The translations under genes and the position numbers were made by a program. A stretch of DNA of 64,000 nt, taken from NCBI RefSeq assembly GCF_900113245.1, contig NZ_FOOQ01000001.1, forward strand, positions 186,001 to 250,000. Reading direction: 5' to 3'. Numbering within the stretch: position 1 is the stretch's first letter; every line of letters begins with the position of its first letter. This stretch comes from Halopelagius inordinatus (GTDB lineage Archaea > Halobacteriota > Halobacteria > Halobacteriales > Haloferacaceae). Under the pieces are notes generated by a model. That model saw only the letters and a program-made list of their open reading frames with translations. It did not search any database and was not told the DNA's origin. This document shows positions 1-64,000 of the stretch, piece by piece.

Positions 1-2
1 AC

Positions 3-1841
3 ATAGACGAGGTAGACGACGTGTACGAGGCGCGCGTCGATATCGCGGAGCAACTCGACGTGGACGCCGAGGAACTGACGGAACTGCTCCGCCCTCTCGA
101 AGACATCTACGCCATCGCCGACCACTGCCGAACCCTCGCGTACATGTTCGGCGACGGTATCGTGCCGTCGAACGTCGGCACCGGCTACCTCGCGCGGATG
201 GTGCTCCGGCGGACGAAACGCCTCGTGGACAACGTCGGCATCGACGCCCCGTTGGACGAACTGGTGGACATGCAGGCCGAACGACTCGACTACCGGAACC
301 GCGACACCATCCGCGACATCGTCCGAACGGAAGAGCGGAAGTACCGCGAGACGCTCGAACGCGGCACGCGGAAGGTCCGCGCTCTCGCCGACGAGTACGC
401 CGACTCCGGCGACCCGATTCCGGTCGAGGAACTCATCGAACTGTACGACTCCCACGGCATCCAACCGGACATGGTCGAGGAGATAGCCGACGAACGGGGC
501 GCGACGGTCGATATGCCGGACGACTTCTACTCGCTGGTCGCCGACAGACACGAGGGTGAGGGCGGCACCCGCGAGGCGACCGCCCGCGACGAACGCATCG
601 CCGACCTGCCCGAAACGGAGCGTCTCTACTACGACGACCAGGAGCGAACGGAGTTCGAGGCGGTCGTCCTCGACGTCTTCGAACGCGACGACGGCTACGA
701 CGTGGTTCTCGACCAGACGATGTTCTACCCCGAGGGCGGCGGCCAACCCGCGGACCACGGAACGCTCTCTTCCGACGAGACGACGGTGGAGGTAACGGAC
801 GTCCAGCGAATCGACGGCGTCGTCCTCCACCGCGCGGACGACGACCCCGGGAAAGGCGAGTTCGTCCGCGGGAAAGTCGACGCGACGCGCCGGAATCGCC
901 TGATGCGACACCACACCGCGACGCACGTGGTCGGCCACGCCGCGCGGGAGGTCCTCGGCGACCACGTCCGACAGGCGGGCGCACAGAAGGGAACCGACCG
1001 CGCGCGCTTCGACGTGACGCATTACGAACGCATCACCCGCGAGGAGGTAGAGGAGATAGAACGCCTCGCGAACGACATCGTGATGCGGAACCTCCCGGTC
1101 AAACAGCAGTGGCCCGACCGCCACGAGGCAGAAGAGCGGTACGGCTTCGATCTGTATCAGGGCGGTATCCCGCCGGGACAGAACATCCGCGTCATAACCG
1201 TCGGCGACGACGTGCAGGCCTGCGGCGGGACACACGTAAAGTACACCGGCGACATCGGGACGATAAAGATTCTGAACACGGAACCGGTCCAAGACGGCAT
1301 CGAGCGAATCGTCTTCGCCGCTGGCGACGCGGCCATCGACGCGACGCACCGGACGGAGAACGCCCTGTACGAGGCCGCCGAAATTCTCGACGTGAACCCC
1401 GAGAACGTGCCCGAGACCGCAGAGCGCTTTTTCACCGAGTGGAAACAGCGGGGCAAGACCATAGACCGCCTGAAGACGGAACTCGCGGAGGCGCGCGCCG
1501 CCGCGGGGGCCGACGAGGTGGACATCGAGGGAACGCCCGCCGTCGTCCAACGCGTCGAGGGCGACGCCGAGGAACTCCGCGCGACGGCGAACGCCATCGT
1601 CGACGAGGGGAACGTCGCCGTTCTCGGCTCCGCCGCGGGCGGAAGCGCGCAGTTCGTCGTCGGCGTCCCCGACGGCGTCGGCATCAACGCCGGAGAGGTC
1701 GTCGGCGAACTCGCCGGACGCGTCGGCGGCGGCGGGGGCGGCCCGCCGGACTTCGCACAGGGCGGCGGCCCGAACGTGGACGAACTCGACGAGACGCTCG
1801 AAGCGGCACCCGACGTCCTCCGGACGGTCCTGAACGCGTAG
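3..1841 (+). CDS. alaS: Alanyl-tRNA synthetase, C-terminal two thirds (5' truncated by window edge)
   Basis: Charges tRNA-Ala with alanine in the cytosol. The frame is open to the left edge, so about the first third (the class II catalytic core) lies outside; 612 residues are visible. Seen here: the end of the tRNA-recognition region, the editing domain with its HHTATH zinc/editing motif (bases about 905-925) and the CGGTH motif (about 1222-1236) that clears mischarged Ser/Gly, then a coiled segment and a C-Ala domain ending in a run of glycines (about 1725-1770), the hallmark of archaeal AlaRS. Nothing looks damaged. No internal start is credible because homology continues to the edge. Confidence 0.97.
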
Positions 1842-1908
1842 GTACCGCACCGGGGGCACAGTCACCGTTTCCGACGTATTCCGGCGCGTGGACCGGCACA
1901 AAGCAAGA

Positions 1909-1914
1909 TTTATC
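1909..1914 (+). promoter_or_regulatory. TATA box (TTTATC)
   Basis: TTTATC lies 31-36 bases before the ATG at 1945, the usual haloarchaeal TATA spacing for a transcript with a very short leader. It supports 1945 as the start codon rather than an upstream in-frame GTG at 1888, which precedes the box. Confidence 0.6.
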
Positions 1915-1944
1915 CTGTCGTATCTGTGTACGTGTACGAAGCGG

Positions 1945-2529
1945 ATGAAACTATCCGAACGGGCCCCGGACGTTCCGCCCACCGCGACGAGTGTTCTCGT
2001 CTTGCAGTCTTCGGAGCCGTCGTCTTCGAACCGGGCCGCAAAGCGCCTCCTCGTTCCTCGGGAAGGCGGCGTCCGCGTCGCGGGCGTGTCGTTCGCTCGG
2101 TCGCCGGACGACTGGGGCGCAGACTGGCGGGACGCTCTCGGCCGGTCGCCGGAGGCGGCGGCCGTCGTCACCGACGCGGAGTCGGACAGGCGCGACGCCG
2201 GTCCGTCCGTCTACACGGTCTCGTCGCCCGGTGACCTCACCGGCATCGGGATGAAACTCTCCGCGTGTCTCTCCGAGTGGGAGGGGACGGACGCGGACGT
2301 GGTGGTCGTCGTCGAATCGCTCACCCATCTGTTGCAGTACGCGCAGTTAGAGACGCTGTATCGGTTCTTACACGTTCTCGTCGGCCGCATCGACGCCGTC
2401 GGTGCCCGCGGTCTGTTCTTCTTCGACCCGACGACGCGCGACGAGATGACCGTGAACACGCTGAAGACCCTGTTCGACGCCGTCGTCGAACGCCGCGGCG
2501 ACGACGGGTGGGCCGTCGCCAGTCGGTAG
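1945..2529 (+). CDS. Degenerate RecA/KaiC-like protein
   Basis: 194-residue acidic soluble protein of the haloarchaeal family that looks like a reduced RecA/KaiC ATPase. Visible: an N-terminal beta strand (VLVLQSSEP) where a Walker A loop would sit, but the glycines and lysine are replaced by SSEPSSSNR; a Walker B-like strand DVVVVVESLT followed by a helix around residue 125; a final FFFDP strand. The fold is therefore probable and ATP binding improbable. Homologues often accompany signalling or transcription genes, but its role is unknown to me. Start at 1945 chosen from the TATA box; the frame upstream is not acidic. Confidence 0.75.
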   Translation: MKLSERAPDVPPTATSVLVLQSSEPSSSNRAAKRLLVPREGGVRVAGVSFARSPDDWGADWRDALGRSPEAAAVVTDAESDRRDAGPSVYTVSSPGDLTGIGMKLSACLSEWEGTDADVVVVVESLTHLLQYAQLETLYRFLHVLVGRIDAVGARGLFFFDPTTRDEMTVNTLKTLFDAVVERRGDDGWAVASR

Positions 2530-2577
2530 GCCCGTCGGTTCGGTGCCGTAAAGACGCCGCCGCAGAGAGAGGCGACT

Positions 2578-3345
2578 ATGCCTACCGCATCGAACGGAAG
2601 CGTCGACCTGTACTACGAGGCCGACGGCGAGGGAGAGACGGTGGCGTTCGTCGGCGACGCTGGCTACGGGGCGTGGCAGTGGGGGTGGCAACACGCCGCC
2701 GTCGCCGGTCCCTACGAGAGTCTCGTCTCGGACCTGCGCGGGACCGGCCGGTCCGACGCGCCGCCCGGCCCCTACACCGTCGGAACGCTCGTCGACGACC
2801 TCGTGGCGGTCCTCGCGGACTACGGCGTCAGGAAGGCGCACGTCGTCGGCGCGGGACTCGGCGGGATGGTCGCCCTCGAGGCGGCGCGAACCACGTCGCG
2901 CGTCCGGAGTCTCGCGGTGTTCGGAACCGCCGCGTACGGCGGCGGAATCGACCTCTCGCCGTTGTTCGGTGCGCCGACTGACGCGGAGGAACTCGGGGAG
3001 TCGCTCTCTGCGGCGTTCTCCGACCGGTTCGTCGAGGCGCACCCCGACGTCGTCGAACAGATAGTCGAGTGGCGCAGCGAAGAGGACGCAGACCGGGAGG
3101 CGTGGGAGGCGCAAGCCGCCGCAGTCGAGCGATTCGCGGCCGACGACCTCTACGAGATATCCGACCCCGCGGTGGTCGTCCACGGCACCGACGACGCCGT
3201 CTGGCCGGTCGAACGCGCAGAGGAACTCGCGGAGGGACTCCCTCGCGGGGAGTTCGTCCCCGTCGAGGGGGCGGGCCACCTCGCGCACGTCGAGGCGTCG
3301 AGGGTCGTCAACGACGAACTCCTGCGGTTTCTCGACGAACCGTAG
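2578..3345 (+). CDS. Alpha/beta hydrolase-fold protein lacking the catalytic serine
   Basis: 255 residues, full length for the alpha/beta hydrolase superfamily. The acid (D in VVVHGTDDAVW) and the histidine (GAGHLAHVE) of the triad are present, as is the oxyanion-side strand near the N terminus. The nucleophile elbow, normally G-x-S-x-G, reads G-A-G-L-G-G at about residue 95, so serine is replaced by glycine. The reading is clear in the DNA (ggc gcg gga ctc ggc ggg). Either a non-hydrolytic member (binding or lyase-like role) or an enzyme using another nucleophile. Stands alone on the + strand; substrate cannot be inferred. Confidence 0.85.
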   Translation: MPTASNGSVDLYYEADGEGETVAFVGDAGYGAWQWGWQHAAVAGPYESLVSDLRGTGRSDAPPGPYTVGTLVDDLVAVLADYGVRKAHVVGAGLGGMVALEAARTTSRVRSLAVFGTAAYGGGIDLSPLFGAPTDAEELGESLSAAFSDRFVEAHPDVVEQIVEWRSEEDADREAWEAQAAAVERFAADDLYEISDPAVVVHGTDDAVWPVERAEELAEGLPRGEFVPVEGAGHLAHVEASRVVNDELLRFLDEP

Positions 3346-3440
3346 ACGGGGGTTTCGAGGCCCCCACGACACGTCCGAGAGCGCGGCACGACGCGCCACA
3401 GACGCAAAGCACTTCTCCGAAGAAGACGTTTCGAGCGACA

Positions 3441-4166
3441 ATGGGGCAGGGAGGTTCTCGTCTTCGATTCGCCGTTCTGGACGCATCGCACAGAGACCCG
3501 AACACGCGGCGTAACTTCCGCCGCGAACTCGACGCCGACCTCGCGGAGTTCGACGCGGCGGGCGGCGAACTGCCGACGCACTATTCGTTCGACGGCGTCG
3601 TCGTCACCGGGTCTCGGTCCTCGGTCTACTGGGACGAACCGTGGATCGAATCGCTCGTCTCGTACGTTTCGGACGCGCACGCCGCGGGTCTCCCGATTCT
3701 CGGCGTCTGTTACGGCCACCAGGTTCTGGCGACGGCCCTCGGCGGCCGCGTCGAGGGGATGGGCGAGTACGAACTCGGCTACAGAGAGGTGCGTCACTCC
3801 GGCGACGACCTGTTCGAGGGCGTCGACGAGTCGTTCACCGTCTTCACGACGCACTCGGACACCGTCGTCGAACTCCCGCCGGGCGCGGAACTCGTCGCGG
3901 AGAACGACTACGGCGTCCACGCGTTCCGGAACGGTCACGCGTGGGGCGTCCAGTTCCACCCCGAGTACGACCGGACGACCGCAGAGTCGGTCACCCGGGG
4001 GAAGGACCTCCCCGAGGAACGCATCGAGTCCGTCGTCGCGGGCATCGACGCCGAGAACTACGAGGCGGCCTGCGAGGCAAAGCGCCTCTTCGACAACTTC
4101 GTCTCGTACGCCGCACGCGTCCGCGACGAGGCCGACGGTGCGGACGAATCCGAGGCGACGGTCTGA
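3441..4166 (+). CDS. Type 1 glutamine amidotransferase-like protein
   Basis: 241-residue class I glutamine amidotransferase domain of the GMP-synthase-like, stand-alone type. The cysteine nucleophile sits in GVCYGHQ (about residue 93) and the histidine/glutamate pair in QFHPEYD (about residue 173). Expected to hydrolyse glutamine or a gamma-glutamyl bond; no synthetase partner is adjacent, so the ammonia acceptor is unknown. Start at 3441 follows a clean acidic N terminus; upstream in-frame sequence is antisense-like and basic. The last codons and the stop form the first unit of a 19-bp tandem duplication. Confidence 0.85.
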   Translation: MGQGGSRLRFAVLDASHRDPNTRRNFRRELDADLAEFDAAGGELPTHYSFDGVVVTGSRSSVYWDEPWIESLVSYVSDAHAAGLPILGVCYGHQVLATALGGRVEGMGEYELGYREVRHSGDDLFEGVDESFTVFTTHSDTVVELPPGAELVAENDYGVHAFRNGHAWGVQFHPEYDRTTAESVTRGKDLPEERIESVVAGIDAENYEAACEAKRLFDNFVSYAARVRDEADGADESEATV

Positions 4167-4183
4167 ATCCGAGGCGACGGTCT
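4146..4183 (+). repeat. 19-bp perfect tandem duplication across a stop codon
   Basis: GAATCCGAGGCGACGGTCT occurs at 4146-4164 and again at 4165-4183, both followed by GA. The stop codon TGA of the amidotransferase straddles the junction, so the duplication did not change the protein and looks like a recent slippage event. Confidence 0.95.
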
Positions 4184-4299
4184 GACGCGTCCGATTCGCC
4201 GGTCGCCGGGGACGCCTTCGACGCACCGAAGCGGTCACCGGCCCGGAAAAACTCATCTCCTGCCGTTGGTGTGCGCTGTGTGCTACTCTCAAACACACC

Positions 4300-4305
4300 T
4301 TTATA
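4300..4305 (+). promoter_or_regulatory. TATA box (TTTATA)
   Basis: Strong TTTATA 35-40 bases before the ATG at 4340. Predicts a start of transcription around 4328-4332 and a leader of roughly ten bases. Confidence 0.7.
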
Positions 4306-4339
4306 CCGCACGGAGTGTAGTTCCTCCCGGAGTAAGACA

Positions 4340-4630
4340 ATGACCGCTCCGGCACACGACTGCCCGACGACGCTGGATTTGAGCCGCCAAGAGGCGTGGG
4401 TTCTCCACACCGCCCTCCTCGATACCGTGGAACGGGAACTCGACGAGGGGAACGACGCCGAACGGGCGCTTACCCTCTTGGTCCGCCTCGAAGAGGGGAA
4501 ACGTTTCGACCGCGAGCAACTGAAGTATCTGACCTCGGTGCTTCGGTCGTACATCGACGGAGGCGTCCCGCCGCGCGACCGCAGTCCGGCGAGAGACATC
4601 CTCCAGAACGTCCAGACCGCCCTCGCGTGA
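4340..4630 (+). CDS. Small conserved haloarchaeal protein, unknown function
   Basis: 96 residues, mostly helical by composition, acidic N-terminal half and no cysteines beyond one near the start. Begins MTAPAHDC and contains a recognisable family pattern LDLSRQEAWVLHTALLD that I associate with a haloarchaea-only family without known function. Its own TATA box at 4300 makes it a single-gene transcript. No catalytic motif, signal peptide or membrane segment is visible. Confidence 0.75.
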   Translation: MTAPAHDCPTTLDLSRQEAWVLHTALLDTVERELDEGNDAERALTLLVRLEEGKRFDREQLKYLTSVLRSYIDGGVPPRDRSPARDILQNVQTALA

Positions 4631-4673
4631 GCGTTCGCCGTCGGGCGAGGCGGTCAGGCCGCCCCGTCTGTTT

Positions 4674-5615
<942 letters not shown>

Positions 5616-5652
5616 CCGACCGATATTTGACGGACGGGGCCGTCTCGCCGCC

Positions 5653-6024
5653 ATGCGACTCATCCACACCGCACTCGACGTGTCGGACGTAGACGCGACG
5701 CTCGATTTCTACGAGACGCTCGGACTCGAATTCGCCCACGAGTTCACCTTAGACGGCGTCCGCAACGTCTACGTCGGCGGCGAGGACGGACTGGAACTGC
5801 AGTTCAAGTACGACCCAGAGAGCGACGAGTCGGTGGACCCCTCGGGCGTGGACCACGTCGCCGTCGAAGTCGACGACGTGGACGCGGAGTTCGACCGCAT
5901 CGTCGAGGAGACGGGCTGTCCGGTCGTCCACGAACCGATGACGATAGAGGAGGCCAACGCCCGCGCCGCGTTCGTCGAGGACCCCGACGGCTACGCCGTC
6001 GAACTGGTCGGATTTCTGGACTGA
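5653..6024 (+). CDS. VOC-family (glyoxalase I-like) protein
   Basis: 123 residues forming two beta-alpha-beta-beta-beta units typical of the vicinal oxygen chelate superfamily. All four likely metal ligands are present: His in MRLIHTA (residue 5), Glu in LELQF, His in GVDHVAVEV and Glu in YAVELVG near the C terminus. Length and motif spacing fit lactoylglutathione-lyase-like proteins, but haloarchaea lack glutathione, so the true substrate is open. Starts 37 bases after the ferredoxin gene and may be co-transcribed with it. Confidence 0.85.
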   Translation: MRLIHTALDVSDVDATLDFYETLGLEFAHEFTLDGVRNVYVGGEDGLELQFKYDPESDESVDPSGVDHVAVEVDDVDAEFDRIVEETGCPVVHEPMTIEEANARAAFVEDPDGYAVELVGFLD

Positions 6025-6086
6025 GAGCGGAGACGCGCGCCTCGGCGGGTAGTTATTAGTTCTCGGCGGACCAACATCTTCCCGAG

Positions 6087-6539
6087 ATGGCAGACGAAGT
6101 CACGGACTTACTGAAGAAGGCGTATCAGGACGAACTCGAGACCGTAATGAACTACCTGTCGAACTCTATCGTCCTCGACGGCGTCCACGCCGAAGAGGTC
6201 AAAGAGTCGCTTCAGGAAGACATCCAAGAGGAACTCGGCCACGCCGAGATGATCGGAAATCGCCTGAAGCAACTCGACGCCCACCCGCCGGGGTCCGCCG
6301 AGTTCGAGGCGAACCAGATGGACCTGCAACCGCCCGAAGACAGCACGGACGTCGTCTCCGTCATCGAGGGCGTTCTCAGCGCCGAAGAGGACGCAATCGA
6401 GACGTACCGCAATCTGGTGCATCTGGCGGAGGAAGCCGACGACCCCGTGACAGAGGACCTCGCGGTCACCATCCTCGCCGACGAGGAGGCCCACCGCACG
6501 GAGTTCCGCGGGTTCAACAAAGAGTACCCGCGAGACTGA
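6087..6539 (+). CDS. Ferritin-like di-iron protein
   Basis: 150-residue four-helix-bundle protein. Di-iron ligands visible in order: Glu in DELETVMNY (residue about 17), the E-x-x-H of EELGHAE (about 52-55), Glu in EDAIETY (about 101) and E-x-x-H of DEEAHRTEF (about 136). Length matches short ferritin-like/bacterioferritin-like proteins of haloarchaea, used for iron storage or peroxide protection. Soluble, no signal peptide. Followed by a T-rich stretch (6558-6566) that could end transcription. Confidence 0.85.
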   Translation: MADEVTDLLKKAYQDELETVMNYLSNSIVLDGVHAEEVKESLQEDIQEELGHAEMIGNRLKQLDAHPPGSAEFEANQMDLQPPEDSTDVVSVIEGVLSAEEDAIETYRNLVHLAEEADDPVTEDLAVTILADEEAHRTEFRGFNKEYPRD

Positions 6540-6754
6540 GGCCGACGTCTCGTCGCTTTCTTTTTCGAGGAGAGCCCCCGTCCCGAGGTGATGGCGAGGG
6601 CAACCGGACGACTACGGACCCGCACGGCGGTCTCTCGTTCGACGAGCAGACGTCGGACCCCGCGGGCGTCGTGGCGGTTCAGTCCGTCTCGAGGCCGCCA
6701 CGGCCGAACTCGCCGGGAAAATCACTAACTGCGCGGCGGTGTTCGTCCCCGACG

Positions 6755-7069
6755 ATGACGAACGACGAAACACCGCTCGACACCGGCGAAATCGAGGACA
6801 GAATCGACCAACTGGGACGGTACTCTCGGTTCGTCAGAGCCGGGTTCGGCGTCATCCTCGTCGCGTTCCTACTCGCTCTCGTCGGCAGACTCCCGTACAA
6901 CCTCGACAGCGTTCCCGGCGCAGTGGACGCCATCCTCATGCCTCTCATCTTCGTCGGCATGGGACTGCTGTTGTTCGGTATCGGGATGCATCTCCACGTC
7001 ATGCATCTCAACGTCGTGGCGCAACTGCGGAGAAGACGCTCCGACGACGAGACGGGGACGGACTCCTGA
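6755..7069 (+). CDS. Small two-helix membrane protein
   Basis: 104 residues. A charged N-terminal helix (EIEDRIDQLGRYSRF) leads into two hydrophobic segments, about residues 34-52 and 62-80, then a basic RRRR tail ending in acidic residues. No motif gives a function. Start at 6755 gives an acidic cytosolic N terminus; the in-frame sequence upstream is basic and antisense-like. The 215 bases before it hold no gene I can support. Confidence 0.65.
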   Translation: MTNDETPLDTGEIEDRIDQLGRYSRFVRAGFGVILVAFLLALVGRLPYNLDSVPGAVDAILMPLIFVGMGLLLFGIGMHLHVMHLNVVAQLRRRRSDDETGTDS

Positions 7070-7090
7070 CTGCCCCCTCTTCGCCCGGCG

Positions 7091-9220
7091 TCAGTCCGCC
7101 GCCGCGGGCGTCGTGCCGTCGTCGCTCTCCGTCCCCGCGACGGCCCCCCGTTTCGACTCCAACGCCTCCACGAGGAGTTCCGCCACGTCGATAATTTCGA
7201 TGTCGTCTTCGAAGTCGCCCGTCTTGCGGCCGTCCTCGTACATCGTCCCGCACATCGGGCAGGCGACGACGAACTTCTCGACTGCGCTCCCCGCGTCGGT
7301 GTCTTCGAGGGCCTCTCGGAGGCGTTCCTCGCTCGGTTTCTCCGTCTCGTCGTGGTCCATCCAGAGGCCGCCGCCGCCCCCGCCGCAACAGAACGAATCC
7401 TCGCGGTTACGGGGCATCTCCGCTAACTGCACGCCCGTCGCGCGGACGAGTTCCCGCGGGGCTTCGTACTCGTCGTTGTACCGGCCGAGGTGACAGGGGT
7501 CGTGGTACGTGACGGCGTAGTCGAGTTCCGTCCCGTCGAGTTCGATGCGGTCGTCTCTCACCAGCGATTCGACCACCTGCGTGTAGTGGTAGATGGGGTA
7601 GTCGAAGTCGGGGTCCATCTCGGGGTACTCGTTTTCGAACGTGTTGTACGAATGGGGGTCCGTACAGACCACTTTCTCGAACTCGCAGGCGTCGAACGCG
7701 GCGGCGTTGTCCTCGACGAGCATCTCGTAGAGTCCCTCCTCGCCGACGCGGCGCACGTCGTTGCCGTCGTTCTGTTCGTCCTCGTAGAGGATGCCGTAGG
7801 AGACGCCCGCGAGTTCGAACAGACGGGCCAGAGAGCGCGCGACGCGGCGGTTCCGCTCGTCGTAGGAGGGGTAGTCGCCGACGTACCAGAGGAACTCCAC
7901 CGACTCCTCGCGGGCGTCGGGCACCTCGAAGTCGAGTTCTTCCGTCCACTCGGGTCGCTTGCGGGCCGGGTCGCCGAACGCGTTGCCGTTCTGGAAGACG
8001 TTCATCATCGCCTCTTGGACGGGTTCCTGCATCTGACCCGTCTCGGTGAGGCGGCGGTTCATCTCAGTGAAGTGGGTGAGGTGTTCGATATCGACCGGAC
8101 AGGAGTCCATGCAGGCCATGCAGGCGACGCACGACTCCATCGTCTCGGCGTCGATGACCGACCGGCCGCCGTCGGCGACGATGTCCATCGGTTCCGTCTC
8201 CCCGGCGTCGAGACTCTCGCGGTAGGACTTCAAGTCGAGAATCACGTCGCGGGGATCGAGGGGGCGTCCCGCCGCCTTCGCGGGACAGACGGACGAACAC
8301 CGGCCGCACTTGGTGCAGGCGTCGGTGTCGAGCAGTTGCTTCCACGAGAGGTCCTCGATTCCCGTGTAGCCTATCTCGTCCGGGGCGGCGTCTTCGGGGA
8401 CGCCCGGCAGTCGCTTGCCCGCCTTCTCGTCTGCGGCGACGACGTTCGCGAACGAGGATATCATGTGGAACGGCTTCGCGTACGGGAGAAAGGCGACGAA
8501 CCCGAGAGCGACGATGGCGTGCGACCACCAGCCGACCCAGTAGAGTGTCTCCGCGAGTCCGGTCGTCATCCCCGCGGCGTCGAAGACGAGAGCGACGAAG
8601 TAGCCGACGAAAGACACCGTCTCGAAGTCGGGAAACTCCGTGCCGACGATGCGGAGGCCCTCTATGACGTAGCCGCCGACGCCGAGGACGAAGAGCGTCC
8701 AGACGAAGATGTCGTCTTCGAAACCGGTGTGTTTGCCCCACAGGCGGTCCTGTCGGACGACGTAGCGGCGGTAGATGGCCATCCCGACGCCGACGACGAA
8801 CAGGAAGCCGAGCGCGTCCATCACGAACGAGTACGAGAGGTAGAAGTCGCCGACGAAGAACGACTCCTGTCCGAGCAGTTTCGTCCAGATGTCCATGTCG
8901 ACCATCAGGATGGTCGTCCCGATGAGAAGCGTCAGAAAGCCCCAGAGGATGAACGCGTGCATCAATCCGGCGAACGCGTCCCGGTCGAACTGCTTCTCGT
9001 TCGAGAGGACCACCCGCGACGCCCGGAGGACTCGCCCCGGAAGGTCGGAGACCCTGTCGAAGGGGTCGCTCCCGCCGCGGGCGTACCGCGCGAACCGGTC
9101 GTAGACGCCGTAACAGAAGACCAAGATGGCCATCGCGGCGAGACCGTAGAAGAGCGCCTCGCCCACCGGCCCGATAGTCCAAAACGTCTCGCGGGTCGGC
9201 TCCGCCTGCAAGAGTGTCAT
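7091..9220 (-). CDS. EtfD-like membrane Fe-S oxidoreductase (heterodisulfide-reductase related)
   Basis: 709-residue membrane protein. Domains in order: about six membrane helices of the nitrate-reductase-gamma/NarI-like type (residues 15-275), two 4Fe-4S motifs CTKCGRCSSVCP and CVACMACMDSCP (about 300-380), then a cysteine-rich CCG domain with FCCGGGGGG (about 620) and a CPMCGTMY motif near the end. This architecture matches the membrane proteins that take electrons from electron-transfer flavoprotein and pass them to menaquinone (mycobacterial EtfD type). ETF alpha lies at the right end of the window. Start at ATG 9220, 25 bases from a TATA-like box; an upstream in-frame start is unneeded. 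Confidence 0.85.
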   Translation of the reverse strand: MTLLQAEPTRETFWTIGPVGEALFYGLAAMAILVFCYGVYDRFARYARGGSDPFDRVSDLPGRVLRASRVVLSNEKQFDRDAFAGLMHAFILWGFLTLLIGTTILMVDMDIWTKLLGQESFFVGDFYLSYSFVMDALGFLFVVGVGMAIYRRYVVRQDRLWGKHTGFEDDIFVWTLFVLGVGGYVIEGLRIVGTEFPDFETVSFVGYFVALVFDAAGMTTGLAETLYWVGWWSHAIVALGFVAFLPYAKPFHMISSFANVVAADEKAGKRLPGVPEDAAPDEIGYTGIEDLSWKQLLDTDACTKCGRCSSVCPAKAAGRPLDPRDVILDLKSYRESLDAGETEPMDIVADGGRSVIDAETMESCVACMACMDSCPVDIEHLTHFTEMNRRLTETGQMQEPVQEAMMNVFQNGNAFGDPARKRPEWTEELDFEVPDAREESVEFLWYVGDYPSYDERNRRVARSLARLFELAGVSYGILYEDEQNDGNDVRRVGEEGLYEMLVEDNAAAFDACEFEKVVCTDPHSYNTFENEYPEMDPDFDYPIYHYTQVVESLVRDDRIELDGTELDYAVTYHDPCHLGRYNDEYEAPRELVRATGVQLAEMPRNREDSFCCGGGGGGLWMDHDETEKPSEERLREALEDTDAGSAVEKFVVACPMCGTMYEDGRKTGDFEDDIEIIDVAELLVEALESKRGAVAGTESDDGTTPAAAD

Positions 9221-9244
9221 GGTCGATAAGCCGGGAAGCGCGGG

Positions 9245-9250
9245 ATTAAA
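9245..9250 (-). promoter_or_regulatory. TATA box for EtfD-like gene (TTTAAT on minus strand)
   Basis: ATTAAA on the + strand, 25-30 bases upstream of the ATG at 9220, predicting a leaderless transcript and supporting that start over the in-frame alternative at 9262. Confidence 0.65.
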
Positions 9251-9334
9251 TCTTGCCACCATCGGCCCGCTTATCCGACAGACGGGAAGGGGTAGGGGGC
9301 CGACGCGCCGGGCGTCGAAACGACTCGCCGGGTC

Positions 9335-10039
9335 TCAGAGTACCGCGCCGACGACCAACGCCGCGGACAGAGCCACTCCGACGGCGTCCGCGCGAGAAAA
9401 CGAGAGTTCCGGAAGCGTCGGATTCCACGCGAAACACCGCGCTTGGAGCGCGAGAGCGAACCGGTCAGATCGGAGAAAGAGGCGGCGGATGCCCGTCTCC
9501 ACGACGAGTCGAATCCGCTCGCGGAGTCCGCGCCTGTCGCCGAGTCGCGCGTCCATCGCCGAGCGAATCGTCGCCATGTCCCGCCTGAGAAGGGGGAGAA
9601 ACCGCAGGACGAACCCCACGCCCGCGCCGACGAGGACGCCGACGCGCCCGGGGACGACGCGTTGGATGGCCGCCCGCGAATCCCGCACCGGCGTCGTCCG
9701 AATGTACGCGGTGCTCACGAGGAGGACGAGGACGACGCGGTAACTCGAAAGCGCGGGGTAGACGGCGGCGTCGGGGACGACGTACGGGGGTCGGACCGTT
9801 ATCGCCGCCACGACGGGACCGGCGACGAGGAAGGGAAGGAAGCTCCGGTACGCCCGAATCGCCCCGAACAGGGGCGTCCGCGCCGCCGCGAGGACGCCGA
9901 GGGCGACGAGAGTCAGCACCGCGAGTCCGCGGGGCGTCGTGTGTGCGAACGCCGCGACGGCGAACGCCGCCTGAAAGCCGAGTTTCGTCCGCGGGTCGAG
10001 TCGGTGGGCGACGGAGTCACCCGGGGCGTAGGAGAACAC
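9335..10039 (-). CDS. bioN: ECF transporter transmembrane component (EcfT/BioN)
   Basis: 234-residue integral membrane scaffold of an energy-coupling factor importer. Hydrophobic segments occupy about residues 20-65, 70-95, 100-125 and the C terminus. The cytosolic coupling helices carry RSAMDARLG (about 165) and LQARCFAW (about 205), the two short Ala-Arg motifs that grip the ATPase. Its start ATG is one base from the stop of the ATPase gene, so the two are translationally coupled in a bioY-bioM-bioN operon. The BioN name rests on the neighbouring BioY. Confidence 0.85.
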   Translation of the reverse strand: MFSYAPGDSVAHRLDPRTKLGFQAAFAVAAFAHTTPRGLAVLTLVALGVLAAARTPLFGAIRAYRSFLPFLVAGPVVAAITVRPPYVVPDAAVYPALSSYRVVLVLLVSTAYIRTTPVRDSRAAIQRVVPGRVGVLVGAGVGFVLRFLPLLRRDMATIRSAMDARLGDRRGLRERIRLVVETGIRRLFLRSDRFALALQARCFAWNPTLPELSFSRADAVGVALSAALVVGAVL

Positions 10040-10040
10040 G

Positions 10041-10754
10041 TCAGCACCCTCGACCGGAGTCTGGCGGTCGGACGCCGAGTTCCCGAAGGCGGGCGGGCGA
10101 GGGGGCGGGCGAGTCGAGTTCGACGCACCCCTCCGACATCACCACCGTCCGGTCCGCGAGGGCGGAGACGTCCCGCAGGTCGTGCGTGACGACGACGATG
10201 CCGGTGCCCGAATCGCGCAGGTGTTCGAGTCTGTCGAGGACGGCCGTCCGCGCGGGCCAATCGAGGCCGGTGAACGGTTCGTCCAACACGAGGTGGTCCG
10301 GTTCCATCGCCAACGCGCCCGCGATCGCGACGCGTTCTCGTTCGCCGCCGGACAACGCCTCGATGCGGTCGTCGGCCCTGTCGGCCATGCGGACGGCCGC
10401 CAGCGCCGACTCGACGCGCCGAGTTATCTCCGCTCTGTCGAGGCCGAGGTTCTCCGGGCCGAACGCCACGTCCGCGCCGACGGTGGAGGCGACGAAGCCG
10501 TCGCGGGGGTCTTGAAACACCATGCCGACGGCGGTTCGGGCGGCCACCACGTCCTCTTCGACGGGACGACCGTTCACCTCGACGGTCCCCGAATCGGGCG
10601 AGAGCAGGCCGTTGAACTGGCGGACCAGCGTGGTCTTTCCGGACCCGTTCGGCCCCGCGAGGAGGACGAACGACCCGTCGTCTACGGTCAGACTCACCTC
10701 GTCTACGGCCACCGCGTCGCCGTACCGGTGAGTGAGGTTGCGGACCGAAATCAT
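10041..10754 (-). CDS. bioM: ECF transporter ATPase (BioM/EcfA)
   Basis: 237-residue ABC ATPase that powers biotin import. Walker A GPNGSGKT at residues 34-41, Q-loop Q81, signature LSGGE at 134-138, Walker B LVLDEP at 155-160 and switch His191 are all present, so it should be active. A single ATPase gene implies a homodimer, as in BioMNY. Lies 21 bases after bioY and one base before bioN. Confidence 0.92.
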   Translation of the reverse strand: MISVRNLTHRYGDAVAVDEVSLTVDDGSFVLLAGPNGSGKTTLVRQFNGLLSPDSGTVEVNGRPVEEDVVAARTAVGMVFQDPRDGFVASTVGADVAFGPENLGLDRAEITRRVESALAAVRMADRADDRIEALSGGERERVAIAGALAMEPDHLVLDEPFTGLDWPARTAVLDRLEHLRDSGTGIVVVTHDLRDVSALADRTVVMSEGCVELDSPAPSPARLRELGVRPPDSGRGC

Positions 10755-10775
10755 CGGGCGTGGTGCCTCACGGCG

Positions 10776-11360
10776 TCACCGCGCGACGATGGCGTCGCTT
10801 CGCGTGACCGCCGCCGCGATGGCCACCTTCACCGCGCCCACGGGAAGGAACGGGAGAACGACCGTCGAGACGGCGGCGGCGAGGCCGATACCCTGAACGA
10901 GAGAGAATCCGACCGCGCCGAACGCGTAGATGGCCGCCGACCCGACGACCATCGCGGCGACGAGTCGCGGGAGGGGGATGTCGCCGGGCGCGGTGAGGCT
11001 ACCGGGGCCGTGTGCCACCAGTCCCACTGCCGCCGCGGCGACGGGAAATCCGACGACGAACCCGCCCGTCGGGCCGAGGACGACGCCCAGACCGCTTGCG
11101 CCGCCGGCGAACACTGGGAGGCCGACGACGCCCCCGACGGCGTAGAGGACGAACGAGACGCCCGCCCAGAGGGGGCCGAGGACGACGCCCGCGAGGAACA
11201 CCCAGAGCGTCTGGAGCGTTATCGGGACGTTCGGTACGAGCGGGTGAACCAAATCGACTGGTGCCGTCGCACTCGTCACCGCGGCGAAGAGCACCGCGCG
11301 GGCGAGGTTCCGCGTGGACTCGTCGCCGACGAGTTCGACGGACTCCGTATCGGTCGCCAT
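10776..11360 (-). CDS. bioY: Biotin transporter substrate-binding component BioY
   Basis: 194-residue S component with six hydrophobic segments. Family signature VPITLQTLWVFLAGVVLGP (residues about 46-64) and the glycine-rich GLPVFAGGASGLGVVLGPTGGF loop region identify BioY. It binds biotin from outside and hands it through BioN. First gene of the operon; the upstream intergenic region (11361-11498) is shared with the divergent cmi4-like gene. No convincing TATA box at the usual distance, so the ATG at 11360 is the least certain point. Confidence 0.88.
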   Translation of the reverse strand: MATDTESVELVGDESTRNLARAVLFAAVTSATAPVDLVHPLVPNVPITLQTLWVFLAGVVLGPLWAGVSFVLYAVGGVVGLPVFAGGASGLGVVLGPTGGFVVGFPVAAAAVGLVAHGPGSLTAPGDIPLPRLVAAMVVGSAAIYAFGAVGFSLVQGIGLAAAVSTVVLPFLPVGAVKVAIAAAVTRSDAIVAR

Positions 11361-11498
11361 GCCTCGTCCTGCCTCGTAAACGACAATGAATGGTTCGGTT
11401 GACGACGGCGGTTCTCCGTCCAGGTCGCCCGACAGTCCGGAATTTGGGAGCGCGTTCCCAGTAAGTTTTTCCTGTATCGAGCCCTGAAACATCCACGC

Positions 11499-12152
11499 AT
11501 GGACGAGAAGACGGCCAAACTCCGAGACATCTTCATCGATGCCACGGGGGGAGACACCGCGACGGAGAGCCAAGAGGAGAGTCCGGGGTCGTTGGTCGGC
11601 GGCGACGACGGGCGGGTGACCGAACGCGTGGACGAACTCGTCGCGCGGATGCGAGACCGCTACGAGTTCGAGAGTCGCCTCGACGCCGCGGACCTCAGAC
11701 GGGTCGTCTTCGGCTTCTACGAGAACGAGGACGACGCCGCCGTCGCCGCCGCACTCGACGCCGAGGCGGACGCGGAGGCGGTGTTCGTCGCGCGGATGGA
11801 CCTCCACCTCGTCGCGGACTCCGACAGACCGAGTCTGTCGGGCAACCGAGGTTCCCTCGGTGACTCGGACCGAGACGCGCCGTTCGACTTCTCGGACCTC
11901 AAAGCACTCGTCGTCGAGGGCGCGGACGACGGGACGTGCGCCGCGGAACTGGACGCCGACGAGGAAACGGTCGCACGCTACCGCCGCGTCGTCGAGGCGA
12001 CGAGGGAGGCGACGCAAGCGAACGACCGGTACCGAGACGAGTTCGAGGAGTTGCTCACGGACGTGGACCTCTCGTCGCGCCTCGACGTGGACGCCCGCCA
12101 CGACGGCCTCAGAGACGCCACCGAGGACATCGAATCGAACGTCTCGTTTTGA
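11499..12152 (+). CDS. Conditioned-medium-induced protein 4-like
   Basis: 217-residue soluble acidic haloarchaeal protein. The N terminus MDEKTAKLRDIF and overall helical, Asp/Glu-rich make-up match the family annotated in haloarchaea as conditioned-medium-induced protein 4; function unknown. The C-terminal half (from about residue 125) resembles a small helix-turn-helix followed by a helical pair, but there is no clear DNA-binding signature. Preceded by a T-rich box (11465-11470) about 30 bases from the ATG. Transcribed divergently from bioY. Confidence 0.75.
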   Translation: MDEKTAKLRDIFIDATGGDTATESQEESPGSLVGGDDGRVTERVDELVARMRDRYEFESRLDAADLRRVVFGFYENEDDAAVAAALDAEADAEAVFVARMDLHLVADSDRPSLSGNRGSLGDSDRDAPFDFSDLKALVVEGADDGTCAAELDADEETVARYRRVVEATREATQANDRYRDEFEELLTDVDLSSRLDVDARHDGLRDATEDIESNVSF

Positions 12153-12156
12153 CCGT

Positions 12157-13134
12157 TCAGTCCTTTCCTTCGACCGGCCACTGCGGGAATATCGGCTCTT
12201 CCAACCGGGCTATCTCGTCGTCCGTGAGCGAAACGTCGACCGCGCCAAGGTTGTCTTCGAGATGCGACTTCCGCCGCGGCCCGATGATGGGCGCGTCCAC
12301 GACGTCTTTGTGGAGTAACCACGCCAAACTGACCTGCGCCGGAGAGGCGTCTTTCTCGGCGGCGAGTTCGCGCACCACGTCGAGTACTTCCCAGTTCTCG
12401 TCGGTGAGACGCTGTTCGGTGTAGTCGTCGTCCGCGGCGCGCGTCCCCTCCGGAATCTCTCGGCCGCGTTCGTACTTTCCGGCGAGGAAGCCGCCCGCGA
12501 GGGGAGACCACGGGACGACGCCGACGTCTTGGTCGGCACAGATGGGAAGGAGGTTCGCCTCCTCGTGGCGGTCTACGAGGTTGTACTCCGGTTGCATGCA
12601 GCGGAACCGCTCGTACCCCTCGACGTCGGCGGCGTGAAGCGCCTTCGAGAACTGCCACCCGGCCATGGTGCTCGCTCCGATATATCGGACGGTCCCCTCC
12701 TCGACGAGGGTATCGAGGGCGCTGAGCGTCTCTTCGATGGGCGTGTTCTCGTCCCAGCGGTGGATCTGATAGACGTCCACGTAGTCCGTCCCCAACCGGT
12801 CGAGGCTCCCCTCTATCTGGTCGAGGATGTGTTTCCGCGAGAGGCCGCCCTTGTTGGGTCCGTCCCCCATATCGAAGTACACCTTCGTCGCGACCACCAG
12901 TTCCTCGCGGTCGTACTCCTCTATGGCCTCGCCGACGATAGACTCGCTCTCGCCGCCCGAGTACGCGTTCGCCGTGTCGAGGAAGTTGACTCCGGCGTCG
13001 AGTGCCTCCCGGACGAGTTCGACGCTCGCCTCCCGGTCGTTCATCATCCACGGCTGTCCGGACCCGAAGTTGAGAGTGCCCAGACAGAGCCGCGATACCT
13101 CCAACCCCGTCGCGCCGAGTCGAGTGTACTCCAT
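12157..13134 (-). CDS. Aldo/keto reductase
   Basis: 325-residue NADPH-dependent oxidoreductase with a TIM barrel. The catalytic tetrad is readable: Asp in FLDTANAYS and Tyr four residues later (about residues 56 and 61), Lys in VVATKVYF (about 90) and His in YQIHRWD (about 129). C-terminal cofactor segment APIIGPRRKSHLEDNL (about 285-300) is typical. Start at 13134 (MEYTRLG) matches the family; the frame continues upstream as basic non-family residues. Ends 5 bases from the convergent cmi4-like gene. Substrate unknown. Confidence 0.9.
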   Translation of the reverse strand: MEYTRLGATGLEVSRLCLGTLNFGSGQPWMMNDREASVELVREALDAGVNFLDTANAYSGGESESIVGEAIEEYDREELVVATKVYFDMGDGPNKGGLSRKHILDQIEGSLDRLGTDYVDVYQIHRWDENTPIEETLSALDTLVEEGTVRYIGASTMAGWQFSKALHAADVEGYERFRCMQPEYNLVDRHEEANLLPICADQDVGVVPWSPLAGGFLAGKYERGREIPEGTRAADDDYTEQRLTDENWEVLDVVRELAAEKDASPAQVSLAWLLHKDVVDAPIIGPRRKSHLEDNLGAVDVSLTDDEIARLEEPIFPQWPVEGKD

Positions 13135-13259
13135 CGCTCTCGGGGACGGTACGCACCCACAAAGTCTCTCCGCGTCCGTCGCCGTTCCGCACCGCCGACC
13201 GACCACTTCCGCCGCGCGTGGCGAAGACTCTTATTCGATGCGGGACGTACCTTTCCTCG

Positions 13260-15374
13260 ATGGCGCAGGCCCCGCAGGACCCGAACTCAGACCTCACCGA
13301 CCGGTTCATACAGTTCTACCGGAAGTACTACCGGGACGAAATCGGGAAACTCGCCCAGAAGTACCCCACAGAACAGCGTTCGCTGTACGTCGACTACGAC
13401 GACCTGTACGCGTTCGACCCGGACCTCGCGGAGGACTACCGGAAGAAGCCCGACCAGATACGCGAGTACGCAGAAGAGGGACTCAGGCTGTACGACCTCC
13501 CGGCGGACGTCAAACTCGGGCAGGCGCACGTCCGCCTGCGGAACCTCCCCGACGCGGTGGACATCCGGAACATCCGCGTCCACGACGACCACATCGGTCG
13601 GATGGTCGCCGTGCAGGGCATCGTCCGGAAGGCGACGGACGTCCGGCCGAAGATTACCGAGGCGGCGTTCGAGTGCCAACGCTGCGGGACGATGACGTAC
13701 ATCCCGCAGACCGACAGCGGATTTCAGGAACCCCACGAGTGTCAGGGCTGCGAACGACAGGGGCCGTTCCACGTCAACTTCGACCAATCGGAGTTCGTCG
13801 ACTCCCAGAAACTCCGCGTCCAAGAGAGCCCCGAGGGTCTGCGGGGCGGCGAGACGCCCCAGAGTATCGACATCGACATCGAAGACGACGTGACGGGGAA
13901 GGTCACCGCGGGCGACCACGTCACCGTCACGGGCGTCCTCCACATCGAACAACAGACCTCGAACCAAGAGAAGACGCCCATCTTCGACCTCTACATGGAC
14001 GGCGTCGCAGTCGAGATAGAGGACGAAGAGTTCGAGGACATGGACATCTCCGAGGAGGACGTCGCCGAAATCGTCGAACTGTCGAACGCCGACGACATCT
14101 ACGAGAAGATGATAGCCTCCGTCGCGCCCTCCATCTACGGCTACGACGAGGAGAAACTCGCGATGATCCTCCAACTGTTCTCGGGCGTGACCAAACATCT
14201 CCCGGACGGGTCTCGCATCCGCGGCGACCTTCACATGCTGCTCATCGGTGACCCCGGTACCGGGAAGTCCCAAATGCTTCAGTACATCCGGAACATCGCC
14301 CCGCGGTCCGTCTACACCTCCGGGAAGGGGTCGTCCTCGGCGGGGCTGACCGCCGCCGCCGTCCGCGACGACTTCGGTGACGGCCAGCAGTGGACGCTCG
14401 AAGCGGGTGCGCTCGTCCTCGCGGACAAAGGTATCGCCGCGGTGGACGAACTCGACAAGATGCGCCCCGAAGACCGTTCGGCCATGCACGAGGCCCTCGA
14501 ACAGCAGCAGATTTCGGTGTCGAAAGCCGGCATCAACGCGACGCTGAAGTCGCGGTGTTCGCTCCTCGGCGCGGCGAACCCCAAATATGGACGATTCGAC
14601 CAGTACGAACCCATCGGCGAGCAGATAGACCTCGAACCCGCCCTCATCTCGCGGTTCGACCTCATCTTCACCGTCACCGACGACCCGGACCCAGAGTCCG
14701 ACGCCGAACTCGCAGAGCACATCATAAACACGAACTACGCGGGCGAACTCCACACCCAGCGGACGAACATCACGAACTCCGAGTTCACCCAAGAGGAGGT
14801 AGACGACGTGACGCAGGAAGTCGCGCCCGAAATCGACGCCGAACTCCTCCGGAAGTACATCGCGTACGCGAAACGAACCTGCTTCCCGACGATGACCGAG
14901 GAGGCAAAGCAGGTCATCCGCGACTTCTACGTGGACTTCCGCGCGAAGGGCGCAGACGAGGACGCCCCGGTGCCCGTGACGGCCCGGAAACTCGAAGCGC
15001 TCGTCCGCCTCGCGGAGGCGTCCGCGCGCCTCCGTCTCTCCGATACGGTGTCGGAGGAAGACGCCGTCCGCGTCACCTCCATCGTCGAAGCCTGCCTGCG
15101 CGACATCGGGATGGACCCCGAGACGGGCGAGTTCGACGCCGACATCGTCGAGACGGGCACCTCGAAGAACCAACGCGACCGCATCAAGAACCTCAAAGCC
15201 CTCATCAGCGACATCGAACAGGACTACGAACAGGGCGCACCGGTCGAGGAGGTGCTTCAGCGCGCAGAAGAGGAACTCGACCTGAAGGAGGGCAAGGCCG
15301 AAGACGAGATAGAGAGCCTCAGGCGGAAAGGCGAGGTGTACGAACCGCGGACGAACCACCTTCGGACGACGTAA
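13260..15374 (+). CDS. mcm: Replicative DNA helicase MCM
   Basis: 704-residue MCM, the hexameric 3'-5' helicase of archaeal replication. In order: N-terminal A domain, zinc-binding C139, C142, C161, C164, OB fold, then AAA+ core with Walker A GDPGTGKS (about 330-337), Walker B AAVDELDKM (about 395), arginine finger SRFDLIF (about 468) and a C-terminal winged-helix region. No intein interrupts Walker A or any other conserved block, unlike some haloarchaeal mcm genes. A TATA-like TTATTC at 13231 predicts a leaderless mRNA from ATG 13260. Probably co-transcribed with the next small gene. Confidence 0.97.
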   Translation: MAQAPQDPNSDLTDRFIQFYRKYYRDEIGKLAQKYPTEQRSLYVDYDDLYAFDPDLAEDYRKKPDQIREYAEEGLRLYDLPADVKLGQAHVRLRNLPDAVDIRNIRVHDDHIGRMVAVQGIVRKATDVRPKITEAAFECQRCGTMTYIPQTDSGFQEPHECQGCERQGPFHVNFDQSEFVDSQKLRVQESPEGLRGGETPQSIDIDIEDDVTGKVTAGDHVTVTGVLHIEQQTSNQEKTPIFDLYMDGVAVEIEDEEFEDMDISEEDVAEIVELSNADDIYEKMIASVAPSIYGYDEEKLAMILQLFSGVTKHLPDGSRIRGDLHMLLIGDPGTGKSQMLQYIRNIAPRSVYTSGKGSSSAGLTAAAVRDDFGDGQQWTLEAGALVLADKGIAAVDELDKMRPEDRSAMHEALEQQQISVSKAGINATLKSRCSLLGAANPKYGRFDQYEPIGEQIDLEPALISRFDLIFTVTDDPDPESDAELAEHIINTNYAGELHTQRTNITNSEFTQEEVDDVTQEVAPEIDAELLRKYIAYAKRTCFPTMTEEAKQVIRDFYVDFRAKGADEDAPVPVTARKLEALVRLAEASARLRLSDTVSEEDAVRVTSIVEACLRDIGMDPETGEFDADIVETGTSKNQRDRIKNLKALISDIEQDYEQGAPVEEVLQRAEEELDLKEGKAEDEIESLRRKGEVYEPRTNHLRTT

Positions 15375-15375
15375 G

Positions 15376-15660
15376 ATGGACCGCATCTCCGCACTCCGAA
15401 ACGTCGAAGAGGCCCTCCGCGACTTCGAGTCGGGCGATTCCGACTTAGCGGCGACAGAACAGCGAGTCGTGACCGTCCTCCGGACGTACGCGACGGACTT
15501 CGAGGGCGAAGACGGCGTCGCCCCGTACCAAGCCACCGGCGAGGGGCGCGCGCACGGACTCGTCGTCGTCGCGGAGAGCGAGGCGGCCGCCCGCGAACGC
15601 GTCCACGACCTGTTGGACGAAGAGCAAGGAACGCTGTCGTTCGACGTGGACCGACTGTAA
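15376..15660 (+). CDS. Small conserved protein encoded directly after mcm
   Basis: 94 residues starting one base after the mcm stop, so almost certainly translated from the same mRNA. Begins MDRISALRNVEEAL; a charged helix, a beta-rich middle (HGLVVVAESEAAARERV) and an acidic end. The middle resembles a small ferredoxin-like or ACT-like sandwich but no motif is decisive. Its fixed place behind mcm suggests a replication-related or regulatory partner; this is inference from position only. Confidence 0.75.
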   Translation: MDRISALRNVEEALRDFESGDSDLAATEQRVVTVLRTYATDFEGEDGVAPYQATGEGRAHGLVVVAESEAAARERVHDLLDEEQGTLSFDVDRL

Positions 15661-15768
15661 CCGCCGTCGAAAGCTCCCTCGAATCGCCGGACGGCGTCCG
15701 GTGACTCTCGGCCCCGTCGCCTCTCATTCGGGACGTTTTTGTCACCCGAAGCGAGTCTCACGATAGCC

Positions 15769-16107
15769 GTGTTGTTGGTCGTGACCTACTCTCGGGCCGC
15801 TCGCGAGACGCTTCGAAACGCCTGTCGAACGCACGAAGACGCGGTCGTCCGCCGGTTCGGGCGCGCCGCCCTCTTCGAGGAGACGGAGTTCGGCGCGTTT
15901 CTCACCTGTCGCCTCCGCGAGAAACACGGACACGACGTTCAGATAGAGCGGACGGAACCGTTCAACGAGTTCGCCGCCGTCCCCGACGGGGTTCGGGAGG
16001 CGGCCGAGGCGTACGAGGCCCGCGAGAAGACGAGCACGCCGTACGACAAGTTCGCCGCCGGAACCGACCACCCCGACCCGGCGGCGATGCGAACGCGCGA
16101 CCTGTGA
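15769..16107 (+). CDS. Conserved haloarchaeal protein, first gene of a four-gene operon
   Basis: 112 residues from a GTG start at 15769 (MLLVVTYSRAARE). The family N terminus appears to be this LLVVTYSR strand; an upstream TTG at 15739 and a downstream GTG at 15781 are alternatives. Ends in a charged segment (KTSTPYDKFAAGTDHPDP). Basic helix THEDAVVRRFGR followed by an acidic tail; no catalytic motif. Its stop overlaps the GTG of the next gene by four bases, so it belongs to the operon that ends with the MinD-like ATPase at 18535. Confidence 0.65.
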   Translation: MLLVVTYSRAARETLRNACRTHEDAVVRRFGRAALFEETEFGAFLTCRLREKHGHDVQIERTEPFNEFAAVPDGVREAAEAYEAREKTSTPYDKFAAGTDHPDPAAMRTRDL

Positions 16108-17006
16108 CGGGGGACTCCTCGGACGCGCCGCGCGTTCGACTCCCCTCCGGGGAGACGTTCTCCGGGCGAGTGATCGACCTCCGAGAGAGCGACGACGCAG
16201 TCCCCGCGGACGCCGTTTGCCGCGCGGTTCGGTTCGGACGCCCCGCCGCCGCGGACGCCCCCGAAGTCGTCTGTCCGTCGCCCGGACCGGTCCACGGGTA
16301 CGTCGCACGTCTCGACCGGGGGACGGCGTTCGACCGCAGAGGGGCGCTTGCGGCCCTCGCTCGGAGTCGCGGTCACGCGGCACCGGCCGACGGCGAACTC
16401 GCCGAAGTCCGCGCGGAACTGGACTCGATTCGCCCGCCGTCGCCCGCCGACGTGGAGGCGGCCCGACGCCGCGCCGCGGAGGCGGGAGCCGAAACCGAAC
16501 GCCTCAGAGAGCGAGTGGCGACGCTCCGGGGGCGTCTCTCCGCCCACCGCGAACGCGGCGGGGAGACCGACGACGCAGTCGCCGAAGCGGAGGCGGAACT
16601 CTCGGAGGCGACGACTCGGCTCTCGGAAGTCGCGACCGACCGCATCGCCGCCCGACAGCGACTCGAACTCCTCGAATCCGAGGCGCGCGAGGGGCGCGAC
16701 GAGAGGGAACGGCGACTGAGACTCGAAGACGAGGCGGGAAACCTCGAACGCGCGGTTCGCCGGTCGCTCGCGGCGTCCGTCTACGACGACTTCTCGTCCG
16801 CGGTCGCCGCCCTGCCGGACCCGTTCGACGCCGCGGCGGGCGACGAACCGGGCGAGTACGACGGCCCCGCGGCCGCGGCGGCAGTCGCCGTCGCGCGCCT
16901 CGCCGACATTCGCGCGCCGGTCGTCGTCTCGCCGCCTCTCGCCGACGCGTTCGGCGGCCCGCGTCCGGCGGGCGAGTTCCTCCGCGCGCCCGTCGTCGTC
17001 CGGTGA
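16104..17006 (+). CDS. Coiled-coil protein, second gene of the MinD-like operon
   Basis: 300 residues from GTG 16104, overlapping the previous stop (GTGA). Three parts: an N-terminal beta-rich domain (VRLPSGETFSGRVIDL..., residues 1-90), a long Glu/Arg/Ala-rich coiled coil (about 100-225, heptads such as AAEAGAETERLRERV), and a C-terminal domain of 70 residues ending LRAPVVVR. The coiled coil suggests a filament, scaffold or dimer; no enzyme motif. Unknown family to me, apparently confined to haloarchaea. Confidence 0.75.
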   Translation: MTGDSSDAPRVRLPSGETFSGRVIDLRESDDAVPADAVCRAVRFGRPAAADAPEVVCPSPGPVHGYVARLDRGTAFDRRGALAALARSRGHAAPADGELAEVRAELDSIRPPSPADVEAARRRAAEAGAETERLRERVATLRGRLSAHRERGGETDDAVAEAEAELSEATTRLSEVATDRIAARQRLELLESEAREGRDERERRLRLEDEAGNLERAVRRSLAASVYDDFSSAVAALPDPFDAAAGDEPGEYDGPAAAAAVAVARLADIRAPVVVSPPLADAFGGPRPAGEFLRAPVVVR

Positions 17007-17036
17007 TTTATACCGGATGACGCGGCCAGCCACCCC

Positions 17037-17870
17037 ATGCACCACGACGCGTCAGTCGACACCGTCTCGGGGACGACGCTCGTCACCGTCCGCGTTCGCA
17101 ACGATGCGCCCGTCGCGCGCCGCGTCCGGGTCCGAAACCGACTGGACGGACCGGTCTTCCCCCCGCGCCGCGAGGGCGTCCCGAAAGCGGGGTGGGACGA
17201 CAACGGCTACGAGGGCATCGTCCCCGCGGGGGGAACCGTCGCTCTCGGCTACGCCTGCCCCGTCGACGCCGACGAGTCGGGCGATACGGACCCCGTCGCC
17301 GTCGAATCGCTCGGACGCGCCGACGACGCCGAACGCGCCGACGAGAGCGACGCGGTCGCGGAGGCGGTTCGATCGCTCGGCCGTTCCCGACCACCCGCCG
17401 ACGCCGTGCCGGACCCGACCGAGACGGCGCGAGACGACTCCGACCGCCGCGGCGCAGAGAGACGCGACGCCGATGGTGGGCCGGACTCCGATTCGCCGTC
17501 TACCGACGTTCGAGACGCCGCAGACGACGGTTCCGGACTGATTTCGGACGATGACGGAGCGATTCCGGACGATGACGGGGCGGTTTCAGACGATGCCGCG
17601 ACCGACCTCCCCGACTCGGTCGCGTCGTGGTTGGCCGAGGTGCGGGCGCGCGTCGCGCGCGCCGAACGGTTGACCGACGCCTCCGCCGCCGACGCCACCG
17701 AAGTCCTCGAAGAGGCGGGCGGGTTCGACGGCGTCTCGTCGCTTCCCGCGGCCGTCGCGGCCGACGAGGAGACGCTTCGGGCGTTCGCGGCGCGCGCCGA
17801 ACGACTCGCTGACCGCGCGGCCGCCGCCGACGCCGAACCGGTCGTAGAGAGCGTCGGGAGGGTGGCGTGA
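17037..17870 (+). CDS. Two-domain protein with disordered acidic linker, third gene of the MinD-like operon
   Basis: 277 residues. The N-terminal 80 residues look like an immunoglobulin-like/beta-sandwich domain (TLVTVRVRNDAPVARRVRVRNRLDG). Residues about 85-190 are low-complexity Asp/Ser/Arg and include an imperfect repeat DDDGAIPDDDGAVSDD. The last 85 residues form a helical Ala/Glu-rich domain (WLAEVRARVARAERL). The stop overlaps the GTG of the MinD-like gene by four bases, which implies tight co-translation and perhaps a physical link to that ATPase. Confidence 0.75.
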   Translation: MHHDASVDTVSGTTLVTVRVRNDAPVARRVRVRNRLDGPVFPPRREGVPKAGWDDNGYEGIVPAGGTVALGYACPVDADESGDTDPVAVESLGRADDAERADESDAVAEAVRSLGRSRPPADAVPDPTETARDDSDRRGAERRDADGGPDSDSPSTDVRDAADDGSGLISDDDGAIPDDDGAVSDDAATDLPDSVASWLAEVRARVARAERLTDASAADATEVLEEAGGFDGVSSLPAAVAADEETLRAFAARAERLADRAAAADAEPVVESVGRVA

Positions 17871-18535
17871 TTCTCGCCGTCACCGGCGGGAAAGGGGGCG
17901 TCGGCAAGTCCACGCTGGCGTTCGAACTCGGCGCGGCACTCGACGCCGTGGTGGTGGACGCCGACCTCGGGATGGCCGACCTGCCGACCGGCCCCGGCCC
18001 GGACCTCCACGACGTTCTCGCGGGGCGCGCGGACCCGGTCGAGGCCGTCAGAGACGGCACCGGCCCCGTCTCGATTCTCCCGTGCGGACGCTCTCTCTCG
18101 GGGGCGCGCGCGGCGGACGTGACCCGACTCGACGAGACGCTCCGCGCCGTCGAACGCGCGTACGGGGACGTCGTCGTCGACTGCCCGGCCGGGATGAAAG
18201 CCGACGCGGGCGTCCCTCTCGCCGTCGCGGACGCGTGTCTCGTCGTCGCGTCCCCGCGACCGTACGCTCTCGCCGACGCCGTCCGCACGCGCGAACTCGC
18301 GCGGGAACTCGACGCCGGACTCGTCGCCGTCGCGGTGAACCGCGCGGTGGAGGACCCGCCGACGGAGGCGTTCGAGGACGTCCTCGGCGCACCGGCCGTC
18401 GTCGTGCCCGCGGACCCGCGCGTCGGACGCAATCTCGCGGAGTGTCGCCCCGTGATGCGGTGTGCGCCGTCGAGTCGCGCGGGCCGCGCCGTCTCGGAAC
18501 TGGCCTCGGCCGTCGCTCGGTGTCGGCGGGTCTGA
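17867..18535 (+). CDS. MinD/ParA-like ATPase, last gene of the operon
   Basis: 222-residue P-loop ATPase of the MinD/ParA class. Deviant Walker A GGKGGVGKST (residues about 7-16) has both signature lysines; the switch I strand VVDADLGMADL and the VVVDCPAGM switch II (about 105) are intact. Proteins of this class position cargo such as chromosomes, chemoreceptors or archaella by cycling on and off a surface. No C-terminal amphipathic MinD membrane helix is obvious. GTG start overlaps the upstream stop. The three co-encoded unknowns, one a coiled coil, are candidate partners. Confidence 0.88.
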   Translation: MILAVTGGKGGVGKSTLAFELGAALDAVVVDADLGMADLPTGPGPDLHDVLAGRADPVEAVRDGTGPVSILPCGRSLSGARAADVTRLDETLRAVERAYGDVVVDCPAGMKADAGVPLAVADACLVVASPRPYALADAVRTRELARELDAGLVAVAVNRAVEDPPTEAFEDVLGAPAVVVPADPRVGRNLAECRPVMRCAPSSRAGRAVSELASAVARCRRV

Positions 18536-18634
18536 ATCGGCCGCGCCGCTCTCTTCGTCCTCTGGTACGTCCGGGAAGAACAGTCGGCGGTCGCCCGTCG
18601 GCGGTCGGTCCGCGCGTCGAATCTCCGCGGCGGG

Positions 18635-19582
18635 TTACTCGTCGTCGCGAAGGTCGGTGTAGGTGCTTCGGAGCGTGACCGGCGTGACGCCCGCCACGTT
18701 CGACGCTTCCTTCTGCGTCACTCCGGCGTCCGCGTCTCGAGCGGCCGTGTAGAGACACGCCGCCGCGACACCGCTCGGGTTCCGCCCCACCGACAGACCG
18801 CGCTCTGTCGCTTTCTCGACGTACTCGCGGGCGCGGCGTTCCACGTCGCCCGAGAGTTCGAGTTCGCTGGCGAATCGGGGGATGTACTCCGCGGGGTCGA
18901 TGGGTCCGACCGGGAGGCCGAGTTCGCGGTTCAAGGCGTCGTACGCCGCAGACTGCTCGTCGGCCGTCGCCTTCGCGGCGTCCGTTACCTCGTCCGTGGT
19001 TCGAGAGACGCCGGCGACGCGACAGGCGGCGTAGACGCAGGCGGCGGCGAACCCTTCGAGCGACCGCCCGCGCAGGAGGTCCTCGTTTTGCGCCGAATCG
19101 AACAGCGAACACGCGTGGTCGCGGATGCGGTCCGGCAGTGAGAGTTCACCGGTCAGGCGGCGAATCTCCGTGAACGCGTACACCTGATTCCGCTCTCGTT
19201 TCGTGGAGATGCGGGCGCGGTTGTGCTGGCGACGCATCCGGGCGAGTCTGCGACGCTTCCGGCCCTTCAGGCGAGTCGAGCGACCGATTTCCGTCGAGAG
19301 GCCTTTGTCGTGGCGCGAACGCGTCAACGGCGCGCCCGTCCGCTTCGGGTTCCGGTCGTCGTCCGCGAACGACCGCCACTCGGGGCCGTGGTCGATGCGG
19401 TACTCCGAGACGACGAGGCCGCAGTCGTCGCACACCGTCTCTCCGTCCTCGGCGTGGAGTCCCCCGTCGCACTCGGGACACGTCCGGTCGGCCGCGCCGC
19501 CCGCCCGTCCGCTCTCGTCTTCCGTCCGGGCGACGTCGGTGGTCTGGGTCTGCTCGGTCCGCGTCGAGTGTGCCTTGCTCAT
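18635..19582 (-). CDS. tfb: Transcription initiation factor TFB
   Basis: 315-residue TFIIB homologue that recruits RNA polymerase to TBP-TATA. N-terminal zinc ribbon C35, C38, C51, C54, then the B-reader/linker (EWRSFADDDRN and GLSTEIG), and two cyclin folds (about residues 120-205 and 215-310) with the final recognition helix VTPVTLRSTYTDL that reads the BRE. Haloarchaea carry several TFB paralogues; I cannot say which this is. ATG 19582 is preferred over a GTG three bases upstream. A strong TATA box at 19610-19617 predicts a leaderless mRNA. Confidence 0.96.
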   Translation of the reverse strand: MSKAHSTRTEQTQTTDVARTEDESGRAGGAADRTCPECDGGLHAEDGETVCDDCGLVVSEYRIDHGPEWRSFADDDRNPKRTGAPLTRSRHDKGLSTEIGRSTRLKGRKRRRLARMRRQHNRARISTKRERNQVYAFTEIRRLTGELSLPDRIRDHACSLFDSAQNEDLLRGRSLEGFAAACVYAACRVAGVSRTTDEVTDAAKATADEQSAAYDALNRELGLPVGPIDPAEYIPRFASELELSGDVERRAREYVEKATERGLSVGRNPSGVAAACLYTAARDADAGVTQKEASNVAGVTPVTLRSTYTDLRDDE

Positions 19583-19609
19583 CACATCTGAAACTTGGTC
19601 CCGAAGTAG

Positions 19610-19617
19610 TATTTAAA
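19610..19617 (-). promoter_or_regulatory. TATA box of tfb (TTTAAATA on minus strand)
   Basis: TATTTAAA on the + strand, 28-35 bases upstream of ATG 19582. Among the strongest TATA boxes in the window. Confidence 0.75.
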
Positions 19618-19661
19618 GACGGGACGAACCGCTGGTCTCGACCCCGAAAGCCGGAGAGGAA

Positions 19662-19680
19662 CGTACCGGTGACCGGTACG
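19662..19680. promoter_or_regulatory. Perfect 9+1+9 palindrome in the divergent tfb promoter region
   Basis: CGTACCGGTGACCGGTACG is a perfect inverted repeat with one central base, in the gap between tfb and the divergent gene at 19746. Its length and symmetry fit a dimeric regulator site. It stands four bases from a second, unrelated palindrome. Confidence 0.6.
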
Positions 19681-19684
19681 CTTT

Positions 19685-19704
19685 GAGTATCGAATTCGAT
19701 ACTC
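19685..19704. promoter_or_regulatory. Perfect 20-bp palindrome just upstream of the TATA box at 19716
   Basis: GAGTATCGAATTCGATACTC reads identically on both strands. It ends 11 bases before the TATA box of the gene at 19746, beside the expected BRE, a position from which a bound dimer would affect TFB recruitment. Operator-like; the binding protein is unknown, the small regulator-like protein next door being the first candidate. Confidence 0.65.
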
Positions 19705-19715
19705 GAACGCAACAG

Positions 19716-19721
19716 TTTAAT
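19716..19721 (+). promoter_or_regulatory. TATA box (TTTAAT)
   Basis: TTTAAT 25-30 bases before ATG 19746; fixes the start of that gene and argues against a TTG at 19683 inside the palindrome. Confidence 0.7.
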
Positions 19722-19745
19722 CTAGCGCGGCGGAAGGTGGCCGCA

Positions 19746-20267
19746 ATGGGACTGTCGGATATCGCCGCGGGCCTCGAAGTGACCGCGGAACAGGTCGAAC
19801 GCGGCGTCGCGACCGTAGACGACACGGAGGTGGACGTGGGGGCGCGCCTCCGCGCGCACGCCGAGAAACTCCCCTGCACGCCGGAGGCGTCGCTGACCGT
19901 CGTAGAGCGGTACGCGGCGGGAGACAGCGTCGGCGAGGCCGGACGCGCGGCGTCCGTCGCCGCCGTCACCGCGGCGAAGGTGCTCCACCGGTGCGGCGTG
20001 GAGGGCGTGACACCGCTCGCACCGATGGCGCGAGACGTGCTCCGCGATTGGTTGACCGGCGACATCTCTCGGGCGGACGCGCTCGAACTGACCGGCGCGG
20101 ACGAGGCGGAGTTCGCACTCGCGGCCTACGTCGAGACTCACGATTCGGTGCCGGAACTCGCCGAGGCGACGAGGCGCGACGCGACGGCGCCGCTTTCGGG
20201 CGACGCACTCGTCGAGAAACGCGAGGCACTCGCGGACACGATGAGCGCCTCGAACGAGATGTTCTGA
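19746..20267 (+). CDS. Small helix-turn-helix-like protein divergent from tfb
   Basis: 173 residues. Two repeated helical units, MGLSDIAAGLEVTAEQVERG (residues 1-20) and SVGEAGRAASVAAVTAAKVLHRCG (about 63-86), each look like a tri-helical HTH in which the second helix pair could read DNA. The rest is helical and acidic. No known regulator family is certain. Start at 19746 from the TATA box. Two perfect palindromes in its promoter suggest it may regulate itself and tfb; this is inference. Confidence 0.7.
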   Translation: MGLSDIAAGLEVTAEQVERGVATVDDTEVDVGARLRAHAEKLPCTPEASLTVVERYAAGDSVGEAGRAASVAAVTAAKVLHRCGVEGVTPLAPMARDVLRDWLTGDISRADALELTGADEAEFALAAYVETHDSVPELAEATRRDATAPLSGDALVEKREALADTMSASNEMF

Positions 20268-20339
20268 CGGCCGGTCTCCGTTCCGTCTGTCCGCTCTCCG
20301 TCCTGTCTGTCTGTTCTCCGTTCTCTCGTTTCGGCCGTT

Positions 20340-21095
20340 CTACCGACGCACGTACCGACCGACGCTCGCGAGGAGTCCGTCACCCGCGAAGGCGTCGTCT
20401 AGCTCCGTCTCGAACGCGGCGGCGGCGAGGCGGCCGACGCCCGCGGCGAAGGCGTCCTCGCCGGTTCCGAGACAGGACGGACAGGCGTCGGGCTCCGTCG
20501 CGTCGCTCTCGGGGACGGAGACGTCGGCCGTTCGGAGTTCGCCGCGCGTCGCGACGACGAGGTCCGTTTCCGAACCGAGGTCGGTGAGTCGCCCCCGCAT
20601 TCGCTGGACCGCGTCGGCCCCTCGCGTCGTCCCCGGCGCGACGAGACAGACCCGGTCGCAGGCGTCGACGGCGGCGATAGACTGGTTCGACGCGACGGGC
20701 GGCACGTCCACGACGACGTGGTCGAAGGCGTCTGCGGCCTCGGCGATTCGCGCCTCGAACTGCCGGGCGGCGTCCGCGGACTTCGCCCGCGCGAGGCGTT
20801 CGAAGGGCGCGGCCGCGGGACAACAGGCGACGGTACCCGGCGTGTCGAGTCCCAGTTCGACGAGGCCGTCCGAAAGCGGCGCGTCCGCGCGGTCGGTCAC
20901 GAGAGCCGTCACGTCGGGGTCGAGCGCTCCGTGAACGTGGTCTGCGAGTCCCTGCGTGGCGAAGGCGGCGTCCAGAACCGCTACGTCGCGGCCGTCCGCC
21001 GCGAGGGCCGCCGCCGTCTCTACCGCGCACCGCGTCGTCCCCGCGCCGCCGGTGGTCCCGACGAGGGCGACTGTCGAGGGGTCGTCGTTCGACAT
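20340..21095 (-). CDS. MinD/ParA-like protein without the Walker lysines
   Basis: 251 residues with the fold pattern of MinD/ParA: an N-terminal P-loop region, the DVAVLDAAFATQGLADHV strand-helix, a FDHVVVDVPPVAS switch II and later beta strands. But the deviant Walker A reads TGGAGTTR: both lysines expected in KGGxGKT are Thr, and the catalytic-side Asp of the switch I strand is Ala. ATP hydrolysis is unlikely. A C-x2-C (CPSC, about residue 202) sits near the C-terminal third. Perhaps a structural or regulatory relative of the ATPase at 17867. Confidence 0.8.
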   Translation of the reverse strand: MSNDDPSTVALVGTTGGAGTTRCAVETAAALAADGRDVAVLDAAFATQGLADHVHGALDPDVTALVTDRADAPLSDGLVELGLDTPGTVACCPAAAPFERLARAKSADAARQFEARIAEAADAFDHVVVDVPPVASNQSIAAVDACDRVCLVAPGTTRGADAVQRMRGRLTDLGSETDLVVATRGELRTADVSVPESDATEPDACPSCLGTGEDAFAAGVGRLAAAAFETELDDAFAGDGLLASVGRYVRR

Positions 21096-21236
21096 ACTCC
21101 GTCGTGGTCGAGGCTTCGGATTTAAACCACCGGTCGGCGCGGAGACGAGTCAACCGGACGAAACGTCTCGGCCGAACGCCGAGTCCGCGGACGAGGAGAG
21201 ACGAGCGGAGTCGGTGTTTGGCCCGTCTTCGGACGC

Positions 21237-21668
21237 TCAGGCCTCCGCGTCGGAGATACCGTCCGCGATTGCGTCGAGTTCCTCCTCCGTGAGGTCGGGC
21301 CTGTCACCGGCGACGGCGTGTATCGGTCCGCCGCCGTCGCCCTCGAACCGCGGGACGAGGTGGACGTGGACGTGCGGCACCTCCTGTCCCGCGGCCTTCC
21401 CGTCGTTGACGCCGACCGTCACCGCGTCGGCGTCCACGGCGTCTTCCACCTTCGGCGTCAACCGGTGAACCGCGGCGAACACGTCCGACGCCACGTCCGC
21501 GGGCATCTCTCCGACGCGTTCGTACGCCTCTTTCGGCACGACGAGGGTGTGGCCCGGAGCCAACGGGTTCGCGTCGAGGAACGCGAAGACGGCGTCCGTC
21601 TCGTAGACGGAGCGTGCGGGTATCTCTCCGGCGACTATCTTCTCGAAGATGGTCTCGTCGTCGCTCAT
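21237..21668 (-). CDS. HIT-family protein
   Basis: 143-residue histidine-triad nucleotide-binding protein. The triad is EVPHVHVHLVPR (about residues 95-105), with the N-terminal FEKIVAGEIPARSVYE and the PGHTLVVPKE strand typical of HinT-like nucleoside phosphoramidases or Ap4A hydrolases. Cytosolic. Start ATG 21668 matches the family. About 80 bases downstream of the uracil-DNA glycosylase on the same strand. Confidence 0.92.
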   Translation of the reverse strand: MSDDETIFEKIVAGEIPARSVYETDAVFAFLDANPLAPGHTLVVPKEAYERVGEMPADVASDVFAAVHRLTPKVEDAVDADAVTVGVNDGKAAGQEVPHVHVHLVPRFEGDGGGPIHAVAGDRPDLTEEELDAIADGISDAEA

Positions 21669-21747
21669 ACGCCAGTCGTCCGTCGGACGCTCAAAGAACG
21701 TTCGGGTGGCGTCGGGCACGCCGATTCGAGGGACGGTCGCTCGGCTC

Positions 21748-22377
21748 TCAGGGCAACCGCTCGCGAATCGCCGCCTCGTACTCCGCGGGCGAGTAGCCCA
21801 GTCGCGACACCCACACGTCCTGATACGAGGGGTGGAGTATCGGCAGGAGAGTCGCGTCGAACGCCGCCAGTTCGACCGGTTCGAGAACGGAGTCGACGAA
21901 CCCGTCGAGGGATTTCCCGTCGAACGCGAGCATCGTCTTCGTCGCGTGCTTGCCGGTGGCCACGACGACGGCCGGTTCGACCCGTTCGAGTTCGGTTTCG
22001 AGGTGGGCGCGGCAGTTCGCGCGTTCCTCCGCGGTCGGTTCGCGGTTCGTCTCACCGCTCTCGTCGCAGGGGAAGCATTTCACCGCGTTCGTGTAGTAGG
22101 CGTCGGGGTGGCCGACGGCGGCCAACAGTCGGCGGACGCGCCGACCGGAGTGGCGCGTCGTGTAGGCTATCCCGGTGTGGTTGCCGCCCCGCCACCGGTC
22201 TGCCGACGGGTCGCCCGCGCCGGGCGCCTCGCCGACGACGAACACGTCCGCGTCGCGGGACCCGCTCCCCCACGAGATGTGCTCTCGGCACGCTACGAGT
22301 GCGGGGCAACGCTCACAGCCCGGTTCTACGACGAACCGGGAGCTCTCGTCCGGAAACAGCGAGTCACCGTCTCCCAC
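21748..22377 (-). CDS. Uracil-DNA glycosylase, Fe-S family 4/5 type
   Basis: 209-residue DNA repair enzyme that removes uracil. Motif A GEAPGAGDPS (about residues 49-58), the NAVKCFPC segment (about 95) and motif B LHPSYQ (about 186) are present. Cysteines at C21, C24, C30 and in KCFPC/ANC provide ligands for a 4Fe-4S cluster, as in thermophile-type UDGs. Whether it belongs to family 4 or 5 I cannot settle by eye. Starts 4 bases after the stop of the small membrane protein gene upstream, so the two form an operon. Confidence 0.88.
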   Translation of the reverse strand: MGDGDSLFPDESSRFVVEPGCERCPALVACREHISWGSGSRDADVFVVGEAPGAGDPSADRWRGGNHTGIAYTTRHSGRRVRRLLAAVGHPDAYYTNAVKCFPCDESGETNREPTAEERANCRAHLETELERVEPAVVVATGKHATKTMLAFDGKSLDGFVDSVLEPVELAAFDATLLPILHPSYQDVWVSRLGYSPAEYEAAIRERLP

Positions 22378-22381
22378 CGAC

Positions 22382-22609
22382 TCACTCCGTCAACGGCAGG
22401 AAGATGCCGAAGACGAACGGCGACAGGAGAGTGAGGGCGACGCCGATGGCTTCCGCGTCGAAAAACAGCGTCCGCTCCCATCCGGGAAGCGGACCGAACA
22501 CGGCGGGGGCGACCATGTTGCCCGCCGCGCCGACGGCGAACAGAGCGAGTCCGAGGGCGACACCGAGTTTGGTCATGCGGGGGTAGTCGAGTGAACCGTA
22601 CTGTCCCAT
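22382..22609 (-). CDS. Small two-helix membrane protein
   Basis: 75 residues: a short basic N terminus (MGQYGSLDYPRMTK), a hydrophobic helix (about 15-37) and a second one (about 52-72) joined by a polar loop FGPLPGWERTLFFD. Function unknown; linked to the uracil-DNA glycosylase gene by a 4-base gap. A CATATG box at about 22635-22640 lies 26-31 bases upstream of ATG 22609. Confidence 0.7.
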   Translation of the reverse strand: MGQYGSLDYPRMTKLGVALGLALFAVGAAGNMVAPAVFGPLPGWERTLFFDAEAIGVALTLLSPFVFGIFLPLTE

Positions 22610-22692
22610 ATCGACCCACTCTCCGTCGGGAACATATGAGCGTTTCCAATCTCCGAGCGAGGGCGAGAGCATCCGCGGCGTCGGGCCGACCC

Positions 22693-23565
22693 TCACTCCC
22701 CGACTTCGACTGCCGAGACGGCGGCGGCGACGTACGGCGCGACGCTGACGGCGCTCACGTCGCGTTCGACGGTGTCGGTTCCGAACACGCGTTCGACGCC
22801 CGCGCGTTCGAGTTTCGTCCGGGCGTTTCTGACCAAGAGAGCGTGGACGCAGGCGGCGAAGACGTTCTCTGCGCCCTTCTCGGCCAGATGGTCGACGGCT
22901 TGGCTCATCGTCGACCCGGTGGCGACGATGTCGTCTACGATGACGACGTCTCGGCCCGCGGCGTCGGCGTCGCTCGGCGTGATTTCGACGTCCGTCCCCG
23001 AGTGGCGCACCTTCTCGAAGTAGTCCGTCTCGCCGCGGCCGTAGGCGTCGCGGACCGCGCCCGCGAGTTCGACGGCACCGGCGTCCGGCGAGAGAAAGAG
23101 GGGGTCGTCCAACGTCTCGGGCAGGGGGTCAGAAAGGCAGGCGGCGGCGTCGACGACGGTGACGTGCGCGTCGAAGAAGTCGGCGATTCGCTCCTCGTGG
23201 GGGTTCACGAGGACGACGCGGTCCGACGTCGTCGAGACGGCCCGCGCCATCGCGCGGGCGGAGACGGGGTGGCCCGCCTCGAACGCCTCGTCCTGTCGCG
23301 CGTAGCCCATGTACGGCAGGACGGTGACGACTTCGGAGGCGCCCGCCTCGCGGACGGCGTCCTGTAGTTGGAGCAACTCGACCCACGCGTCGTTCGAGTC
23401 CGTGGTCGCGACGACAACCGCGCGGTCGCCCGACTCGAAGTCGGGGACGGCCGCGAGCGTCTCGCCGTCGGGGAAGCGGTCGTACGTCGCGGCCGCCAGC
23501 GGTTCGTCCAGTTCCGTCGCGAGTGCCGCCGCCAGCCCCTGCGAAGATGCGCCGGGTACGATCAT
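22693..23565 (-). CDS. prs: Ribose-phosphate pyrophosphokinase (PRPP synthase)
   Basis: 290-residue enzyme making PRPP from ribose 5-phosphate and ATP for nucleotide, histidine and tryptophan synthesis. The PRPP loop VVIVDDIVATGSTM is at about residue 205, the ATP-binding PYMGYARQDE at about 90-99 and the pyrophosphate-binding VNPHEERIADFF at about 130. Short archaeal type. Start ATG 23565; a GTTAAA-type TATA box at 23588-23594 implies a leaderless transcript. Confidence 0.95.
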   Translation of the reverse strand: MIVPGASSQGLAAALATELDEPLAAATYDRFPDGETLAAVPDFESGDRAVVVATTDSNDAWVELLQLQDAVREAGASEVVTVLPYMGYARQDEAFEAGHPVSARAMARAVSTTSDRVVLVNPHEERIADFFDAHVTVVDAAACLSDPLPETLDDPLFLSPDAGAVELAGAVRDAYGRGETDYFEKVRHSGTDVEITPSDADAAGRDVVIVDDIVATGSTMSQAVDHLAEKGAENVFAACVHALLVRNARTKLERAGVERVFGTDTVERDVSAVSVAPYVAAAVSAVEVGE

Positions 23566-23639
23566 GTGCGAGAACACTCTGTGAGGCGTTAAACCCGTTT
23601 TCGTCTGGTCGCGCCCCCGTCGCGGCGACGGCCGGTTCC

Positions 23640-24542
23640 TCAGGCCACCGCGACGCCGCCGACGTCCCGCAGACCGATGACCTGGTGTCGCCACCCTCTC
23701 GCTTCTCTCTCGCCCTCGGCGCTCCTGTCGGCCCCGACGAGGAACGTCCCGGCGTCGGTGACGGCGTACGTCGCGGTGACGCCGTGAGCGACGGCGGCGA
23801 CGCTCTCTTCGACCGGAAGCGACGCCGCCGCCCACTCGCCGTCGGCACCGCGGGCGAACAGGTCCCCCTCGCTCACGGCGTGTTCGCGGCCGTCGGCGGA
23901 CGCGGCCACCGCGTCGAACGCGCCGGAGAGCGCTTTCATCCAGCCGTTTCCGAGTTCGAACAGCCCGGTTCCCGTCGCCGCGAGGGGCGCGACGGACGAG
24001 GCTCCGGCGGCCACGTCGCGCGCGTCGTCGAGTCCGACGGCGGAGAGTCCGTCGTCGGTCACGCGATAGACGCCGTCTTCCGCGGCCACCAGGTCGCTGT
24101 CGACTGCGCGGACGGCACCGACCGTTCCGACCGTCTCCCACTCTCCGTCGCCGAGGGTTCCGTCCGCCGCGCCCTCACCGGCCGCCTCGAACCGCGCGAC
24201 GCGCCCTTCGTCGTCCGCGGCGTACAGCGTCGCCCCGTCGAACCCGACTGCGGAGGCGGAGCCGAACCCAGTCTCCGCGAACGTCGCCGCCTCCGGGGCG
24301 TCGGGGTCCGATTCGGCCGCCGCGGCCACGAACACGTCGTCGTCCGCCGCCGCGGCCAGACGGGGGTCCGCCGTCCCGCGTTCGACGGCCACGTCGCGGG
24401 CCGAACAGCGGTGTGCGACGCCGAATCCGCCCACCAAGTCGTCCGACACGGAAACCGAGACGACGCCGACGCTCGTCGCGACGAACACCGTCTCGGTGGC
24501 GGTGTTTTCGGTGTAGACGCGTTTCTCGTCGATGGTTGGCAT
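23640..24542 (-). CDS. Beta-propeller protein (HVO_0234-like)
   Basis: 300 residues made of repeated four-strand blades (for example VFVATSVGVVSVSV, LYAADDEGRVARFEA, GVYRVTDDGLSAVGL, TYAVTDAGTFLVGAD), consistent with a six- or seven-blade propeller. No signal peptide, so probably cytosolic; no catalytic residue stands out. It matches a haloarchaeal family named, as I recall, after HVO_0234, found next to prs in relatives. Function unknown. Confidence 0.8.
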   Translation of the reverse strand: MPTIDEKRVYTENTATETVFVATSVGVVSVSVSDDLVGGFGVAHRCSARDVAVERGTADPRLAAAADDDVFVAAAAESDPDAPEAATFAETGFGSASAVGFDGATLYAADDEGRVARFEAAGEGAADGTLGDGEWETVGTVGAVRAVDSDLVAAEDGVYRVTDDGLSAVGLDDARDVAAGASSVAPLAATGTGLFELGNGWMKALSGAFDAVAASADGREHAVSEGDLFARGADGEWAAASLPVEESVAAVAHGVTATYAVTDAGTFLVGADRSAEGEREARGWRHQVIGLRDVGGVAVA

Positions 24543-24639
24543 CTCACCGAGAGTTCGGAGAGCGGTGGGGAAAATATACCGGAGCGACCGGCGGATTCGG
24601 GGCGCAGTCGAGAGGGTGCGTCGAAAACGGCGGCTACAG

Positions 24640-25149
24640 CTACAGGAACTCGCGCACGTCGGAGTACCACATGTCGTGGTGGTCCACTTCGCCGATTCGC
24701 TCGGCCACGGCGGCGGCGAGGACGTGCCAACACCGCTGGTTCGGGTCCTCGGCGTCGAGATTGTACGAACTGTCCTTGCAGGTACAGCCGCCGTCCTCGA
24801 CGACGTACTCGTCCTCGTGGCCGACGACGACGGTGAAATCGCAGTAGCGCTTTACTCGCTTCTCGGAGACCGCGTCTATCGCGCGACTCCCCCGCGCGCC
24901 GTGGAGCGTGACGAGGGTATCGACCGCCGAGGCGGTCAGTCGCCCGGCGTCGGCTAACTCCGCTCGCCAGTCCGTCTCTCGGTCAAGTTCGGCGTCTGTG
25001 GGAACGACGTACCCGCCAGACCCCTCGCTCTCTTCGGACTCTGTCGCGGGGGCGGACGCGTCGGCATCTCCGTCGCCGTCGGTCGGTTCGGTCCCCCCGT
25101 TTGCTCTCTCGTCCCCGTCGGAGTCGTGGTCGTCGCCCACCTTCCTCAC
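24640..25149 (-). CDS. SWIM zinc-finger protein
   Basis: 169 residues. The first 45 are a disordered Asp/Glu/Ser/Thr-rich tail; the rest is a compact domain holding the SWIM signature C-x-C...C-x-H, seen as [11 protein letters not shown] and [10 protein letters not shown] (about residues 127-148). SWIM fingers bind DNA or proteins; archaeal stand-alone SWIM proteins are sometimes linked to recombination. Start is a GTG, taken at 25149 because a TTTTG box lies 24-28 bases upstream; GTG 25140 is possible. Divergent from trm1. Confidence 0.8.
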
Positions 25150-25251
25150 TACTGTCAGTTGGCCGGTGCGGGACAAAACGCCACCGATGCCGTCGGACGG
25201 AGTCCGGCGGGTATCAGTCCCTTTTTCGCCGCGCGGCGCGGCCGTCCGTAC

Positions 25252-26367
25252 ATGGACGTTCGCGAGGGAGAGATAGCGGTCGAAGTCCCGGGCGCCCGCG
25301 ACGGGGCGTCGGAAGGGGCCGGCGACGACGTCTTCTACAACCCGACGCAGGAACTCAACCGCGACGTGACCGTCGCGGTGCTCCGGGCGTATCGAAAGCG
25401 AGAACCGCGCGCGGAGACGTACCTCGACGCGATGGCCGCGAGCGGAATCCGCGGCGTTCGCGCGGCGGCCGCGGGGTTCGACGCGACGTGCGCCGACGTG
25501 GACGAGGAGGCGGTCGAACTCGCCCGGCGCAACTTCGAGCGGAACGACCTGCCCGGCGAGGCGGTCGAACGCGACGCCAACGCACTGATGCACGACTCCG
25601 TCTTCGACGTGGTGGATCTGGACCCGTTCGGAACGCCCGTCCCCTTCGCGGACGCCGCGTTCGCCAACACGAGAGATTTAGTCTGCGTCACGGCGACGGA
25701 CACCGCACCGCTCTGCGGCGCCCACCAGAAGAGCGGTATCCGAAAGTACGGATGCGTCCCGCAGAACACCGACTACCACTCCGAGATGGGGCTTCGCGTC
25801 CTCCTGTCTGCGATGGTCCGCACCGCGGCGCGGTACGACAAGGCCGCGATACCCATCGTCTCGCACGTGACGCGACATTACGCTCGGATCTACCTCGAAC
25901 TCGACGCCCGGGCGACGAAAGCCGACGAGGCCCTCGAGAACCTCGGGCACGTCTACCACTGCGAGGACTGCCTCGCGCGGGACCACGAGTTCGGACTCGT
26001 CGCGAACCCGCCGGAGACGTGCCCCGCCTGCGGCGGCAGTCGCCTCCTCGTCGCCGGGCCGATTTGGCTCGGCCCCGTCTGTGACCCCGAGTTCACCCGC
26101 GAGGTACGCGACGAGGTGACAGAAGAGATGGGGAGCAAGCGGCGGGCGACGGAGATGCTCGACACCGTCGCCGACGAACTCGACCGGCCGACGCACTACG
26201 ACCAACACCGCCTCTGCAAGCAGTGGGGGCGCTCTGCGAGCGCTATGGACGAGTTCGTCGACTGCCTGCGCGAGGCGGGGTTCGAGGCGACGCGCGCGCA
26301 CTACTCCGGGACGGCGTTCAAGACCGACGCGTCGATAGCGGAGATGCGCGACGCGACGGCCGACTGA
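25252..26367 (+). CDS. trm1: tRNA (guanine26-N2)-dimethyltransferase Trm1
   Basis: 371-residue SAM-dependent enzyme that dimethylates G26 of tRNA. N-terminal [14 protein letters not shown], the SAM motif [14 protein letters not shown] (about residues 59-72), acidic [12 protein letters not shown], the catalytic [11 protein letters not shown] (about 122-132) and a C-terminal zinc site CEDC...CPAC (about 240-262) are all present. Start ATG 25252; T-rich box near 25222 fits a leaderless mRNA. Confidence 0.95.
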
Positions 26368-26448
26368 CGGCCCGTCTCGAACTGCGAGGGGGTCCCGGCT
26401 CCTGTCTGCATAACGCGGTTTCTTGTGTCTCTCCCGTCAATTACGCCC

Positions 26449-27750
26449 GTGAGCGTTCGGATTCGAAGTCAGATCTCGGTGGTACGGTCGGTGTTCGAAA
26501 CCGTCCAAGACCGCGAGGTGACGTTCCTCGCGGCGAGCATCTCCTACTACACGCTCGTTTCGCTCGTCCCGCTTTTGACCCTCGGCATCGTCGTCGCGAC
26601 GTACGTCGGGGGAGACGAACTCCAAGCGCTGGTTCAGGGACTGGCCGGCGAGTATCTCCTCCCCGCCGGGTCGCAGGTGGTCACCCAGGCGTTGGGCGAC
26701 CCGTCCGGGCAGGGCGCGCTGTCTATCGTCAGTCTCGGCGTCACGACGTGGGGCGCTTTGAAGCTGTTTCGCGGGCTCGATATCGCTTTTTCGCGCATCT
26801 ACGGCTCCGACGCGGGCAACATACTCGACCAGATACGCGACGGCGGCGTCGCCCTCGTCGCCATCGGACTCGGAACGCTCGGCGTCGCCGCCGCCACGGC
26901 GATTATCGCCGCACTCGACGTTCCCGTCCTCGACCTGTTGAGTCCCCTCGTCCTCTTGGGACTGCTCTGCGTCTCGTTCTTCCCGCTTTACTACGTCTTT
27001 CCCGACGTCGGACTCACGCCGCGACAGGCGGTTCCGGGGACCGTCTTCGCCGCCGTCGGCTGGTCCGTCCTCGGCATCGGGTTCGGTCTGTACGCGTCCG
27101 TCGCGGGAGCGTCCGTCGCCGGGGCGCTCGGCGCCATCTTGCTTCTCATGACGTGGTTCTACTTCTCCGGCATCCTCGTCCTCTTCGGCGCGGTGATAAA
27201 CGCCGTCCTCGCGGGCAAAGTCACGGGCGACGAGAAACCGAGCGACAGAAACGATATCGACCGGCAAGTACAACACGCCCGCGTTCGACGTGACGACAGA
27301 ACGATGAGTGTGGACGACGACGAACGCGCAGAAACCACCGAGGGCGACCGTCGAGACGACGTCGACCCGCGCGGGGCGCCCGACATCGAACAGCTCGAAC
27401 GCCAGATAGAGGAGCTCCGTTCGGACCTCGACGGATTCGAAGACGACGTCGACGCTCGGACGGTGAAGAAGCCCGAACTGGAGTCCGAGTTGAAACGCTA
27501 CGTCAGAAGCCGTCTCCGACGGGGGAAAGCCCGCGGGTGGGGACCGTATCTCGTCCTCCTCTACGGGACGGTGACGACCATCGCGGCCTTCGCGTTCCTG
27601 CAGGACGACCTGCTTTCGGTGGCCGCCATGCTCATCATCTACCTCTCGACGCTCGGGCTGTACGTCCTGTTCGTCGTCTTCGGCGTCGGCCTCAACGCCG
27701 TCGGATTCCCCGGCCGCCTCGTCGATTGGGTCCGCGACAAGCGCGCCTGA
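26449..27750 (+). CDS. YihY/BrkB-family membrane protein with extra C-terminal domain
   Basis: 433-residue membrane protein. The first 270 residues are a YihY/virulence-factor BrkB domain with six hydrophobic segments and the family motifs TFLAASISYYTLVSLVPL and FPDVGLTPRQAVPGTV. Then comes an acidic linker with a predicted coiled coil (IEQLERQIEELRSDLDGF, about 312-330) and a C-terminal part with two further membrane helices (about 370-420). The extension is unusual against the roughly 280-residue bacterial proteins. GTG 26449 chosen because a TTTCTT box lies about 30 bases upstream; GTG 26425 is the alternative. Function unproven. Confidence 0.85.
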   Translation: MSVRIRSQISVVRSVFETVQDREVTFLAASISYYTLVSLVPLLTLGIVVATYVGGDELQALVQGLAGEYLLPAGSQVVTQALGDPSGQGALSIVSLGVTTWGALKLFRGLDIAFSRIYGSDAGNILDQIRDGGVALVAIGLGTLGVAAATAIIAALDVPVLDLLSPLVLLGLLCVSFFPLYYVFPDVGLTPRQAVPGTVFAAVGWSVLGIGFGLYASVAGASVAGALGAILLLMTWFYFSGILVLFGAVINAVLAGKVTGDEKPSDRNDIDRQVQHARVRRDDRTMSVDDDERAETTEGDRRDDVDPRGAPDIEQLERQIEELRSDLDGFEDDVDARTVKKPELESELKRYVRSRLRRGKARGWGPYLVLLYGTVTTIAAFAFLQDDLLSVAAMLIIYLSTLGLYVLFVVFGVGLNAVGFPGRLVDWVRDKRA

Positions 27751-27848
27751 CCGTCGAGGGCCGTTCGCGTGACGGACGCCACCCGACCGTCTCGGACTGA
27801 CGACGTTCTCCGGGACGCATATGTTCCTCGACCGACCACTGTAGAGCG

Positions 27849-28772
27849 ATGATTCGGACCCCTCCCTCGCAGGCTCCCTTCGGCGCGTCGCTTCCGGTCG
27901 CCGCGCGCGGCGTCGGCGAACTGGAGTTCGCGCGTTCGCTCCCGGAGGGACTCGTCTCGGCGTTCGGCCTCGTGACCGCCCTCGGAAACGCGTGGCTCTG
28001 TCTCGCGGCCGTCACCCTCGCGTACGTCGTCGGCGCGCGCTCGGGCCTCTCCCGGCGGGGAGCGGCGTTCGCGCTCGCACTCGGACTCGGTGCGCTCGGT
28101 CTCACGCTCGGGCTGAAACACGCCTTTGCGCTGCCCCGTCCGCCGCTCTCCGCCGAAGAGGGGTTCGGATTCCCGAGCGGTCACGCGCTCGGAACGACCG
28201 TATTCTGGGGCGGCGTCGTGCTCTTGACGCGGTACGGGACGCGACGGCGCAGACTCTCGGTCGCCGCCGCGGTGGTTCTTCTCGTCTCCGCTTCGCGCGT
28301 CGTCCTCGGCGTTCACTACCTCGTAGACGTCGTTGCGGGCGTCGGTGTCGGCGTCGCCTTCCTCGCGGCGATGACCCGCCTGTCGGAGCGACACGGCGAG
28401 GGTCAGACGGAGCCGTTTTTCGACCCGACGCGGTCGGCGGTGACGGTCGCCTTCGTCGTTGCGTTCGCTCTCGTCGCCGCCGCCCTCTCCGTCGCCCCGG
28501 CCGAGAGCGAACTCCTCCTCGGGGCGGGGACGGCCGCCGGCGCGGCGGCGGCGTGGCACTCTCTCGGTCACCGCGCGGACGCGACGGATTTGCGGCGTTC
28601 GTCCTCGCCCGTGGTCGTCTGCGGCGTCGGCGTTCCGCTGGCTCTCGGGTCGATGGTCGCCGTCGCGGAACTGTCGTCCGCCGCGGGCTTCGTCGTCGCC
28701 GTCGGCGCAGTCGGCGGTGCCGGACTCCTCGCACTGCCGTTTACGGTCGCTCGGCTCTCGATGCGGCGGTAA
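27849..28772 (+). CDS. PAP2-family membrane phosphatase
   Basis: 307-residue integral membrane protein of the type 2 phosphatidic acid phosphatase family. The three active-site motifs are intact: KHAFALPRP (about residue 95), PSGH (about 110) and SRVVLGVHYLVD (about 150-161). Eight or more hydrophobic segments; the last 110 residues are an extra membrane domain. Likely dephosphorylates a lipid phosphate such as a polyprenyl phosphate at the membrane. Convergent with glnA. Confidence 0.88.
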   Translation: MIRTPPSQAPFGASLPVAARGVGELEFARSLPEGLVSAFGLVTALGNAWLCLAAVTLAYVVGARSGLSRRGAAFALALGLGALGLTLGLKHAFALPRPPLSAEEGFGFPSGHALGTTVFWGGVVLLTRYGTRRRRLSVAAAVVLLVSASRVVLGVHYLVDVVAGVGVGVAFLAAMTRLSERHGEGQTEPFFDPTRSAVTVAFVVAFALVAAALSVAPAESELLLGAGTAAGAAAAWHSLGHRADATDLRRSSSPVVVCGVGVPLALGSMVAVAELSSAAGFVVAVGAVGGAGLLALPFTVARLSMRR

Positions 28773-28805
28773 AGAGAAGACAGAGAGGAGATCGACTCCG
28801 ACCGC

Positions 28806-30185
28806 TCAGAACGTCTCGAGGTAGCGGTCGAGTTCCCAGTCGCTGACGTCGACGCGGAACTCGTCGTACTCTTGGGTCTTCGCTTCGACGAACTTCTCGT
28901 AGACGTGTTCGCCGAGTGCGTCTTGGACGACTTCGTCCTCTTGTAGCGCGTCGAGTGCCTCGCCGAGGTTCGACGGTAGCGTCTCGATGCCGTACTCTTC
29001 GCGCTTCTGTTCGTCGAACTCGTAGATGTTCTCGCGCACCGGGTCGTCCGCTTCGAGGCCGCGTTCGATGCCGTCGAGGCCGGCGTGAATCAACGCGGCG
29101 AACGCGAGGTACGGGTTACAGGAGGGGTCGGGGAAGCGAGCCTCGATTCGGCTGGCGGCCGGGACGCGCGCGGCCGGCTTGCGGATGAGCGCAGAGCGGT
29201 TGCGGTCGGACCACGCGACGTAGACGGGAGCCTCGTAGCCGGGGACGAGACGTTTGTAGGAGTTCACCGTCGGGTTCGAGACGGCGGTGATGGCGGGCGC
29301 GTGGTCGAGGATGCCCGCGAGGAACTGCTTTGCCGTCTCCGAGAGGTCGAACTCGTCGTCGCCGTCGTGGAACGCGTTCTCGCCGTCCTCGGTGAAAAGA
29401 GAGAGATGCGTGTGCATGCCGGAGCCGTTGATCTTCGAGATGGGTTTCGGCATGAACGTCGCGTGCAGGTCGTGTTGCGCGGCGATGGCGCGCACGACGG
29501 TGCGGAACGTTCCGACGTTGTCGGCCGTCGTGAGGGCGTCGTCGTACTCGAAGTTGATTTCGTGTTGGCCCTCGGCGACTTCGTGGTGGCTGGCCTCTAT
29601 CTCGAAGTCCATGTTCTCGAGGCCGTAGATGATGTCGCGGCGGACGTCCGAGGCGAGGTCCTTCGGCGCGAGGTCGAAGTAGCCGCCGACGTCGTTCGTC
29701 TTCGTCGTCGCGCGACCCTCTTCGTCCTCCTCGAACAGGAAGAACTCGGGTTCGGGCGCGGCGTTTATCTCGTAGCCCATCTCCTCGGCGCGCGCGATGG
29801 CCTGCTTGAGGATGTACCGCGGGTCACCCTCGAACGGTTCGCCCGTGGACGTGTTGATGACGTCGCAGATGAGGCGCGCGGACCGCCCGTCGCGCCACGG
29901 GAGGACGGCGAACGTCTCGGGGTCGGGCTTGAGACGCATGTCGGACTCTTGGATGCGCACGAAGCCCTCGATGCTCGACCCGTCGAAGTAGATGCCCTCG
30001 GTGAACGCCTTCTCGGCCTGCGTGGCCGGGACGGCGACGTTTTTCACCGTTCCGAGGATGTCGGTGAACTGAAGGCGGAGGAAGTCGACGTCGTTCTCTT
30101 CTATCTCGTCGATTACGTCCTGGGCCGCAGAACTCAACCCGCCGTCGGGCGCTACCTCGTCGTTTGTGGTGTTTTCGTCCGTCAT
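28806..30185 (-). CDS. glnA: Glutamine synthetase
   Basis: 459-residue type I glutamine synthetase, the ammonium-assimilating enzyme. Seen: the N-terminal [10 protein letters not shown] region, the [10 protein letters not shown] loop (about residue 66-75), the EPEFFLFE metal-site strand, [10 protein letters not shown] and [11 protein letters not shown] near the ammonium/ATP sites, and [18 protein letters not shown]. Start taken at ATG 30185; a GTG four codons upstream is possible. Divergent from an Lrp-type regulator, with which it shares a 127-base promoter region. Confidence 0.97.
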
Positions 30186-30217
30186 GTTCCTGGACACTCT
30201 GAGTCGTGTACTTCCCG

Positions 30218-30223
30218 TATAAA
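30218..30223 (-). promoter_or_regulatory. TATA box of glnA (TTTATA on minus strand)
   Basis: TATAAA on the + strand, 33-38 bases from ATG 30185, giving a predicted leader of a few bases. Confidence 0.7.
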
Positions 30224-30260
30224 GACGTTATCGCTTACCGCAATTCCCCCGTCCCGGTGA

Positions 30261-30286
30261 TAGAATTGGATATTCGTAAAATTCTA
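30261..30286. promoter_or_regulatory. Operator-like dyad in the glnA/lrp promoter region
   Basis: TAGAATT at 30261-30267 and AATTCTA at 30280-30286 form a perfect 7-bp inverted repeat with a 12-base AT-rich spacer; arm centres are 19 bases apart, about two helical turns. The right arm overlaps the likely TATA region (TTCTAATG) of the lrp gene. Lrp/AsnC dimers bind such AT-rich dyads, so autoregulation and control of glnA are plausible. Confidence 0.6.
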
Positions 30287-30312
30287 ATGCCCCGGACGAG
30301 TGGGTCGGTGTA

Positions 30313-30780
30313 ATGACGTACGAAAACCTCGATGCGAAACTCATCAATGCACTGCTCGGCGACGGCCGCGCGAGTCTCCGAAGCCTCGCCGAGGAACTGG
30401 ACGTCTCGGTTACCACCGTCTCGAATCACCTCCGCGACCTCGAAGACGAGGGCGTCATAGAGGGGTACACCCCCCGGGTGAACTACGACGCACTCGGTTA
30501 CGACGTCACCGCGGTCATCCAACTCAAAGTCGAGGGAAGCGCGCTTCCCGACATCACCGACCGTCTCCGAGAGCAAAAACAGATGGTCTCGGTGTACGAG
30601 GTCACGGGCGATTACGACGTCATCGCCATCGGGAAGTTCCGCGACACCGACGGCATGAACCGGCAGATAAAGGAACTGCTGACCGACGTGGATATCCGCG
30701 AATCCAACACCAGCGTCGTCCTCAACGCCGTCGTGGAGAACCAGCAGTTCGACCTCGACTTGGACGTCGACCAAGCGTAA
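30313..30780 (+). CDS. lrp: Lrp/AsnC-family transcription regulator
   Basis: 155 residues: an N-terminal winged HTH ([27 protein letters not shown], about 22-48) and a C-terminal RAM effector domain ([20 protein letters not shown], about 95-114). Such proteins form dimers and octamers and sense amino acids, often glutamine. Divergent position beside glnA points to control of nitrogen assimilation, as established for related haloarchaeal Lrp proteins. A dyad lies over its likely TATA box. Confidence 0.93.
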
Positions 30781-30825
30781 TTTTCCCGTCCCCCACTTTT
30801 TCTGAGCCGAGACCGAACGACCCGC

Positions 30826-30978
30826 CTAGACCAGTCGCTCGGTGACGTTCTCCATGTCGGTCCGACAGTACGGACACCGATAGCGCGTGTCGAACCCGGT
30901 CGATTGGGTCACCGTCTTGGCTTCTAGTTCGTGCATCCCCACGTCCCGTCCGCACCCCGTACAGTTCACCTTCGGCAT
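30826..30978 (-). CDS. Small CPxCG-type zinc-finger protein
   Basis: 50 residues, MPKVNCTGCGRDVG... with two C-x2-C pairs (CTGC at 6-9 and CPYC at 34-37), the pattern of haloarchaeal micro zinc-finger proteins. It folds around one zinc; functions are mostly unknown, some affect biofilm or stress in relatives. TTTATT box 27-32 bases upstream of ATG 30978 implies a leaderless transcript and confirms this short frame. Confidence 0.85.
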   Translation of the reverse strand: MPKVNCTGCGRDVGMHELEAKTVTQSTGFDTRYRCPYCRTDMENVTERLV

Positions 30979-31004
30979 ATGAGTCTGTTTTTCTGATACA
31001 TCCA

Positions 31005-31010
31005 AATAAA
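31005..31010 (-). promoter_or_regulatory. TATA box (TTTATT on minus strand)
   Basis: AATAAA on the + strand, 27-32 bases upstream of ATG 30978 of the small zinc-finger gene. Confidence 0.7.
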
Positions 31011-31142
31011 TGGTTTGGACCGCTCGGATAGCCGAAGAAGGGCGTCTCAATTCGGTACGCCGTCTCGTCTCCGCTCTACCGAGGCGTTAGTGTGTTCAGT
31101 TTGAAACGTCGGCGTCTCGGCGTTCGGCACCGCACCAGACTC

Positions 31143-32225
31143 TCAGAAGTCGTCTTCGAACACGAACGTCCCGTCGCGTTGGACGACTTCGCCGTCCACC
31201 TCGATGACCGAGTCTTCGGACATGTCCACTATCATGTCGACGTGGTCCGCGCTCTCGTTGACTTCGTTCTCCTCGCCGACACACTCCTCGTACGCCGCGC
31301 CGACGGCCATGTGGACGGTGTCGCCCATCTTCTCGTCGAACAGCATGTTGTACGTGAACCGGTCGATGGCGCGGTTCATGCCGATGCCGAGTTCGCCGAG
31401 GTAGCGCGCGCCCTCGTCCGTCTCGAAGACGCCGTCGAGAACCTCCTCGTTGCGTGCGGCGCTGTACGATTCGACGCGTCCGTCCTCGAACCGGACGCGG
31501 ACGTCCTCTATCTCCCGCCCCTGCCGGTAGAGCGGCATATCGAAGTGCACTTCGCCCTCGACTGACTCTCTGACGGGCGCGGTGAACACCTCGCCGCCGG
31601 GCAGGTTCTTCTCGCCGTAGTCGTTGAGCGTCGAGTTGCCCGCGATGCTCATCGTCACGTCCGTCTCCTCGCCGGACTTGATTCGCACCTCGTCGGCGTC
31701 GTCGAGGATATCGACCATCTGCGATTGGTGTTCGCGCTGGGCGTCCCAGTCGAGACTGACGGCGTCCCAGACGAAGTTCTCGTAGCCGTCGGTGCTCATC
31801 CCCGCCAACTGCGCGCTTCCGGAGGCGGGGAACTGCGTGAGACACCACCGCTTCGACAGCCGTTCCCTGAGGGCGGGTTGTAGCGCCCGCCGGTACGCGG
31901 CGTTCGTCTCGGGGTCTACGTCCGACTGCTCCGTCGCGTTCACGTCTCCGCGGACGGCGATGTACGCGTCCATCTCCTCGTAGAGGGCGAGTAGGTGACC
32001 CGGCGTCTCGAACTCCTCCTCGCGGTTCTTCAGGACGGCGCGAGTGGCGCGGGAACTGCTGTTGAGATAGACGGGGTTCGCGCCGCGTTCCGCGCACGCC
32101 TCGTGGAGAGCGACGGCCAACTCCTCGGCGACGGCGGGGGCGCTTATCACTACGTCGTCGCCGGACTGGACGTCGGCGGAGTGGTCCGCGATGATCTGTG
32201 CGTGTTCGCGTATGCGCGGGTCCAT
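31143..32225 (-). CDS. M29-family aminopeptidase
   Basis: 360-residue metallo-aminopeptidase of the thermophilic M29 class. Metal ligands expected in this family are recognisable: Glu in GGEVFTAP (about residue 237), Glu/Gly in LGELGIGMN (about 300), His in KMGDTVHMAVG (about 325) and Asp in HVDMIVDM near the C terminus. Cytosolic; removes N-terminal residues from peptides. ATG 32225 (MDPRIREHAQ) fits family starts. Single-gene unit. Confidence 0.9.
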   Translation of the reverse strand: MDPRIREHAQIIADHSADVQSGDDVVISAPAVAEELAVALHEACAERGANPVYLNSSSRATRAVLKNREEEFETPGHLLALYEEMDAYIAVRGDVNATEQSDVDPETNAAYRRALQPALRERLSKRWCLTQFPASGSAQLAGMSTDGYENFVWDAVSLDWDAQREHQSQMVDILDDADEVRIKSGEETDVTMSIAGNSTLNDYGEKNLPGGEVFTAPVRESVEGEVHFDMPLYRQGREIEDVRVRFEDGRVESYSAARNEEVLDGVFETDEGARYLGELGIGMNRAIDRFTYNMLFDEKMGDTVHMAVGAAYEECVGEENEVNESADHVDMIVDMSEDSVIEVDGEVVQRDGTFVFEDDF

Positions 32226-32338
32226 GTCATCTCTCACTCTCGTCGCGTTCAAACCCCTTTCGCACCGCCGACGCTCCGCACCGTCGCCCGCGTAACGCTC
32301 TCGAACGACGGTTCCGAGAATCCGAGAATCGCTACCCG

Positions 32339-32345
32339 TTTATAA
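32339..32345 (+). promoter_or_regulatory. TATA box for the DoxX gene (TTTATAA)
   Basis: TTTATAA 41-47 bases before ATG 32386, farther than in neighbouring genes. Predicts transcription from about 32369 and a leader of about 17 bases. Confidence 0.7.
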
Positions 32346-32372
32346 CTTCATCCCGGCCAGACCTGTAGATGT

Positions 32373-32379
32373 GAGGTGA
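32373..32379 (+). promoter_or_regulatory. Shine-Dalgarno sequence (GAGGTGA)
   Basis: GAGGTGAGG begins 13 bases before ATG 32386 inside the predicted leader. It is a rare leadered, SD-led gene in a window of mainly leaderless ones. Confidence 0.6.
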
Positions 32380-32385
32380 GGAACG

Positions 32386-32919
32386 ATGGCCACTACACAA
32401 CACACCGACGCGGGAATCGACCTCTCGAACGCCCTCGACTTCGAACTCGGTGGAACGCTCGCGGGCTACTGGACCGCCGTACTTCGCATCGTCGTCGGGT
32501 ACTGGTTCCTCCACTCCGGCGTGGGCAAACTCATGGCGCCCGAGGCGTTCGACGCCTCGGGGTGGATGCTCAACGCCACCGCGAGTCCCATCCACGGCTT
32601 TCTGGTGTGGGCCGCCCAGACGCCGTGGCTCCTCGAATTCACGAACGTCATGGTCCCCATCGGTGAGGCGCTCATCGGTCTGGGATTGGTCGTGGGCGCA
32701 CTCGTCCGGTTAGCCTCGTTCTTCGGGGCGTTCCTGATGGTATTCTTCTACCTCGGGAACGCGGACTGGGCGCACGGACTGGTCAACGGCGACCTGATGG
32801 GGCTACTGCTGTTCGTGACTCTCGGCGTCCTCGGCGCGGGCCGCGTCCTCGGCCTCGACGCCCTCCTCGAACAGACCCGCTTCGGGAAGACCCGACTCGC
32901 GAAGTACCTCCTCGGCTGA
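32386..32919 (+). CDS. DoxX-family membrane protein
   Basis: 177 residues with four hydrophobic segments; motifs YWFLHSGVGKLMAP (about 43-56) and VPIGEALIGLGLVVGA (about 90-105) mark the DoxX/DoxD family, which includes the small subunit of thiosulfate:quinone oxidoreductase and many quinone-linked or stress proteins. Role here unknown. Long N-terminal polar tail of 27 residues. Leadered gene with its own promoter and SD. Confidence 0.88.
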   Translation: MATTQHTDAGIDLSNALDFELGGTLAGYWTAVLRIVVGYWFLHSGVGKLMAPEAFDASGWMLNATASPIHGFLVWAAQTPWLLEFTNVMVPIGEALIGLGLVVGALVRLASFFGAFLMVFFYLGNADWAHGLVNGDLMGLLLFVTLGVLGAGRVLGLDALLEQTRFGKTRLAKYLLG

Positions 32920-33001
32920 GGACGTGCTTCGACTGACCACCCGAAGCGCCCGAACCGCCGCGACCACCGGCTATTTCCTCGCCCGTTCGAATTGGTGAGC
33001 T

Positions 33002-34036
33002 ATGCCCATCGACCTTCGAAGCGACACGGTGACGCTGCCGAGCGACGAGATGCGGGCGGCGGCCCGCGACGCACCCGTCGGCGACGACGTCTACGGCGGC
33101 GACCCGACGGTGAACGAACTGGAATCGCGGGCCGCGGACGCCGTCGCCACGGAAGACGCTCTCTACGTCCCCTCCGGGACGATGGGGAACCAGATTGCCG
33201 CGCGCGTCCACACCGACCGCGGACAGGAGATTCTCGTAGAGCGGGAGTCTCACGTCTATCGGTGGGAACTCGGCGGTCTGGCGCAACTGTCGAGTCTGCA
33301 GGTCCGAACGTTCGAGGCGGGCGAGAGAGCGGTTCCGACGCCCGAACAGGTACGAGACGGCTACGTCGAAGAGAGTCTCCACCGGCCGGGGACGGGGCTC
33401 GTCTCCCTCGAAAACACGCACAACGCCCGCGGCGGCGTCGCCGTCCCGCCAGAAGATATCGACGCCGCGGCCGAGGCGGCCCACGAACTCGGCGTCCCCG
33501 TCCACCTCGACGGCGCGCGCGTGTTCAACGCCTGCGTCGCCCTCGACGTCGAACCCGCACGGATGGTTCGTGAGGTGGACTCCGTGATGTTCTGTCTCTC
33601 GAAGGGTCTCGGCGCGCCCGTCGGGTCGGTGCTCGCGGGCAGCGAGGAGTTCGTCGCGGAGGCCCGCCGCGTCAGGAAACTGCTCGGCGGCGGGATGCGA
33701 CAGGCCGGTATCGTCGCCGCGCCCGGCCTCCTCGCTCTCGACAACGTCGAACGACTCGCCGAGGACCACGAGAACGCCCGGCGTCTCGCCGCCGGAGTGA
33801 ACGATATCGAGGGACTCTCCGCGCCGACGCCGGACACCAACATCGTCCAAGTCTCCACGGACGAGACCGGACCGACCGCAGACGAGTTCGTCGCCGCCTG
33901 CGAGGAACGCGGCGTTCTCGGCGGCGCGCACGGCGAGTATCTGACGCGCTTCTGTACGAATCTCGACGTGAGTCGCGCGGACGTAGAGGAGGCGGTAGAC
34001 GGGATCCGAGAGGCGGCGAACGCGACGAACGCCTGA
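33002..34036 (+). CDS. ltaE: Low-specificity threonine aldolase
   Basis: 344-residue PLP enzyme that cleaves threonine to glycine and acetaldehyde. N terminus IDLRSDTVTLPSDEM, the ring-stacking His in ERESHVYRWE (about residue 84), Asp/Arg pair in HLDGARVFNA (about 168) and the PLP lysine in FCLSKGLGAPVGS (about 200) are intact. Length is normal. Convergent with, and 1 base from, the cation transporter gene. Confidence 0.92.
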   Translation: MPIDLRSDTVTLPSDEMRAAARDAPVGDDVYGGDPTVNELESRAADAVATEDALYVPSGTMGNQIAARVHTDRGQEILVERESHVYRWELGGLAQLSSLQVRTFEAGERAVPTPEQVRDGYVEESLHRPGTGLVSLENTHNARGGVAVPPEDIDAAAEAAHELGVPVHLDGARVFNACVALDVEPARMVREVDSVMFCLSKGLGAPVGSVLAGSEEFVAEARRVRKLLGGGMRQAGIVAAPGLLALDNVERLAEDHENARRLAAGVNDIEGLSAPTPDTNIVQVSTDETGPTADEFVAACEERGVLGGAHGEYLTRFCTNLDVSRADVEEAVDGIREAANATNA

Positions 34037-34037
34037 A

Positions 34038-34979
34038 CTACAGTTCCGGTTCGATGAAGACGTAGTTGACTCGGTCGTCTTCGGCCTTCAACTTCTCTTC
34101 TATCTCCGTTATGTCGGTCTCTAAGTCGCCGGTGACGAGTTCGGGGTCGAAGCTCACGTCCATGGTGACGAGGACGTCCTGCGGGCCGACGAAGACGGTG
34201 CTGAACGCGTCGATTTCGACGACGCCGGGGTGGTCGCGCACGATCCGTCGGAGGTCAGCTTCGTCCTCTTTGTGCAGGCTCTCGCCGAGGATGAGCCGTT
34301 TGTTCTCCCACGCCAGCGCGACGGCGAAGCCCATGAGGAGGATGCCGATTATCACCGCGCCCATCGCGTCGAAGATGTGGTTCCCGGTCAGTTGCGTGAG
34401 GGTGATGCCGACGAGTGCGATTATCGCCCCGCCGAGTGCGATTGCGTCTTCGGTGTACGCCGTCAGCGTCGTCACGTCGCTGGTCTTCCTGAACGCGTCG
34501 CGGAGGCCGTTCCACTCGTACTCGCGTATCTGCCGGTTGAGTTCGTCGGACGCCTTCTTGAACGCGTACGTCTCGAACCCGATGGCCCCGAGGAGGACGA
34601 CGACGTTCACGTACCACGCGGGGAACTCCATTCCGGCGAACGCGACGGGGGGGACGGTTCCGTGTCCGCCGTGGACGACGGCGTCGTAGCCGTGTTTCAG
34701 CGACTCCCACCCGGCGATGCCGAACAGAAGCACCGAGACGAGAAACGAGTAGAAGAACTGGGCTTTCCCGTAGCCGAACGGATGCGTCCGGTCGGCTTTC
34801 TGGTCGCTGTACTTGATGCCGACGAGGAGAAACACCTGATTCCCCGTGTCGGAGATGGAGTGGTACGTCTCGGACAGCATCGACGGACTCCCCGTGAGAA
34901 CGAAGCCGCCGAACTTCAACACCGCGATGGCGCCGTTGGCGATGAGCGCAGCGATTACGACGCCCGTACTTCCTGCCAT
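34038..34979 (-). CDS. Cation diffusion facilitator transporter
   Basis: 313-residue CDF antiporter exporting a divalent metal (Zn, Fe, Mn or Co) in exchange for protons. Six membrane helices in the first 220 residues; site A ligands appear as the H-x3-D of TYHSISDTGNQ (about residues 37-41) and an acidic pair in AYTEDAIALGG (about 170). A C-terminal cytosolic domain (ETDITEIEEKLKAED) follows. The acidic rather than His/Asp pair in helix 5 suggests Mn, Fe or Co rather than Zn. ATG 34979 with TTATTA at 35001-35006. Confidence 0.88.
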   Translation of the reverse strand: MAGSTGVVIAALIANGAIAVLKFGGFVLTGSPSMLSETYHSISDTGNQVFLLVGIKYSDQKADRTHPFGYGKAQFFYSFLVSVLLFGIAGWESLKHGYDAVVHGGHGTVPPVAFAGMEFPAWYVNVVVLLGAIGFETYAFKKASDELNRQIREYEWNGLRDAFRKTSDVTTLTAYTEDAIALGGAIIALVGITLTQLTGNHIFDAMGAVIIGILLMGFAVALAWENKRLILGESLHKEDEADLRRIVRDHPGVVEIDAFSTVFVGPQDVLVTMDVSFDPELVTGDLETDITEIEEKLKAEDDRVNYVFIEPEL

Positions 34980-35066
34980 AGTTTCTTCCTCTCCCGTCCG
35001 TAATAAGAGGGTTTTCCCCGCCGCGGGTCGCAAGGTTCCTCACGCTCGTCCACGTAGCCCGATTCG

Positions 35067-35588
35067 ATGCTCGTCGTGGTCTCCGACACGCACAGTACGG
35101 ACTCGCACCGCCTCTCCGGACGCACCGCAGACGCCGTCCGAGAGGCCGACGTCGTCGCCCACTCGGGCGATTTCATGCGCGAACCGGTTCTCGACGACTT
35201 CGTCGCCGAGACGGACCGGTTCTTCGGCGTCTTCGGCAACAACGACGACACGGCCATCCGAGAACGCCTGCCCGAGGCCCGGACGTTCGCGTACGGCGGT
35301 CTCACGTTCGCGATGACTCACACCCGCCGCGGCGGTCAGACGGCGCTTTCGCTGTTCGGGCGGGAACGCGGCGCGGACGTGGTTCTGTTCGGACACAGTC
35401 ACCGGCCGACGTTCGACGCCACCGGCGAGGTGACGCTTCTGAACCCGGGAAGCCACGCCCAACCGCGCGGCCACCGGGCGGCGCACGCGGAACTCGAGGC
35501 TCTCTCCGACGGCGGCGTCCGCGGCCGACTCGTCGAGGTGGGCGGCGGCGCGTTCGAGACATTCACGATACCGCCGACTGACGGCTAG
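35067..35588 (+). CDS. YfcE/MJ0936-type metallophosphoesterase
   Basis: 173-residue calcineurin-like phosphodiesterase. All metal motifs are present: SDTH (6-9), SGDF (about 33), GNND (about 57), the MTH (about 84) and GHSH (about 110). Such proteins hydrolyse phosphodiesters such as cyclic nucleotides or bis-pNPP with Mn or Ni. Cytosolic. Its 3' end runs directly into the foldable noncoding region 35590-35850. Confidence 0.92.
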   Translation: MLVVVSDTHSTDSHRLSGRTADAVREADVVAHSGDFMREPVLDDFVAETDRFFGVFGNNDDTAIRERLPEARTFAYGGLTFAMTHTRRGGQTALSLFGRERGADVVLFGHSHRPTFDATGEVTLLNPGSHAQPRGHRAAHAELEALSDGGVRGRLVEVGGGAFETFTIPPTDG

Positions 35589-35589
35589 T

Positions 35590-35850
35590 CGCGCGGAGAA
35601 AACGTGCCGTAGGGCAGGGCACGTGCGGCCAGGGGGGTGCCGCAGAGATGCGCAGGTCGCACGAACCGTCCTCGGGCGACGCGGTTCGGGGAATGGCAGA
35701 ACGGCGTCGCGTCGCGGGCGACGGGGATGCGGGCGAAGACAGGGGGTCTGCGCCCGCGCCGCCGGTGGGGGGGAACCGGCACCCGTCGACACCGAGGACG
35801 ACTGTTCGGGTACGGTGGAGGGCCGAAGCGCCGTGTGACCTGGCAGTACC
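35590..35850 (+). ncRNA. Candidate structured noncoding RNA between two genes
   Basis: The 311 bases between the stops at 35588 and 35900 have no credible gene but fold heavily. Stems by eye: ACGTGCC 35602-35608 with 35618-35624; TGCGGC 35624-35629 with 35639-35644; CGAACCG 35662-35668 with 35682-35688; ACGGCG 35701-35706 with 35829-35834, enclosing CGACGGG 35719-35725 with 35782-35788, which in turn holds GCGGGCG 35729-35735 with 35751-35757 (plus AGAC/GTCT inside) and GCCGGT 35761-35766 with 35775-35780. The loop TCCTCGG 35669-35675 can pair with 35792-35798, a pseudoknot. Purine-rich loops favour the + strand. It lacks RNase P and SRP RNA signatures, so the identity is unknown. Confidence 0.5.
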
Positions 35851-35899
35851 ATCTACCGTCCGGTGTCGGATATACACTCCGTAGAGTGAAACAACCGTT

Positions 35900-36814
35900 T
35901 TAGCTACGAAGCCACCAGTACGCGCCCACGGCGAGAACGGCCGCGAGACCGCCGAGAAAGAAGAGTTCCCCCGGTGACAGCGACGCGACGGCGGTTCCGA
36001 GCGTCGTCAACGGGTCGCTCGCCGTCCCGCCCGACTCGGCGACGGCGCGCGTCGTCTGTTCCAGTTCCGGCGCGGGCGTCGGCGTCGAATGCGGCGTCTG
36101 CGTCGGCGCGGCGGTGGCGACTTCGGTCGGTTTCGGGGTTGCTTCGGCCGTCTCCCGCACCGTTCGGGCCGCCTCCGTCCGCGTCTCTTCGGGCGTCTCC
36201 GTCGCCTCCGCGATGTGGAACCCGCCGTCTCCCTCCGTCGCGGTTCCCGCCGACGCGTCGGTGGCCGTCTCAGTCCGCGTCGCCGCCCCCGAATCTCCGG
36301 CCGATGTTTCGGTGTCTCCCGCTGTTTCCAGACCGTCGCTTCCGCCCTCTCCCAGACCGACCGACTGCGAGACGCCGCCGTACCGCGCGAGTCGGTCCAC
36401 GACGACGCTCCCGACTGCAACGACGCCGAGACCGCCGAGCAGTTGCGAGAGCGCCGTCTGCAGTCCCGAGGTGTCGTCTTCCTGTCCGGCGACGACGACG
36501 AGGGCGCGGTCCGCGGGCGCGTAGACGGTCATCTCTCGCCCCTTCTCGGAGTAGGCCGTCCCCGCCTCCTCGACGAGGCCGGTGTCGCCCAACTTTCCGA
36601 GGTGGTACTGGGCGTTCTGAATCGACGTGTCGGCTCGGTCCGCCACCTCAGACGGCGTCGCCGGTTCCTCGTGGAGTTCGGCGAGAATCGACCGCGCGGT
36701 GTCCGACGATATCGCAGACAGCAGGTCTTCGGCGTCTTCGCTGTCGATACCCACCACGCGAGGCTCTTTGTCCTCGTCGGACAGGTCCGGTCTGGAGGGG
36801 AGAATATCAGCCAT
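35900..36814 (-). CDS. Membrane-anchored winged-helix (ArsR-type) regulator
   Basis: 304 residues. N-terminal winged HTH: LLSAISSDTARSILAELHEEP, SEVADRADTSIQNAQYHLGKLGDTGLV and the wing YSEKGREMTVYAP (about residues 30-105). Then a weak hydrophobic stretch (LLGGLGVVAVGSVVV), a 130-residue Thr/Ala/Glu-rich low-complexity linker and a C-terminal membrane helix (LFFLGGLAAVLAVGAYWWL, about 283-301). It would keep a DNA-binding domain at the membrane, perhaps to sense envelope state. CATAATAG box at about 36838-36845. Confidence 0.85.
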   Translation of the reverse strand: MADILPSRPDLSDEDKEPRVVGIDSEDAEDLLSAISSDTARSILAELHEEPATPSEVADRADTSIQNAQYHLGKLGDTGLVEEAGTAYSEKGREMTVYAPADRALVVVAGQEDDTSGLQTALSQLLGGLGVVAVGSVVVDRLARYGGVSQSVGLGEGGSDGLETAGDTETSAGDSGAATRTETATDASAGTATEGDGGFHIAEATETPEETRTEAARTVRETAEATPKPTEVATAAPTQTPHSTPTPAPELEQTTRAVAESGGTASDPLTTLGTAVASLSPGELFFLGGLAAVLAVGAYWWLRS

Positions 36815-36890
36815 CTGGACCGTTCGTCTCTATCATCTATTATGAATTTTCTCTCTTTCGGTGGCGGCGGCGAGACGACGGCGAAACGGC

Positions 36891-36896
36891 TATACC
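36891..36896 (+). promoter_or_regulatory. TATA box (TATACC)
   Basis: TATACC 23-28 bases before ATG 36919; supports this short gene as a real leaderless unit. Confidence 0.55.
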
Positions 36897-36918
36897 TCTC
36901 CCCCGGAAAGCCCCGGCC

Positions 36919-37098
36919 ATGTTCGCCCGTCCGCTACAGGGTCTGGTCGATGGGTTCCTCGATTTCGTCGCGGGGAACCCCGTCTTCGTCGGACTGGTCG
37001 TGGTCCTTCTCGCTTTCATCTTCTTCATGTACCTCTTCGTCCGCCGCACGCTGACCGGGCTTCGTGATGGCTTCGACGAGGGATACCGGGGGAAGTAA
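36919..37098 (+). CDS. Small single-span membrane protein
   Basis: 59 residues: MFARPLQGLVDGFLDFV, a hydrophobic helix (about 21-41, VFVGLVVVLLAFIFFMYLFV) and a basic/acidic tail LRDGFDEGYRGK. Typical of small haloarchaeal membrane proteins of unknown use. The gap to the next start is 8 bases, so it is probably an accessory subunit or leader gene of the permease that follows. Confidence 0.7.
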   Translation: MFARPLQGLVDGFLDFVAGNPVFVGLVVVLLAFIFFMYLFVRRTLTGLRDGFDEGYRGK

Positions 37099-37106
37099 CC
37101 CGCCGC

Positions 37107-38300
37107 ATGGTCGCTACAGGAATCCTCGTAACGCTCGTCGTCGCGGCGGTGGCCAGTCTGTTCATGGCGTGGGCCATCGGTGCCGGTTCTTCGGGGTCTA
37201 CGCCCTTCGCGCCCGCCGTCGGCGCGAACGCCATCTCCATCATGCGCGCCGGGTTCCTCGTCGGCATCCTCGGGTTCGCCGGCGCGGTGTTGCAGGGCGC
37301 AAACGTCACGGAAGCGGTCGGAAACGAACTCGTCGTCGGGTCCGTTCTCACCGCCACCGCGTCTATCGTCGCTCTCCTCACCGCCGCCGCACTCGTGGCT
37401 GTCGGCGTCTTCACGGGGTACCCCATCGCGACGGCGTTCACCGTCACCGGCGCAGTCGTCGGCGTCGGATTGGCGAACGGCGGCGCGCCCGCGTGGTCGA
37501 AGTACCAGGTCATCCTGTCGCTTTGGGTTCTGACCCCGTTCGTCGGCGGCGGTATCGCGTACGGTACCGCGCGCCTCCTCCGAAGCGAGTCGGTGTCGGA
37601 ACGGATAGCCGTCCCCGTGTTGGCGGGTATCGTCGGCTTTCTCGTGGCCAACATCCAGTTTGCGCTTCTCGGCCCCGCGGAGGCGGGCGGGATGTCGCTC
37701 GCGGGGTACGCCGCGAGTTTCCTCCCGACGGTCACCGTCGGCGGCGTCGACGCGGGAACTATCGCCATCGCACTCGCGTTCGCCGCTCTCACCGCATCGG
37801 CCGTCTCGTTCGACATGCGGGACCCCGCGGCGGGTCAGCGCCACTTCCTGCTCGTCCTCGGCGGACTCGTCGCCTTCTCTGCGGGCGGGAGTCAAGTCGG
37901 ACTCGCCATCGGACCGCTCGTTCCCCTCTTGGACGCTGTAACCGTTCCGCTCGTCGTCGTCCTCGCAGGCGGGGGGGTCGGACTCCTCGCCGGGTCGTGG
38001 ACCGGCGCGCCGCGGATGATAAAGGCGCTCTCGCAGGACTACTCCTCGCTCGGTCCGCGGCGCTCTATCGCGGCGATGATACCCTCGTTCGCTATCGCCC
38101 AAGCGGCCGTCGCTCTCGGCGTTCCCGTCTCGTTCAACGAGATAATCGTCAGCGCCATCATCGGAAGCGGGTACGCCGCGGGCGGAAGCGGAGTCAGTCG
38201 CGAGAAGATGTTCAAGACGGCGCTGGCGTGGGTCGGATCGCTCGTCCTCGCGTTCGGTCTCAGTTACGGCGTGTTCCTCGGTGTCGACTCGCTACTGTGA
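37107..38300 (+). CDS. PiT-family (inorganic phosphate transporter-like) permease
   Basis: 397-residue permease with about ten membrane helices and the inverted-repeat layout of the PiT family. First signature FAPAVGANAISIMRAGF (about 33-49) is near canonical; the second, usually GANDVANAIGP, reads GGSQVGLAIGP (about 257-267), so one of the two substrate-site Asn-Asp pairs is changed to Ser-Gln. PiT proteins co-transport phosphate with Na+ or H+; the change may shift the substrate. Preceded by the 59-residue membrane protein in one transcript. Confidence 0.82.
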   Translation: MVATGILVTLVVAAVASLFMAWAIGAGSSGSTPFAPAVGANAISIMRAGFLVGILGFAGAVLQGANVTEAVGNELVVGSVLTATASIVALLTAAALVAVGVFTGYPIATAFTVTGAVVGVGLANGGAPAWSKYQVILSLWVLTPFVGGGIAYGTARLLRSESVSERIAVPVLAGIVGFLVANIQFALLGPAEAGGMSLAGYAASFLPTVTVGGVDAGTIAIALAFAALTASAVSFDMRDPAAGQRHFLLVLGGLVAFSAGGSQVGLAIGPLVPLLDAVTVPLVVVLAGGGVGLLAGSWTGAPRMIKALSQDYSSLGPRRSIAAMIPSFAIAQAAVALGVPVSFNEIIVSAIIGSGYAAGGSGVSREKMFKTALAWVGSLVLAFGLSYGVFLGVDSLL

Positions 38301-38328
38301 GGTGACCGCGAGAGCGGTCCGGACCGAA

Positions 38329-39759
38329 CTACGGTTCGCTCTCTAGCTCCTGTTCTTCTTCTGGCTCCGAAACCTCCTCTTTGGTGATTCGGGCCTTCAT
38401 GATGCGGGTGTTGTCCACCTGCTCTATGCGGATGGTGATGTTGTCGTACGTTATCTCCTCGCCCTCCTCGACCAGGCGACCCGCCCGGTTGAAGATGAAC
38501 CCCGCGAGCGTCTCGAACTCCTCGCCCTCCGGTAAGTCGAGTTCGAGCACTTCGTTCACCTCGTCGATGTTGACCTCGCCGCGGACGAACGTCGTCTGGT
38601 CGTCGAGGAACTCGAACGGCTCCTCCTCGTCGCCTTCGAGGATGTCGCCGACGATCTCTTCGACCATGTCTTCGAGGGTGATGAGCCCCTCCGTGGTCCC
38701 GAACTCGTCGATGACGATGACCATCTGCAGCCGGTTGTCCTGAATCTCCGTCAGCAGCTCGTCGACGTTCTTCGACTCGGGGACGTGAAGCGTCGGTTGG
38801 ACGATGTCCACGAGTTCGCCGTCGCCCTCGCCGTAGAACTGCTCGCGGACCATGTCTCGGATGTTGACGATGCCGATGATGTTGTCGAGGTTGCCGTCGT
38901 AGACGGGGACTCGTTCGTGGTCGGCCTGCACACACGTCTCGATTGCCTCGTCGATTGTCGCGTCTTTCGAGACGGCGTTCATGTCGAGACGCGGCGTCAT
39001 CACCTCCTTTGCGATAGTCGAGTTAAAGCGGAAGATGCGGTCGAGCATCTCGCGTTCCTCCTCCTCTATGACGCCCTCGCGTTCGCCTGTCTCGATGAGA
39101 CCCTGAATCTCGTCGCGGGTGATGTAGGAGGTTTCGATGGCCGACCGACCGCCCGTCACCTTGTTTATCGCGCGGGTGAGGTAGTCGAAGAAGACGACGA
39201 GCGGAAGGAGGACGTACTCGGAGTACTTCAGGGGGCGCGCGATGCGGAGCGCCCACGATTCGGTGTTCTCGACGGCGTAGGATTTGGGCGCGCTCTCGCC
39301 GAACAGCAACACGAGCGTCGTGATGCCGAACGTCGAAATCAACACCGCCGTGCCGGCGTCGAAGTAGATGCCGACGAGGGCAGTCGCGATGGACGACATC
39401 GCGATGTTGACGATGTTGTTTCCGACGAGGATGGTGACCAAAAGCCGGTGCGGGTTCGATTTGAGGTGTTGAACCGTCTCCGCGCCCGGCAACTCCTCTT
39501 CGACGAGGGAGTCGATTCGGTGTTTCGCGAGCGAGAACATCGCTATCTCCGAAGAGGAGAAAAACGCCGACAGACCGATGAGAACGGCGATGACGACCGT
39601 ACCGGCGATGGTAACGGTCGTGTCGTTAACGGGGACGGACTGCAGCACCGATGCTGTAGTCGACTCGAACCCGACGAGAGACTCGGCGTCGGGCGTACTC
39701 GCACCACCGGGGATGCTACCCCTGACGGCGGTGTATGTGAATAGCGGCGACAAACCCAT
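38329..39759 (-). CDS. CNNM/CorC (hemolysin-type) membrane protein
   Basis: 476 residues: DUF21 membrane domain with four helices (about 45-245, including FFSSSEIAMFSL), a tandem CBS pair (about 265-385, EVMTPRLDM... and DEFGTTEGLITLEDMVEEIVG) that binds adenine nucleotides, and a CorC/HlyC transporter-associated domain, ending in an acidic tail. The family transports or regulates Mg2+ or Na+/Mg2+ exchange. Unusually long polar N-terminal extension of about 45 residues. CTTAATT box about 30 bases upstream of ATG 39759. Confidence 0.9.
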   Translation of the reverse strand: MGLSPLFTYTAVRGSIPGGASTPDAESLVGFESTTASVLQSVPVNDTTVTIAGTVVIAVLIGLSAFFSSSEIAMFSLAKHRIDSLVEEELPGAETVQHLKSNPHRLLVTILVGNNIVNIAMSSIATALVGIYFDAGTAVLISTFGITTLVLLFGESAPKSYAVENTESWALRIARPLKYSEYVLLPLVVFFDYLTRAINKVTGGRSAIETSYITRDEIQGLIETGEREGVIEEEEREMLDRIFRFNSTIAKEVMTPRLDMNAVSKDATIDEAIETCVQADHERVPVYDGNLDNIIGIVNIRDMVREQFYGEGDGELVDIVQPTLHVPESKNVDELLTEIQDNRLQMVIVIDEFGTTEGLITLEDMVEEIVGDILEGDEEEPFEFLDDQTTFVRGEVNIDEVNEVLELDLPEGEEFETLAGFIFNRAGRLVEEGEEITYDNITIRIEQVDNTRIMKARITKEEVSEPEEEQELESEP

Positions 39760-39873
39760 GCAACTACGTTCCTTTGTCCGGCCCCGGAATTAAGAGTTAC
39801 TGTCACTGTGACTCACGGGCGTTCGATTCTTCGGAGTCTCGCGGTTCACGGCGTAGATTCCCGCGAGCGAAGG

Positions 39874-39879
39874 TATTAG
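39874..39879 (+). promoter_or_regulatory. TATA box (TATTAG)
   Basis: TATTAG 26-31 bases upstream of ATG 39905; promoter of the glutaredoxin-like/redoxin pair. Confidence 0.6.
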
Positions 39880-39904
39880 GGACGCGTCGTCCCTACGGAC
39901 GCCC

Positions 39905-40174
39905 ATGACCGGCGACGACCCGGAGATTACGCTGTATCGCCTGCAGGCGTGTCCCTACTGCGAGCGGGTAGTCCGCGTCCTGCAGGAACTCGACCTTCCG
40001 TACGAGTCGCGGTTCGTCGAACCGATGCACTCCGACCGAAACGCCGTAAAGCGCATCTCGGGAAAGCGGACCGTCCCCGCGATAATCGACGAGGACACCG
40101 GCGTGACGATGTCCGAGTCGGCGAACATCGTCGAGTACCTCGAAAAGACCTACGGCGACGGAGGGGCGGCCTGA
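39905..40174 (+). CDS. Glutaredoxin-like / GST N-terminal thioredoxin-fold protein
   Basis: 89-residue thioredoxin fold with the redox motif CPYC at residues 16-19 (QACPYCERVV), cis-Pro in RTVPAII (about 58) and the GST-like MSESANIVEYLEKTYG end. Haloarchaea use gamma-glutamylcysteine rather than glutathione, so the thiol partner is probably that. Its stop overlaps the ATG of the next gene by one base (TGATG), so the two are co-translated. Confidence 0.87.
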   Translation: MTGDDPEITLYRLQACPYCERVVRVLQELDLPYESRFVEPMHSDRNAVKRISGKRTVPAIIDEDTGVTMSESANIVEYLEKTYGDGGAA

Positions 40175-40683
40175 TGCCGGACTTCGAAGTCGTCGAACTC
40201 CCCGACTCGGACGCGCCCGCCGTCGGCGACGACGCCCCGGATTTCACGCGCCCGTTGGTGAACGACGAGTACTGGCAGGACGCGTCGCTCTCGGAACTCA
40301 CGGAGGAGGGGCCCGTCCTTCTCGTGTTCCACCCCGCGGACGGCGCGTTCCCCTCGACGTACGTCTGGAACGAACTCCGCGACAGGGGAGTGCCCGAACG
40401 CCTGACCACCGTCGGCGTCTCCATCTCGTCGCCGTACGAGCACAAGACGTTCTTGGAGCGACGCGACGTGGACGCGCGTCTCTTTTCGGACCCCGGCGCC
40501 GGCGTCGCCGAACGGTGGGGCATCGAAAACGAGTTAGACGGCATGGCCGGCGTCACCGAACACCGTCCCTCCGTGTTCCTCGTCGACGAGGACCGAACCG
40601 TGCGGTACTCGTGGGTGGCCGCGGAGTGGCCGGACTTCCCCGACTACGACGACATCGAAGACGCCGTGGCGGAACACGCCTGA
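40174..40683 (+). CDS. Peroxiredoxin-like protein without cysteine
   Basis: 169 residues with an AhpC/TSA-type thioredoxin fold (DDAPDFTRPLVND, LLVFHPADGAFPSTYVWNEL, VGVSISSPYEHKTFLE, PSVFLVDEDRTVRYSWV). The peroxidatic cysteine position, C in the normal F-x-x-x-C-P-T motif, is Pro here, and the whole protein contains no cysteine. It cannot act as a thiol peroxidase, so it may be a structural or binding relative. Translationally coupled to the CPYC protein upstream. Confidence 0.85.
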   Translation: MPDFEVVELPDSDAPAVGDDAPDFTRPLVNDEYWQDASLSELTEEGPVLLVFHPADGAFPSTYVWNELRDRGVPERLTTVGVSISSPYEHKTFLERRDVDARLFSDPGAGVAERWGIENELDGMAGVTEHRPSVFLVDEDRTVRYSWVAAEWPDFPDYDDIEDAVAEHA

Positions 40684-40731
40684 CCGCTTCGGCACGCTTT
40701 TTCTCGCTCGCCGCCTCCTCTCCGACGACCA

Positions 40732-41391
40732 ATGTCGCCTACGGACGACACCGACCTCGACGAGTCTCTCTCCGACGCCGCGGACGCCCTCAGAAACGGG
40801 GAAATCGTCGTCTACCCGACGGAGACAGTGTACGGTCTCGGCGCGGACGCGACCGACGCGGCGGCCGTCGAACGCGTCTACGAGGCCAAGCGCCGCCCCC
40901 GCGAGAAACCGCTCTCGATGGCCGTCCCCGACGTGGACGCCGCGCTCAGATACGTCTCGGTGACGCCGTTCGAGGAGCGATTCATGCGGGCGTTTCTCCC
41001 CGGCCCGGTCACCGTCGTCGTCGAACGCGGCGACGACCTACCGGACGAACTGACGGCGGGCGGTGACCGCGTCGGCGTCCGCGTCCCGGACCACGCCGTG
41101 GCCCTCGAACTCCTCGCCCGCGCCGCGCCGACGCCGGTGACGGCGACGAGTGCGAACGTAAGCGGCGAACCGAGCGTCACCCGTCCCGAGGAGTTGGACG
41201 ACGAACTCCGGGCGGCCGTCGGCGCAGTCGTGGATATCGGCGACATCGGCCCGGGCGAGGGGTCCGAGACGGACGGCGCCGCACTCTCGAGTACGGTCGT
41301 AGACCCCGGGCGCGGCGTACTCCACCGGCGCGGCGCGATGGCCGACGAGGTGGCGGCGTGGCTCGACGACCACGCGGACGAACGGCCGTAA
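40732..41391 (+). CDS. Threonylcarbamoyl-AMP synthase (Sua5/YrdC)
   Basis: 219-residue YrdC-domain enzyme that makes threonylcarbamoyl-AMP from Thr, bicarbonate and ATP for t6A37 in ANN-decoding tRNAs. Motifs VVYPTETVYGLGADA (about 26-40), the KRRPREKPLSM loop (about 54-64), PGPVTVVV (about 89) and TSANVSGEPSV (about 138-148) are present. It is the short form without a C-terminal Sua5 domain. Ends 7 bases from the convergent Cas4-like gene. Confidence 0.93.
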   Translation: MSPTDDTDLDESLSDAADALRNGEIVVYPTETVYGLGADATDAAAVERVYEAKRRPREKPLSMAVPDVDAALRYVSVTPFEERFMRAFLPGPVTVVVERGDDLPDELTAGGDRVGVRVPDHAVALELLARAAPTPVTATSANVSGEPSVTRPEELDDELRAAVGAVVDIGDIGPGEGSETDGAALSSTVVDPGRGVLHRRGAMADEVAAWLDDHADERP

Positions 41392-41398
41392 CGGAGGG

Positions 41399-42073
41399 TT
41401 ACAGGCCGAGGAGCGTCTTCAACGACCGCGTCTTCGTCCCGCACCGGGTTCGGTAGGCGCACTCGCGACATTTCTTCTCGTTCTCGACACGCGACGGGAC
41501 GCCCTCGGTCGAACGGACGGTCCACAGCGTCCGGCGGTACGCGCCCTTGTTTCGGGTCGTCAGTCGGACCGTCCGCACGACGCCGTGGGCGGGGTACTCC
41601 ACGAGAGCGCGCGGAATCTCGCGCTCTCGCTCCCACGCCAACGCCTTCGCCGCCGCCACCGCGCGGACGCGTTGCGGCTTCCAAACGCCGTTCTCCGGCG
41701 GCGTCCCCGGCGAAACGACCGTCGGAGTCGGCGGGCCGCCATCGAATTCGAGCACCTTGTGCGCGACGCCGTGGCAGTCTCGCCCCGAGAGGAAGGCGTC
41801 CGTCGCCGTCGGGTCGGCCAGTTCCGACCAGTCGTCGCGGTCGGTCAGCGTCCGCAGATTCCGGTGGTAGGTGCCGGGCGGCACGTCGATGGGGAGGGAG
41901 GCGAGTTCGTCCGTCCGCGCCTCCCGGAGTTCGCGGTACCGAAACGCGAGTTCGCGAACCGCCTCGACTTCCTCGGGCGGTTCGTGGTCGTCGTACTTCT
42001 CGGCGTAGTACAACTGCCGCGGACAGTACGCCGCGCGGGCGAGATGCGAGAACGGAATCGACTCGGGTGGCAC
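41399..42073 (-). CDS. Cas4-like protein with lost nuclease motif
   Basis: 224 residues from a GTG start (MPPESIPFSHLARAAYC). Fe-S cysteines of the Cas4/RecB-like family are kept: C in AYCPRQLYY (about residue 18) and C-x2-C-x5-C in KKCRECAYRTRC near the end. But the PD-(D/E)xK core is gone: where Cas4 has GxxDxV this reads GVAHKVL (Asp to His), and where it has the E-x-K strand this reads PTVVSPG before the conserved GVWKPQRVRA helix. No CRISPR array or other cas gene is nearby. Probably a stand-alone, nuclease-dead relative with a nucleic-acid-binding role. TATA-like CATATCCC at about 42094-42102. Confidence 0.78.
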   Translation of the reverse strand: MPPESIPFSHLARAAYCPRQLYYAEKYDDHEPPEEVEAVRELAFRYRELREARTDELASLPIDVPPGTYHRNLRTLTDRDDWSELADPTATDAFLSGRDCHGVAHKVLEFDGGPPTPTVVSPGTPPENGVWKPQRVRAVAAAKALAWEREREIPRALVEYPAHGVVRTVRLTTRNKGAYRRTLWTVRSTEGVPSRVENEKKCRECAYRTRCGTKTRSLKTLLGL

Positions 42074-42163
42074 GCCGGGTGTGGGCGCGGTATGGGATAT
42101 GAAGGTACGGGCGGTCGCTCGTGGGACTCGACGGGTGAACACGGCATCGGGACCGGTGTCGCT

Positions 42164-42391
42164 GACGACGCCGAAGAGCGAGAGATTCGCCGCGGTATCG
42201 ACAGACTGCCGTTCGTCCCGATGGACGCCGACATATCGAAGCGGACCGGACGACTGCTCGGTGAGTCCGGAGGCGCACGACGGAAGAGAGACGCCGCAAT
42301 CGCCGCGACCGCCGAATTCGAGGACGAACCCGTTCTGACGCGTAACGTCGACGACTTCGAGCAGTTCGGCGTTTCGGTCGAAACGTACTGA
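42164..42391 (+). pseudogene. VapC/PIN-domain toxin relic (C-terminal half only)
   Basis: An open frame of about 75 residues ending at 42391 matches the last half of VapC RNase toxins: the RKRDAAIAATA helix with the third acidic residue and the closing strand VLTRNVDDFEQFGVSVETY. The N-terminal half with the first catalytic Asp and Glu is missing; that space is taken by the 5' end of the opposite-strand Cas4-like gene. No start codon or antitoxin gene is seen. A decayed toxin-antitoxin remnant beside tRNA-Pro repeats is a common sign of past insertion. Confidence 0.65.
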
Positions 42392-42410
42392 GAGACGCCT
42401 CACTCGCCGA

Positions 42411-42440
42411 GTCTCGGAAAATCATGGGACCGCCCGGATT
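42411..42440 (-). repeat. 30-bp direct repeat matching the tRNA-Pro 3' end and flank (copy at 42798-42827)
   Basis: The 30 bases at 42411-42440 are identical to 42798-42827, which cover the downstream flank (17 bases or so) and the last bases of the genuine tRNA-Pro gene. The offset is 387 bases. Such a displaced copy of a tRNA end plus flank is what site-specific integration or a tandem duplication would leave. Confidence 0.85.
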
Positions 42441-42502
42441 GTGAACCGTGCCGAGACCTCACTTCGTTCGGTCTCGTCGGGTTCAAATCCGCGATGCCCC
42501 CA
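42425..42502 (-). repeat. tRNA-Pro 3'-end fragment with fold-back hairpin, copy 1
   Basis: Begins TGGGACCGCCCGGATT like the tRNA-Pro 3' end (one extra base before GAACC), then GAACC, a stem CGAGACC with loop TCACTTCGTTC and GGTCTCG, then GGTTC and ATCC mirroring the T-arm, and ends CCCCCA mirroring TGGG. An imperfect palindrome built from a tRNA end. 66 bases match copy 3 with one mismatch. Confidence 0.8.
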
Positions 42503-42567
42503 CACACCGCGAACTCGCGGGCCTCGCACGCGCTACGCGGTGCTCGGCGGGGAAGTGCGCGTAGAAG

Positions 42568-42627
42568 TGGGACCGCCCGGATTGTGAACCTCACTCGCTC
42601 ACTAACGTTCGCTCGCTGGTTCAAACC
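42568..42627 (-). repeat. tRNA-Pro 3'-end fragment with fold-back hairpin, copy 2
   Basis: Shares TGGGACCGCCCGGATT and GTGAACC with copies 1 and 3, but the middle hairpin differs (CTCACTCGCTCACTAACGTT region) before GGTTCAAACC closes the fold. More diverged than the other copies, 107 bases before copy 3. Confidence 0.75.
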
Positions 42628-42674
42628 GGCCGCTGTTCATTTCTGGCTCCTCACGTGCGTTCGTCGCACAGAAA

Positions 42675-42753
42675 TGGGACCGCCCGGATTGTGAACCGTG
42701 CCGAGACCTCACTCCGTTCGGTCTCGTCGGGTTCAAATCACGGGGTAGACCCA
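42675..42753 (-). repeat. tRNA-Pro 3'-end fragment with fold-back hairpin, copy 3
   Basis: Nearly identical to copy 1 over its first 66 bases, then diverges (ATCACGGGGTAGACCCA), yet still ends with CCCA opposite the initial TGGG, so the outer inverted repeat is kept although the sequence changed. Confidence 0.8.
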
Positions 42754-42811
42754 CGCAGTACCGAGACGCGTCGCTCGGACACGAAGGTCCTCGCTGGGTC
42801 TCGGAAAATCA

Positions 42812-42884
42812 TGGGACCGCCCGGATTTGAACCGGGGTCACGGGCACCCAAGGCCCGAAGTATACCAGGCTAACCCACGGTCCC
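42812..42884 (-). tRNA. tRNA-Pro (UGG)
   Basis: 73-base cloverleaf on the minus strand. Acceptor GGGACCG/CGGTCCC with discriminator A at 42812, T-arm CCCGG TTCAAAT CCGGG, anticodon stem CGGGC/GCCCG around loop CTTGGGT giving anticodon UGG. No intron; CCA not encoded. Three partial copies of its 3' end lie downstream (42425-42753), and a 30-base piece of its end plus flank recurs at 42411. Confidence 0.95.
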
Positions 42885-42950
42885 GCGTACTGTTCTCTGT
42901 CTGTCCGCGTGTAAAGCGTTTCGTTCGTCCGAACCGGACGAGAGGAAGTG

Positions 42951-44804
42951 TCACAGCCCCCAGATGGCGGCGATACCCACCGTCGTCACGACGGCGAAGA
43001 TGAGTTGTAAGGGGCCGCCGACGCGGAGGTAGTCGGTGAACTTGTAGCCGCCGGGACCGTAGACGAACAGGTTGGTCTGGTAGCCGACGGGCGTCATGAA
43101 CGCCGTCGAGGCGGCGAACGTCACCGCGAGGATGAACGCAAACGCGTTCGACCCGAGCGTCTGTGCCGTCTCCACGGCGACGGGAATCATGAGGACGACG
43201 CTCGCGTTGTTCGAGACGAGGTTCGTCAACAGGGCGGTGACGACGTAGAACACCGCGAGGACGCCCACCATCGGAAGCACGTCGCCGGTCCGAACGACGA
43301 ACTCGGCGAGAAGTCCCGCCGCGCCCGACGTCTCCATCGCGATGCCGAGGGGGATGACGCCCGCGAGTAAGAAGACGATGTCCCACTGCACCGCGTCGTA
43401 CAGTTCCGTGGGGCGGAGACACCGCGTCGCGACCATCGCCAACGCGCCCGCGAGCGCCGAGACGACGATGGGGAGGATATCGAGTGCGGCGACGGCGACG
43501 ACGGCGGCGACGATTCCCACCGCGACGGGAATCTTCTCCTCGCGGTAGTCGCTGCGCTCTATCTCTTGGGCGACGATGAAGTTCCGGTTGACGTCGAGGC
43601 GTTCGATGCTGCTCGTCGTCGCCTGCACGAGGAGGGTGTCGCCGACGCGAAGCGGGATGTTGTCCATCCGCCGTCGGATGATGTCGCCGCCCCGGCGGAT
43701 GGCGAGGACGGTGGCGTCGTACCGTTGCCGGAACCCCGCGGAGACGAGCGATTCGCCGACCAGAAACGACCCCGGCGCGACGACGACTTCGACGAGGTTC
43801 TGCCCCGCCTCGCCCGCTTCGAGTTCCTCTTCGTCTACGGTCACGTTGGGGACGAGGTCCATCCCTTCTACGTCGAGCAGTTCCACGAGCGTATCGCGGT
43901 CGGTCCGAAGCGCGAACACGTCGCCCGGATGTATCTCCTTGGGACCGAGCGGTTCGAGGAACACCTCGCCCTCGCGGACGAGTTGGATGAGGTCGACGTC
44001 GAACTCCGTCTCGACGAGCGCCCTCTGGACCTGTTGGCCGACCAGCGGCGAGTCCTCGCGGACGACGACTTCGGTGAGGTAGTCGGCCATCTCGAACTCC
44101 TCCGTCAGGTCGACGCGGGGTTTGATTCGCTCGGGGGTGAGCCACTGACCCACCGTTAGCAGGTACGCCGCGCCGACGACGGAGACGAGTGCGCCGAGGG
44201 CGGTGAACTCGAACATCGAGAACGTCCGCCCGATGAGGCGACCCGACAGTTCCGACGCGAGGATGTTCGTCGAGGTGCCGATGAGCGTGAGCATCCCGCC
44301 GAACATCGAGGCGTAAGAGAGCGGAAGCAGCAGTTTCGACGGCGACGTGCCGCCGCGTTCCGCCAGGTCGGTCACCATCGGCATGAGGATGGCGACGGCG
44401 GCGGTGTTGTTGATGAAGCCGGATATCGGCCCGACGATGCCGATGGTCGCGCCCAACTGCCGCAGGAGGCTGTCTTCGGTGAACGGGGATATCTTCGCGC
44501 TGATCAACTGGATGACGCCCGTTCGTTGCACCCCATCGCTCAGGACGAACATCGCGAGGACGGTGAGCGTCGCGGTGCTGGAAAAGCCCGAGAGCGCGTC
44601 CGCCGGATAGTTCTCGAAGAGGACGATGGGCTCTGCGAGGACGCCGACGCCGACGAAAATCGCCGACAGCGGTTGCGTCAGCATGAGCGCCATCATCACG
44701 CCGATGGCGGTGATATCGACGGGGACGGGTTCCCGCACGAAAAAGACGAGAGCGACGAGGACGATCGCGAAGACGACGAGTACGCCCGGAGCTATCGCTG
44801 CCAC
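42951..44804 (-). CDS. SLC13/DASS-type permease with two RCK-C domains
   Basis: 617-residue membrane transporter. Two halves of membrane helices (about 1-215 and 415-617) flank a cytosolic pair of TrkA-C/RCK-C domains (about 225-305 and 320-400; SPLVGQQVQRALVETEFDVDLIQLVREG). Signatures FINNTAAVAILMP and LVSNNASVVLMIP are the SLC13 SNT-like hairpins that bind Na+ and substrate (dicarboxylates, sulfate). The RCK-C domains imply ligand regulation. Start is a GTG at 44804. The tRNA-Pro locus lies just past its 3' end. Confidence 0.88.
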   Translation of the reverse strand: MAAIAPGVLVVFAIVLVALVFFVREPVPVDITAIGVMMALMLTQPLSAIFVGVGVLAEPIVLFENYPADALSGFSSTATLTVLAMFVLSDGVQRTGVIQLISAKISPFTEDSLLRQLGATIGIVGPISGFINNTAAVAILMPMVTDLAERGGTSPSKLLLPLSYASMFGGMLTLIGTSTNILASELSGRLIGRTFSMFEFTALGALVSVVGAAYLLTVGQWLTPERIKPRVDLTEEFEMADYLTEVVVREDSPLVGQQVQRALVETEFDVDLIQLVREGEVFLEPLGPKEIHPGDVFALRTDRDTLVELLDVEGMDLVPNVTVDEEELEAGEAGQNLVEVVVAPGSFLVGESLVSAGFRQRYDATVLAIRRGGDIIRRRMDNIPLRVGDTLLVQATTSSIERLDVNRNFIVAQEIERSDYREEKIPVAVGIVAAVVAVAALDILPIVVSALAGALAMVATRCLRPTELYDAVQWDIVFLLAGVIPLGIAMETSGAAGLLAEFVVRTGDVLPMVGVLAVFYVVTALLTNLVSNNASVVLMIPVAVETAQTLGSNAFAFILAVTFAASTAFMTPVGYQTNLFVYGPGGYKFTDYLRVGGPLQLIFAVVTTVGIAAIWGL

Positions 44805-44874
44805 GTGAGTCTCGTCCCCCCCGCGGCTGAAAAACCATCTGGAGTCCGACGCCTCCGCCGGATATCAGCGGCAG

Positions 44875-46935
44875 TCACAGGTCCTCGTCGGACAGTTCCA
44901 TGTCCGCGACGATGTCGTAGGGGTCGACGCCGTTGCGGATGTTGTCGAGGATGCGGAACGCGTCTTTCGGCGAGAGGAAGTGCCGGCATATCGCCCGGCC
45001 CAACGGCGTCGGTTCGAAGCCGTCGATGAACTCCCATTCGAGCAGTTTGCCGATAGCGTGTTTCGTCGGCACGTCGCCGAGCATCCCGTCGTTGAGGCGC
45101 TTTGCCCGTTTCCCCGCGACGATGACGTTCGCCAGCGTCTCCTCGACTGCGGCGGACTCGTCGTAGACGGTCATCACGTCCTCCATCTCGCCTTTCAGCA
45201 GTTTGAACGCCACCTCGTCTTCTGTCATCTCCATCGAGTTGTGGTAGACGCAGTCGGGTTCGACGAGGACGTACACCTTCCCCTTGTCGTGGTAGTCGGG
45301 CCGCCCCGCCCGCCCGAGCATCTGCTCGAACTCCTGCACGGAGAGCCACTCGATACCCATCGCGAGCGAATCGAAGACGACCTGCGAGGCGGGAAAGTCC
45401 ACGCCCGCCGCGAGTGCCGCCGTCGTGACGACCGCCGCGAGGTCCTGATTGCCGAACTGGCGTTCGACGCGCTTCCGTTGGCCGTAGTCGAGGCCCGCGT
45501 GGTACGGCGCAGAGGAGTACTGCAGTTTCCGGGAGATTTCGTGACACCGCCGCCGGGAGTTGGTGAAGATGATCGTCTGTCCCCGATAGCCCTTCGACGA
45601 CTTCGAGTCGAACTCGCGCGTGACGAGTTTGTCGGCGATGTCGGGTTTCTCCCTGCCGTCCGCGAACGTCACGTGTCGCTCTATCGGTACCGGCCGTTCC
45701 TCGAACTCGATGAGCGTCGCCCGAAGACTCCGAGCCAACACGTCGGGGTTTCCGACCGTCGCGGAGAGATACACCCACTGCGCGCCGCCGTACGCCTCGC
45801 GCCGTTTCGCCCGCGTCTCGCAGTAGTACTTGAGCCGGGATATCATCCCGTCGAGGCGGTGGCCGCGTTCGCCCTCCTTCAGCGTGTGCACCTCGTCGAT
45901 GACGACGGTACCGATGTCGCCGAGGTCCTTGCCCGTCCGGAGGGCGTGGTCGATACCCTCGTAGGTGCCGACGATGACGTCCGCACCGGGGTCGAAGCGG
46001 TTGCCGTCGTCGTTGATGCGGGAGGCGCCGACGCGGATGGTCACGTCGACGAGGTCGCCGTACCGCTCTTCGAAGTCTTCGTGCTTCTGGTTCGCGAGGG
46101 CGACGAGGGGGACGAGAAACAGCAGTTTCCCCTCGCCTTTCAGCGCTCGGTTTATCCCCGCGAGTTCGCCGACGAGCGTCTTCCCCGTCGCCGTCGCACT
46201 CACGACGAGTTGGTCGCGGCCCTCGAACAGTCCGTTATCGACGGCGAGCGACTGCACCGGAAGCAGGCTGTCGAACCGGTCTTCGGTGAGTCCCTGCAGT
46301 TTCGGATGCAGGTCGAGACTCGACGTGGGGACCAGGTCGATGTCGTCCGTCGTCGCGCTGACGGTGTCGAATCGCGTCAGGTCGGGGTCCAGACCGCCTT
46401 TCAGAAGGTTCTCGATGCGGTCTAAGTCCTTCGTCTCCAAGAGGAGGTCTTCGAGTCGGTCCTGTGCGGCACCGGTGAGCGAACCGGCCCCAGAGAGGTC
46501 GAGTTCGCGTTCGAGTTCGCGCTTGGCGCAGTCGGGGCAGATGTGGTCGCGGTCGGCTTTGATGGCCGTCTCCTCGGTGATCGGCGAGTACCGACCGCTC
46601 GACGCGCAGTACCGGCACGTCCGCACCGCCACCGCCTCCAACTGGTAGCCGTCGAGCATCTCCTTTATCTCCTCGCGGGCGTTCGGCGCGGTCTGTTGGG
46701 AGATGCGGATGCGCGACGCTCGACGGGCGAGTTCGACGAACTGGCTCGGGTCCCGCGGTTCGTCGCTGGAACCGCGCTTGACGCGGAACTTCGCGGGCCG
46801 CGGACCGGCGTCCGTCTCCTTCAGTTCGAGCACGGCGCGGAACACGCGCTCTCCGTCGCGTTCGACCACGACGAGGTAGTTCCCCCCGGTCTGGTGGAGA
46901 AACAGCGTGTCGATGCGTCCGACCTGTTGAGACAC
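44875..46935 (-). CDS. DEAD/DEAH-box Ski2-like helicase
   Basis: 686-residue SF2 helicase. A 240-residue N-terminal domain includes a possible zinc site CRYC...CPDC (about 150-180). Helicase motifs follow: I SATATGKT (about 268), II DEVH (about 370), III LSAT (about 420), IV-VI with QMLGRAGRPDY (about 565). The Ski2/Hel308 style suggests DNA repair or RNA processing. GTG 46935 chosen because TGAAATACC lies 22-30 bases upstream; the frame continues upstream into the neighbouring cupin gene, but those residues are not helicase-like. Confidence 0.88.
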   Translation of the reverse strand: MSQQVGRIDTLFLHQTGGNYLVVVERDGERVFRAVLELKETDAGPRPAKFRVKRGSSDEPRDPSQFVELARRASRIRISQQTAPNAREEIKEMLDGYQLEAVAVRTCRYCASSGRYSPITEETAIKADRDHICPDCAKRELERELDLSGAGSLTGAAQDRLEDLLLETKDLDRIENLLKGGLDPDLTRFDTVSATTDDIDLVPTSSLDLHPKLQGLTEDRFDSLLPVQSLAVDNGLFEGRDQLVVSATATGKTLVGELAGINRALKGEGKLLFLVPLVALANQKHEDFEERYGDLVDVTIRVGASRINDDGNRFDPGADVIVGTYEGIDHALRTGKDLGDIGTVVIDEVHTLKEGERGHRLDGMISRLKYYCETRAKRREAYGGAQWVYLSATVGNPDVLARSLRATLIEFEERPVPIERHVTFADGREKPDIADKLVTREFDSKSSKGYRGQTIIFTNSRRRCHEISRKLQYSSAPYHAGLDYGQRKRVERQFGNQDLAAVVTTAALAAGVDFPASQVVFDSLAMGIEWLSVQEFEQMLGRAGRPDYHDKGKVYVLVEPDCVYHNSMEMTEDEVAFKLLKGEMEDVMTVYDESAAVEETLANVIVAGKRAKRLNDGMLGDVPTKHAIGKLLEWEFIDGFEPTPLGRAICRHFLSPKDAFRILDNIRNGVDPYDIVADMELSDEDL

Positions 46936-47035
46936 GTTCCGTGGTACGTGGACGGGGTATTTCAGCGATTCGTCTGTCCGTTGCGACGTGCTACCGATAC
47001 CCGCCCGAACGCGGGGGTCGGCGGTCCGTCCGAAC

Positions 47036-47449
47036 TTACTCCTCTTCGAGGAGTTCGATGCTGTCGTCGCCGTTCGGGACCGCACAGAGGAACGCGCCCT
47101 CCTCGTCGGAGTCGTTGCGGTACCAGTGCACCGCGCCCGCCGGGACGAGGAGCGAATCGCCCGCGGCCACCTCGTACTCGTCGCCCTCGATACCGACCGT
47201 GTACGACCCCGAGAGGACGTACTGCTCGTGTTCCACCTCGTTCGTGTGCTTCGGGACGGACGCGCCCGGTTCGAGGACGAACCGACGCACCGCGAAGTTG
47301 GGCGCGCCGTCGGACGCGTCGATGAGGACGCCCTTCGACATCCCGTCTGCCGCCCCGACCGTCTCGTAGGTCACGTCCGAGGCGCGCTTTACGACCGGTT
47401 CGGTGTCCGACGCGCGGTTCGCCTCGGGGTTCGAGTCTGCGTCGCTCAT
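47036..47449 (-). CDS. Cupin-domain protein
   Basis: 137-residue single cupin: metal motif 1 VPKHTNEVEHEQYVLSGSY (about 67-85) with two His and a Glu, and motif 2 PAGAVHWYRN (about 104-113) with the last His. First 25 residues are polar and disordered. Small cupins of this kind are often metal-dependent enzymes or sensors; substrate unknown. Lies about 100 bases upstream of the helicase start and may share its transcript, though the helicase has its own TATA-like box. Confidence 0.82.
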   Translation of the reverse strand: MSDADSNPEANRASDTEPVVKRASDVTYETVGAADGMSKGVLIDASDGAPNFAVRRFVLEPGASVPKHTNEVEHEQYVLSGSYTVGIEGDEYEVAAGDSLLVPAGAVHWYRNDSDEEGAFLCAVPNGDDSIELLEEE

Positions 47450-47538
47450 ACTTCGCAGTTCTCGCACCGACGGCCTAAGCGTTGCCACCGAGACGAACGG
47501 CGCGTCCGCGAGCGGTCTTCCGTCAGTCCGAGAACGGA

Positions 47539-47544
47539 CTTAAG
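47539..47544 (+). promoter_or_regulatory. TATA-like box (CTTAAG)
   Basis: CTTAAG 25-30 bases before ATG 47569, supporting that start for the site-2 protease. Confidence 0.55.
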
Positions 47545-47568
47545 GCGCGTCCCCGACTATACCGGTGT

Positions 47569-48741
47569 ATGCGTGGAATTCGGATCGGGAGCGTCTTCGG
47601 TATTCCCATCAAACTCGACCTCACCTTTCTCCTCGTCCTGCCGCTTTTCGCGTGGCTCATCGGGTCGGACGTGGCGGGACTCGTCGAAGGGATAAACGGA
47701 CTGTTCGGCTCTAGTATCGACGCCGTCGGACTCACAGCCGGGTCGATGCCGTGGATACTCGGAACCGCGGCGGCGGTGGGACTTTTCGTCTGCGTCCTCC
47801 TCCACGAGTTCGGCCACTCGCTCGTGGCCATGCGCTACGGGTACGAGATAGACTCCATCACGCTCTGGCTGTTCGGCGGCGTCGCCAGTTTCGCCGAGAT
47901 GCCCGAGGACTGGCGACAGGAGCTCACTATCGCCGTCGCAGGTCCTCTGGTGAGCGTCCTCGTCGGCGCCGTCTCCTACGTCGGGTTCCTCGCGACGCCC
48001 GCGATTCCCCCGGTGCGGTTCGTCCTCGGCTATCTCGCGTTGACGAACGTCCTCTTGGCGGCGTTCAACATGCTTCCGGGGTTCCCGATGGACGGCGGCC
48101 GCGTCCTCCGGGCGCTTCTCGCTCGGAAGCGCCCGCACGCGAGAGCGACGCAGATAGCCGCGGAAGTCGGCAAGGCGTTCGCGTTCGTCCTCGCCATCGT
48201 CGGACTGTTCGTGAACCTCTTTTTGGTCGCGCTCGCGTTCTTCATCTACATCGGCGCCTCCTCCGAGGCCCAACAGACCGTGATGAAGGCCGCGTTTCAG
48301 GACGTGTCCGTCCGCGACGTGATGACGCCGCGAGAGAAACTCGACACCGTGGACGAACGCGCGAGCGTCGCGGAACTCATGGACCGGATGTTCACGGAAC
48401 GACACACGGGCTACCCGGTGATGCGCAACGGCCGCCTCGTCGGGATGGTCACGCTCAACGACGCGCGCACGGTGACCGAAGTCGAACGCGACGCCTACCG
48501 CGTCGAAGACGTGATGTCGAAGGAACTCCGGACTATCACTCCCAACGCGGACGCGATGGACGCCATCGGAGCCATGCAAGAACAGAGCGTGGGTCGCCTC
48601 CCCGTCGTCGACGAGGCGGGCGAACTCGTCGGTCTCATCTCTCGGTCCGACCTCGTCACCGCGTTCAACATCATCCAGTCTCGGGGGTCGCTCCCGAGGA
48701 TTCGTTCCCGCGACCCGACGGACGTAATCGACGCCCGGTAA
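47569..48741 (+). CDS. Site-2-type (M50) membrane metalloprotease with CBS pair
   Basis: 390-residue intramembrane protease. Six membrane helices hold the zinc motif HEFGH (about residues 80-84) and the third ligand in NMLPGFPMDGG (about 164-174). The C-terminal 140 residues are a CBS pair (VRDVMTPREKL and VEDVMSKELRTI), a nucleotide sensor common in archaeal S2P proteins. Expected to cut membrane-bound regulators; the membrane-anchored regulator at 35900-36814 is the kind of substrate, but no link is shown. Confidence 0.92.
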   Translation: MRGIRIGSVFGIPIKLDLTFLLVLPLFAWLIGSDVAGLVEGINGLFGSSIDAVGLTAGSMPWILGTAAAVGLFVCVLLHEFGHSLVAMRYGYEIDSITLWLFGGVASFAEMPEDWRQELTIAVAGPLVSVLVGAVSYVGFLATPAIPPVRFVLGYLALTNVLLAAFNMLPGFPMDGGRVLRALLARKRPHARATQIAAEVGKAFAFVLAIVGLFVNLFLVALAFFIYIGASSEAQQTVMKAAFQDVSVRDVMTPREKLDTVDERASVAELMDRMFTERHTGYPVMRNGRLVGMVTLNDARTVTEVERDAYRVEDVMSKELRTITPNADAMDAIGAMQEQSVGRLPVVDEAGELVGLISRSDLVTAFNIIQSRGSLPRIRSRDPTDVIDAR

Positions 48742-48758
48742 CCCGGGAACCGGTCTCT

Positions 48759-49493
48759 CTATTCGGACTCCTCTCGGAGTTCGATTCCCGCGTTGGCCAC
48801 CAGCCACGACACCGCTTCCGAGAGCGTCGAGCGGTCGTTCGCGGTGATTTTGATGCGCGTCTCGCCGTCGCCCCGACTCGGGTAACAGCCGACGCGCACG
48901 CCGAATCGCTCTCCGACCGACGCGAGGGGGCTCGCGGCCGCCCCCTCCGGTTCCGGGGTGTAGAGCGTCCGCGTCGCCACGTCGCCGCCGAAGTCGTCGG
49001 CGACGTTCGCGAAGACGGCCGTCATCTCCTCGGGGATTCCCGGGAGGACGTAGACGTTCTCCGCGACGCATCCCGGCGCGAGGCCCTCCGGGTTCGTTAT
49101 CGGCGTCGCGCCCTCGGGCATCGACGCGTACCACTCGGGCTTCAACTCGAAGTCGATGTCGGGGTTCTCTTCGAGGATGCGGTCTATCGTCTGTTCGACG
49201 TCCGCCTCCGCGATGGGTTCGACCGCGAGTTCCCGGCCCAACCCCGCGGCGACGCCCTCCATCGTCACGTCGTCTACCGTGCCGCCGAGTCCGCCGGTAA
49301 CGACGACGGCGTCGAACGCCGCCGCCCACTCTCGAACCGTCTCGGCGATGACCGACTCCTCGTCGGGGACGACGAGGAGTCGGCTCACTTCCACGCCCCG
49401 ACTCGTCAGTTCGCGGGCCAACCACGTCGCGTTCGTGTTCTCTATGTCTCCCGCGAGGAGTTCGTTACCGACGGTGAGCACCGCAACGTCCAT
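48759..49493 (-). CDS. CinA-N/MoaB-like molybdopterin-binding-fold protein
   Basis: 244 residues: MoCF/MogA-like domain with DVAVLTVGNELLAGDIENTN and the signature VVTGGLGGTVDDVTMEGVA (about 67-85), then an 80-residue C-terminal half (GERFGVRVGCYPSRGDGETRIKITA). Matches the COG1058 N-terminal half of CinA (competence/damage-inducible A), without the C-terminal nicotinamide deamidase domain. CinA-type proteins act on ADP-ribose/FAD-like molecules; the archaeal role is unproven. Confidence 0.9.
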   Translation of the reverse strand: MDVAVLTVGNELLAGDIENTNATWLARELTSRGVEVSRLLVVPDEESVIAETVREWAAAFDAVVVTGGLGGTVDDVTMEGVAAGLGRELAVEPIAEADVEQTIDRILEENPDIDFELKPEWYASMPEGATPITNPEGLAPGCVAENVYVLPGIPEEMTAVFANVADDFGGDVATRTLYTPEPEGAAASPLASVGERFGVRVGCYPSRGDGETRIKITANDRSTLSEAVSWLVANAGIELREESE

Positions 49494-49651
49494 GTCCCAG
49501 ACTGGAACCGGCGACGGTTAACTCCGTCTCCGCCCGTCTCCGGTCTCCGCGCCCCGGTGCCTCGCGACGACTCGCTCCGCGACGGACATCCGAGCGAATC
49601 CTGTTTGAAGGGCTGAAAGTGCTGTTTTCGACGTAGTATCGCCCGCCGCGC

Positions 49652-49657
49652 TTATCT
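49652..49657 (+). promoter_or_regulatory. TATA-like box (TTATCT)
   Basis: TTATCT 24-29 bases before ATG 49681 of the DUF4112 gene. Confidence 0.55.
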
Positions 49658-49680
49658 ACGCACGGACACAAGGTCGGGGC

Positions 49681-50133
49681 ATGGTGGATACCCCGACGCG
49701 CGACTTCAGTTCCGAGTTCGACATCGAGTTCGACGGCGAACTTCCGGAGACGGTGGATAGGGCGGCTATCCATCGGATGCGAACCGTCGCTCGACTGTTC
49801 GACGACGCCATCCGCGTTCCGGGCACCGACTTCCGCATCGGTATCGACCCCATCCTCGGTGCACTCCCCGTCGCCGGTGACGTGGTCAGCGCGGGCTTTT
49901 CGCTGTACATCGTCCTCGAGTCCGCTCGATTGGGCGTCTCCTTCAGGACGCTTCTGAAGATGATAGCGAACATCGCTATCGACACCACCGTCGGGTCGGT
50001 TCCGGTTCTCGGGACTATCTTCGACTCCTTTTGGAAAGCCAACGAGTGGAACATGAAGATGGCTCTCGAGGACCTCGCGGAGGAAGCGGGCGACACCGAA
50101 GACGCGGAAGCGATAGAGATCGATATCGACTGA
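49681..50133 (+). CDS. DUF4112 small membrane protein
   Basis: 150 residues. Polar start, then RMRTVARLFDDAIRVPGTDFRIGIDPILGALPVAGD (about 32-67), the family core, followed by two hydrophobic helices (about 69-90 and 100-125, GTIFDSFWKANEWN). The pattern I-G-x-D-P-x-x-G-x-x-P-x-x-G-D is characteristic of DUF4112. Function unknown. Acidic tail ends IEIDID. Confidence 0.85.
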   Translation: MVDTPTRDFSSEFDIEFDGELPETVDRAAIHRMRTVARLFDDAIRVPGTDFRIGIDPILGALPVAGDVVSAGFSLYIVLESARLGVSFRTLLKMIANIAIDTTVGSVPVLGTIFDSFWKANEWNMKMALEDLAEEAGDTEDAEAIEIDID

Positions 50134-50493
50134 AACGGCCGTCGAGTCGGAGACGTTTCTCGTCGGTACGGGATACACCGAACGGCCGAGGGCGGGTTTC
50201 GTCTCTCGGCGACGGTATCACCTCACCTCTTTTCATCGACCGAGTGCGGACGTCTCTCGTTCTCGGAGGACGCGGATGTCGGCGACGAGAACCGGGCGGA
50301 CGTGAGTCTCGACTCCCGTCGCCTCCATCCTCGACGACTACGGGCACATCGCGCGAGACGGAGCACTCTCTGAACTGCGGTTTTCGTCGCCGTGTAACCC
50401 CATCGAGAGTAAACTGGGCGACGGACAGTCACTCCGAGACCAAACTCTTTAGGTACACCACTTTCACGGATGGGGAACGTCACTCTAGTTAGA
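50134..50493. other. Intergenic stretch without recognisable gene
   Basis: About 360 bases between DUF4112 and the HTH gene. Both strands hold only short basic frames without acidic bias or family motifs. A T-rich run CCTCTTTTC at about 50225 could end the upstream transcript. TTTAGG at 50448-50453 is the likely TATA box of the HTH gene. I see no hairpins or repeats of note. Confidence 0.6.
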
Positions 50494-50823
50494 ATGGCAG
50501 TCAGCCAAGACGGCACTCCCTCCGGGCGTTCGACCGACGACTATCTCGCCGTCCTCGGAGACCCGAACCGGCGAGTCGTGGTCGGAGTCCTCGCAGAGAC
50601 CGACCGTCCGATTTCCATCTCGTCTCTCGCACGAGAGGTCGCCGCGGAGACGCAGAACGCCTCACCCGACGCGAAGATAGCACAGACGAAGCTGTCGCTT
50701 CACCACAACCACCTCCCGAAACTGGACGCCGCGGGCGTCGTCACCTACGACTCCGAAGAGCGTCTCGTCGCCCCGGCCGACGGCTTCGAGACGGCTCTCA
50801 GCGCCGTCGAACTCGCGAACTGA
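50494..50823 (+). CDS. Small winged-helix DNA-binding protein
   Basis: 109 residues. HTH in DPNRRVVVGVLAETDRPISISSLAREV and KLSLHHNHLPKLDAAGVVTYDSEERLV (helix plus wing, about residues 23-96). Haloarchaeal short HTH family related to the ArsR/PadR winged helices, usually transcriptional regulators of unknown signal. ATG 50494 preferred; an in-frame ATG at 50470 lies too close to the TTTAGG box at 50448. Located immediately before the tRNA-His repeat array. Confidence 0.75.
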   Translation: MAVSQDGTPSGRSTDDYLAVLGDPNRRVVVGVLAETDRPISISSLAREVAAETQNASPDAKIAQTKLSLHHNHLPKLDAAGVVTYDSEERLVAPADGFETALSAVELAN

Positions 50824-50966
50824 CTCTCTCTGCGACCGGTCTCTCCGGCTCTTTTCCTCTCCGGCCGCGAGGTTTCCGCTGTGAAAATCGAATCTCGCCC
50901 GCAACTTCGCACTGCTCGGATGCTCGCCGACGCGAGCAATCGCTCACCGAGTGGTCGTCGGAAGAA

Positions 50967-51073
50967 GGTCCGGGTGCGAGAATCGAACCCGGTGCGAGAC
51001 TCGCTACGCTCGTCTCGCGTGATTCGATTTCGACGTCCGGACGTTTCACTCCTCACTTCGTTCGTCGGAAGAC
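50967..51073 (-). repeat. 107-bp tandem unit carrying a tRNA-His 3' end, copy 1
   Basis: Starts with GGTCCGGGTGCGAGAATC and GAACCC, the T-arm and acceptor end of the tRNA-His gene at 51182, then folds back: GCGAGAC, loop TCGCTACGCTC, GTCTCGC, and ATCGAA opposite TTCGAT, TCCGG opposite CCGGA. The unit ends with the flank CACTTCGTTCGTCGGAAGA. Identical to copy 2 except its last base. Confidence 0.9.
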
Positions 51074-51180
51074 GGTCCGGGTGCGAGAATCGAACCCGGT
51101 GCGAGACTCGCTACGCTCGTCTCGCGTGATTCGATTTCGACGTCCGGACGTTTCACTCCTCACTTCGTTCGTCGGAAGAA
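51074..51180 (-). repeat. 107-bp tandem unit carrying a tRNA-His 3' end, copy 2
   Basis: Second copy, 106 of 107 bases identical to copy 1, directly abutting the genuine tRNA-His gene, whose last 24 bases share the unit's start. Spacing 50967, 51074, 51181 is exactly 107 each, so the tRNA end acts as the third register of the array. Confidence 0.9.
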
Positions 51181-51181
51181 G

Positions 51182-51255
51182 GTCCGGGTGCGAGAATCGA
51201 ACCCGCGTCTCAGCCTCCACAAGGCTGAAGGATAGTCCACTACCCTAACCCGGAC
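51182..51255 (-). tRNA. tRNA-His (GUG)
   Basis: 74-base cloverleaf on the minus strand. The extra G at -1 (51255) is encoded and pairs with discriminator C73 (51182). Acceptor TCCGGGT/ACCCGGA, anticodon stem CAGCC/GGCTG with loop TTGTGGA giving GUG, T-arm GCGGG TTCGATT CTCGC. CCA not encoded. Two near-identical partial copies of its 3' end with hairpins follow downstream. Confidence 0.95.
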
Positions 51256-51375
51256 ACGCATCTACAGGTATCCCCGTGCGATTCAAATACGTTACGACTC
51301 CGCGTCGGCGTGTTCGACCGTCGCACACACCCATCGGGACGCTTTTGCCCGCGAGTGCCGTACGTCTCCGTAACC

Positions 51376-51831
51376 GTGGCTATCACGGACAAGATATACC
51401 TCAAGAACCACCGCCAGATTTCGTCGCAACTCGACGTGAACATCCCGAAAGGGGCGTTCAAGGGGGCGACGATGGACGTCCTCTACTCCGGCGACGGCCT
51501 CTCGAAACTCGACGGGGCAACGCGCGACAGACTGCTCGACTTCGCGGAGGACTTCCTCGACCCGAAGAACCCGGACGACCTGTACACGGGTTATCCCGAA
51601 CGCCAGTTCGTCAGATACCTGCTCGAACTCCGCGCGGAGGGCCTGCCCCCGGACGCCATCGTCGACGTGATGAGCGACGACTACATGCTGTACGCGTATC
51701 CGGGCGACGTGCTGTCTTTTCTCGACAACGCGGTCCGAACGCTCGAAGCGGTCGAAACGCTCGCGGGCGTCGAAGGCAACGAGAAGATGGAGCGGAAAGC
51801 CCACAGAGCGAAACAGGCGCTCTCCGGGTAG
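51376..51831 (+). CDS. Conserved haloarchaeal protein (DUF5814-like)
   Basis: 151 residues from GTG 51376 (MAITDKIYLKNHRQ). Conserved blocks: NIPKGAFKGATMDVLYSGDGLSKL (about 22-45), DFAEDFLDP and PPDAIVDVMSDDYMLYAYPGDVLSFLDNAVRTLEAVE (about 95-131). I recall this pattern as DUF5814, partly shared with archaeal helicase C termini; function unknown. Some homologues have Cys pairs where this has NPDD. Convergent with the ribbon-helix-helix gene, one base apart. Confidence 0.75.
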   Translation: MAITDKIYLKNHRQISSQLDVNIPKGAFKGATMDVLYSGDGLSKLDGATRDRLLDFAEDFLDPKNPDDLYTGYPERQFVRYLLELRAEGLPPDAIVDVMSDDYMLYAYPGDVLSFLDNAVRTLEAVETLAGVEGNEKMERKAHRAKQALSG

Positions 51832-51832
51832 G

Positions 51833-52246
51833 TCAGCCCAGTCGGAACGAGGGTTCGTCCGTCTCGCCGGCGTCTAAGTCCTCCAGTTGGATGACCTCCT
51901 CGTCGTCGTCTTCGAGTTGCTCGCGGAGGTAGTTGACGTACCGTTTGTGCTCTTCGAGCTGTTCGCGGAGGTGGTCGGCTTCGAGTTCCAGACGCTCGTG
52001 TTCGCGGACGAAGCTCTTCGGCACCTCCACCGTCGGCGGGAACGACTCCGCTTTCTCGTCGCCGCCCATCTCTTCGAGTTCGTGTTCGGGGACCACCTGC
52101 ACCTGACCGTCGTGGGCAACGAGCGTATCCACGTAGTCTCGGAAGACCGCGGAAAGCGAGATATCTCGTTCTTCGGCGATCTCTCTGAGCGTCTCGAAGG
52201 CGTCCTCGTTGACGCGAAACGAGATCGTCTTGTTCTTGTTGCCCAT
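51833..52246 (-). CDS. Ribbon-helix-helix protein with coiled-coil tail
   Basis: 137 residues. N-terminal RHH DNA-binding unit MGNKNKTISFRVNEDAFETLREIAEERDISLSAVFRDYV (1-39): a beta strand then two helices, as in CopG-like regulators. A linker and a heptad coiled coil (ERLELEADHLREQLEEHKRYVNYLREQL, about 88-115) follow, which would strengthen the dimer. CATTAAGTA box at about 52277-52285. Likely a repressor; target unknown. Confidence 0.85.
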   Translation of the reverse strand: MGNKNKTISFRVNEDAFETLREIAEERDISLSAVFRDYVDTLVAHDGQVQVVPEHELEEMGGDEKAESFPPTVEVPKSFVREHERLELEADHLREQLEEHKRYVNYLREQLEDDDEEVIQLEDLDAGETDEPSFRLG

Positions 52247-52375
52247 GGTTGTTGTGCGGTGATTGCCGCTTCTACGTACTTAATGCTTTGTCAGACGGTC
52301 GCAGGTCGCGGCGCTACTCCGGTGTCCCGTCGAAAAAATCGGCCGAACGGCGCGCGCCGCGCGGGAACGCGAGCG

Positions 52376-53059
52376 TTACTGTTCGACTTCCGATTCGAGT
52401 TCCTCGTCGCCGGTTCCTGCGTCGACCGACGAGTCGGGTTCTCCCTCGGCGTCCGAGTCCGCGCCGCCGCCGAGTTCGTCGCCGTCGGTCTCTTCGAGGC
52501 TTTCGAGCGCCGAGACGGCCGCCCCCTTGTAGCGGTCGGTCGGCAGGTCGTACTCCTCGCGGGCCATCCGGGCGTACTCGTTGCCCTCTTCGTCGAACGT
52601 TTCGATGCGTTCGAGCGTCCGTTCGGACGTCTCGACCACCCACCGGTCACGCGTCGAGGCGTCCACGACGGAGATGGATTCGGGGCGGACGGAGACGTTC
52701 ACGTTGCCGTCGTCGGTCTCGTACGTCCGCGGCTTGCCGACGACGGAGACGTACGCGGGCGGTTCGAGTTCGCGAAGCGCGTTGGCTGCTTCGGGCTGGT
52801 ACTGTCCGGCGTAGACGAAGAACGTCCCGGTGGGGTCTACGATGCGCCCCCGCCAGTACTCGTTGTCCTCGCCCACGTCCTCTTTTTCGGTCAGCGTCCC
52901 GACGAGGAACACGCGATTCGCCTTCTCTCCGGTGGGGAGAAGGAGGTAGACCGGCGCGCGTTCGTCGTCGGACTCTTTGAACGTGTAGCTGGCGTCGTTG
53001 AACTCCTCTGCGAACACTCGTCGGGCGACTTCTCGGGTGGGGACGTCGTTTGAACTCAT
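52376..53059 (-). CDS. RPA-associated protein (OB-fold partner)
   Basis: 227 residues. Core of about 165 residues with an OB fold (ANRVFLVGTLTEKEDV, YWRGRIVDPTGTFFVYAGQY, AYVSVVGKPRTYE) and an acidic disordered C-terminal tail. Matches the archaeal RPA-associated (RPAP/COG3390) proteins encoded immediately downstream of RPA genes in haloarchaea. Helps single-strand-DNA binding during replication and repair. Its start abuts the RPA stop at 53060, so the two are one operon. Confidence 0.9.
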   Translation of the reverse strand: MSSNDVPTREVARRVFAEEFNDASYTFKESDDERAPVYLLLPTGEKANRVFLVGTLTEKEDVGEDNEYWRGRIVDPTGTFFVYAGQYQPEAANALRELEPPAYVSVVGKPRTYETDDGNVNVSVRPESISVVDASTRDRWVVETSERTLERIETFDEEGNEYARMAREEYDLPTDRYKGAAVSALESLEETDGDELGGGADSDAEGEPDSSVDAGTGDEELESEVEQ

Positions 53060-54019
53060 TTAGATCGACCTCGCTTTGATGAGGACTGCTTCGGCGTCCG
53101 CCGGTCCGGTCAGGCGTTCGGTCTCGTCTGCGAGCACGTACCGTCCGAACGTCGGTCCGGTCACGCGGTAGTAGACGCCGACCAGGTCGTCGCGCATCTC
53201 GTCTACGACGATGGTCGTGTCCAACGCGTCCATCGCCATCTGTTTCGCCTCTTCGAGGCTGATGCCGGTGAGCTCTTCTGTCATCTCTTTGTTGAAGATG
53301 ACGTCGTGGACCTCGTTGCCGTCGTCTACGACGCCCTTGATTCTGAGGTCGAACTCGCCTTCGACGTTCCCGTGTTCGTTGCACCGACCGTTCTGGAGGA
53401 CGCGCGTACATCCCTCCTCGGGGCAGCGTTTGATGAGGCCGCTTCCGGACTGGATGTCCACGAGTGCGCCCTCTATGGTCACGTCGTCGTCGCCGACTTC
53501 GATGTCCTCGTCGAGTTCCTCTATCGTCGTCGTCCGGTTGAGTTTCACGGAGAAGTTCCCCTGATACTCGTCGGTGACGACGTTACCGAGTTCGTACACC
53601 GCTCCCTCGTCGAGTTCGGGGAGTTCGGAGGTCTTGAACGAGACGAACTTGAGGGTCCCCGACTCGTCGCCGAGAAGCCCCACCTGAGAGATGGAGTCGC
53701 TTCGGGGGTCCCACAGGTCGACGACCTTCGCGGTCACGTCGACCCACTGTTCGTCCTCGTCGATGTCCGCCAACAGGGTCTCTTCGGCCCCGCCGCGGCC
53801 GAGTTCGTCGCGTTCGAGTCCCGCCTCGTCGAGGTAACTGTTGACGACCGACCGACGCGCCTCGTCGACGGGCACCCGGTACTCGTCGACGAGGTTCTGC
53901 AGTCGCTCCTCTACGTCGTCCTCGTCGACGTCTAAGTGGTCTGAAAACTGCTCTGCAATCTCCGCTGCGTGGGTTCGCAGGTCTGACATGGTTTCACTCG
54001 CCTCCACCTTGGTTTCCAT
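53060..54019 (-). CDS. Replication protein A with zinc finger
   Basis: 319-residue single-strand-DNA-binding protein. An N-terminal helical part, an OB fold (WVDVTAKVVDLWDPRSDSISQVGLLGDESGTLKFVSF, about 100-136), then a zinc finger C-x4-C-x8-C-x2-H (CPEEGC...CNEHG, about 218-236) and a second OB-like region. Corresponds to the haloarchaeal RPA1 or RPA3 type that is paired with an RPA-associated gene. Start METKVEASET (54019) preferred from the TTAATAAA box at 54051; MSDLRTHAAE (53989) is an alternative. Downstream partner is adjacent. Confidence 0.9.
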   Translation of the reverse strand: METKVEASETMSDLRTHAAEIAEQFSDHLDVDEDDVEERLQNLVDEYRVPVDEARRSVVNSYLDEAGLERDELGRGGAEETLLADIDEDEQWVDVTAKVVDLWDPRSDSISQVGLLGDESGTLKFVSFKTSELPELDEGAVYELGNVVTDEYQGNFSVKLNRTTTIEELDEDIEVGDDDVTIEGALVDIQSGSGLIKRCPEEGCTRVLQNGRCNEHGNVEGEFDLRIKGVVDDGNEVHDVIFNKEMTEELTGISLEEAKQMAMDALDTTIVVDEMRDDLVGVYYRVTGPTFGRYVLADETERLTGPADAEAVLIKARSI

Positions 54020-54050
54020 CGGGAGGCGTACGTCAGTTGGCTCCCGATGG

Positions 54051-54058
54051 TTAATAAA
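54051..54058 (-). promoter_or_regulatory. TATA box of the RPA operon (TTTATTAA on minus strand)
   Basis: TTAATAAA on the + strand, 32-39 bases from ATG 54019; the distance to the alternative ATG 53989 would be 62-69. Confidence 0.65.
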
Positions 54059-54198
54059 GTGTCGTACGGAGCGAAAGTAGAAACGGTGCATGAGGCCCTT
54101 CTAACTCCGGTTTAGCGCCATCTGGGGACATCCGAATCTTCGCTTTACGAACCCCACCAACGGACATATAGGCTCGGGGTTCCCATCGGCCGATACCG

Positions 54199-54483
54199 AT
54201 GGACGACCGCCTCGAACGGTTCATCCGCGACAAGTTCCGCGCCGCCGGGCGGAAGTACGCCCGCACGAAGCGAGCATACGACGAGGGGCGGACCGACGCC
54301 GACGGCGGATTCGACCTGCCGCGAGACGACGAGGGCCGCACGAAACTCGTCTGTCGTCGCTACGCGGAGCGCCGAAGCGTCGCTGTCGACGACGACGGGC
54401 GACCGGAGTGTTTCGAGGCGGGACACCCCGACTGCGTCGGATGTGCGGAAGATATCCGAACCGGCGTCGTAGAGACGTGGTGA
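54199..54483 (+). CDS. Small cysteine-containing protein, unknown
   Basis: 94 residues. A basic helix KFRAAGRKYARTKRAYDEGR then a compact domain with C52, C71, H76, C79 and C82, which could bind one zinc. The C-terminal part (RPECFEAGHPDCVGCAEDIRTGVVETW) looks like a zinc ribbon. No named family certain. The stop overlaps the ATG of the sugar nucleotidyltransferase gene, so they are co-translated. Confidence 0.7.
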   Translation: MDDRLERFIRDKFRAAGRKYARTKRAYDEGRTDADGGFDLPRDDEGRTKLVCRRYAERRSVAVDDDGRPECFEAGHPDCVGCAEDIRTGVVETW

Positions 54484-55547
54484 TGCAGGCAGACCGTTCT
54501 GACTCCGACGCGGACTCGCACTCGGACACGAACCCCGACCTCCCCGTCGTCGCCCTCGTCCTCGCCGGCGGCACCGGGTCGCGTCTCTATCCCGCGAGTC
54601 GGTCCGACCGACCCAAGCAGTTTCTCTCGCTTCTGGGCGAGGAGTCGCTTCTCGAACGGACGATAGCCCGCGCGCGAGAGGTGGCGGACGAAGTGGTCGT
54701 CTCCACCTCCGAAGCGTTCGCGGCCGAGGTGCGCGAACGCGCGCCCGACGCCGACGTGATAGTCGAACCGGCGGGCAAAGACACCGGTCCGGCCCTGACC
54801 TACGCGACGTACCGCATCCGCCAACGGGTCGGCGACTGCGTCGTCGCCGTCCTCCCCAGCGACCACCGGGTCGGAGAGGGGTTCGCCGACGCGATACGTC
54901 GCGGCGCGGCCGTCGCCGCACGCACGGGCAGACTCGTCACGTTCGGCGTCGAACCGACGCGCCCGGACACCGGGTACGGCTACCTCGAACCCGGCGAGTT
55001 CCGCGACGGCTTCGCGCCCGTCGTCGCCTTCCACGAGAAACCCGACGCCGAAACCGCCCGCGAGTACGTCGATGCCGGTCACTACTGGAACGCGGGCATC
55101 TTCGCGTGGACGCCCGAGGCGTTGCTCGCCGCCGCGCGCGACTCGCCGCTTGCGCCCATGGTGGCGGCACTCGATTCGGGGGCGACCCCCGAGGAGGCGT
55201 TCGACCGAGTCTCCGCGGTGAGCATCGACTACGCGGTGATGGAACGGACGGCCGACGCGGTGGTCGTTCCCGTCGAGTTCCGTTGGGACGATTTGGGCGC
55301 GTGGGACGCTCTCGAACGCGTCCTCCCCGACGACGCCGACGGAACCGTCGCCGCGGGCGACGTGGAGGTGCGGTCGGTCGACGCGGGGGACAACGTCGTC
55401 GCCGCCGACGGGAAACACGTCTCTTTGGTCGGCGTCTCCGACCTCGCCGTCGTCTCGTGGGGCGACCGGATACTCGTCGTCTCGAAAGACCGTGCGCAGG
55501 CGGTTCGTGACCTCGTCGACGAGTTGAAAGAGCGCGACGAGTTCTGA
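54483..55547 (+). CDS. Mannose-1-phosphate guanylyltransferase-like enzyme
   Basis: 354-residue sugar nucleotidyltransferase. N-terminal Rossmann motif LAGGTGSRLYP (about 27-37), DRPKQFLSLLG (about 42-52), VLPSDHRVG (about 123-131, the catalytic Asp) and the HYWNAGIF and FHEKPD active-site strands fit ManC-type GMP enzymes. Makes GDP-mannose (or a similar activated sugar) for glycans of S-layer or lipids. ATG 54483 overlaps the previous gene's stop. The first 20 residues are a disordered Asp/Ser tail. Confidence 0.88.
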   Translation: MQADRSDSDADSHSDTNPDLPVVALVLAGGTGSRLYPASRSDRPKQFLSLLGEESLLERTIARAREVADEVVVSTSEAFAAEVRERAPDADVIVEPAGKDTGPALTYATYRIRQRVGDCVVAVLPSDHRVGEGFADAIRRGAAVAARTGRLVTFGVEPTRPDTGYGYLEPGEFRDGFAPVVAFHEKPDAETAREYVDAGHYWNAGIFAWTPEALLAAARDSPLAPMVAALDSGATPEEAFDRVSAVSIDYAVMERTADAVVVPVEFRWDDLGAWDALERVLPDDADGTVAAGDVEVRSVDAGDNVVAADGKHVSLVGVSDLAVVSWGDRILVVSKDRAQAVRDLVDELKERDEF

Positions 55548-55583
55548 AACCCTAACGCTCGCCGCCGTCGAGTTCTCGACCGA

Positions 55584-56087
55584 TTACGGTTCGTTCGGCA
55601 TCCCGCCCCGCCGCACCCGGACGCTCCCGTCGCTCGTCACGCCGACGAGCAACTGCTCTCTGACCTCGCGTCCTTTGACGGCGTCGCCCGCCTCGTCCGC
55701 GACTATCTTCATCAGGTCCGGCGCGGTGTGGTTGACCTTCACGCCGGCCTCGTCGCAGGCGTCGTACACCGACTTCGGTACGTTGTAGAGGTCCTCGCCC
55801 CGTTCGACGACGACCTGTACGGGCGCGGTCAGCGCTTCGGCGAACGCGATGGTCTCGCGAGCCTTCTCGACGTTCCGCCGAGCGCTCGACTCGATGCTGG
55901 AGACGTTCGCGCGCGAGGTTCCGAGGCGGTCTGCGATAGTCGACTGACGGACGCCGCGTTCGCGAAGCGCCAACACCTCCGCCTGCCGACGGGTCAACAC
56001 GCTCTCGTCGGGGACGAACCCGACCTCTTCGAGAATCGCGTCGGTGTCGAGGTTCGGGTCGGTCGCGTCGCCCTCCGAGTCGTCCAT
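55584..56087 (-). CDS. Tfx-family DNA-binding protein
   Basis: 167 residues. N-terminal HTH in LTRRQAEVLALRERGVRQSTIADRLGTSRANVSSIESSARRNVEKARETIAFAEAL (about 31-86) is the hallmark of Tfx regulators, some of which control molybdate or nitrogen genes in methanogens. The C-terminal 80 residues form a DUF-like effector domain (YNVPKSVYDACDEAGVKVNHT). Autonomous transcription unit; signal unknown. Confidence 0.9.
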   Translation of the reverse strand: MDDSEGDATDPNLDTDAILEEVGFVPDESVLTRRQAEVLALRERGVRQSTIADRLGTSRANVSSIESSARRNVEKARETIAFAEALTAPVQVVVERGEDLYNVPKSVYDACDEAGVKVNHTAPDLMKIVADEAGDAVKGREVREQLLVGVTSDGSVRVRRGGMPNEP

Positions 56088-56180
56088 ATCCCGCCTACGA
56101 GGCGGGGCGCAAAAAAGATGCAGAAGCTGACTGTCCGGTCGCTGGATGCGGTCCGAGTTCGTCGGCGCGGCGGGGCCGAG

Positions 56181-56645
56181 TTAGCTTCCCCAGAAGTTGT
56201 CTCGGCTTCCGAGTGCCGTCGGCCGCGTCGGCCCGTCGCCCGAGTTCGAGTCGTTCTCCTCGCCGTCCGCGTCCTCGCTTTCGGGCGACGCGTCCTCTAA
56301 GTCACCGTCGAGCGGGAGTTTCTCTATGACCTTCTTCGAGCGAGCGTGGTTCGACTTCACCTGGTCGATGCGGACGACCGCGCGCGACTCGGGCAGGAGG
56401 CCGTCCACGAGGACGATAAAGCCGTCCTCCGTGCGCCCGACGCCCGCACCGCTCTCGTGGATGTCGTCTACGTCCACGACTATCTCCTCGCCGGGTTTGA
56501 CCGGTTGTGCCTTCAGGTCGCGGATGGGCTGTTCGTAGTTGTTACACCACTCGGCGCCGCCGCGGTCGCCGTAGTACTGACACCCCATGCCGTTGATTCG
56601 CTCGGAGTACCTCGGACAGTCGTCCGCCAGCGGACACTCAGACAT
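56181..56645 (-). CDS. TRAM-domain protein with cysteine-rich N terminus
   Basis: 154 residues. First 36: C-x5-C...C...C (CPLADDC, GMGCQYYG, WCNNY) probably binding zinc or iron-sulphur. Then a TRAM RNA-binding barrel (KPGEEIVVDVDDIHESGAGVGRTEDGFIVLVDGLLPES, about 51-88) and an acidic disordered tail. TRAM proteins act as RNA chaperones or tRNA-modification partners; the haloarchaeal stand-alone type is poorly studied. Confidence 0.87.
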   Translation of the reverse strand: MSECPLADDCPRYSERINGMGCQYYGDRGGAEWCNNYEQPIRDLKAQPVKPGEEIVVDVDDIHESGAGVGRTEDGFIVLVDGLLPESRAVVRIDQVKSNHARSKKVIEKLPLDGDLEDASPESEDADGEENDSNSGDGPTRPTALGSRDNFWGS

Positions 56646-56756
56646 GTCCGAAGTTACTTCACCGCTCGTCTAAACGCTTGCGGGTACGTTTCTCCGGGCG
56701 AACCCGCCCGTCTCACCGGTCGTAAGGCTTTCCCGCGGAAGAACCGACCCACGGGT

Positions 56757-57458
56757 ATGAGCCGACGCGTCCCCGAGTTCGCACTCGTCACCGGGCTCCT
56801 CCTCGGCCTCTCGACGCTCCTCTCCGGCGTGGTTCTCGCCGACGAGGTTCTCACGACGTCGCTTCTCTCTGCGCTCGTCTCGTACCCGTTCGTCGCCTAC
56901 GCCGTCGTCTCCGACGACGACCCGACGACGGTGATGCCGCCGCGAGCGATTCTCGCTCTCGGCGCGTTGTTCGGCGCCGCGCTTTTCGTCGTCTCGCTGC
57001 TGGCCGACCCCTCGCCCGCGAACGCCCTCTCGGGCCTGTTCGCGGGCCTCCTCGTCTCGTTGCCGCCCGTCGCGTACGCCGTTTACTTCGAGGCGGACGT
57101 AAATCCGCTCTCTCCGCGCGAGACGGTGGTCGCGGGCGTCGGCGTCGGCGTCGCTCTCCTCGTCTTCGGACTCGCCGTCGGGTCGGCGTCCTACGGCGCG
57201 GCGGACGCTCTTCTCGTGGGGCTCTCTGCGGCCGTCTACGGGGCGGCCCGCGGCGTCCGGTTCGACGCGCGGACGAAACGCGCCGCCGTCGCCGTCGGCG
57301 TCGTCCTCGGCGTCGCCGTCGTCGCCGTCGGAGTCAGCCGGGGTGAACCGCTCGGCGACTGGCTGGCCGTGGCGATGACGCTGACGCTCGCACCGAGCGT
57401 CTACTACGCGCTCACGTCCGCGCGGTTCGGGTCCGAGCGACGACGGACGCGGCGGTGA
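56757..57458 (+). CDS. Multi-span membrane protein, unknown
   Basis: 233 residues with about eight hydrophobic segments evenly spaced through the chain, few charges outside loops and a basic tail RRRTRR. No transporter signature is evident. ATG 56757 fits; the frame extends upstream but as antisense of the TRAM gene. Its 3' side opens into the noncoding region 57459-57760. Confidence 0.65.
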   Translation: MSRRVPEFALVTGLLLGLSTLLSGVVLADEVLTTSLLSALVSYPFVAYAVVSDDDPTTVMPPRAILALGALFGAALFVVSLLADPSPANALSGLFAGLLVSLPPVAYAVYFEADVNPLSPRETVVAGVGVGVALLVFGLAVGSASYGAADALLVGLSAAVYGAARGVRFDARTKRAAVAVGVVLGVAVVAVGVSRGEPLGDWLAVAMTLTLAPSVYYALTSARFGSERRRTRR

Positions 57459-57562
57459 CTGCGCCGTCGCCGCGACTGCGAGCACCATCCGGACGCGAAC
57501 ACAGTCGTCTCCCGGCGTCGTTCCGCTCTCGAAACCTGTGGTAAACCGGAAAACAGCGGCCG

Positions 57563-57568
57563 TTTATG
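57563..57568 (+). promoter_or_regulatory. TATA-like box (TTTATG) upstream of a foldable region
   Basis: TTTATG followed 21 bases later by the start of strong hairpins (57589). No coding start lies at the matching distance, so it would drive a noncoding transcript if used. Confidence 0.4.
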
Positions 57569-57588
57569 CCGGTAGAGGTTCGAATCTA

Positions 57589-57670
57589 GTACGCCACCCA
57601 CGAGGGAGGGTGGTACGACTGGGGAGACAGTCACAGTACCACCGGGAGTTCGCTACTCTCCGTCGGTGGT
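57589..57670 (+). ncRNA. Candidate small RNA with alternative hairpins
   Basis: Between two convergent genes. GTAC-G-CCACCC (57589-57599) can pair with GGGTGGTAC (57608-57616), or GGTGGTAC (57609-57616) can pair with GTACCACC (57636-57643) around an inner stem GACTG/CAGTC (57617-57621 with 57628-57632). These two folds exclude each other. Further CCACC 57639-57643 can meet GGTGG 57665-57669. A TATA-like box at 57563 fits a start near 57590. No gene start follows on this strand within reach, so it is not a leader of a coding gene that I can see. Confidence 0.4.
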
Positions 57671-57760
57671 CTTTCGCCGTCCGCGTACGCTCGGCGGTCG
57701 ATTCGAGACGGACCCTTCTGCGAGAACGAACGCCGTCGGGACGGAACTCGGACCGATACT

Positions 57761-58756
57761 TCACGCCAACGGCGTCCGTTCGACCACGGTGCCGTCGACG
57801 GTGGGATACTGCTCGACGATTTCGCCCTTCGAGACGTCACCGTCCTCTATCATCTCTTCGAGAAGCCACCACGCGACTTCGATGTGGTCGGATTTGACGG
57901 TGTAGAACTCCTCTGGGACGCCGAGTGCCTCGAACTCCGCTTCCGTGGCCCACGTCTTCCCGTAGACGAGGGTGCCGTCGTCCGTCACGTCGTCGAACTC
58001 CCGGCAGATGTTTTCTGCCATCCGCTTGAGGCGGTTCCGGTGTTGGGCGGCGTCTTTGAACACGGAGGTACAGAAGTAGACGCGTTCGTGGTCGCCCATC
58101 TGAGCGAGAATCGCCTCTTTCGACCCGTCGACGGCGGACATGTGGCCCTCCTGCAGTTCGTACCCTTCCTCTTGCATCCGGCGGTAGTTCCCGTCGGACA
58201 TCTCGAACTCGTTTACGTTACAGAAGTCGGCCGCACCCTCGTCTAAAAAGTCCAAGAACTCCGGTTCCGCGCGGATGCCCGGAATCTCGAACGCGGGGGT
58301 AAGTCCCTCTTCGCGCGCGATGTAGAGAATCTCCTCCCACTCGGTGCCGTGGAGGTCACCCCACATCTCGTACGGCGGGTGGAAGCGAATCTCGTCTAAC
58401 CCCGCCTCGGAGAGACGGCGCATGTTCTCGCGCCCGCCGGTGATACCGGTGTAGAGGTGGGTGTGGTGGTCCTCGCCGAACTCCTCTTTCAGAAGCGAGA
58501 GATACCGACACGTTTTGTCCAGCGCTTCCTGCGGTTCTCCGCCCGTGATGGAGGTGCCGAGTGCCTCCATCCGCTTTGCCTCCGCGATGACGTCCTCGTC
58601 GGACTCGACTTTTCGCTCGTTGGCGTAGACGTCCGTGACGTTCTTCCGGTTCTCGCCGAGTGGGCAGTAGAAGCAATCACGCTGGTCGCAGTACCCGTAG
58701 ACGAAGAGCACCATCTTGCCTCCCATGGCGCACTGCTCACAGCCCTTGGAAATCAT
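57761..58756 (-). CDS. Radical SAM protein with C-x4-C-x2-C cluster motif
   Basis: 331 residues. Cluster motif at about 22-30 is YCDQRDCFYC, that is C-x4-C-x2-C rather than the usual C-x3-C-x2-C. GEE-like TSITGGEPQ (about 68), a central barrel strand GLDEIRFHPP and the end VVERTPLA follow. No SPASM or extra cluster domain. ATG 58756 (MISKGCEQCAMGGK) with a CTTTTG box about 31 bases upstream. Substrate unknown; archaeal radical SAM proteins of this length include many uncharacterised ones. Confidence 0.87.
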   Translation of the reverse strand: MISKGCEQCAMGGKMVLFVYGYCDQRDCFYCPLGENRKNVTDVYANERKVESDEDVIAEAKRMEALGTSITGGEPQEALDKTCRYLSLLKEEFGEDHHTHLYTGITGGRENMRRLSEAGLDEIRFHPPYEMWGDLHGTEWEEILYIAREEGLTPAFEIPGIRAEPEFLDFLDEGAADFCNVNEFEMSDGNYRRMQEEGYELQEGHMSAVDGSKEAILAQMGDHERVYFCTSVFKDAAQHRNRLKRMAENICREFDDVTDDGTLVYGKTWATEAEFEALGVPEEFYTVKSDHIEVAWWLLEEMIEDGDVSKGEIVEQYPTVDGTVVERTPLA

Positions 58757-58943
58757 CTGATTGTCCTCCGATAGCGTGCGGAGACTCAAAAGTCGTGCTA
58801 CTTCGATTACGGGGCTCTCCTCGCTCTCGACGCGAGATACCGTGTGACGCAGTACCGGTCGGTTCGGGGGCGTCCGGCGGCCGCCGCTTCCCCCGGTTCG
58901 GTCGCGCTTCCGTCCGCCGTCGCCGGGATTCGCTCCCGAAAAC

Positions 58944-58950
58944 AAATATA
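58944..58950 (+). promoter_or_regulatory. TATA box (AAATATA)
   Basis: AAATATA 24-30 bases before ATG 58974; strong AT run in GC-rich surroundings. Confidence 0.65.
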
Positions 58951-58973
58951 CTGCGACGGCATACCCTCGAACG

Positions 58974-60104
58974 ATGCTACTGGTCCTCTGCGTGGACCTC
59001 GACGACGACTTGGGCCGGAAGACGGGTCTCGACACCCCCGTCGTCGGCCGAGACGTCGTCGAGGAGGCCGCGGTGGCGCTTGCGACCGCCGACCCCGAGG
59101 ATTCCGACGTGAACGTCCTCTTTCAGGGGATTCACGAGTACGAGGCCCTCCGCGCGGACGCCGAGGTGCGAGAGGAGGTCGAAGTCGCGGCGGTCACGGG
59201 GACCCAAGGGAGCGACGTGAAGGCGAACCGCGCCATCGGCGAGGAGATAGACCGCGTCCTCGCGGGTCTCTCGACCGGCGAGAACGTCCGCGCCGTCGTC
59301 ATCACCGACGGCGCACAAGACGAGTCGGTCCTGCCCGTCATCCGGTCGCGCGTTCCCATCGACAGCGTCCGCCGCGTCGTCGTCCGGCAGGCACAGGACC
59401 TCGAATCCATCTACTACACGATGAAGCAGGTGCTTGCGGACCCCGAGACGCGCGGGACCATCCTCGTTCCCCTCGGTATCCTGCTTCTCATCTACCCGTT
59501 CGTCACCATCGCCAGTCTGTTCGACGTGCCGGGCGCGGCCGTCCTCGGTCTCATCTCGGCGCTTCTCGGCCTCTATACCCTCTTTCGCGGACTCGGTCTG
59601 GAGACGGTCGTCGACGACACCGTCGACCAGGTGCGCGACGTTCTCTACGAGGGGCGCGTCACGCTCATCACCTACGTCGCCGCCGCCGCCCTCATGGTCG
59701 TCGGCGGGTTCCGCGGCACTGCTCTCTTGGAGACGGTGCGGGCGGGCGTGAGCGCCGAACTCTCCGCGCCCGTCGTCCTCGCGGCCCTCGTCCACGGCGC
59801 GATTCAGTGGTTCGCCGCCGCGGGCGTCACCTCCAGTCTCGGACAGGTGACAGACGAGTATCTCGCGGACCGATTCAAGTGGCGCTACCTGAACGCGCCG
59901 TTCTACGTCGTCGCCATCGCCATCGTCCTCTACGCCGTCTCGGGGTTCATCCTCCCGTCGGGCGCCCCCGGCGTCGAGTCGTTCACGCTGACGGAACTCG
60001 CGGTGGGACTGACCGCCGGGACGCTCCTTGGTGTGTTCAGTACGCTCGTGTTCGCCATCGCCGAATCGCGGTTTCCCACCGCGGTCGAACCGACGCGCGG
60101 GTGA
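58974..60104 (+). CDS. DUF373-family membrane protein
   Basis: 376 residues. N-terminal soluble part of about 145 residues (MLLVLCVDLDDDLGRKTGLDTPVVGRD, AVVITDGAQDESVLPVI), then seven or more hydrophobic helices from about residue 160. The pattern CVDxDxD followed by a conserved ITDGAxDE and a membrane half is DUF373, archaeal and of unknown function. TATA box at 58944. Terminal region 60119-60208 is a palindromic element. Confidence 0.85.
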   Translation: MLLVLCVDLDDDLGRKTGLDTPVVGRDVVEEAAVALATADPEDSDVNVLFQGIHEYEALRADAEVREEVEVAAVTGTQGSDVKANRAIGEEIDRVLAGLSTGENVRAVVITDGAQDESVLPVIRSRVPIDSVRRVVVRQAQDLESIYYTMKQVLADPETRGTILVPLGILLLIYPFVTIASLFDVPGAAVLGLISALLGLYTLFRGLGLETVVDDTVDQVRDVLYEGRVTLITYVAAAALMVVGGFRGTALLETVRAGVSAELSAPVVLAALVHGAIQWFAAAGVTSSLGQVTDEYLADRFKWRYLNAPFYVVAIAIVLYAVSGFILPSGAPGVESFTLTELAVGLTAGTLLGVFSTLVFAIAESRFPTAVEPTRG

Positions 60105-60118
60105 CCAGCGTCGCCTCC

Positions 60119-60208
60119 CTCCGGTCGGCGACGGAACGCGAACGGGGAGCGCAAGCGACCCGCGAGCAGCGTGGTCGGACGAAGTGAGACCACGGAAACC
60201 GACCGGAG
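60119..60208. repeat. 90-bp palindromic element after DUF373 gene
   Basis: CTCCGGTCGG (60119-60128) pairs perfectly with CCGACCGGAG (60199-60208); inside, CGTGGTC (60170-60176) pairs with GACCACG (60188-60194) around the loop GGACGAAGTGA, whose reverse complement TCACTTCGTCC resembles the loops of the tRNA-Pro hairpins (TCACTTCGTTC). No gene in it. The following 100 bases to 60309 contain only the TATA-like TTATG (60283) of the next small gene. Confidence 0.6.
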
Positions 60209-60309
60209 AGCGCGCACACTCCGCGGCGCGTATCGCCCGCCGGGCCGTCGACTAGCGAAGACGGAGTTTGCAGCCCCTCGGATTATGCCCGTAGCATGCT
60301 AACACGCAG

Positions 60310-60564
60310 ATGGACATGGACCGACCCTTCAGCGACGACGACAGAGAAAAGACCGTTGTCACCTCTGACGGCCACACCGTCGGGCGAGTTCGCGACGTCA
60401 ACGACGACCGAGCGACTATCGACCGCTCCGACGACGACGACGAGAGTCTGACAGACGAGATAAAAGACATGCTCGGATGGGGCGACGACGACGACTCCCA
60501 CGAACTCCACCGCGACCACGTCGACCGAGAAGAGAACGACCGACTCTACCTCCGACGGCGGTAA
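60310..60564 (+). CDS. Small acidic protein, PRC-barrel-like
   Basis: 84 residues, very acidic (runs of Asp). The first half VVTSDGHTVGRVRDVNDDRATI resembles the start of a PRC-barrel repeat; the rest, DEIKDMLGWGDDDD...LYLRRR, is helical then basic. PRC-barrel proteins act in RNA processing or stress. Family assignment is tentative. Leaderless start from TTATG at 60283. Confidence 0.6.
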   Translation: MDMDRPFSDDDREKTVVTSDGHTVGRVRDVNDDRATIDRSDDDDESLTDEIKDMLGWGDDDDSHELHRDHVDREENDRLYLRRR

Positions 60565-60672
60565 CCGACGGCCGACGCCTTCGGGCGCGGCCGAGCGAAG
60601 ACGCAGTCTTTTCACGTTTCGGTGGTCGTTCGTATCGACCGCCGAGGCTCCGTCCGGGCCGAAACGATTCGG

Positions 60673-61515
60673 TCAGCGCTCGCGGACGACGACGAACTCG
60701 GCGAGGTCCTTCAGATATCCGAGCGCTTCCGTCTCGCCGAGGTCGGTCGTCTCCAGTGCGTCGAGAGCCATCTCCGATTGGTCCTGTGCGCGCCGGTTCG
60801 CCTCCTCCGGCGAGAGGTTCGTCACCTGTACGAGCGAGGGACGGCCCATCTCGGCGTCCTGTCCGGTCGGTTTGCCGAGTTCCTCCGCGTCGGCCGTCGC
60901 GTCGAGGACGTCGTCGCGTATCTGGAACGCGACGCCGACGCGTTCGGCGTAGTCGCCGAACGCCTCGACGGTGAACGGGTCGGCGTCGGCGGCCACGGCC
61001 CCGAGTTCCGCCGCCGCGCGGAACAGCGCACCCGTCTTCCGCCGCGCGAGTTCCATCGACTCGCGTTCCGTCGTCGGGAGAGCGACGAGTTCCGTCGCTT
61101 CCCCCTCGCCGAGTTCGACCATCGACTCGGCGACTATCTGCGTCGCGCGTTCGTTCACGGAGAGGAGGGCGAAGGCTTCGCCGAGCAGTCCGTCGGAGGC
61201 GATGATGGCCGGACCGTAGCCGTACTCCGCCCACGCGCTCGTCGTCCCGCGTCGGATGTCGGAGCGGTCGATGATGTCGTCTATCACCAGCGACGCGTTG
61301 TGGACGAGTTCGACGCTCACCGCGAAGTCCACCGCCGCCTCCGGGTCGCCGCCGCACGCCTCGCACGCGAGAATCGTCACCGCGGGTCGGACGCGCTTTC
61401 CCCCCGCCAGCGCGACGTGGCCCAGTTCGTCGGACAGTTCCGGCGGGTCCACCCCCTCGATGACCGATTCGAGGCGTTCTTCGACCATGGAGACCCGACG
61501 CTCCAGATATTCCAT
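60673..61515 (-). CDS. Polyprenyl synthetase (likely geranylgeranyl diphosphate synthase)
   Basis: 280-residue isoprenyl diphosphate synthase for archaeal lipid precursors. First aspartate-rich motif DDIID at 79-83 and second QIRDDVLDA (about 205-213) are intact. The residue five before the first motif is Ala (A74), small, which favours a product of C20 or longer. ATG 61515 (MEYLERRV); a T-rich box lies about 25-30 bases upstream. Neighbour in the related Haloferax locus is etfA, as here. Confidence 0.92.
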   Translation of the reverse strand: MEYLERRVSMVEERLESVIEGVDPPELSDELGHVALAGGKRVRPAVTILACEACGGDPEAAVDFAVSVELVHNASLVIDDIIDRSDIRRGTTSAWAEYGYGPAIIASDGLLGEAFALLSVNERATQIVAESMVELGEGEATELVALPTTERESMELARRKTGALFRAAAELGAVAADADPFTVEAFGDYAERVGVAFQIRDDVLDATADAEELGKPTGQDAEMGRPSLVQVTNLSPEEANRRAQDQSEMALDALETTDLGETEALGYLKDLAEFVVVRER

Positions 61516-61562
61516 TGTCGGACCGTAGGATTCAAAAAACAAGTACGTGACGGGTTACTCTC

Positions 61563-61617
61563 CACTTTCTCTCGGGGGCGCTACGCGCTCCCGACAAAAC
61601 CTGGAGGAAAAAGACCG
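61563..61617. repeat. 55-bp hairpin repeat, copy 1
   Basis: CACTTTCTC then the stem TCGGGGGCGC/GCGCTCCCGA (61572-61581 and 61585-61594, one G-T wobble) and the tail CAAAACCTGGAGGAAAAA. A second copy lies at 63400-63454. Between idsA (minus) and the potassium channel gene (plus), so it is not a terminator of either here. Confidence 0.85.
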
Positions 61618-61741
61618 AACCGCGGCGGGGTAACGAAATCGAGTGTAGGCCGGACGCCTCGTCGCCACCGACCGGACGGGCGCTGCGATTGGACTTTTGT
61701 CGTTTCGGTAGAAATCGGACCGCACGGATACTTTCGACCAC

Positions 61742-63397
61742 ATGCGCGAACTATCACACCTCGAGGGACTCCACCCGCGGGACCTCACGCGACGCCAGCG
61801 ACTGTTACTGATATACGCCGCCGGTCTCGTCTCCGTCGTCCTCCTCTACACGGTCCTCTACAACACCGGAATGCGGACGCTCGAAGACCGCCCGCAGTCC
61901 ATCTTCCGTTCGTTTCAAACGGTCACCGAGACGATGACCACGACGGGGTACGGCGCGGACTCGCCGTGGGCGACGCCCGTGATGAACGTGTTCATGGTGA
62001 CGATGCAGGTGACCGGCGTCGTCATCGGATTCGTCACCCTGCGCGTCCTCGTCATCCCGTTGTTCGAGCGGACGCCGCTGAACCTCGACGACCGCCTGTC
62101 GATAAAGGACGGCCACGTCGTCGTCGCGGAGTACCGACGGGACACCGGCGTTCTCCTCGACGAACTCGAACAACTCGACGTGGGGTACGTCCTCGTCGAA
62201 TCCGACGAAGAGGAGGCGAAACGGCTCTCCGACGACGGCTATCAGGCCATCAACGGCGACCCCGAAGACCCCGACGACCTCGCCCGCGCCAGCATCGGGA
62301 AGGCGTCGCTCCTCATCACCGACGCGGGCGACCGAACCGCGAGCGTCGTCCTGACCGCTCTGGAAGCCAACGAGGACCTCCGGGTGGTCAGTTTCACCGC
62401 CTCGACGCGCCGGAAACCCGCGCTCGCGGAGATAGGCGTCGACCGGAGCGTCGCGCCGCACGCACTCATCGGACGGCGACTGGCCGAGAAAGCGACGACG
62501 CCAGTCGACGTCGGCACCGCTGGCGGCGAGGAGGTGACGGTCCGCGAGATTCTCGTCCGACGGGGGAGTCCGCTCCACGGCGTCTCGATACGCGACTCTC
62601 CGCTCGCCGCGCACCCCGACCTGACGCTCGTCGCCGGGTGGTTCGACGGCGAGCTCCGCATCCCGCCGTCGCCCGACGACAGACTCACGCCCAACACCGT
62701 GTTGGTCGTCGCCGGCCCGGAGAGCGACATCGACGAGGCGACGGACGAGATGGGGAACGTCCGGAGACCGACGGACTCCTCGCACTCCCGCGTCGTCGTC
62801 GCCGGGTTCGGAGAGGGCGGACACGCGGCCCTCGAAGCGCTTCCCGAAGAGACCACGGTCACGACGATAGACGACTCGGCGGACGCGAACGCCGACGTCA
62901 CCGGCGACGTGACCGAACCCGAGACGCTCCGCGCGGCCGGTATCGAGGACGCTTCGGCGTTGGTCGTCACCGTCGACGACGACGCGACGGCGCTTCTGAC
63001 CGTGGCGATGGCCCGGTCGCTCTCTCCCGGCGTGGAGATTCTCGCGCGCGTGACCGACGCGGACAAGGCGTCCCCGGCGTTTCGGGCCGGGGCCGACTAC
63101 GTCCTCTCGGTTCAGCAGGTGTGCGCTCGGTTGGTCGCCGCGGAGGTACACGGCGAACGCGTCATGGCTCCCGCCGCACAGATTCGACTCGTCCGCGCGG
63201 ACGCGGACCCGTTCGTCGGCGAGTCGTTGCGCGACGCGCGCCGCGATACCGAACGCGGGTGGACGGTGGTCGGTATCGTACGTGACGGCGCGGTTCGAAC
63301 CGACGAGCGAACCGTCGTCGAAGCCGACGACGAGATGGTCGTCGCCGGGAGCGACGAGGCGATACAGGAGTTCGAGCGGACGGTGGACACCTCCTAA
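61742..63397 (+). CDS. Two-RCK potassium channel
   Basis: 551-residue membrane protein. Helix 1 (about 21-45), pore with selectivity filter TTTGYG (about 67-72), helix 2 (about 79-105). Then RCK-N 1 (DGHVVVAEYRRDTG, without the GxGxxG motif), TrkA-C 1, RCK-N 2 with GFGEGG (about 357) and TrkA-C 2. The two-membrane-helix plus RCK layout is MthK-like but with doubled RCK in one chain, so four subunits would give the full gating ring. Gated by a cytosolic ligand such as Ca2+ or nucleotide. ATG 61742. Confidence 0.9.
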   Translation: MRELSHLEGLHPRDLTRRQRLLLIYAAGLVSVVLLYTVLYNTGMRTLEDRPQSIFRSFQTVTETMTTTGYGADSPWATPVMNVFMVTMQVTGVVIGFVTLRVLVIPLFERTPLNLDDRLSIKDGHVVVAEYRRDTGVLLDELEQLDVGYVLVESDEEEAKRLSDDGYQAINGDPEDPDDLARASIGKASLLITDAGDRTASVVLTALEANEDLRVVSFTASTRRKPALAEIGVDRSVAPHALIGRRLAEKATTPVDVGTAGGEEVTVREILVRRGSPLHGVSIRDSPLAAHPDLTLVAGWFDGELRIPPSPDDRLTPNTVLVVAGPESDIDEATDEMGNVRRPTDSSHSRVVVAGFGEGGHAALEALPEETTVTTIDDSADANADVTGDVTEPETLRAAGIEDASALVVTVDDDATALLTVAMARSLSPGVEILARVTDADKASPAFRAGADYVLSVQQVCARLVAAEVHGERVMAPAAQIRLVRADADPFVGESLRDARRDTERGWTVVGIVRDGAVRTDERTVVEADDEMVVAGSDEAIQEFERTVDTS

Positions 63398-63399
63398 CC

Positions 63400-63454
63400 C
63401 ACTTTTTCTCGGGGGCGCGGAGCGCCCCCGACAAAACCTGGAGGAAAAAGACCG
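63400..63454. repeat. 55-bp hairpin repeat, copy 2
   Basis: Same arrangement as the copy at 61563, with perfect stem TCGGGGGCGC/GCGCCCCCGA (63409-63418 and 63422-63431) and the same tail. Here it lies directly behind the potassium channel stop and in front of the convergent etfA end, a possible terminator position. Base changes in the stem keep pairing. Confidence 0.85.
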
Positions 63455-63490
63455 CACAGCCCGACGGGCGGTTCCGCTGACTGTTCTCGG

Positions 63491-64000
63491 TTACTCGAAC
63501 TGCTCGATGAGTGCCGGAACCACGTCGAACAGGTCGCCGACGACGCCGTAGTCGGCGATATCGAAGATTGGGGCGTTCGAGTCGGTGTTGATGGCGACGA
63601 TGGTGTCCGAGCCTTTCATCCCCGCGACGTGTTGGACCGCGCCCGAGATGCCGACGGCGATGTACACGTCCGGCGTGACGACTTTACCGGACTGTCCGAC
63701 CTGCCGACTCGACGGCAACCACCCGTTGTCGACGATGGGACGCGACGCAGAGAGCGTCGCGCCGAGTGCGTCCGCCAGTCGTTCGACGAGTTCGAGGTTC
63801 TCCTCTTCTTCTATCCCCCGTCCGACGGAGACCAACACGTCCGCGTCCGAGATGTCCACGTCGCCGTTTCCGACCTCTTGGAACCCGGTGACGTGAGACC
63901 GTATCGCGCTCTCGTCGGGAGCGAAATCGAGCGGCCGTATCTCCGCGCTACCGGGTTCTTCGGCGGGAATCCACTCGCCGCCGCGGACGGTAATCGCCGC
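63491..64000 (-). CDS. etfA: Electron transfer flavoprotein alpha subunit, C-terminal part (runs off right edge)
   Basis: 169 residues visible of roughly 320; the frame is open to the right edge. FAD-binding C-terminal domain is clear: [21 protein letters not shown] (about residues 88-108 of the visible part), [17 protein letters not shown] and [29 protein letters not shown] takes electrons from acyl-CoA dehydrogenases and passes them to a membrane protein such as the EtfD-like one at 7091-9220. The beta subunit gene should be next, outside the window. Confidence 0.93.

Follow-up and report, generated by a model that had tools for sequence, protein, structure and literature searches.

Gene-less hairpin cassettes ending in tRNA 3′ ends form arrays behind haloarchaeal tRNA genes

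Haloarchaeal genomes contain a family of cargo-less DNA cassettes that stand in arrays of one to four units directly behind tRNA genes, each cassette combining a hairpin with a copy of the 3′ end of the tRNA gene that precedes it. The window analyzed here, a stretch of 64,000 nucleotides from Halopelagius inordinatus, contains two such arrays, behind tRNA-His and tRNA-Pro (Table 1). The reading that we favor, tentatively and at somewhat short of even chances, is that these hairpin cassettes recombine via the tRNA 3′ end and work in a manner somewhat like the attC sites of integrons.

Table 1. Features of the two tRNA-anchored arrays, in positions of the window.
Feature	Position	Strand	Evidence
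tRNA-His (GTG), array anchor	51182..51255	-	ARAGORN; Rfam RF00005 49.7 bits
Original of the repeated core within tRNA-His (T-loop through discriminator, plus T-stem GGG)	51181..51204	-	direct repeat
His cassette 1, 107 nt, tRNA-proximal	51074..51180	-	direct repeat, fold, tail scan
His cassette 1, spacer with weak first hairpin, TTCTTCCGACGAACGAAGTGAGGAGTGAAACGTCCGGACGTCG	51138..51180	-	
His cassette 1, 5′ arm AAATCGAA, near-complement of T-loop copy TTCGATTC	51130..51137	-	fold
His cassette 1, apical module TCACGCGAGACGAGCGTAGCGAGTCTCGCACCGGG: 7-bp stem, tandem G.A, GC pairs, GTA triloop	51095..51129	-	
His cassette 1, 3′ arm, exact copy of the tRNA-His 3′ end	51074..51094	-	
His cassette 2, 107 nt, differs from cassette 1 only at 51072	50967..51073	-	
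His cassette 2, 5′ arm	51023..51030	-	
His cassette 2, apical module	50988..51022	-	
His cassette 2, copy of the tRNA-His 3′ end	50967..50987	-	
tRNA-Pro (TGG), anchor of the second array	42812..42884	-	ARAGORN
Pro cassette 1, 137 nt, extra C in core copy, TTCACAATCCGGGCGGTCCCA	42675..42811	-	
Pro cassette 2, 107 nt, core copy with extra-C variant	42568..42674	-	
Pro cassette 3, 143 nt, extra-C core variant; shares 98% identity with cassette 1 in the apical region	42425..42567	-	

The original prediction described two 107-bp units beside tRNA-His that differ at one base, and direct-repeat comparison confirms this: the sole mismatch is a C at 51072, where the other copy and the trailer of tRNA-His itself (51179) carry an A. 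The 107-nt register does continue into the tRNA gene, as was also claimed, with 37 nt, made up of 25 nt from the 3′ end of tRNA-His and 12 nt of trailer, recurring at 50955, 51062 and 51169; in an alternative register the copies span 50955-51061 and 51062-51168 and abut tRNA-His, which ARAGORN places at 51181/51182-51254 on the minus strand, with the encoded G-1 at 51255. The fold-back hairpin likewise holds, with GCGAGAC/GTCTCGC, ATCGAA/TTCGAT and TCCGG/CCGGA pairing, and the unit on the tRNA strand folds at −39.9 kcal/mol (z = −4.96; 0 of 200 dinucleotide shuffles as stable). The description of each unit as a tRNA end followed by a hairpin needs refinement in its boundaries and order: both parts are present, but the copy begins at the T-loop (plus 2-4 nt of T-stem), and on the tRNA strand the hairpin comes first and the copy forms its 3′ arm. 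The gene adjoining the array has its closest relatives in Halobellus and Halogeometricum.

We propose that the near-identical His pair arose by recent tandem duplication or by double insertion of one cassette. Recent duplication, one of the explanations offered originally, accounts for the near-identity of this pair; it fails for the family as a whole, because within an array most units differ in their spacers and because the repeat generally stops 0-2 nt beyond the tRNA. An assembly duplicate is unlikely, as one base differs between the copies and similar arrays are present in independently sequenced genomes. In the case of the tRNA-Pro array, the units at 42425-42811 carry the core variant GTTCACAATC, with an extra C in the T-loop copy, which also occurs at loci L263, L270, L347, L378 and L379 and is associated with at least five isotypes in four genomes and with varied apical modules. 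By analogy, this extra C is possibly a constant extrahelical base, recalling the extrahelical bases of attC sites.

The suggestion of a family of tRNA-derived elements is supported far beyond the His case, since units are present in further haloarchaeal genomes; the absence elsewhere that was to have refuted it is not observed. Across six haloarchaeal genomes from four GTDB families, 87 of 190 tRNA genes are followed by a repeat of their own 3′ end, a match being defined as the last 18 nt of the tRNA with at most 3 mismatches within 450 nt (16/44, 21/30, 11/30, 9/28, 15/28 and 15/30 per genome, with sampling confined to the 30 best-scoring tRNA loci in five of the six). Control searches with the tails of other tRNAs matched at 0.3-1.1% per pair, searches of the sequence upstream of tRNAs gave a match at 0-1 gene per genome, and in non-halophilic relatives within the phylum 1 of 49 tRNAs had an own-tail copy. 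Within the source genome, a scan using tRNAs from Rfam and their own last 20 nt found copies behind iMet, elongator Met, Phe, Ser, His, Arg (three isoacceptors), Lys (two), Val (two) and Asp (two), as well as three copies for Pro, in this window, and two for Leu; locus L003 has the same design as the His units behind another tRNA end. Contig C1 of this genome contains 42 GNA hairpins with a stem of at least 3 bp, 13 of them no more than 600 nt downstream of a tRNA; among the ten strong GNA hairpins elsewhere on the contig, two (324624 and 947016) are tRNA units that integrated elements have displaced, and the remaining ones mostly lack unit architecture. Outside the window, at G000:C1:157350-157560, tandem direct repeats of about 50 nt with the look of haloarchaeal rRNA promoters (TTCGAA...CCCTTAA) are separated by similar GNA/tandem-GA hairpins, and the same hairpin class may accompany duplications at other stable-RNA loci.

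Structurally, the units follow a fixed order of spacer, 5′ arm (the reverse complement of the T-loop), apical hairpin and tRNA 3′ end. The copied block starts 1-5 nt before the T-loop (mode 2; 132 units) and in most cases stops 0-2 nt beyond the tRNA 3′ end. The median unit length is about 119 nt and the spacing roughly 80-130 nt; the units, of about 100-200 bp, are gene-less, with a longest ATG frame of 58 aa in any of them. The best 8-nt arm matches with 0-1 mismatches in 74 of 112 units, versus 0 of 112 shuffled ones, and the arm covaries with the tail of its own tRNA: at T-loop position 4 the pairs are A-T in 53 cases, G-C in 30 and all else in 8, at position 6 they are A-T in 73, C-G in 6, T-A in 4 and G-C in 2, and rarer T-loops are likewise matched by their arms. 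Because the spacer carries both the T-loop-complementary arm and the apical hairpin, one strand, the tRNA-sense one, folds over to pair with the core copy, with a computed pairing probability that declines from about 0.85 in the T-loop to 0.3-0.5 over the acceptor portion. We make no claim that the entire core pairs in a two-stem, attC-like manner, since a test of this showed good pairing for the T-loop/T-stem part alone. A minority of units, here called type 2, copy no more than the final 13-14 nt of the tRNA, and their apical GNA hairpin is on the opposite strand; these occur at L121, L158, L243, L251, L340, L351, L362 and other loci, and in the case of L362 (Arg-TCT) the copies recur four times at a 75-nt period.

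The stems and loops of the units appear to follow the folding rules of DNA. With G-U pairing disallowed, single mismatches in unit stems comprise 44 G.T and 42 A.C (16 and 21 in the spacer only), compared with 27 G.T and 0 A.C in a control of 159 tRNAs from the same genomes. Stems kept as RNA are unlikely, because G.U should then dominate, yet G.T and A.C are about equal; plain stem decay would give rise to this equality just as well. The units show strand specificity toward the tRNA strand, with 160 tandem GA/GA versus 12 TC/TC and with GCGNAGC occurring 70 times in sense versus 14 times in antisense orientation, and their predicted loops are GNA in 77 cases, GNYA in 19, GNRA in 4 and UUCG in 0. 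DNA loops of the GNA and GNNA types have unusual stability, for example in the d(GCGAAGC) mini-hairpin. This mini-hairpin has been used in published work as a stabilizer of DNA aptamers. In our reading, this sequence pattern probably means that selection acted on the tRNA-sense strand as single-stranded DNA, or that the units originated from it in that form; RNA, too, can contain GNA loops and tandem G.A.

The regulatory 3′ trailer raised in the original prediction fares poorly on these data, since the stems accept A.C as often as G.T and the loops are not GNRA or UUCG. In this alternative, the units would act at the RNA level as back-up terminators or processing signals that insulate tRNA transcripts; hairpins can terminate transcription in Haloferax volcanii (PMC7237163), and the sequence after core copies starts T-rich, as it does after tRNAs (3.4 versus 3.5 T in 8 nt). 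T4 runs, however, follow only 16% of units, about the same share as behind the tRNAs themselves (15%), a terminator needs no exact copy of the end of its own tRNA, and an Rfam covariance search of 50400-51900 at E≤1 returned tRNA-His as the sole match, with none in the units, so that with the G.T:A.C ratio and the lack of a GNRA/UUCG preference we consider an RNA-level role quite improbable.

Parts of the units are common to different tRNA genes. Apical modules are shared between isotypes and families (105 cross-isotype pairs above threshold, 0 when shuffled), and whole spacers give 225 cross-isotype matches at E≤1e-6: the Lys-TTT and Arg-CCG spacers of genome G124 match at 92% over 77 nt, with differences in the core and the distal arm, and Val and Leu spacers are 86% identical over 115 nt. 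Units are also gained or lost whole, Haloferax denitrificans having one unit where H. sulfurifontis has none and the flank being 97% identical from the first base past the core; several Halorubrum pairs likewise show whole-unit presence or absence beside conserved flanks. Arrays in Haloferax contain shuffled combinations of two spacer types, and locus L025 holds identical tandem units in another genome.

The main rival to recombining cassettes is passive homologous recombination, in which repeats would arise by template switching at highly transcribed tRNA genes and spread by homologous recombination or gene conversion, with no dedicated enzyme and with the hairpins as a by-product or kept as barriers to replication or transcription; we regard this as rather unlikely, though it deserves serious weight. 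The His pair, the identical units of L025 and the right-hand repeats of 26-60 nt at some loci all resemble plain duplication, and gain and loss of units could equally proceed by homologous or slippage recombination between repeats of about 21 bp, repeat-mediated deletion being documented in haloarchaea through the 10-20 bp repeats of Haloquadratum (PMC3119063). Passive repeats sit poorly, however, with the recurrence of modules and whole spacers behind other isotypes and in other families and with the fixed, strand-specific design: local template switching would not yield such modules, and conversion between isotypes would bring along the wrong tail. Even if the process is passive, the units preserve a natural and sensitive trace of recombination events at tRNA genes.

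Integrated elements in the source genome bear on the relation of the units to tRNA att sites. A 31-kb element at tRNA-Gly(TCC) and a 10.8-kb element at tRNA-Ala(CGC) were both inserted between the tRNA and its hairpin unit, leaving the unit beyond attR; because these insertions used the tRNA itself, the unit cores did not divert the elements. Units acting as decoy landing pads, that is, as att-site copies drawing tRNA-targeting viruses or plasmids off the tRNA gene, are very improbable, given that both elements went to the tRNA despite the hairpin unit and that a covarying 5′ arm is unneeded for such a role; the copies nonetheless reproduce the integrase target sequence, and tRNA-His is a proven hot spot, with partial copies 22-46 kb away in five relatives and an island at this gene in Haloquadratum (PMC3119063). 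Apparent elements at tRNA-His at L011, L018, L019 and L100 contain, about 20-40 nt beyond attL, a sequence nearly identical to the tRNA-His anticodon stem (TCAGCCTT..AAGGCTGA), which is possibly an integrase binding site. That the units are scars, decayed attR ends of past integrative elements in the usual sense of “tRNA remnant”, is hardly credible: fixed spacing, a hairpin, a covarying arm, shared modules and tandem arrays would not be expected from independent decay, and no unit-like sequence was found in viral contigs (exact matches to the module patterns) or in plasmids and phages (blastn with the window unit). The same searches lead us to reject virus or plasmid cargo.

The source genome encodes eight distinct tyrosine recombinases (nine matches), none of which stands out as a cassette enzyme among its own integrases; in the three that were scanned, the best match was to the NCBIfam archaeal XerA model (215 against a cut-off of 220), and the integron model scored 107 against 265. 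At iMet, an element of about 8 kb with a XerA-like tyrosine recombinase lies just past a unit: G000:C1:441044-449400 (L439) holds the iMet tRNA, the hairpin unit, the recombinase and, about 8.25 kb on, a partial iMet tRNA that is broken before the T-loop by sequence with a GNA hairpin. Mobilization of an IS200/IS605-derived or REP type was rejected on the absence of a Y1 transposase, Y1_Tnp (PF01797) giving no match in the source genome while positive controls matched.

In the mechanism that we favor for the cassettes, the folded form would be single-stranded DNA, exposed on the lagging strand or by transcription, rather than RNA, and folding into the hairpin would make the core available as a partner for recombination, much as in the folded attC site of an integron. 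Recombination between core copies would then lead to the gain, loss and reordering of cassettes. A tyrosine recombinase of the Xer/integrase type would most likely assist, because many such enzymes use tRNA 3′ ends as att sites in haloarchaea. The more specific proposition of an integron-like system operating on haloarchaeal tRNA genes, in which a recombinase reads the folded 3′ end and swaps cassettes between tRNAs while the arms adapt, is unlikely. Against the cassette model, the outer part of the modeled hairpin pairs weakly, and a benefit to the host is hard to see because the cassettes carry no cargo. If the model is true, a widespread and seemingly undescribed class of DNA elements follows about half of all tRNA genes in an entire archaeal class, with sequence adaptation to each tRNA and the folding rules of single-stranded DNA, tying together tRNA att sites, integron-like hairpin recombination and haloarchaeal genome plasticity; “tRNA remnants” filed as annotation noise would be explained, and the idea lends itself to tests in Haloferax volcanii.

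Among known systems, integron attC arrays are the closest in function: they too are made of tandem cassettes that come and go as complete units. Each of their cassettes likewise terminates in an imperfect palindrome that a single DNA strand folds into, its apical structure varies, and its imperfections are strand-selective (a match that for the tRNA units is computational only; attC features from PMC8946536). The attC arrays differ in being placed at attI beside intI and in carrying genes, whereas the units are anchored at tRNAs and gene-less, and the arms of the units match the local tRNA instead of a shared attC consensus. Membership of the attC class was rejected: GTTRRRY stands at the core start in 0 of 91 units, a complementary AAC..GTT triplet pair occurs in 30 of 91, and cassette genes are absent. 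Archaeal integrons have been reported in nine phyla, and the term Halobacter* is absent from that paper. Integrative elements targeted to tRNAs by haloarchaeal XerC/D-type integrases share with the units the use of the same tRNA 3′ end as a direct-repeat core, but they span kilobases, carry integrase genes and leave one distant partial tRNA, while the units are gene-less at about 100 bp, with no integrase gene inside any of them, and form arrays with a hairpin and a covarying arm that these elements lack. REP/BIME palindromes and MITEs are also short, gene-less, intergenic palindromes in many copies; unlike them, each unit fits its own tRNA and has a fixed place and orientation. Searches of open-access main texts gave no description of the units; the closest published observation concerns Haloferax gibbonsii LR2-5, where “tRNA remnants” directly adjacent to full tRNA genes are given as counts (PMC7921747). 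The passages on these remnants describe no hairpin, arrays, covariation or family, and the remnants are very probably the same objects as the units.
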